From positions 1 through 20,762 of IMG/VR virus record IMGVR_UViG_3300017739_000154: a stretch of 20,762 nt of DNA. The stretch is one strand, 5' to 3'. The stretch comes from a virus. This document shows positions 1 through 20,762 of the stretch, one piece after another. Under the pieces are notes generated by a model. That model was not told where the DNA came from, did not search any database, and was given only the letters and a program-made list of their open reading frames with translations. Position 1 is the stretch's first letter, and the number at the start of each line of letters is the position of its first letter. The translations under genes were made by a program, and so were the position numbers.

Positions 1-38
1 AAATCTTGAATACTTACAGGATCTTTTAGCTCAATCAT
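1..38 (-). CDS. 5' end of an unidentified protein (cut by window edge)
   Basis: Only the first 12 codons are visible (MIELKDPVSIQD). The ATG is preceded by a good ribosome binding site (AAGGGG, 3-4 bases upstream) and overlaps the end of the upstream 115-aa gene by eight bases, the tight coupling used throughout this operon. Nothing can be said about function. Confidence 0.55.
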   Translation of the reverse strand, partial: MIELKDPVSIQD

Positions 39-378
39 TTTCCCCTTTAAAGAATTTTTTAAGTTTTTTAGAATATTCAGGGTCAATGTTCTTATCTTCT
101 TGGGTCTTGGCATTAGCAAACAACTTCAACATGGCCTTATAAGCTCCACCACTTTTATAGTCATTTTGCTTATCTTCATTTTCCATTGTCTTAGCAAGAT
201 ATTGCCCGAAACTATGCGTACCCAATTTTTTCCTCATCAATTTTATCTCTTTTGAAGTATCATAGCTTTTTCTATCTTTAATTCTTCTAGCTTTAGCCAA
301 CATATAGTTAAAATTTGAAGATTTAACTAAATGCTTCATAATATTATTTACATCTATTTTCTTTTTCTTATCACTCAT
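31..378 (-). CDS. hypothetical basic protein, 115 aa
   Basis: I do not recognise this protein. It is lysine-rich with no membrane segment or signal peptide, and it looks soluble and mainly helical. It begins MSDKKKKIDVNNI and ends in a lysine-rich tail (KKLKKFFKGEND). It is the distal visible gene of the leftward accessory operon. An 87-base gap, holding a hairpin and a direct repeat, separates it from the winged-helix gene upstream, so it may have its own promoter or attenuator. Its stop overlaps the start of the next gene. Confidence 0.7.
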   Translation of the reverse strand: MSDKKKKIDVNNIMKHLVKSSNFNYMLAKARRIKDRKSYDTSKEIKLMRKKLGTHSFGQYLAKTMENEDKQNDYKSGGAYKAMLKLFANAKTQEDKNIDPEYSKKLKKFFKGEND

Positions 379-412
379 CCTATATCTCTATTAATATATA
401 TCTCTCTTATAG

Positions 413-454
413 ACCTACATTTTTTGTAGGTATGGTCTTGCAATTTTTGTAGGT
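413..454. repeat. hairpin plus 11-bp direct repeat between two leftward genes
   Basis: ACCTACA (413-419) pairs with TGTAGGT (425-431) around a five-base loop. The right half, TTTTTGTAGGT (421-431), is repeated directly at 444-454, a 23-base period. It lies in the 87-base gap upstream of the 115-aa gene. An operator, an attenuator or a terminator for the upstream message are all possible. No strong U-tract follows the stem on the minus strand, so terminator is the weakest of these. Confidence 0.4.
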
Positions 455-465
455 TCAGGTTGCAG

Positions 466-858
466 TTACTTAACAAGTTTATACACATTGTTTTGTACCT
501 TTTTTTGCCTGACTCTATTCTGTAAATCTTTCATAGCTTTAGACTGGGCTTTTCTTTTTGCCACATTTCTGACAACAAATTCTCTCATCTCATTTCTGTC
601 AAAAGTAAATTTATTAGCCCTGTTTTTTTGTGGCTGATGAAAAGCTAAATATCCAAGTAATACTAATCGGTCTAAACATTTTACCAATGTTCTGTAATCT
701 TTTATGCCAGTTCGATCCATAAAGTATTTATGAGTCAATCTTATGCCTGATGGAGCATTTTTAAATCTTTTGCAAAGTATTAGTATGAGCTTTTCATTGG
801 CATTAAGTAATTTGTCATCCAAAACAGATATATCGACTTTTTCAAACGACCAACTCAT
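466..858 (-). CDS. winged-helix-like DNA-binding protein, 130 aa
   Basis: The N-terminal ~80 residues look like a winged helix of the type found in phage and plasmid replication or regulatory proteins. A helix with LNANEKLILILCKRF is followed by LTHKYFMDRTGIKDYRTLVKCLDRLVLLGYL (helix, turn, recognition helix) and a short basic wing. The C-terminal third (residues ~90-130) is strongly basic, suiting nucleic-acid contact. Its start overlaps the stop of the MT-A70 methyltransferase gene (ATGA), so the two are translationally coupled. A replication-initiation or transcription-regulator role is inferred from fold pattern only. Confidence 0.65.
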   Translation of the reverse strand: MSWSFEKVDISVLDDKLLNANEKLILILCKRFKNAPSGIRLTHKYFMDRTGIKDYRTLVKCLDRLVLLGYLAFHQPQKNRANKFTFDRNEMREFVVRNVAKRKAQSKAMKDLQNRVRQKKVQNNVYKLVK

Positions 859-1400
859 ATTTCATTACCCCAAACATCCCAGCCTGGTGTTTTTTGTCTA
901 GCAAAGAGTTCAATTCTAGGTAAATCACCACATAATTCTACTATACGATCTCTTATACAATCAGGTTTTCTACTGTGTTCTCTTCGATCTGCAACAACTA
1001 ACCTATCTACGTTCTTACCTATGCGTTTTGGTTTTCCTTTAGTTGCTAATATACATATTTCATTATTTGCTCTAGTCCAATATCCTACTGATTTAAAATA
1101 TAAATTTTTAGATTTATCTTTATTAGTCTTGACCCAATGGAATCCTACTGTTTTATAAGTAAACCCCCATTTTTCAACAACTGGTATTTGTTTATTTAAT
1201 AAGGGGTCAGTACACCACATAAATAAGACACAATTGTCACCAGCTATTTCATTAATAGGTAAGTTGCCTATATCTTTCATAGTCATTGTTTTATAATGAT
1301 TTTCAGGATTTGTTTGTGCATTAGCATTATTATAATTTTGAAAATGCCAAGCTGGATCGGCATAAATAATGTTATATTTTTTTTGTGGAAATTTTATCAT
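855..1400 (-). CDS. MT-A70 family N6-adenine DNA methyltransferase
   Basis: Predicted S-adenosylmethionine-dependent adenine-N6 methyltransferase of 181 aa. The catalytic motif is DPAW (residues 15-18, after NIIYA), a variant of the DPPW used by MT-A70 enzymes. Other matches to the family include the CVLFMWCTDPLL strand-helix, GFHWVKTNK, the GYWTRANNEICILATKGKP segment (the family's GxWxRxxxExxLxxxxG pattern), SRKPD, and the closing RIELFARQKTPGWDVWGNE. No restriction partner is adjacent, so an orphan methyltransferase protecting phage DNA or marking it for regulation is more likely than a restriction system. It is coupled by ATGA overlaps to the genes on both sides. Confidence 0.93.
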   Translation of the reverse strand: MIKFPQKKYNIIYADPAWHFQNYNNANAQTNPENHYKTMTMKDIGNLPINEIAGDNCVLFMWCTDPLLNKQIPVVEKWGFTYKTVGFHWVKTNKDKSKNLYFKSVGYWTRANNEICILATKGKPKRIGKNVDRLVVADRREHSRKPDCIRDRIVELCGDLPRIELFARQKTPGWDVWGNEI

Positions 1401-1606
1401 CTGTTTTTGGCCATTTCATCAGTCCAACCCATTTTTTTTCTTAAAATAACTAATATTTTTCTAACTGGTATTGATTGCGATTCTGAATAAGTAAGAATTT
1501 CTCTATCTAAACAATAGTAATGCATGGCTTTTTCTAAATGTTTAGCTTCAACTAAAGTTAGCTCTAATTTAATTCTCTTCGGTTTCTGTTGTTTTTGTTC
1601 TTGCAT
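1397..1606 (-). CDS. hypothetical protein, 69 aa
   Basis: I do not recognise this small basic, probably helical protein (MQEQKQQKPKRIKLELTLVEAKHLEKAMHYYC...). It has no membrane segment. It overlaps the methyltransferase start by four bases (ATGA) and the Cys-rich mini-gene upstream by 38 bases. It belongs to the leftward accessory operon. Confidence 0.65.
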   Translation of the reverse strand: MQEQKQQKPKRIKLELTLVEAKHLEKAMHYYCLDREILTYSESQSIPVRKILVILRKKMGWTDEMAKNR

Positions 1607-1721
1607 CCTTTTTATCTTTTTCTTTTGCTGTGTAGCTCATAAAGCATATTGTGCAGTAATATTTATCTTCGTAAAACACATCACCTTTAACTATGAAACA
1701 TTCACAACATTTTTCTTTCAT
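1569..1721 (-). CDS. Cys-rich zinc-ribbon-like mini-protein, 50 aa
   Basis: A 51-codon frame begins MKEKCCECFIVKGDVFYEDK and carries CxxC pairs at residues 5/6-8 and 23-26 (YYCTIC), the spacing expected of a single zinc ribbon or knuckle. The rest is a charged tail (TAKEKDKKDARTKTTETEEN). The ATG overlaps the end of the upstream 169-aa gene by 20 bases, and the end overlaps the 69-aa gene by 38 bases. Real coding is supported by the paired cysteines and its fit in the chain of overlapping genes. No strong ribosome binding site is seen, so expression is probably by coupling. Confidence 0.6.
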   Translation of the reverse strand: MKEKCCECFIVKGDVFYEDKYYCTICFMSYTAKEKDKKDARTKTTETEEN

Positions 1722-2211
1722 TAAATTTATCCATTGATGTTAAATCTGTAATTGGCACACCATAAACAGGTGGTCTATCTTTAATGCCAAAATCTGTAAG
1801 ATATTTTTCGTTACCTAAAATATCACTTGCCAAAACCCAACCAGCTATTGTCATTTTCGGACATTCATTAATTACTAAAACATAATATTCATCAGGTTTA
1901 GCATTGGGTCTAATAATTAAAAAATTTCTATCTTTTTTCTTTTGGCAACGGATCTGTATTTTTTTATCATCTACCATTAAATCAGGTTGAGAAAATGTAT
2001 TTACATGGGAGCTATAATAAGTCTTAAAATATTTAGCAGCACCTTGTTCAGCTAAAGATCCTTGTATTGAGTCTGAAAACTGATGTAACATATCTTTTTT
2101 ATAACCATGCCCCCAATTTTGTTTATGCCTAAATGTTTCAATACACCGACTAACACCATTTAATGCAGCAGTATGTATTTCGTAAAATTCTAATTCAACG
2201 ACAGTGTTCAT
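1702..2211 (-). CDS. putative PD-(D/E)XK-fold phage protein, 169 aa
   Basis: No family name can be given firmly, but the layout resembles a restriction-endonuclease fold. There is a helix with SIQGSLAEQGAAKYF (a glutamate near residue 55), then FSQPDLMVDDKKIQIRC, where D77 and IQIR (85-88) occupy the places of the PD and ExK motifs, and then strands RNFLIIRP and YYVLVI and a closing IAGWVLASDIL. The usual second acidic residue and lysine are replaced by Q and R, so it may be a binding domain rather than an active nuclease. I chose the ATG at 2211 because GAGGG lies 11 bases upstream. An upstream in-frame ATG at 2229 has no binding site and sits inside the preceding mini-gene. Confidence 0.7.
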   Translation of the reverse strand: MNTVVELEFYEIHTAALNGVSRCIETFRHKQNWGHGYKKDMLHQFSDSIQGSLAEQGAAKYFKTYYSSHVNTFSQPDLMVDDKKIQIRCQKKKDRNFLIIRPNAKPDEYYVLVINECPKMTIAGWVLASDILGNEKYLTDFGIKDRPPVYGVPITDLTSMDKFNERKML

Positions 2212-2350
2212 CTTGCAACCAACCCTCATAAGTTTTAGACCACAATAAATATTTATTGCAGAAAGTTTTGTAATCAGATGTAGTTGCTATTGTTGTTGAA
2301 ATTAAAATGGTAAAAACTAAAGCTATACCTAGAATTTTAAATTTAATCAT
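2195..2350 (-). CDS. small exported or membrane peptide, 51 aa
   Basis: A 52-codon frame begins MIKFKILGIALVFTILISTTIATT, a textbook short basic n-region plus ~17-residue hydrophobic core, with a possible signal-peptidase site near TIATT. The remaining ~27 residues contain two cysteines (TFCNKY and EHCR), which could form a disulfide in the periplasm. The start overlaps the stop of the metallopeptidase gene (AATGATTAA), and the end overlaps the next gene's 5' end. Its function is unknown. Co-transcription with a metallopeptidase hints at an envelope role, which is inference. Confidence 0.65.
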   Translation of the reverse strand: MIKFKILGIALVFTILISTTIATTSDYKTFCNKYLLWSKTYEGWLQDEHCR

Positions 2351-2666
2351 TGGTACACCTTTTTATAAAATTAACTATTTGTGGATTTTTGCAAAATATA
2401 TATCCAAGTTCATCACCAACCATATTACAAACTTTTTCTTCAGAAAAATTTCTAATTTTATATTTAGATCTATGGCCAATTAAATGAATCAGTTCATGTA
2501 AAACTGTGTTTAATAATTCTTTTTTATTTAAATTTTTGTAGATTAGAATAGTTCTAATATGTGGATCATAAATACCTAATGCTTTTTCCTTATCACTTGT
2601 CGGTTTATCCATATATTTAAGTGATATTTTACTATTTTTGTAGTTAATTAAACTGGGTAATCTCAT
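2343..2666 (-). CDS. HExxH zinc metallopeptidase-like protein, 107 aa
   Basis: Residues 57-61 read HELIH inside LLNTVLHELIHLIGH, the gluzincin-type HExxH site in which two histidines bind zinc and the glutamate activates water. A downstream EEKVCNMVGDELGY helix (from about residue 76) could give the third ligand. Its small size and this layout resemble SprT-like or IrrE/ImmA-like minimal domains. There is no signal peptide, so it is likely cytoplasmic. It is the first gene of the leftward operon, just downstream of the divergent promoter region. Phage proteins of this kind may cleave a regulator or host factor, but no substrate can be read from the sequence. Confidence 0.8.
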   Translation of the reverse strand: MRLPSLINYKNSKISLKYMDKPTSDKEKALGIYDPHIRTILIYKNLNKKELLNTVLHELIHLIGHRSKYKIRNFSEEKVCNMVGDELGYIFCKNPQIVNFIKRCTND

Positions 2667-2682
2667 AAGTGAATCTATATCA

Positions 2683-2732
2683 AATATACACTAATAAATA
2701 ACCCTTGCAAAACGATTAATAATAGTTATAGA
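2683..2732. promoter_or_regulatory. divergent sigma70-type promoters sharing one -35 hexamer
   Basis: TTGCAA at 2705-2710 is its own reverse complement. Rightward, a 16-base spacer leads to TATAGA (2727-2732). Leftward, a 16-base spacer leads to TATATT (2688-2683 on the minus strand). Each -10 has the expected distance to the nearest gene (2796 rightward, 2666 leftward). The heptamer TGGCAAC (2734-2740), next to the rightward start point, recurs as its complement at 8926-8932 upstream of the integrase operon and could be an operator. Confidence 0.55.
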
Positions 2733-2795
2733 TTGGCAACATGGAAGCAACAAAATCGATACAATTTTATTTTACAGAATTATTAAGGAGGTGTT

Positions 2796-3521
2796 ATGAT
2801 CAGTAATACAGAGTGGAAAGAAGCTATGAAATTAGTATTTAAAAAAGATGTACTAGAAAATTTAAAAGAAACTAGGCACAAAAATCTATTACAACTAATT
2901 AAAATATATCTAGGTAAAGGTAGATCAGATACAGCTAAAATTATTGATGCTGAAAAGAATCATTCAGCAGAAGTGAGAAATTTAGAAATAAAACTTAATA
3001 GAAAAATTAACTCTAAACCATCAAAATCACACAATTTTGAAACTACAGATTTAGCTGAATTATTAGCTGAAATGTTTAACAATACTAAACAACTAAGTGA
3101 TAATATTATTAATCCCAAACAATTTTTGGGTGAAAAGATATTAATAAATGTAGTTGGTGAAACAATAGATAACGGAACTGTAATTATGTATTCTAAAAAG
3201 AGAAAATATCAAGTTGAGGTTGAAGATACAGATTTGTCTAATTGTCAATCATTAGTTCATAAAGGAAGAGTTTTAACTAATGCACATCACTTTTATAATT
3301 ATAGCAATACTATTAGCCATGAAGCAGATAGAAATTTTGGTATTGGTCAATGCAAAAAAACTAAAAAAATACATTATGGTTGGTTAAACCCTAAAGGTGA
3401 TGGTTATTATGATTTTGATTCAATGGATATTGTAACTGGTAAAAAAATACAAACTATAGTTTCAAATTGTGATTTAGCTTGGTCTGCAAAATTAATCACA
3501 GGAAAATTTCTAAAAAAATAG
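2796..3521 (+). CDS. hypothetical protein, first gene of rightward early operon, 241 aa
   Basis: I do not recognise a family. The N-terminal half is helical and charged, with a likely coiled-coil stretch (residues ~45-75, AEKNHSAEVRNLEIKLNRKI). The C-terminal half is strand-rich, with aromatic and glycine turns (KIHYGWLNPKGDGYYDFDSMDIVTGKK). There is no signal peptide or membrane segment. The start has an excellent binding site (AAGGAGGT, seven to eight bases from the ATG). Its position as first gene of the operon leading into recombination genes suggests an early DNA-metabolism or host-takeover role, which is inference. Confidence 0.85.
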   Translation: MISNTEWKEAMKLVFKKDVLENLKETRHKNLLQLIKIYLGKGRSDTAKIIDAEKNHSAEVRNLEIKLNRKINSKPSKSHNFETTDLAELLAEMFNNTKQLSDNIINPKQFLGEKILINVVGETIDNGTVIMYSKKRKYQVEVEDTDLSNCQSLVHKGRVLTNAHHFYNYSNTISHEADRNFGIGQCKKTKKIHYGWLNPKGDGYYDFDSMDIVTGKKIQTIVSNCDLAWSAKLITGKFLKK

Positions 3522-3583
3522 TAATTGCTTTCAAATGTAGATTGGGTTGCTTTTAGGTGTATATTGATATAAGAATCAGTTAC

Positions 3584-3820
3584 ATGAATTTTTTAAAAAA
3601 AATTGGTGATGAGTATAAGGCATTTAATATACCTCATACCTCAGTTTCAGAAAATAAACTTCCTGATGATGTTCGTTTGTTTCAGCGAATCATTTTAACA
3701 AAAGATGAAAAAAAAAGTATTCCAAGTCGTTGTCACTTCTCATTAGGTACTCATATTCATACAGCCGTTCAAAAAATAGTTTGTGAAAATAAAACTATTA
3801 AGGAGGTTATAGATGGCTAA
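3584..3820 (+). CDS. N-terminal part of a split RecB/Cas4-like PD-(D/E)XK nuclease, 78 aa
   Basis: This short protein ends with SLGTHIHTAVQKIV (GTHIH at residues 55-59), the G-x-x-H-x-A-x-(E/Q) signature that opens the nuclease domain of RecB/Cas4-type exonucleases. The catalytic D..DxK and QxxxY motifs are absent here and are found in the next gene. The two genes overlap by eight bases in different frames. The ATG at 3584 was chosen over an in-frame GTG at 3557. Neither has a strong binding site, and a promoter-like TTGCTT (3549-3554) / TATAAG pair overlaps the region before 3584. It probably works as a subunit with the next product. Confidence 0.7.
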   Translation: MNFLKKIGDEYKAFNIPHTSVSENKLPDDVRLFQRIILTKDEKKSIPSRCHFSLGTHIHTAVQKIVCENKTIKEVIDG

Positions 3821-4511
3821 AAAAGGATCTTTGAAATATGAAGCAAGTTTACATAAAGCTGTTGATGAAAAAGATAAATATAAAAACACTTTTGTTGTAG
3901 ATAATTCAGAAAAATATATACAAAATCATTTAGCAGCTATTGCTACATTACCTAAACAAACCTGGAAATATGAAACTCAATATACTTTTTGGACTGATGA
4001 AATTAATATTTATTGGAATGGTTATATTGATTTGGAGGGTGAAACACATTTTGCTGATTTAAAGAATGTTTTTGGCACAGTTAAATTTAGTCCATTAAAA
4101 AAAACAACAAAAAAAAATACAAAGTCTAATACAAATAGAATAGGTGATTATACTTATTCAAATAAATCTGTTCCTAAAAGGCCATTTCATTCAGACTTAA
4201 TGCAGATGAGTTTATATAGAAAAATGTGTAATAAAATACCAGCATTAATATATGCATCTAATGTAGATTGGATTTGTTTTACACCTGATAATTGTGAGGA
4301 TCTACAAGATAAAAACTTAAATATATATTTTAAAGAATTGATTGCTATACAAAAAACTTGGCAAGCTAAATTACAGGTAGCTAATGGTGATGTTAAAAAA
4401 TTAGCCTCAATGATTAAGCCTGACTTTTCAAATATTAAAAAAAAAGATTTTTGGTGGGAAACTGTACCAGTAGAATTTATTAAAAAATTTCGGAGTGTTT
4501 ATGATTGCTAA
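3813..4511 (+). CDS. PD-(D/E)XK nuclease catalytic part (RecB/Cas4-like exonuclease), 232 aa
   Basis: The catalytic core is visible. GYIDLEGETHFADLKN (residues 70-85) supplies the first aspartate (D73) and the D82-L-K84 motif of a PD-(D/E)XK nuclease, and QMSLY (131-135) matches the QxxxY motif that marks RecB, Cas4 and lambda-type exonucleases. A lysine/asparagine-rich insertion (residues ~96-110) sits between them. The expected role is 5'-3' or end-resecting DNA degradation for phage recombination or concatemer processing, with the annealing protein two genes downstream. The start is fixed by AAGGAGGT placed six bases before the ATG, inside the previous gene. The G-x-x-H motif normally in the same chain lies in that previous gene. 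Confidence 0.8.
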   Translation: MAKKGSLKYEASLHKAVDEKDKYKNTFVVDNSEKYIQNHLAAIATLPKQTWKYETQYTFWTDEINIYWNGYIDLEGETHFADLKNVFGTVKFSPLKKTTKKNTKSNTNRIGDYTYSNKSVPKRPFHSDLMQMSLYRKMCNKIPALIYASNVDWICFTPDNCEDLQDKNLNIYFKELIAIQKTWQAKLQVANGDVKKLASMIKPDFSNIKKKDFWWETVPVEFIKKFRSVYDC

Positions 4512-4689
4512 TGATATTGAAGTTTACAATTTAGACGTTACATCAGACTCAACTTTTAAAGATACTACTGAAATTAATTATGAGAAACTTTATAAGCAAG
4601 AAGTTAAAAAAAATAAATATCTAAAACAAAAAGTAAATGATTTAGAAAAAATTCAAGTTAATCAATATAGAAATAAAGGGGTAATGTGA
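4501..4689 (+). CDS. hypothetical coiled-coil protein, 62 aa
   Basis: I do not recognise a family. Residues ~25-55 (NYEKLYKQEVKKNKYLKQKVNDLEKIQVNQ) form a charged heptad pattern typical of a short coiled coil. The ATG at 4501 overlaps the nuclease stop and follows GGAG about seven bases upstream. An in-frame GTG at 4495 is less likely. Its place between nuclease and annealing protein suggests a small adaptor, which is inference. Confidence 0.65.
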   Translation: MIANDIEVYNLDVTSDSTFKDTTEINYEKLYKQEVKKNKYLKQKVNDLEKIQVNQYRNKGVM

Positions 4690-5339
4690 GAATAGATCCA
4701 GTTGTAGAAAAAGTTTTAGCAGAATTAAAATTTAATCCTAAAGATTGTTTATGGGAAAAACACTCAGCAGTTTGTATGAAACATAGATACATAGAAATTG
4801 CTGGTCAGCATAAAGGTGTAATAATAAATGAATTAAGTGAAGTAGAAAAAGACTCTTCTAATGGTGTTGTATCGATAAAATGTACAGCAAGTTTAGGCAA
4901 AGCAAAAGTTATAACATATGGTGAAGCATCACCTAAAAATAACAAAAATGCTTATCCTTATGCTATGGCAGAGAAGAGAGCTATAGATAGAGCAATATTA
5001 AAATTAATTGGCATACATGGTTTTGTTTACTCAGACGATGAAGTGAGTGAGGAAATAAATGTTGAACCTGTTAAAGTTGAAACCAAAAAAAAAGAAATTC
5101 AACAACCAGTATTTGCTAATCCAAATGATTTTGTAAATATATTTAAAAAAATATTAGAAACTGAGTCTAAAAATTCAAAAACACAAAAAAACTTTGAAGA
5201 TAAAATGCAGCCTTATTTAAAAAAATATGGTGGGGATTTAGAATATTTACCAACATACAGTTCGGTTTTACATGAAAAATTACAGCAAACTTACATCGAC
5301 ACAAAAGAAAATATAAACAAAAGGAACACTAATGGCTGA
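4686..5339 (+). CDS. putative single-strand annealing protein (Rad52/Erf-like), 217 aa
   Basis: The core ends with YPYAMAEKRAIDRAILKLIGIHGFVYSDDE (residues ~92-121). This resembles the KxAxTDALKRALRxFG helix of Rad52-type annealing proteins and is common in marine phage recombination proteins. Before it, a strand-rich region (IKCTASLGKAKVITYGEASP) fits the same fold. A linker rich in E/K/V (residues ~122-140) separates a helical C-terminal domain. Annealing complementary strands together with the upstream exonuclease would make a lambda Red/RecET-like pair. It starts with GTG, overlapping the upstream stop (ATGTGA) and preceded by AAAGGGG. Family assignment is by pattern and neighbourhood. 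Confidence 0.65.
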   Translation: MRIDPVVEKVLAELKFNPKDCLWEKHSAVCMKHRYIEIAGQHKGVIINELSEVEKDSSNGVVSIKCTASLGKAKVITYGEASPKNNKNAYPYAMAEKRAIDRAILKLIGIHGFVYSDDEVSEEINVEPVKVETKKKEIQQPVFANPNDFVNIFKKILETESKNSKTQKNFEDKMQPYLKKYGGDLEYLPTYSSVLHEKLQQTYIDTKENINKRNTNG

Positions 5340-5565
5340 ACAAGAAAAAGACATTTATTTTAATGTTTTTAAAAATGAAAGCGAAAACCCAAAAGCTCCA
5401 ACACATAGCTTTAACAATTTTACATTTAAAGAAGATATTGTAATTAAAGCTGGAACAGTTGCTGACATAACTTTTTGGGGTAATGCGATGAGAGAGGGTA
5501 AACCAAATCCACATCTTAGAATAAGTAAACCTTATAAATCTAAACAACAGAAAGCACCATTTTAA
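5332..5565 (+). CDS. hypothetical protein, 77 aa
   Basis: I do not recognise a family. It is small and soluble, with a central strand-rich stretch (NFTFKEDIVIKAGTVADITFWGNAM) and a basic C-terminus ending in KAPF. Phage single-strand-binding proteins and RNA polymerase-interacting proteins can look like this, but there is no specific motif. AAAAGGA lies about six bases before the ATG. The gene overlaps the annealing-protein gene by eight bases and its stop overlaps the DUF3310 start (TAATG). Confidence 0.7.
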   Translation: MAEQEKDIYFNVFKNESENPKAPTHSFNNFTFKEDIVIKAGTVADITFWGNAMREGKPNPHLRISKPYKSKQQKAPF

Positions 5566-5867
5566 TGTACGAAAGCGATAATCCTGAACATTATAAAAAA
5601 GATAAAATAGAAACTTGGGATGCTATTGGATCACAAATGACTGATGAAGAAGAGATTGGTTATTTAAAAGGTTCAGCAGCCAAGCATTTATTTCGTTTTG
5701 GTTATAAGGGTGGATTGACATTAGACAAAGCCATTATGGATGTAAAAAAAGCTATTAAATATTTAATTAGACTTTTAGAAAAATTACAAGGCCTTAAAAA
5801 AGAGGGTCACAAAATGGCAGATGTTGGTTCAACTAATGTTGAGGATTTATTTAAGGATAAGACATGA
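5565..5867 (+). CDS. DUF3310 family protein, 100 aa
   Basis: It matches the DUF3310 pattern common in tailed phages: NPEHYKKDKIETWDAI near the N-terminus, then YLKGSAAKHLFRFGYKGGLTLDKAIMDVKKAIKYLIRLLEKL, the (N/K)-A-x-K-(Y/H)-(I/L)-x-R-x-(G)-x-K-x-G plus D-L-x-K-A-x-x-Y-L arrangement. Family members are often annotated as nucleotide-kinase-like, but the biochemical role is not established. A C-terminal extension of about 25 residues follows the domain. The start overlaps the previous stop (TAATG). Confidence 0.88.
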   Translation: MYESDNPEHYKKDKIETWDAIGSQMTDEEEIGYLKGSAAKHLFRFGYKGGLTLDKAIMDVKKAIKYLIRLLEKLQGLKKEGHKMADVGSTNVEDLFKDKT

Positions 5868-6175
5868 CAGAGAGCTTAAATGGTAATGGTAAGTATATTT
5901 ATTTTTCACAGATTAAATCTGATGTTTTAAAATATATTGGTAAGTATATTAAAGAAAAATCATATAGCCCTACTCAAATTGAAATTGCAAAAAAATTTAG
6001 ATTTTCAAGAAGTAGAGCTGGTAAAATTTTACAGGAGCTAAGAGCATTAGGATTTATTGATTTTGGTAATTCAGCTCATAGAAAAATTAGATTAAATTCA
6101 AATCAATTAGATTCTGTAAGTTCAAGAAAATTTAACAAGGAGTATCCAATTCATGACCGATCTCAAACCTGGTAA
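5864..6175 (+). CDS. LexA-type winged-helix DNA-binding protein, 103 aa
   Basis: Residues ~18-67 read VLKYIGKYIKEKSYSPTQIEIAKKFRFSRSRAGKILQELRALGFIDF, a close match to the LexA/MarR-type winged helix: SPTQIEIAKKF as helix 2 and SRSRAGKILQEL as the recognition helix. LexA's protease domain is absent, so this is a stand-alone DNA-binding unit with a short polar tail. It could regulate the early operon. The start is coupled to the DUF3310 stop (ATGA). Confidence 0.8.
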   Translation: MTESLNGNGKYIYFSQIKSDVLKYIGKYIKEKSYSPTQIEIAKKFRFSRSRAGKILQELRALGFIDFGNSAHRKIRLNSNQLDSVSSRKFNKEYPIHDRSQTW

Positions 6176-6389
6176 ATGTTTAAAGACATGGCTTGGTAAT
6201 GCTGAAGTTAAAGCAACAAAAGAATTTGATTCTGTTCAACAAGCAGCAGAAACAAATAATCCTAGCAAAGATGCAAAAGTAACAGTATTGGGACTAAGCT
6301 GGGGAAGTTCTAATACTAAATTAATAAAGGGAAAAGATGAGCAGCAACTCAACTCTTCGTCTGTATCAAAAACTAGACAAGGCACATAA
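6153..6389 (+). CDS. hypothetical protein, 78 aa
   Basis: I do not recognise a family. The N-terminus (MTDLKPGKCLKTWLGNAEVKATKEFDSVQQAAE) could be a small folded unit, and the rest is Ser/Asn/Lys-rich and probably disordered. A good binding site (AAGGAG, about ten bases before the ATG) lies in the end of the winged-helix gene. It overlaps the next mini-gene by 53 bases. Confidence 0.6.
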   Translation: MTDLKPGKCLKTWLGNAEVKATKEFDSVQQAAETNNPSKDAKVTVLGLSWGSSNTKLIKGKDEQQLNSSSVSKTRQGT

Positions 6390-6510
6390 CAAAGTCATGG
6401 ATAAAAAAAATTCAGGACAATGTGTAAAAAGCCTTAAAGGTTATACTGATTATAAAAAAACTTATAGACGAATAATTGAAAAAGAAAATTTAGATGCAAG
6501 AGAAAAGTAA
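6337..6510 (+). CDS. hypothetical mini-protein, 57 aa
   Basis: A 58-codon frame begins MSSNSTLRLYQKLDKAHNKV and ends KTYRRIIEKENLDAREK. It is highly basic and helical, with no cysteine pairs or membrane segment. AAAGGGAAAAG directly before the ATG is an acceptable ribosome binding site. It overlaps the 3' end of the 78-aa gene in another frame. It fills the gap before the repressor, which supports reality. Function is unknown. Confidence 0.55.
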   Translation: MSSNSTLRLYQKLDKAHNKVMDKKNSGQCVKSLKGYTDYKKTYRRIIEKENLDAREK

Positions 6511-6579
6511 GTAACTTGTAATTAAATTGTCGGTTGTAAAAAAACTGCTAGGGATCTTTTGCCTCAAATGAAAGGACAC

Positions 6580-6966
6580 ATGGATAAGGAACAATTTGAA
6601 AAAGAACATAAAGACTTCGATAAAAAAGTTGGATTAATGCTTAGTTCAAAAAGACTCATGAAAGGAGTAGATAGAGGTAAAATACTTACTCAAAGTAATG
6701 TTTCAGAAATTATAGCAAAAACATTTCAACAGATTCAAAAATACGAAAAAGGTAATAATAGTTGTTCAGGATTTACAATGCTTTGTTTATTTAAAGGCTT
6801 AGGTGTTTCAATACCTCAGCTTGTACAATTATATTTATCTATACCAGTTCAAGAAATTCAGGGTGGCAAACCTGATAAAATATTATTGGGGCAAGTTCCG
6901 ACTCCTAATAATCCTAGACTAAGTTCGGAATACGTTGATGTAGATGCACAGAATAAATCTGTGTAG
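6580..6966 (+). CDS. XRE-family (CI-like) phage repressor, 128 aa
   Basis: A single Cro/C1-type helix-turn-helix spans residues ~13-65: LMLSSKRLMKGVDRGKILTQSNVSEIIAKTFQQIQKYEKGNNSCSGFTMLCLFKGLGVSIPQLVQLY. The T-F-Q-Q-I-Q-K-Y-E-K-G-x-N recognition segment is the form typical of alphaproteobacterial XRE regulators. The Pro/Gln-rich tail (~55 residues) has no S24 peptidase site, so RecA-triggered self-cleavage is not expected. AAAGGA before ATG 6580 supports this start. An upstream in-frame ATG (6568) and TTG (6559) are weaker. It probably maintains lysogeny, yet it sits at the far end of the rightward operon rather than opposite it. Confidence 0.85.
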   Translation: MDKEQFEKEHKDFDKKVGLMLSSKRLMKGVDRGKILTQSNVSEIIAKTFQQIQKYEKGNNSCSGFTMLCLFKGLGVSIPQLVQLYLSIPVQEIQGGKPDKILLGQVPTPNNPRLSSEYVDVDAQNKSV

Positions 6967-6997
6967 TTGTAATAGGGCTTGGTATTGGTTTAGTCAT
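6914..6997 (-). CDS. possible 27-aa peptide antisense to the repressor end
   Basis: The frame MTKPIPSPITTTQIYSVHLHQRIPNLV has a near-perfect ribosome binding site (GGGAGG, four bases before the ATG). It lies downstream of the integrase on the same strand and is antisense to the last 18 repressor codons. The binding site and ATG fall in the loop of an 11-bp hairpin (6973-6983 with 7010-7020). It could be a real micro-gene, a leader, or chance. Confidence 0.3.
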   Translation of the reverse strand: MTKPIPSPITTTQIYSVHLHQRIPNLV

Positions 6998-7036
6998 AAA
7001 ACCTCCCTGACCAAGCCCTAGCTTTTCTGAGCTAGG
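6973..7036. terminator. overlapping hairpins at a convergent gene junction
   Basis: TAGGGCTTGGT (6973-6983) pairs perfectly with ACCAAGCCCTA (7010-7020), loop 26. CCTAGCT (7017-7023) pairs with AGCTAGG (7030-7036), loop 6. The two stems share 7017-7020 and so compete in part. The site lies between the repressor stop and the integrase stop and is a plausible two-way transcription barrier. No U-tract follows on either strand, so classic intrinsic termination is not shown. Confidence 0.5.
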
Positions 7037-7061
7037 CCACTGTACAGGCTTTAAAATGCGT

Positions 7062-8216
7062 TTAAAGGGTATTATCTACAGGCTTTGACCACTTATTATT
7101 CTTATCCTTATAACTAGATACTTTAGGATTATTATGGTTTTTTCTATAAGCCTTAATATAAGTCTTATAAACAAAATTACTATCGGAGTCCCCTAGAGCT
7201 TCAGTCAAATCAAAAGCATTATCATATACACCATCATATGCCCACTTACTTGCAGTCCAATGTCTGAACATATAAGTCTTTCGATTTACAAAGGGATCTA
7301 GGTTATATTTATTTTTCATTATAGCTAGAGCTGCATTAAGTTCAGTCGTCATTCTTTTAAGATCTATAAAGTTACCTCTTGAATTTAAAAATAAATACTC
7401 TTGGTCTTTAGGTAAAGTATTCATATAACTTACAATCTCATCTTTAAAATCTACACCTATTGAAACATCCCTAACACCATTCTCAGTTTTTGTACTTTTG
7501 ATATTCTTATATCTATCTAATGAATTAGTAATTTTATAATATGGATTATTAGCTAAGAGCATAAAGTTCTTACGACTAGCTACTCTAGCTTCACTAGGCC
7601 TACAAGCTGTTTCAGTACATAGCTTAAATATCATTTGTACTGGCTTAGTTTGTACATGACTAATCAGTTCTTGCAGCTTACTGAAGCTCCAAACATTAAA
7701 GTCTATTGTTGCTCTTTTATATTTAGATCTTCTTTTTTCCCAAAAATGTTCAATAACAAATGGTGAACTTTTAGCATAACCTTTAGCTATATTAGTTGCA
7801 TAGATTTTCTTAAATACATGAAATATCTTTTTAATATAGGGTGTTTTATGTGTTAGCTGCTTTTGTTTAATAAAGTCCTTTATCCAGGTAGTATCTATTG
7901 TTTTAAGGTTTATATTACCTAATGTTTCTATGTGGTTTTTATACATAGACTTTTCATCAAGCAAATGACCAATATGTATATCTTGTTCTTTTAGCTTATT
8001 GTTTTGGCCAACATTGAAATAATCATTAGCTGCATCAAATAAAGGTAATACATTTTTATGAGTAAAATTTTCTAATCTATTTTCAATTTGTTGAACTTGT
8101 GTTTTAATATGTTCTTTATTCTTACTTTGAACAGATTGCCATTTACCATTCTCTTGCCAAGTGTAATACCAAGCCCAGCTACCTTTGCCCCATTTTCTTT
8201 TTTTTATATTAGGCAT
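7062..8216 (-). CDS. int: tyrosine recombinase (phage integrase), 384 aa
   Basis: Integrates and, with a partner, excises phage DNA at attP/attB. An N-terminal arm-binding-like domain (WAWYYTWQENGKWQSVQSK, residues ~14-32) precedes a core-binding SAM-like region (~60-160) and the catalytic domain (~170-360). Visible catalytic residues are R206 (TACRPSEAR), a lysine at about 243 (STKTENGVRDVSI), R318 (YMFRHWTAS) and the likely nucleophile Y353 (VYKTYIK). The box II H is Y315, and the usual LGH histidine is D343 (LGDSD), so two histidines are replaced. The start has AGGAGGT six to seven bases upstream and abuts the 219-aa gene. The attP region lies about 0.9 kb away on its 5' side. Confidence 0.93.
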   Translation of the reverse strand: MPNIKKRKWGKGSWAWYYTWQENGKWQSVQSKNKEHIKTQVQQIENRLENFTHKNVLPLFDAANDYFNVGQNNKLKEQDIHIGHLLDEKSMYKNHIETLGNINLKTIDTTWIKDFIKQKQLTHKTPYIKKIFHVFKKIYATNIAKGYAKSSPFVIEHFWEKRRSKYKRATIDFNVWSFSKLQELISHVQTKPVQMIFKLCTETACRPSEARVASRKNFMLLANNPYYKITNSLDRYKNIKSTKTENGVRDVSIGVDFKDEIVSYMNTLPKDQEYLFLNSRGNFIDLKRMTTELNAALAIMKNKYNLDPFVNRKTYMFRHWTASKWAYDGVYDNAFDLTEALGDSDSNFVYKTYIKAYRKNHNNPKVSSYKDKNNKWSKPVDNTL

Positions 8217-8875
8217 TATACTGACCTCCTTTGTTTTAACAGTCTAGTTATAAAAATATAAAGATCTGATTCATAAAACCATTCATTATTTTTCCACTGC
8301 CATTTCATTTCAGCATTTTCATTTATTTTTATATTTAATAAATCTTTTGTGGGTTTATGAGAAAATTCTAATTTAAACTTTTGCCATGCTGTCAAATCAT
8401 TTTTAGATCCAAAAATTTCTTTTTTAGATTTAAGATATGCCTTTCGATTTGGTATTTTACGACCTATACATTTTCTTGCTTCATCCCACATTTTATTTTT
8501 TAAATACCAATAATACATATGGTCTTTCATACATGGTGTACCATCTTTGTTAAAATAACCATCACCATTCTTCAATTCTTTTTCTGTAAATTTTAAAGGT
8601 TTATCTTTTCCAAAAATATAAGAACCCATCAATTGAGATTTATGTCCGTATATTTTTATCTTAATTGGTTTTGGATTTTTCTTTAAAGATACAAAATATT
8701 TTTTTGCAAAATTGATAGCATCCCTATCATTATCAAATCTTTGCTTGTAAGTTCTAACTTGGTATCCTTTGTTTTTTCTTTCATATATTCTGCTGCTATC
8801 TTTTTTAATTATATAAAAGTCATCAAATTGATACATATTACTTGAGTCTTTTTTTAATAAATAATAATTAGTCAT
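8216..8875 (-). CDS. hypothetical protein co-transcribed with integrase, 219 aa
   Basis: I do not recognise a family. It is strongly basic and aromatic. It begins with two similar segments (NYYLLKKDSSNMYQFDDF and FYIIKKDSSRIYERKNKG, residues ~3-38), a short internal repeat that recalls the arm-binding beta-sheet domain of integrases (a DxxGxxY-like hairpin). The middle is Lys-rich, and the C-terminus has KWQWKNNEWFYESDLYIFITRLLK. The start lies about five bases after AAAAAAAAGGA. The gene abuts int, so they form one operon starting beside attP. That placement is where an excisionase or directionality factor often sits, but no known Xis motif supports this. Confidence 0.8.
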   Translation of the reverse strand: MTNYYLLKKDSSNMYQFDDFYIIKKDSSRIYERKNKGYQVRTYKQRFDNDRDAINFAKKYFVSLKKNPKPIKIKIYGHKSQLMGSYIFGKDKPLKFTEKELKNGDGYFNKDGTPCMKDHMYYWYLKNKMWDEARKCIGRKIPNRKAYLKSKKEIFGSKNDLTAWQKFKLEFSHKPTKDLLNIKINENAEMKWQWKNNEWFYESDLYIFITRLLKQRRSV

Positions 8876-8911
8876 TTTCAGTCCTTTTTTTTAATGTTAA
8901 TCAATATACAA

Positions 8912-8940
8912 TAGGTAGCAATTGAGTTGCCATTTGTCAA
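8912..8940 (-). promoter_or_regulatory. possible promoter of the integrase operon
   Basis: On the minus strand, a consensus -35 TTGACA (8940-8935) is followed after 17 bases by TACCTA (8917-8912), a weak -10. TATTGT and TAACAT closer to the gene are alternatives. The spacer contains TGGCAAC (8932-8926), a heptamer also found at the rightward early promoter (2734-2740), so a shared regulator could act here. Confidence 0.35.
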
Positions 8941-8980
8941 TAATAATCAATAGGTATTATGCACAGTAAATGCTGTACAA

Positions 8981-9001
8981 TTTGCACTATATTTGCACTA
9001 T
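8981..9001 (+). repeat. left pair of TTTGCACTAT repeats (candidate integrase arm sites)
   Basis: Two identical TTTGCACTAT copies at 8981-8990 and 8992-9001, 11 bases apart (about one helical turn). The same pair recurs on the other side of the tRNA fragment. Tandem, helically phased decamers flanking a core are the layout of lambda-type arm-binding sites. Confidence 0.6.
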
Positions 9002-9042
9002 GCTTAGTTGAAACTTACAATTTTAAGGTTTATAACAGGCAT

Positions 9043-9081
9043 AAAAAAAATGGCTCTTACAACAAAATCGTTGTAAAAGCC
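9043..9081 (-). terminator. intrinsic terminator of the leftward late operon
   Basis: GGCT-C-TTACAAC (9052-9063) pairs with GTTGTAA-A-AGCC (9070-9081), an 11-bp stem with one mismatch and a six-base loop. On the minus strand it is followed by A and then eight U (9050-9043). This is a standard Rho-independent terminator for leftward transcripts arriving from the small-basic-protein and lysis genes, and it insulates the integrase operon starting at 8875. Confidence 0.75.
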
Positions 9082-9094
9082 TATTATTAAATTT

Positions 9095-9137
9095 GCCCTT
9101 ATAGCTCAATTGGTAGAGCAATTGATTTGTAATCAAT
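9095..9137 (+). other. 5' half of tRNA-Thr (UGU) forming the attP core
   Basis: The fragment contains a full acceptor 5' strand (GCCCTTA, 9095-9101), TA, D-arm (GCTC, AATTGGTA, GAGC; 9104-9119), and an anticodon arm ATTGA-TTTGTAA-TCAAT (9121-9137) with anticodon TGT at 9128-9130. After 9137 there is no variable loop, T-arm or matching acceptor 3' strand, so it is not a working tRNA gene. Position beside the integrase operon and between repeat pairs makes it the likely attP identity block for a host tRNA-Thr gene, with crossover near the anticodon loop. A TATTAT (9082-9087) lies at -10 distance from its 5' end. Confidence 0.7.
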
Positions 9138-9169
9138 AGCCTTAGCCAATTATTCTTTATATATCTTAC

Positions 9170-9233
9170 TTTGCACTTCTATTTGCACTATGGCACAATT
9201 ATGTTTGTGCAACCTAATCGAAACACAGTGCAA
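9170..9233 (+). repeat. right set of TTTGCAC repeats (candidate integrase arm sites)
   Basis: TTTGCACTTC at 9170-9179 and TTTGCACTAT at 9182-9191 repeat the left pair, 12 bases apart. An inverted AGTGCAA lies at 9227-9233 and a palindrome-like TTGTGCAA at 9205-9212. With the left pair they bracket the tRNA fragment, as expected of P and P' arms. The remaining 80 bases to the next gene hold only a weak ATCCAAC...GTTGGAT inverted repeat (9277-9304). Confidence 0.55.
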
Positions 9234-9314
9234 GAAGTTTGCCCACCCTAGCCCAATGGTTACCCCATTACTTATATCCAACCTACAAAGAAATTAAGTT
9301 GGATTCCAAATCTG

Positions 9315-9572
9315 TTAAGCAAAAGTTTTAGCTCTTGCTGGTTTCTTACCTCTTTGATTCTTCTGTGCTTTTATCTTCCTACTAATAGCAGATCTTCTCT
9401 GACCTGATGTCATTCTTGCTGCTGTACTAGCTGGGACACATTTTGGGTATTTTCGTTTTGAACCTTTAGCAGATGGTCTGCCACACTTCTTGAAGCCACC
9501 GCCTTTTTTTTTGGATCTTATATCAACCCAATTCTGACTAAACCATTTTGACAGGCCACCTGATCTTTTCAT
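9315..9572 (-). CDS. small basic protein, DUF5872-like, 85 aa
   Basis: The pattern GGLSKWFSQNWVDI...CGR...KRKYPKCVP (residues 5-46) matches a small family seen in marine phages and large algal viruses (I believe DUF5872), of unknown function. The two cysteines sit in KKCGRP and YPKCVP and could bind metal or pair. The C-terminal half is almost all K, R, A and S (RRSAISRKIKAQKNQRGKKPARAK), fitting nucleic-acid binding. It is the last gene of the late leftward operon, ahead of attP and the terminator. Confidence 0.78.
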   Translation of the reverse strand: MKRSGGLSKWFSQNWVDIRSKKKGGGFKKCGRPSAKGSKRKYPKCVPASTAARMTSGQRRSAISRKIKAQKNQRGKKPARAKTFA

Positions 9573-9576
9573 TTAA

Positions 9577-9723
9577 TTAAGCAGTTCTATAACCGCCACC
9601 TCTTTTTTTATAAGTTCTAACTAACCAAGCTGAAGCATATGCACTAGGAAAAACTTTAAATTTTTTCTTCGCTTCTGACTTCACTCTTGAATATAATTTT
9701 TTATTAGTTGGTATATTTGCCAT
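9577..9723 (-). CDS. small basic protein, 48 aa
   Basis: MANIPTNKKLYSRVKSEAKKKFKVFPSAYASAWLVRTYKKRGGGYRTA. This sequence type recurs in marine phages, but I know no function. It is strongly basic and helical, with a Gly-Gly-Gly basic tail. The ATG at 9723 follows AGAGG by five bases. The longer in-frame start at 9762 lies wholly inside the preceding 48-aa gene and has no binding site. It is one of six consecutive tiny basic genes. Confidence 0.75.
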   Translation of the reverse strand: MANIPTNKKLYSRVKSEAKKKFKVFPSAYASAWLVRTYKKRGGGYRTA

Positions 9724-9724
9724 G

Positions 9725-9871
9725 TTATCCTCTATGTATTTTTTGAAGTTTAAATTTTGCATTTCTTACAGCTCCCTTATGGGGTTTGTAAGCACCTTTC
9801 ATAAGTGAATAGGAATTACCCTTTTTCATCCAATGAAAACCTTTTGGTGGTTTTACAGTTTTAGACTTCAT
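9725..9871 (-). CDS. small basic protein, 48 aa
   Basis: MKSKTVKPPKGFHWMKKGNSYSLMKGAYKPHKGAVRNAKFKLQKIHRG. It has the pattern P-K-G-x-H-W-M-K-K-G-x-x-Y-x-L-M-K...P-H-K-G-A that I recognise from marine phage small proteins of unknown role. Its ATG overlaps the previous stop (ATGA), and the next gene's ATG lies one base after its stop. It has no acidic residue at all, so the charge is very high. Confidence 0.7.
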   Translation of the reverse strand: MKSKTVKPPKGFHWMKKGNSYSLMKGAYKPHKGAVRNAKFKLQKIHRG

Positions 9872-9996
9872 TTCTTTTTACCTTTTTTCTTTTTTCTCTT
9901 GCTAAGTTTTTTAAGATCAGCACCAGTTATTTTTCGTCTTGGTGGTGCAACGGCTGCTAGTCTTTTTTGTTTAGCACTATATTTAGAGTATGGCAT
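9868..9996 (-). CDS. small basic protein, 42 aa
   Basis: MPYSKYSAKQKRLAAVAPPRRKITGADLKKLSKRKKKKGKKK. The conserved-looking segment YSKYSAKQKRLAAVAPPRRKITGADLK is followed by a poly-lysine tail. Start and stop are both fused to neighbours (TAATG and ATGA). Only one acidic residue occurs. A nucleic-acid-binding or capsid-internal role is possible but not shown. Confidence 0.65.
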   Translation of the reverse strand: MPYSKYSAKQKRLAAVAPPRRKITGADLKKLSKRKKKKGKKK

Positions 9997-10058
9997 TACT
10001 TCTTCTTGCCTTTTTTCTTACCTTTTTTCTTTTTAGTTTTTTTCTTGCTGTAGTACAT
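9996..10058 (-). CDS. poly-lysine micro-protein, 20 aa
   Basis: MYYSKKKTKKKKGKKKGKKK: 13 of 20 residues are lysine and none is acidic. AAAGGA lies six bases before the ATG, and the stop overlaps the next ATG (TAATG), so it is positioned as a translated gene. It could be a histone-tail-like DNA-condensing peptide or a leader that couples translation. A-rich DNA alone could also produce this by chance. Confidence 0.5.
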   Translation of the reverse strand: MYYSKKKTKKKKGKKKGKKK

Positions 10059-10085
10059 ATTTTTCCTTTAAGTTAGTTGATGTGA

Positions 10086-10358
10086 TTAACAGTTCCACTT
10101 TCGAAGTGCTTTGTTAATTCTGCTATTAGGATCTCTAGCTGTCTTAGCTGAAGTTCTTCTTTTTTTCATACCAAGCATCCTGGCACAAAAAGATTTTCTT
10201 CTCTTAGCTGCCTTAGATCCTTTTTTTAATTTAGATGGTTTAGTAGTAACTGCCATTTTAAGTTTACTACCTGGATTTTCTCTTCGATATTTTGCAACAC
10301 CTTTTTTTGTTAATCCACCTGATCTTGATTTATGGACTCCAATTTTAAAGCCTTTCAT
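10086..10358 (-). CDS. conserved small basic phage protein (DUF6321-like), 90 aa
   Basis: The block SGGLTKKGVAKYRRENPGSKLKMAVTT, the KAAKRRKSFCARMLGMKKRRTSAKTARDPNSRINKALRKWNC end, and the length match a widely distributed phage protein (I believe DUF6321) of unknown role. It is highly basic with two cysteines (residues ~58 and 90). AAGGTG lies before the ATG. It is the first of the six-gene basic cluster that follows the lysis genes. Confidence 0.85.
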   Translation of the reverse strand: MKGFKIGVHKSRSGGLTKKGVAKYRRENPGSKLKMAVTTKPSKLKKGSKAAKRRKSFCARMLGMKKRRTSAKTARDPNSRINKALRKWNC

Positions 10359-10583
10359 CTACACACCTTGCTTTTTATAATTAGTGTCGTAGTAACAATT
10401 AAATTTTATTATAATCTCATTTTTAACAATTTCAGTTTTTCCAATTTCTTTTGTTTTATTGAGAGCTTCTTCATAACCACCAATTAAACATTCATAGAAA
10501 TTATCATGATGTTTCATAAAATGAGGTGGCATACACTCACCAGCAATCTGACTACAAATGATCATTACTAAAGCTACTTTCAT
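10359..10583 (-). CDS. hypothetical small exported protein, 74 aa
   Basis: The N-terminus MKVALVMIICSQIAGECMPP looks like a short signal or anchor sequence. Later cysteines (about residues 17, 32, 63) could form disulfides in the periplasm. I recognise the general look from marine phages but know no function. It sits directly after the holin gene (four-base overlap), so a spanin-like or lysis-accessory role is possible. It has no lipobox to support an outer-membrane spanin. Confidence 0.7.
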   Translation of the reverse strand: MKVALVMIICSQIAGECMPPHFMKHHDNFYECLIGGYEEALNKTKEIGKTEIVKNEIIIKFNCYYDTNYKKQGV

Positions 10584-10939
10584 TTTTTCTTCATCTTATT
10601 AGTTAGATTCATACCAAATGATCCACCTACAATTGTTAAAATAATAATCCAAAAATAGTCATTGGCCTTTGTTAAAATATCCCAACCTGTACTCATAGCT
10701 GGTTGTAAGGCTGGTATGAAATGACAAATAATAATTCCTGAAAAAACTAATGTAAGCCACTCATCTTTTAGTGAGTGTTCTTGTTGTTTTATCTGCTCAA
10801 CAGAAACAGTCTTAGCAGCTTCTATTTCTTTAGCTTTTATAATTTTATCTTTTTCTAATTTATGACTGATAGCTCCAATAGTTTTATCAGCTACTAATTT
10901 AAATAATGGATTTTTTAAAAAACCTAATAAGTGTATCAT
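10580..10939 (-). CDS. holin, GTA-type 3TM family-like, 119 aa
   Basis: Two clear hydrophobic segments, residues ~62-79 (LTLVFSGIIICHFIPALQ) and ~94-112 (DYFWIIILTIVGGSFGM), follow a charged helical region and end in a KMKKK tail. The K-D-E-W-x-T-L-V-F entry and V-G-G-S-F-G-M exit resemble the gene-transfer-agent holin family. A third, weaker membrane helix may lie near residues 2-20. Holins make the inner-membrane hole that releases lysozyme, and the gene lies just after a lysozyme gene with a four-base overlap. Confidence 0.75.
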   Translation of the reverse strand: MIHLLGFLKNPLFKLVADKTIGAISHKLEKDKIIKAKEIEAAKTVSVEQIKQQEHSLKDEWLTLVFSGIIICHFIPALQPAMSTGWDILTKANDYFWIIILTIVGGSFGMNLTNKMKKK

Positions 10940-11376
10940 TTGTTTGAAGTTCTCATTTTACTTGCTAGATACTCACATCTGTTTGGTGTTTGCTTATGCC
11001 ATCTAGAGTCTAGCATTTGGTTAGCAGCTTCCTCATAATTTTCAGAGTCTAGTGCCTCCCACATTTTTTTGAATTTTGAAACATTACCTATGCCTAATTG
11101 AAAAACCATTTCACAAATAACACCCTGTGCAATAAAATTAATATTTCTATTGCTTATTAGTGTGCGACTATTATATAATGCGTTTTCAAAATCTTTATCA
11201 AAGATTTCATCAAGGTAAGACTTCTCATATTCTTTATCATCTTCCCAATGATCCTCTACACATAGATGACCATATCCGACTGTTCTTTTACCCTCACTAC
11301 ATAGATATACTTTATTTCTATATCCCTCATGTGTCTTAATAGATTCTTTTACTTCATTCATTTTTTCTTCTTGCAT
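10936..11376 (-). CDS. endolysin, T4-type lysozyme (GH24), 146 aa
   Basis: Cleaves peptidoglycan between MurNAc and GlcNAc. Residues 17-37 align without gaps to T4 lysozyme 11-31: E17 is the catalytic acid, T32 matches T26, and TVGYGH follows. The position of T4 Asp20 is Cys26 (YLCSEG). Later landmarks are QGVICEMVFQLGIGNVSKFKKMW and DSRWHKQTPNRCEYLASKM, matching the family's W..Q.P.R...L. There is no signal peptide, so export would depend on the holin. AAAGGTG just before the first ATG supports this start over Met6. Confidence 0.92.
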   Translation of the reverse strand: MQEEKMNEVKESIKTHEGYRNKVYLCSEGKRTVGYGHLCVEDHWEDDKEYEKSYLDEIFDKDFENALYNSRTLISNRNINFIAQGVICEMVFQLGIGNVSKFKKMWEALDSENYEEAANQMLDSRWHKQTPNRCEYLASKMRTSNK

Positions 11377-11459
11377 TTACACCTTTTGCTAAATAGCCAG
11401 TTTACATATCGATGCCAAAAGTTGAATCTTTGTAGTAGTAATTTTATTTTTTTTTTCAT
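11358..11459 (-). CDS. cationic micro-protein next to lysozyme, 33 aa
   Basis: MKKKIKLLLQRFNFWHRYVNWLFSKRCKCKKKK. A short amphipathic and aromatic helix is flanked by lysines and ends in CKCKKKK. Net charge is above +13 with no acidic residue. AGG lies about nine bases before the ATG. The start overlaps the previous micro-gene's stop (ATGA) and the end overlaps the lysozyme start by 19 bases. It could be a membrane-active lysis helper. No family is recognised. Confidence 0.5.
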   Translation of the reverse strand: MKKKIKLLLQRFNFWHRYVNWLFSKRCKCKKKK

Positions 11460-11515
11460 TTGAAGCCTATGAGTTTGAGAATTAATTTTTCAATGAAATC
11501 TATAATCTTTTTCAT
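11456..11515 (-). CDS. amphipathic helical micro-peptide, 19 aa
   Basis: MKKIIDFIEKLILKLIGFK. On a helical wheel nearly all hydrophobic residues (I4, I5, F7, I8, L11, I12, L15, I16, F18) fall on one face and the charged ones (K2, K3, D6, E9, K10, K14) on the other, with L13 the exception. This resembles phenol-soluble-modulin or delta-toxin-like membrane peptides. The ATG overlaps the previous stop and the stop overlaps the next ATG, with no binding site of its own, so translation would be by coupling. Confidence 0.45.
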   Translation of the reverse strand: MKKIIDFIEKLILKLIGFK

Positions 11516-11745
11516 TTCATTATTAATTTTTTGATAGTTAAAGATCCGTCTATATTTTTTTCTAGTTCTGCTTCAGATACTATGCATCTATATTCTATGC
11601 CATCTTTGATAGTTCTTATTGCTTCTCTTTTATGCTTTAAACAAATTGACATTGATGGTTTTCCTGTATTTGGATCAATTTGGATTCTGTGTTCTTTGAT
11701 CTGATGATCTACGATCATTAGTAATGCAATAATCTCTGCAACCAT
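11512..11745 (-). CDS. hypothetical protein, 77 aa
   Basis: I do not recognise a family. A hydrophobic N-terminus (MVAEIIALLMIVDHQ) could be a short membrane anchor. The rest is charged with two cysteines (about residues 35 and 54). It lies between the coiled-coil membrane protein and two micro-genes before lysozyme. Its stop overlaps the next ATG. Confidence 0.65.
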   Translation of the reverse strand: MVAEIIALLMIVDHQIKEHRIQIDPNTGKPSMSICLKHKREAIRTIKDGIEYRCIVSEAELEKNIDGSLTIKKLIMK

Positions 11746-11747
11746 AA

Positions 11748-12080
11748 TTAGTGATTTCCATTAAATTTTTTCTGTAACATATCTATTTGTTCTTTAAGGT
11801 GATCTATGTTTACTTTGTTATATCTGCTCTCTTGTATTTCTTTTTGTATAGTTTCAATCTCACCAGCAAGGTGTTCAATCAACATATACATTTCTAAGTT
11901 CTTAGGTTCTTGTTCTGCCTTTTTAAGAAGATCAGCTTGGAAAAGGGTATCTGCTGTTTCTAATTTGTTGAGCCGTTCTTGAATTGTAAAAAATGCGTAT
12001 AAACCTGTGCAAATAAAAAAAATCAAACCTAAAAGATTCTTGATAGGTAAACCGATATTTGTGTCTGAGTTGAGCTTCAT
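11748..12080 (-). CDS. membrane-anchored coiled-coil protein, 110 aa
   Basis: One transmembrane helix (residues ~14-32, IKNLLGLIFFICTGLYAFFTI) is followed by a long charged helix with heptads (QERLNKLETADTLF... and EIETIQKEIQESRYNKVNIDHLKEQIDMLQKKF). This is the shape of an inner-membrane spanin (Rz) or of small phage membrane scaffolds. Position in the lysis region favours i-spanin, though no paired outer-membrane lipoprotein is evident. The start overlaps the stop of the nuclease-like gene upstream (ATGA). Confidence 0.7.
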   Translation of the reverse strand: MKLNSDTNIGLPIKNLLGLIFFICTGLYAFFTIQERLNKLETADTLFQADLLKKAEQEPKNLEMYMLIEHLAGEIETIQKEIQESRYNKVNIDHLKEQIDMLQKKFNGNH

Positions 12081-12427
12081 TTTTCGTTATAATAAATTTC
12101 TACGTTTATTTTTTTTTGTTTGGCAGTTGGGGATCTGTTAATTCTGTATAAACCTTTTTTAAATTTAGATTTATCTATAGTTCTTTTTACTTTTCTATAA
12201 CTAGATGTTTTTACATCTATAAGTCTAATTTTACCTGATGGACTGACAGCAACTAAATCAAATAAGCATTGTGGTGATACAGCTTTAGCTACTGCATAAC
12301 CTTGCTTTATTAATTGGCATATAACTTCATGTTCTGAAATTGTACCAATATCTGCTGTTGTTAATTTATTAGAAGTGTTTTTACTACGTCTGCTAGACTT
12401 GCTACACTTACTCCGAATATCACCCAA
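12077..12427 (-). CDS. PD-(D/E)XK nuclease-like protein, 116 aa
   Basis: The pattern GTISEHEVICQLIKQGYAVAKAV...CLFDLVAVSPSGKIRLIDVKTSS has the acidic helix (E32/E34), D57 and D71-V-K73 of a small PD-(D/E)XK nuclease similar to archaeal Holliday-junction resolvases and homing-type enzymes. It could resolve branched DNA before packaging or help injected DNA. The start appears to be TTG at 12427, since no ATG occurs before the conserved helix. This makes it overlap the upstream membrane-protein gene by 67 bases, so the exact start is unsure. The first ~20 residues are basic and serine-rich. Confidence 0.75.
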   Translation of the reverse strand: MGDIRSKCSKSSRRSKNTSNKLTTADIGTISEHEVICQLIKQGYAVAKAVSPQCLFDLVAVSPSGKIRLIDVKTSSYRKVKRTIDKSKFKKGLYRINRSPTAKQKKINVEIYYNEK

Positions 12428-12570
12428 ATGACTTTATATATGTTGTCTATTTTTTTATCGATGTGTGCAAGATGGTTGTCTTTTATAGTTGTAATTTTGT
12501 TGTGAATTAATTTTACTTCACCTTGTAATTTTATTATTTCTTCTGCATTTTTTTGAGATTGAGATTTCAT
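12361..12570 (-). CDS. small coiled-coil membrane protein, 69 aa
   Basis: A charged helical N-terminal part (residues 1-43) with coiled-coil character precedes a C-terminal transmembrane helix (~45-62, IYKVIWVIFGVSVASLADVV) and a short tail. The start is fused to the stop of the large internal virion gene (TAATG). The 3' third overlaps the nuclease-like gene in another frame. A lysis or membrane-tether role is possible. No family is recognised. Confidence 0.7.
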   Translation of the reverse strand: MKSQSQKNAEEIIKLQGEVKLIHNKITTIKDNHLAHIDKKIDNIYKVIWVIFGVSVASLADVVKTLLIN

Positions 12571-14609
12571 TAATTTTCTTGTGCCTCCTCAATACCCTTA
12601 GCAACTTGTACTAAATTTCTTGTATAAATAATTGATGCATTTTTATCTTTCCAATTTTTAGCAAGATCAATCAAAGCATCAATACCCTTATCACTTAACA
12701 TCGCTTCTGAAAGTGCTTTTGCATTTTGACTATAAGTTCTTGTTGTAAAAAAGTTTTGTACTGTTCCTATGATTGGTAAACTACCTTTGTTACCTAGAAC
12801 TGTTGAAATAGGATTAGCTCCCATAGTTTCTGCCATTTGCTGTCGAATAGCAGTCGGTGAACCACTTTTGATATAGCCACCTGATGATCTTAATACTTTT
12901 GCAAATTGATTAACAGAATTTAAAATATCTGATCTTGAACCTTTATATCCTTTTTGTAATGCAACTTGATATAACATTTCTGTTACATTTTCTTTTTGTC
13001 TAGGTGAACCCACCAAACCTTTATAAAAATTTATACCTTTATTTAAGGATGGATTAGATGCTTGTGCTTTTAAAAAATTATTATCAAAATAACTAGATAC
13101 AATTTTATTCCATGCATTTTTATCACCTGTTGCATTAAAACTTTTTGCAATTTTAGCTACATCTATTTTATTGATTTTATCAGATGAAAGTAATCTATAA
13201 ACTTTTCCAACAGTATCCATGTTTGAAGTCCATTTAGATGCTGTGATTTTTTTATATATACCTAATTTTTCTAATGGCTCAAAATAGGCTTTAGTGAAAG
13301 TTTGATATGTTTGATTTGCTTTTGCAAAATCTTTATTGACAGAGAATATTGTTGATAAATCATTTTTTATAATTTCAGTAGCTTCAATTAACGATCTGTC
13401 TGAAGCTGTTTTACTAATATTACCTTTTAATGAAAAATTTAAATCATTTACAGTTTTATATACATTATGTAATTTATCACCTTTACCACCACTAGCTTGT
13501 AATAAAGGTATAATTTTATTTAAGTCATTTCTTACTTCAGGTATATCACTTTTTTGTACAATATTTTTTATGTTAATAATTAAATTATCTACTTGTTGTG
13601 TATCAAAAAATGTTTCTTTAAATTTTAATCCACCTGAGTTTTCCCACAATTTTTGTCTATTGGCTTGTAACAAACTTGCTGATTTTTTTAAGTTTGCTGC
13701 AACATTTGTATCTGAAATTGCACCAGTAAAAGTTCTTTTAACTAAGCCTGTATCTTTACCAAAATTTTTAATGTAAGTATCTAATTTATCAGGTCTTGTT
13801 AAATAGTAAGCATCAACAGCTTGTGCGTTTATGGATTGCGTTGCAATATTAGCTTCTACACTTTTTAAAGCAGCAGCTTCAGATGCTTCACCTACTGTAA
13901 GATTTAAACCTTTAGCCTTTGCAGCATTTTGTGTATCTCTTGTCGCTTTAATAATATTGTCTGTTGGTAATATATCTTTTGCTATTTGTGCAAGATTACC
14001 TCTTCGTAAAGCTAATAAATCTAAACCTATATTTAATCCAACACCAACACCTGTACCAGCTAATTCACTGCCTGTAAAATCTTCAGCTCCCTCAGCAACC
14101 AATCCTGATGCTGCACCAGTAGCAGTAAATAATTGTTTTGCTTTAGCAGTTTTTCCAAATAAACCGCCTGGTGCTGCGAACTCACCAGCAGTAAAAGCAT
14201 ATTCACCAGCCGTTGTTTGAGGTTGATATATTTTATCAATTACATTTTCTCTAATTACTTTACCTGGCTCTAATCTTACTGGTTTTAATTTTTCTCTAAC
14301 ATCTTTAACTTTTTTTAAACTATCTTCACCAAATGCAAAACCATATGCTTTGTCTGTTAAAAATTGAAAGCCGTCACTAACAACTTGTGGTAAATCTAAA
14401 AGATAAGTAAGACTAGTTGCTGCACCAGCAGTAGCCGATGCACCAACATCTAAAGCTGTGTTTACATTAGACTGGGGTGTAGTTGATTGATTATTTGTTT
14501 GAACATTATCACCAATACTACTAAAAAATTCATTTTCTTTAGATAAATTATTTGTAATTTTATTTTCACTTAAAGGTGAAACACTTTTAAAAAATTCTTC
14601 TTCATTCAT
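12570..14609 (-). CDS. large internal virion / DNA-ejection protein, 679 aa
   Basis: A long helical protein with an Ala/Gly-rich hydrophobic stretch (residues ~55-75 and ~140-205, such as SATAGAATSLTYLLDLPQVV and ATGAASGLVAEGAEDFTGSELAGTGVGVGLNIGLDLL) that could insert into a membrane. It is followed by ~400 residues of amphipathic helix. This composition and position, next to other virion genes and ahead of lysis, fit an ejection (pilot) protein of a short-tailed phage. No lysozyme-like or transglycosylase motif is evident. The ATG at 14609 overlaps the previous stop (TAATG). An in-frame TTG nine codons upstream is less likely. Confidence 0.7.
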   Translation of the reverse strand: MNEEEFFKSVSPLSENKITNNLSKENEFFSSIGDNVQTNNQSTTPQSNVNTALDVGASATAGAATSLTYLLDLPQVVSDGFQFLTDKAYGFAFGEDSLKKVKDVREKLKPVRLEPGKVIRENVIDKIYQPQTTAGEYAFTAGEFAAPGGLFGKTAKAKQLFTATGAASGLVAEGAEDFTGSELAGTGVGVGLNIGLDLLALRRGNLAQIAKDILPTDNIIKATRDTQNAAKAKGLNLTVGEASEAAALKSVEANIATQSINAQAVDAYYLTRPDKLDTYIKNFGKDTGLVKRTFTGAISDTNVAANLKKSASLLQANRQKLWENSGGLKFKETFFDTQQVDNLIINIKNIVQKSDIPEVRNDLNKIIPLLQASGGKGDKLHNVYKTVNDLNFSLKGNISKTASDRSLIEATEIIKNDLSTIFSVNKDFAKANQTYQTFTKAYFEPLEKLGIYKKITASKWTSNMDTVGKVYRLLSSDKINKIDVAKIAKSFNATGDKNAWNKIVSSYFDNNFLKAQASNPSLNKGINFYKGLVGSPRQKENVTEMLYQVALQKGYKGSRSDILNSVNQFAKVLRSSGGYIKSGSPTAIRQQMAETMGANPISTVLGNKGSLPIIGTVQNFFTTRTYSQNAKALSEAMLSDKGIDALIDLAKNWKDKNASIIYTRNLVQVAKGIEEAQEN

Positions 14610-15658
14610 TATTTTATTCCAGCTATTTGTCGCCAATCTACACCAGCATATTCAATGTCAAGCAACCCAAAAATTTTATCTTTATTGTTTCCAAATTCAC
14701 CTTTATAACCAGCTATTGTTGTTTTTATTTCATCAATACTTGGTTGAAATTTTTTATCTTTTAAATATTGAATATATTCTTTTGAATATTCACCTTTATC
14801 ATTGACTGCATTGACACCTTTTTCTGATAAAAAAGTTTTTTCATTTTTAATTAATCTCTCTGTAATTTTAATTTGGTTTTTAATTTTAGCTTGATAAGAT
14901 GTAGGTGAATCTTTTGTACTTGGAATAGATGATTGTAACCAACCAATTTCTTTTTCACCAGCAGCAACACCAGTAATTAATTTTCTGTATTGGTTAAAAT
15001 ATTGTAAGTTAGTTTGTAACCATTTATCATAACCTTTTAAAAAAATTCTTTCATCAGGCTTTAATGAATTAGGGTTGGCAAAATCTTTTTTCTTTAAAAA
15101 TTCATACTTTGCTTTTCCAGTTATTGTTAAATACTCAGGCTCAAATAAGACTTGTTCTGTTCTTAACTGACCTAATAGTTTTGTATTATCAATAATTGAT
15201 TTTTGAGATTTAGATTTTCCACTTTTATCTAAAGAACCAAGATCAGCACCTTGAACTGATTGTGTAAATGCAGTGTAACCATCAGCTAATAACTGTCTTG
15301 ATTTAGCTCTGTCTGATGCATTTGATAAATCTAAACTTACGACATCAGTTCCTTTTTTAAAAGTTTTAATATCTGATTTTACATTTTTAAATTTATTGGT
15401 TACGAATTGTTTTGGAAAAGCAGTAGCTAATAGTTGTTGATCTTTAGGTAAATCTTTTGTGAACTCACCTAATGCTTCTGTTTGTTTTTGATCTTTTAAA
15501 TATTTTTGATAAAGATTTGCAGTTTGTAAACCTTGTAACATACTTGGAAAAGCTGCACTTGGACTTTTGCCTGATAATCCAGCAGTAAGTAATCCAATAC
15601 CTCCTAATACTTCAGGGCTAAATAATAAACCTTTTGTTTTATTATCATCATCTGTCAT
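14609..15658 (-). CDS. internal virion protein, 349 aa
   Basis: Mostly helical and lysine/glutamine-rich, with a hydrophobic N-terminal segment (residues ~11-29, LLFSPEVLGGIGLLTAGLSG) typical of phage proteins that pass into the cell with DNA. No enzyme motif is seen. It sits between two other internal-type proteins and is coupled to each by TAATG. The ejection-protein assignment is from size, composition and gene order. Confidence 0.62.
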   Translation of the reverse strand: MTDDDNKTKGLLFSPEVLGGIGLLTAGLSGKSPSAAFPSMLQGLQTANLYQKYLKDQKQTEALGEFTKDLPKDQQLLATAFPKQFVTNKFKNVKSDIKTFKKGTDVVSLDLSNASDRAKSRQLLADGYTAFTQSVQGADLGSLDKSGKSKSQKSIIDNTKLLGQLRTEQVLFEPEYLTITGKAKYEFLKKKDFANPNSLKPDERIFLKGYDKWLQTNLQYFNQYRKLITGVAAGEKEIGWLQSSIPSTKDSPTSYQAKIKNQIKITERLIKNEKTFLSEKGVNAVNDKGEYSKEYIQYLKDKKFQPSIDEIKTTIAGYKGEFGNNKDKIFGLLDIEYAGVDWRQIAGIK

Positions 15659-16524
15659 TAAATTAATCCTCTTGTTATCATGTAATCTATGTAGAATGGA
15701 TTACCTGTTTTGTTGTTTCTTGTAAAAGGTGAATTAGGTGTAGATGAAAAACCAAATTGATTGGTGTTATCTACTAGACCTAATGTTGAAGCTATGTTGT
15801 TTTTTGCAGTTGTATAACTATCAATTAAACCTTGTGATAAAGATTCATTGTTTCCTAAGTTTGCAAAGTAATAATTAACCATTGATTGTGGAGCTTCATT
15901 TCCACCAATGACAAATGGAGCATAAGTAAGTGATCGTCTTACATTATCTGACTCAGGTGTAGTAAATTGTTTATTAGTTAATGTTGTATCACCTGAATAA
16001 AAATCTCTAAAATCTTTTGTTCTATAACCAGCATCAAAAAATTCTTGATCGACTAAGGCTTGTTGCTCTTGATCTAAAGTATTATAATCAGTTCTAAATT
16101 CATTAACTGTATCAAAAACATCCCTATTGGTATTATAATCACCCTCACCAATGCCATCTTCACCTGTTGTGTTAGGCATAGATTTTGGTTGGTTGTTTCC
16201 TAATAAAGATAAAACAGATGTAGGTAAATTACCTTTAATTAAATCATAAGGTACTTTTGCTAATTGCAAAGCCTCAGCTAAAAGACCAACATTATTATCA
16301 CTATTGCCACCTATATTATTTAATGAAGATGTGGGTGTACTTGGATCAAAGTTTACATACGATAAGGCCTTATCATCATCTTGTGAATCATTATAAGTAG
16401 TGTTGTTGTTACTTGTAGAAGATGTATTAGAACTACTATTATTACTAAATCCACTATCAGACGATACTTCGCCTTGATCGGTCATTCCACCATAAGAATC
16501 AAATGATTCGTAATCTTCAGCCAT
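15658..16524 (-). CDS. Ser/Asn-rich virion protein, 288 aa
   Basis: The first ~70 residues are nearly pure low-complexity Ser, Asn, Asp, Thr (such as NNSSSNTSSTSNNNTTYNDSQDDD), followed by a more ordered part with VPYDLIKGNLPTSVLSLLG and a C-terminal domain rich in Asn, Tyr and Phe. No family is recognised. The place in the late operon and disordered N-terminus suggest an internal virion protein. It is coupled to the next gene by TAATG. Confidence 0.6.
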   Translation of the reverse strand: MAEDYESFDSYGGMTDQGEVSSDSGFSNNSSSNTSSTSNNNTTYNDSQDDDKALSYVNFDPSTPTSSLNNIGGNSDNNVGLLAEALQLAKVPYDLIKGNLPTSVLSLLGNNQPKSMPNTTGEDGIGEGDYNTNRDVFDTVNEFRTDYNTLDQEQQALVDQEFFDAGYRTKDFRDFYSGDTTLTNKQFTTPESDNVRRSLTYAPFVIGGNEAPQSMVNYYFANLGNNESLSQGLIDSYTTAKNNIASTLGLVDNTNQFGFSSTPNSPFTRNNKTGNPFYIDYMITRGLI

Positions 16525-16525
16525 A

Positions 16526-16636
16526 TTATAAAATTATTCCAATAACAGATATAATAAATAATATGTAAATATATTTAGATGGTCTGTTATTTATTTTAGT
16601 TTCTAAATCGAAAATATATTTTTTAATTTTTTCCAT
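16526..16636 (-). CDS. single-pass membrane micro-protein, 36 aa
   Basis: MEKIKKYIFDLETKINNRPSKYIYILFIISVIGIIL. A charged N-terminal helix is followed by one transmembrane segment (residues ~22-36) ending at the C-terminus, a tail-anchored layout. The ATG overlaps the stop of the 234-aa gene (TAATG), and GGAGG sits nine bases upstream inside that gene. It lies in what would otherwise be a 111-base gap in the virion operon. A holin-like or anchor role is possible. Confidence 0.6.
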   Translation of the reverse strand: MEKIKKYIFDLETKINNRPSKYIYILFIISVIGIIL

Positions 16637-17340
16637 TATAATAAACCTCCTAATAATCCACCAATTCCACCAAGCACAGCTCCAGTGCCACCAAACCTAG
16701 ACCCAATTAAAGCTCCACCTAATGCAGTTGTAACTGGACTAGCTTGTGTTTGTGTTTGTGCTGATTGTACAGGGAAGCCACTAGCTATAGGACTTACAAG
16801 ACCAGCATATTGTTGTAAGGATTGGAATGGTGCTAAATTTTGTTGTCTTTGTAGTGCTTCTAATTGTTGGCCTGTTTGTAATAAAGTTGGTGATGTTTGT
16901 GCAATATTTAACTGTCTATCTCTTTCAGTATTGTATTGTTGAAAAGCTAAAGGTAATGCAGACTGTGCTAATTGTTCAGTAACTTGTTGCTGACTCATCG
17001 GTGAACCTGGTGTTCGACCAGCACCACTAAATTGTGTTGCAACATTAGTGTAAGCATCCTGAGCTGCATTTTGTATAATAGGTGATAGAAATGGGTTTAA
17101 ATAATTACCTGATAGTGTATCTGCTAGTTGTTGATTAGCAGCTCCAGCCATAGTTTCTTGTGTGCCTAAACCTTGTAATGTTTGTGTGCTTGGTGCAACA
17201 TATCCTGATGCAGCTACACCTTGATTATACAAATTACCAGCTTCAGATATAATCTGATTTAATGCTGGTTGAGCTGGTGCATAAGGGTTTACTGTTTGGT
17301 TTTGTACTTGACCACCGCCTGAGCTTCCTCCAAATGACAT
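16636..17340 (-). CDS. Gln/Ala-rich internal virion protein, 234 aa
   Basis: It begins MSFGGSSGGGQVQNQTVNPYAPAQPALNQIISEAGNLYNQG and is rich in Gln, Ala and Gly. Its last 35 residues are hydrophobic glycine-rich (ALGGALIGSRFGGTGAVLGGIGGLLGGLL), a glycine-zipper-like membrane segment. This pattern (P/Q-rich start, GGL-rich end) is one I associate with podovirus DNA-transfer or injection proteins. Three consecutive internal-type genes follow. The binding site is AAAGGA before the ATG. Confidence 0.68.
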   Translation of the reverse strand: MSFGGSSGGGQVQNQTVNPYAPAQPALNQIISEAGNLYNQGVAASGYVAPSTQTLQGLGTQETMAGAANQQLADTLSGNYLNPFLSPIIQNAAQDAYTNVATQFSGAGRTPGSPMSQQQVTEQLAQSALPLAFQQYNTERDRQLNIAQTSPTLLQTGQQLEALQRQQNLAPFQSLQQYAGLVSPIASGFPVQSAQTQTQASPVTTALGGALIGSRFGGTGAVLGGIGGLLGGLL

Positions 17341-17341
17341 A

Positions 17342-17782
17342 TTATTTTTCCTTTTTAGTTAGTTGTTTTTCAAGAACTATATGTGTTCTTTTGTAGTTGT
17401 AATTTTGTAAAATTTTTTGCCAACCTGGTCTTGATATGATTTCCATACCATCACAGTTATTTTGTTGTGCAAAATCTTCAATTACAGAAATTAAATGTTG
17501 CCACTTATTTCTGCCTTTGCCTGTCATAATAAAAATATGACATGATTTTTTTAATTTTCTTTGTACAATCTCTGTTACAACAACTCCGTTATATTGTTTG
17601 TCTATTCCTTTTTCGTCTTTATCCCAAACCACCCATAACTGAAATCTGTTTTCTTTTAACATTTTTAAAACAAATTCTGCATCAGTATGGCTGCCTGAAA
17701 AAGCTAGAGCTTCTGTAATATCTGATTCTACTATTTTCCAAACCTTGTCTAAAAGGTCATTCGGTATAGGTACTAATTTCAT
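17342..17782 (-). CDS. GNAT-fold acetyltransferase-like phage protein, 146 aa
   Basis: The strand-helix order and the central YNGVVVTEIVQRKLKKSCHIFIMTGKGRNKWQHLISVIEDFAQQNNCDGMEIISRPGWQKILQNYNYKRTHIVLEKQL resemble the GNAT-like proteins encoded beside tail and internal virion genes of podoviruses. The acetyl-CoA P-loop (Q/RxxGxG/A) is only partly matched by TGKGRNKW (residues ~93-100), so it may have a structural rather than enzymatic role. It is coupled to the upstream gene by TAATG. Confidence 0.65.
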   Translation of the reverse strand: MKLVPIPNDLLDKVWKIVESDITEALAFSGSHTDAEFVLKMLKENRFQLWVVWDKDEKGIDKQYNGVVVTEIVQRKLKKSCHIFIMTGKGRNKWQHLISVIEDFAQQNNCDGMEIISRPGWQKILQNYNYKRTHIVLEKQLTKKEK

Positions 17783-18108
17783 TAAGATATATCTAAATAA
17801 CTAATTGTAATATGCACTGAGTCTGTAGAAGAAACTGTTGCTTTTAAAGCATCAGATGACTCTAAAACTAAAGGCACACTAAGTATTTCAGTTGATGTAT
17901 TTGCACTTAATGATTGTGTTTTAAGTATTGTAAACTCTGTACTTGCTGAACTATCTAAAACATCCATAGATAATGTTGGTGTATTGGATGTATTGTTAGT
18001 AGCTCTAATTGATTTTATAATAATGCTATTATTAGTTCCAGCAGTAAGTAAAGATGTTTCAGATGTAGTTGCTAAAGCTACACCTTTAAATTTATAACTG
18101 TTTGCCAT
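17782..18108 (-). CDS. small beta-rich virion protein, 108 aa
   Basis: MANSYKFKGVALATTSETSLLTAGTNNSIIIKSIRATNNTSNTPTLSMDVLDSSASTEF... is Thr/Ser-rich with alternating hydrophobics, i.e. a beta-sandwich. Similar ~100-residue proteins lie among tail or fibre genes of many marine phages, with no known role. A tail-attachment or decoration protein is likely. The start at 18108 is set by TAATG overlap with the previous stop. The longer reading (to 18165) would overlap that gene by 58 bases. Confidence 0.7.
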   Translation of the reverse strand: MANSYKFKGVALATTSETSLLTAGTNNSIIIKSIRATNNTSNTPTLSMDVLDSSASTEFTILKTQSLSANTSTEILSVPLVLESSDALKATVSSTDSVHITISYLDIS

Positions 18109-19148
18109 TATCTTGCCGTAGCTGGTGTTCCATTTGATGATACGATACTGGATTCTGCAAAGCACATATAGATGTATGATCCGCCACTTGCATTAAAAGC
18201 ACCATCTGTTCCTCTAATTTTTATTCCATTACTTACGAAATCAATTTTTTGTGTTTTAACACCTTCAACAAGATTTTCACTCCAATAAATATAATCATCT
18301 GCTGGATTTTCAGGATTTCTTTTACTATCTAATACATTCCAATATTCACCTGATGCATCATATCTTTTAACTACAAATAAAGCTGGTTTAAAGCCACAGT
18401 AAAGAAAATTACCATCAGAACTTCCGTTTCCTGTATATGAACCAAACTTGCTAAATCCTTTTTTCTCTGCAAAGCAGTAAGCTATATAATTTTGTCCACT
18501 ATTTCCATATTCACCTCTATAGTTTACAGTAAAAACACTTGATGTAGGTGCTGTAACTGTACCCTCTGATGACGTATCAATTTGAGCAGAAGTTGTATTT
18601 AATTGTAATATACGATTAGCTGTTAAGTCTTTATGATAAACTCCCCAATTTTCTCCATTACTTTTAGATTTTGTTATAATCATTTTAGGAGCTACACCCA
18701 AACCATGACCTACTGTTGTGTTTCCATTACCTGATAAAGTACCTGTATAACTTACTATTGAAAAACCACTTGTTGTATTAGCTGAAACTGTAGAATTTAT
18801 AGCACCATCTGTATTAGCAGAACCAGCACCATTAGCTTTCCAATTCCAAGAAGCATAAGTCTGTCCTGAAGCATTAACTTGACCATCTGTTAAAACAGTA
18901 AAACCATCAGACCCAAAGGCACTTAATTCAGTTGTAGCTGTTGCTTCTGCTGTATTGGTACTTGAAGATATTTTTTTTTGTACACCTCTTACAGCATCAT
19001 ATAAAGCATGATTTTGTGCATCTGTTCTACACTTTATCCATACCCAATCAGGTTGAAATCCAACACCTGTTAAAGCATTAGAAGAACCTGTTCCTGAATA
19101 AAGTTTAGTATTAAAATAATCTGATGGTTGAAATGAAATATAAGCCAT
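18108..19148 (-). CDS. fibre/spike protein with three degenerate repeats (DUF7483-like), 346 aa
   Basis: Three related units can be read: residues ~28-108 (GFQPDWVWIK...WNWKANG), ~129-229 (GLGVAPKMIITKSKSNGENWGVYH...YIAYCFAE) and ~233-333 (CGFKPALFVVKRYDASGEYWNVLD...YIYMCFAE). Each has a G-x-x-P-x-x-x-x-(I/V)-(K/V) start, then W/Y-x-x-x-D, and units two and three end in Y-x-x-C-F-A-E. This matches a protein type common in marine phage tail-fibre regions (I believe DUF7483). It is likely exposed on the virion and involved in receptor binding. Coupled by TAATG to both neighbours. Confidence 0.75.
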   Translation of the reverse strand: MAYISFQPSDYFNTKLYSGTGSSNALTGVGFQPDWVWIKCRTDAQNHALYDAVRGVQKKISSSTNTAEATATTELSAFGSDGFTVLTDGQVNASGQTYASWNWKANGAGSANTDGAINSTVSANTTSGFSIVSYTGTLSGNGNTTVGHGLGVAPKMIITKSKSNGENWGVYHKDLTANRILQLNTTSAQIDTSSEGTVTAPTSSVFTVNYRGEYGNSGQNYIAYCFAEKKGFSKFGSYTGNGSSDGNFLYCGFKPALFVVKRYDASGEYWNVLDSKRNPENPADDYIYWSENLVEGVKTQKIDFVSNGIKIRGTDGAFNASGGSYIYMCFAESSIVSSNGTPATAR

Positions 19149-20485
19149 TATCCAAACTCCTTTATGTTTTTAGTGTTAAGTGTGTAATATCCTGATGGTA
19201 CTGCATATTCAAAAATACCATGTCCGTTAGCATCTGCATTAGCAGAAGCTACTTGTGTTGTGCCGAAATATCCTTGTCCGAAGTTCCATTGTACTCTACC
19301 TGTTTCTAATCCACTCATAAAACCTACTGCGTCTGAAAATGATAAAGAACTAAATGCTGGATTACTTCCTGTTGCTGGATTTCCACTATCAAACCAAGTT
19401 CCATTTTTTCCAAAATAAACTGCACCATTAGAACCTGTTCCAACATCTAAAGCAATCATAGCAATATCATTGTTAGTAAAAGCTGAACCATAACTTGAAG
19501 CAGAACCATTGTTACCTTTAGATAAATTAGAACCTGAACCCTCTATTCCCCAACTATCAACATATTTTCCAACTTTACCATTATTATTAGTATTTATATT
19601 ATTAATTGCTGTGCCTGATAAAGTTACAATTCCTACACTAAAATTATCTCTATCTGTAACTTTAACTTCTGCATAATATTTTCCACTTGATACACCTAAA
19701 GTTGTTACAGCACCAGTCCAATTTGAAGTTCCATAATGTTCTAAATTTCCATATTGAAATTCATTTTGTGAAGTTGTACTAGCAAGAACATTTAATGTAG
19801 CAAAGTTATTACTAGGTGTATCTACATTTTGAGTTACTGAGTTGTTCACAGTAAATGTATTTGATTGACCTGAACTGTCTGTACCCATAGCAGCACCATT
19901 TTCAAATTTTAAAAAGAAACCATTAGTTCCGTAAGTTACTGATGGTGCAGTTTTCGGTTTCCAAATTCCGCTAACAGAATCTGTTTCACCGAATGTTGAA
20001 GCTGCATAAGCATGTCCCTCTGTGTAATGAACATGTGTCATAGAACCATTAAAATATGCATTACCACTTTCTTGACCTATTCTTTGTGGTTGTCCACTTG
20101 CTAACATATATAGAGTTGCATCTTGTGCTGGATAATTAGAAGCTGAAAAAGTTTCTTGTGTTCCATTTACATACATTTTAATTCTATCAGCTGATGAACC
20201 TTGTGTTGTATCGTAAGCAATAACTATATGATACCAAGCACTTGTATCTCTAAATAATCTATTTGTTGTTGCATAATAATTAGTACCACTTGTGTTGGAA
20301 GTTATATTAATATAATTTGTATCAAGAAATCTAAATCTTACAAAGTTTGAACCATCAGTTCTAGTAACATAAAAAGATTGTTCTGTATCAATACCACCTC
20401 TTTTTATCCAAGCAGAAAAAGTTAATTTTTTATTACCATTTGTGCCTGGTGTTCCTACTGTATGTTCTAAGTATCCTGTTGCCAT
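19148..20485 (-). CDS. tail fibre/spike protein with LamG and SPRY-type domains, 445 aa
   Basis: Residues ~15-170 read as a LamG/concanavalin-like jelly roll: KKLTFSAWIKRG, WYHIVIAYDTTQGSSADRIKMYVNGTQE, QRIGQESGNAYFNGSMTHVHYTEG. Residues ~240-410 resemble a B30.2/SPRY domain: SSGKYYAEVKVTD, FSVGIVTL, IAMIALDVGTGSNGAVYFGKNGTWFDSGNPATGSNPAF, ending PSGYYTLNTKNI. Both folds bind sugars or proteins, so adsorption to host surface glycans is the likely role. AGGATAATATT lies before the ATG. Confidence 0.85.
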   Translation of the reverse strand: MATGYLEHTVGTPGTNGNKKLTFSAWIKRGGIDTEQSFYVTRTDGSNFVRFRFLDTNYINITSNTSGTNYYATTNRLFRDTSAWYHIVIAYDTTQGSSADRIKMYVNGTQETFSASNYPAQDATLYMLASGQPQRIGQESGNAYFNGSMTHVHYTEGHAYAASTFGETDSVSGIWKPKTAPSVTYGTNGFFLKFENGAAMGTDSSGQSNTFTVNNSVTQNVDTPSNNFATLNVLASTTSQNEFQYGNLEHYGTSNWTGAVTTLGVSSGKYYAEVKVTDRDNFSVGIVTLSGTAINNINTNNNGKVGKYVDSWGIEGSGSNLSKGNNGSASSYGSAFTNNDIAMIALDVGTGSNGAVYFGKNGTWFDSGNPATGSNPAFSSLSFSDAVGFMSGLETGRVQWNFGQGYFGTTQVASANADANGHGIFEYAVPSGYYTLNTKNIKEFG

Positions 20486-20494
20486 AATATTATC

Positions 20495-20762
20495 CTAGTT
20501 AAATTGTCCTGAGTTATTAATTCCTACTGTTATTGTTATACTGAAAGCTCTGTCTGCTGTTTGACCTTGTGCATCAGTAGCTCTAATTGTAAAGCTGTAA
20601 GTTGTTTCTGATGTAGCTCCACTTTCAGTTCCTGTAATCGCACCAGTAGAAGTATTTAAAGATACACTTCCTGGTAAAGAACCTGATTGTACTGCAAAGC
20701 TAGTAGCATTAGTTGCAGCTACTGTATAAGAAACTGAACTACCAGCAGCATTACTTCCAAGT
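20495..20762 (-). CDS. C-terminal end of a tail fibre protein with an Ig-like (He_PIG) domain
   Basis: The last 88 codons are visible; the gene continues past the window edge. VSYTVAATNATSFAVQSGSLPGSVSLNTSTGAITGTESGATSETTYSFTIRATDAQGQTADRAFSITI is a clear putative-Ig/cadherin-like repeat (He_PIG pattern: LPxGLxLxxxTGxIxGTP, then YxFTIxAxDxxGxxxxRxFSI). Such domains are strung along phage fibres and surface proteins. The stop (TAG) lies ten bases before the LamG/SPRY gene. Confidence 0.85.
   Translation of the reverse strand, partial: LGSNAAGSSVSYTVAATNATSFAVQSGSLPGSVSLNTSTGAITGTESGATSETTYSFTIRATDAQGQTADRAFSITITVGINNSGQFN

Follow-up and report, generated by a model that had tools for sequence, protein, structure and literature searches.

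The DNA analysed here, a 20,762-base IMG/VR virus contig referred to below as the window, most probably contains the attachment site (attP) of a temperate SAR11 phage that has as its core the 5' half of a tRNA gene of the host and that would supply the promoter for that tRNA. In the proposed mechanism, the core site of a tyrosine integrase would be the anticodon arm within the host's tRNA-Thr(UGU) gene, and the phage would carry tRNA positions 1 to about 43 in place of the usual 3' half. After crossover in the anticodon loop, one junction would join the host promoter and host 5' half to phage DNA, leaving a dead half gene, and the other would join phage P-arm DNA, the phage 5' half and the host 3' half into a working gene. 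The 219-bp phage P arm would be the sole DNA upstream of that working gene, so the phage would have to supply the promoter. Coordinates of the features are collected in the table.

Features of the proposed attachment site and of one related contig (window positions unless a locus is named)
Feature	Position	Strand	Basis
Tyrosine integrase, 384 aa, stop codon included	7062..8216	-	PHROG phrog_1 'integrase', E 5.8e-23
ORF, 219 aa, no assigned function	8216..8875	-	ORF list; between attP and integrase
P-side arm-type direct repeats, TTTGCACTA x2 (8981, 8992)	8981..9000	+	TTTGCAC counts
Best promoter candidate, TTGAAA-17-TATAAC	9008..9036	+	Direct reading; 10/12 score; inferred function
Intrinsic terminator, 13-bp hairpin 9081-9052 + T8 tail	9042..9081	-	Terminator scan; fold
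TATTAT box, alternative -10	9082..9087	+	-10-like hexamer, poor -35
attP core, tRNA-Thr(UGU) positions 1-45	9095..9139	+	Sequence, Rfam, conservation
Anticodon arm ATTGA-TTTGTAA-TCAAT	9121..9137	+	Ragged block end after 41; short-core relatives
7-base loop, inferred strand-exchange region	9126-9132	+	Inside anticodon arm
P'-side arm-type direct repeats, TTTGCACTT (9170), TTTGCACTA (9182)	9170..9190	+	TTTGCAC counts
Short core	L223:3721	-	Contig IMGVR_UViG_3300025120_000219
Complete tRNA-Thr(UGU)	L284:1498-1573	-	Contig IMGVR_UViG_3300025120_000219, same as L223

The half-tRNA block and the integrase beside it

An earlier note on this DNA had read positions 9095-9137 as the 5' half of tRNA-Thr(UGU) with the T-arm absent, and the sequence, an Rfam match and conservation in other phages all confirm that reading. 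The stretch runs GCCCTTA, TA, GCTC, AATTGGTA, GAGC, A, ATTGA, TTTGTAA and TCAAT, and comprises the acceptor 5' strand, the D-arm and the whole anticodon arm with the anticodon TGT. The AG at 9138-9139 is likewise tRNA-like, and window 9095-9139 corresponds to positions 1-45 of the tRNA (GCCCTTATAGCTCAATTGGTAGAGCAATTGATTTGTAATCAATAG, plus strand); the D-loop has the standard length, so tRNA positions can be counted directly. This block has neither a T-arm nor a 3' acceptor strand. The Rfam tRNA model matches it with 31 bits by bridging 40 unrelated bases to a false 3' end, and ARAGORN finds no tRNA in the whole window. The strict version of a structural scan for half tRNAs gave one match in the window, and the relaxed version gave none in 228 kb of shuffled sequence. 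Rfam matches to mir-450, RAGATH-18 and DLEU2_4 in the window scored far under their cut-offs and were discarded.

The block adjoins a tyrosine recombinase gene and has arm-type repeats on both sides, as expected of a tRNA-targeting attP. It lies 879 nt from the start of the integrase gene, upstream of it and divergent from it. The heptamer TTTGCAC occurs at 8981, 8992, 9170 and 9182, in pairs that enclose the core, and just three more times on both strands of the 20.8 kb; one inverted copy, TTGCACT, is at 9227. Read from the motifs, the succession of arm sites, core and arm sites is the layout of an attP, and together with the divergent integrase and the conservation of the block it supports the earlier note's interpretation as an attP core. 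The 219-aa ORF between the core and the integrase has a 68% identical homologue directly upstream of the integrase in the related loci L167 and L174, and is a candidate accessory recombination or control protein. To the right of the core, leftward genes start at 9315-9572, among them genes for a lysozyme and for virion-like proteins. The window also encodes an MT-A70-type adenine methyltransferase at 855-1400 on the minus strand (Pfam E 2e-32).

The window's integrase is the first sequence of a family alignment (A1) of 14 integrases that are 27 to 51% identical to it. R206, K243, Y315xxR318 and Y353 are invariant in the alignment. The HxxR motif of the window's integrase reads YxxR, with Tyr at the expected His, and the third catalytic His position is Asp in this protein and in nearly all its relatives; because of these two substitutions its activity is uncertain. 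Compared with 50,697 phage records, neither this integrase nor that of the related locus L177 had a match, the L170 integrase had only 22-26% matches among the records listed, and a large protein of the window had none, so by these tests the window phage is not close to any deposited phage.

Conservation and probable crossover in the integrase family

The exact 45-mer is present in five other IMG/VR contigs. In the clade of L003, L005, L006 and L007 the flanks have diverged and the integrases are about 50% identical to the window's, which points to conservation of the block and not to chance. A degenerate scan found 42 contigs, most of them with the half only. An integrase homologue could be detected next to the core in 27 half-tRNA contigs, and in each of them it is encoded on the opposite strand, 5' of the tRNA half and 245-2000 nt from it. 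A search with the A1 alignment returned 80 loci, and the family occurs in many uncultured marine phage contigs. Among the 50 of these with at least 2 kb of DNA upstream of the integrase, 41 have a 5' half and none has a 3' half alone.

By structural scan, the 5' half in the family is mostly that of tRNA-Thr(UGU), and positions 1-41 (window 9095-9135) are the part common to all Thr members. L210, L213, L216 and L220 carry a 5' half of tRNA-Asn(GUU), and the same Asn half is in L221. The attP flanks of L222, which has a Thr half, are near-identical to those of L216 and L210, which have the Asn half, and this looks like a switch of integration target. In two loci with an attP of the same family (L166:6731-6805 and L197:5137-5211) the half is embedded in a complete tRNA-Thr gene whose 3' half is unlike that of SAR11 and in which CCA is not encoded. 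A further group (L214, L215, L241-L243, L254, L255 and L256) has the integrase and the terminator hairpin, and no tRNA core was found in it; the attachment core has possibly been lost there.

The two edges of the block behave differently. In all clusters its 5' edge coincides exactly with tRNA position 1, and its 3' edge is ragged beyond position 41, where ...TAATCA is followed by ATAG, CTAAT, AAAAC or GCAAA. The same ragged end after position 41 is seen at the attL sites of islands in SAR11 genomes, described below. This pattern fits a crossover in the anticodon loop, and the earlier proposal that strands are exchanged in the anticodon arm gains support from both phages and islands. In five relatives (L223, L224, L225, L226 and L253) the core consists of the anticodon arm alone (TGATTTGTAATC and neighbours), D-arm and acceptor being absent, which suggests that this part of the tRNA is all that the integrase family needs. 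Positions 1-26 would then appear to serve a purpose outside recombination, and rebuilding the tRNA is the obvious one.

Complete tRNA genes in related phages suggest two other ways of reading the block. It might be a decayed phage tRNA gene that has lost its 3' half and has no connection with integration, and complete tRNA-Thr genes do occur in some related marine phage contigs (L166, L197 and L223). We find decay scarcely credible, however, because 41-45 nt are undamaged in many diverged phages at a constant place relative to the integrase, and because the window's block sits between arm repeats. The core might also guide recombination only, with the host tRNA destroyed and a phage tRNA gene taking its place. 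This is the tRNA-dependent lysogeny of actinobacteriophages, where phages equipped with a strong promoter can assume the supply of an essential tRNA (PMC10865867). It resembles the mechanism proposed here in that the phage takes over both the supply and the promoter of an essential host tRNA, and differs in that the tRNA is replaced by a whole gene, whereas the window phage would restore the host gene. One relative seems to be arranged in this way: L223, on a 35.7-kb contig, has a short core and a complete tRNA-Thr(UGU) elsewhere on the contig, which by sequence looks like tRNA-dependent lysogeny in a marine phage. It is the one positive case of a short core with a whole tRNA, the remaining short-core contigs being fragments. 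For the window such an arrangement is highly improbable, since it has a 45-nt core and no tRNA gene, keeps the positions 1-26 that the short-core relatives suggest are dispensable for a core, and carries a half that makes a complete tRNA with a SAR11 3' half in simulation. In seven contigs of 31-39 kb with a 5' half, the sole matches to the tRNA model are the halves themselves.

Candidate promoter and terminator upstream of the core

If the 5' half serves to restore a host tRNA gene, the promoter must be within 8876-9094 on the plus strand, because the next upstream gene is transcribed away from the core. The best candidate there, TTGAAA-17-TATAAC, recurs as TTGAAA-17-TATAAT/C in L004 and L170 and as TTGAAA-16-TAGAAT in the L003 clade. 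The earlier note had instead pointed to TATTAT as a box at the right distance. The spacing holds loosely, as the box ends 7 nt ahead of tRNA position 1 and a transcript would start at about position 1. TATTAT is nevertheless the weaker promoter candidate by motif, since the hexamer 17 nt upstream of it, ACAACA, is a 3/6 match to TTGACA, and TTGAAA-17-TATAAC scores 10/12.

The region between the candidates holds an intrinsic terminator that reads leftward. The terminator scan found one against 0.2 expected, the hairpin folds with -18.3 kcal/mol (z -7.5), and a similar hairpin and T tract are at the same place in eight of eight upstream clusters. The terminator would keep late and antisense transcription out of the integrase gene.

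It could be argued that the attP is correctly identified and that there is no dedicated promoter, in which case the AT-rich module would be a late-operon terminator with integrase control, and the tRNA would come from weak or incidental transcription. The hairpin with its T tract is clearly a leftward terminator, AT-rich DNA often yields -10-like boxes, and the box nearest the tRNA in the window has no good -35. A generic consensus promoter scan of the region was also not above chance, with one promoter found against 3.7 expected from shuffles, a scan that is uninformative in DNA this AT-rich. Comparison between phages speaks the other way. A -10-like hexamer (at least 5/6) lies at a fixed place, 6-18 nt before the tRNA, in eight of the eight diverged upstream clusters against 1.6 expected from dinucleotide shuffles, and four of the eight reach a -35/-10 score of at least 9/12 against 0.7 expected, although the clusters are related to one another and these counts are not independent. 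In four clusters TATAAG recurs with TTGNNA 17 nt upstream, its -35 lying inside the terminator hairpin, and TTGAAA-16/17-TAtAAy is kept in the window's clade. An essential tRNA would also need adequate expression. We judge the absence of a dedicated promoter to be unlikely, and the predicted takeover of the host tRNA by a phage promoter to be strongly indicated, with TTGAAA-17-TATAAC as the promoter that may fire in the window.

SAR11 genomes, known systems and what promoter takeover would mean

Among named genomes, a degenerate pattern of the core matches mostly Pelagibacteraceae (SAR11). The earlier note had suggested looking for the 9095-9137 block in host tRNA-Thr(UGU) genes, and such genes were found with one mismatch and not as exact copies. 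The window's 45-mer occurs with one mismatch in 98 of 397 Pelagibacteraceae genomes and exactly in none of the 397, and the exact 43-mer is absent from 84,980 species genomes. In every case listed the mismatch is at position 6, where the host has C and the window T (GCCCTC versus GCCCTT); with a host 3' half, the window's T leaves a G-U pair in the acceptor stem. L170, L189 and L193 carry C at position 6 and match such hosts through position 44. These matches make SAR11 the likely host. When the window's P arm and core were joined in silico to the 3' half of host locus L024, ARAGORN read the resulting attR as tRNA-Thr(TGT) with one G-U pair, and it read no tRNA in the opposite junction, attL.

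Junctions formed by the window's own integrase family were not found. The integrase and the family alignment detected no lysogen in the 397 SAR11 genomes, in searches that had no positive control and that leave room for rare lysogens; the phage promoter-plus-half pattern was absent from the same genomes, and no integrated attR junction with a SAR11 3' half was seen in viral contigs. Junctions of the kind that the earlier note had proposed to look for turned up in SAR11 islands of the same design, and not for the integrase family of the window.

The tRNA site is present in 230 of the 397 SAR11 genomes, and in five genomes the 5' half occurs twice on the same strand, at a spacing of 2.6 to 10 kb. 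With a sixth two-copy case found separately (L086/L132), six SAR11 genomes hold islands built on the 5'-half design, the clearest four being L280, L281, L282 and L283. In these four, the first copy, 65-66 nt past the end of a conserved gene (SpoU/RlmB-like by motif only), still has the native promoter, with foreign DNA after it. A complete tRNA forms the second copy, and the sequence upstream of it is a different one, TTGATTTAnTTGACTTTTAACATTAAAAAC or similar. This second promoter type precedes the full tRNA at 13 SAR11-type loci and is never beside the native neighbour gene, and the native arrangement is found at 47 loci; one of the 13, L107, is labelled as a Flavobacteriales MAG and is probably a misbinned contig. 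The second type stands before SAR11 tRNA-Thr(UGU) in L280, L281 and L283 and at loci such as L008, L027 and L120. It was apparently acquired with islands and then retained. At first sight the L086/L132 case seemed reversed, its full gene having a native-like promoter, and the comparison with L280-L283 places that promoter type on the element side. Judging from these junctions, SAR11 has undergone 5'-half integration accompanied by replacement of the promoter, and they bear out the earlier expectation that integration would part the host tRNA from its own promoter.

The junction evidence comes from islands with an unrelated integrase (L282) or with none detected (L131). The L282 element (L282:5312-13471, 8.2 kb) encodes a tyrosine recombinase, an AAA_25 ATPase and an HTH_17 protein, and has the 5'-half design with the integrase pointing away from the restored tRNA; profile comparison found no relation between its integrase and the phage family. 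L131, from SAR11 AG-422-D23, has minus-strand cores at 1182 and 11260 that bound a 10-kb island with a C5 methylase, a SinI-type restriction enzyme, DUF2779 and PrsW proteins, and no integrase was found among the ORFs examined. TGGTATA repeats beside both of its att sites resemble those of phages L246 and L263, so the island might use a phage integrase in trans.

The view that most tRNA-targeting elements carry the 3' part of the gene agrees with the Islander survey, in which 3760 islands have a displaced 3' fragment and 159 of 3919 a displaced 5' fragment (PMC4383910). Integration into a 5' half is indeed rare, yet its novelty is smaller than the earlier note implied, since pTN3 and bacterial cases are documented (PMC8371274, PMC5495485). 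Recombinant bacterial tRNA genes are expressed from the original promoter with very few exceptions (PMC8371274), and archaeal pTN3-like integrases use the 5' half, the tRNA then being expressed from the integrase promoter (PMC8371274, PMC5495485). As in the window, attP and attB of pTN3-type elements share the 5' half of a tRNA (41 bp in pTN3, anticodon included; Cossu 2017, PMC5495485; PMC8371274), and the restored gene is parted from its original promoter. In pTN3, however, the attP is part of the integrase gene and integration splits that gene, whereas the window's attP is intergenic and its integrase whole and facing away; a separate upstream module, rather than the integrase promoter, would drive the tRNA. 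The window also resembles the Islander 5' class, whose elements restore the 5' part and displace a 5' fragment upstream (PMC4383910). That class is a statistic over integrated islands, whereas here this is the rule within a single phage integrase family, accompanied by a conserved module of terminator and promoter-like sequences. The 5'-half design that both have is seen in the window on the element side, and restoration of the tRNA by simulation only. Tyrosine integrases of the anticodon-loop class (Williams 2002, as described in citing papers) share with the window a core centred on the anticodon arm, a 7-base loop and arm-type repeats on both sides; members of that class usually bring the 3' half and leave the host promoter untouched, the opposite of the window. 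The pelagiphage HTVC019P was considered as a 3'-half contrast and rejected, because it carries a complete tRNA (anticodon GCA). Use of 5' halves by pelagiphages was not found described in the literature searched, key subscription papers on pelagiphage integration lying outside its scope. What appears to be new, from the sequences compared, is the regular use of 5' halves by one phage integrase family, for tRNAs of at least two identities, together with the conserved module of terminator and promoter-like sequences and with natural relatives that have the whole tRNA instead.

We suggest, tentatively, that takeover of the tRNA-Thr(UGU) promoter is a general strategy in SAR11, used by a family of uncultured phages and by unrelated islands, that in a substantial minority of genomes an acquired promoter now stands in place of the native one, and that lysogens would depend on an essential tRNA under phage control. 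The setting is that of SAR11 viruses, whose lysogeny is poorly understood. The 5' half offers a route to host assignment, as a signature of 41-45 nt to which searches aimed at 3' halves would be blind. The family includes natural variants with a 5' half, with a complete tRNA gene, with a short core and a separate tRNA gene, and with a core that may have been lost, and these make the evolution of such strategies testable. With nearly all tRNA-targeting elements the host promoter stays where it is. A family that reverses this as a rule would place phage DNA in control of an essential host gene; lysogens could thereby come to depend on their prophage, and phages could rewire the expression of host tRNA.
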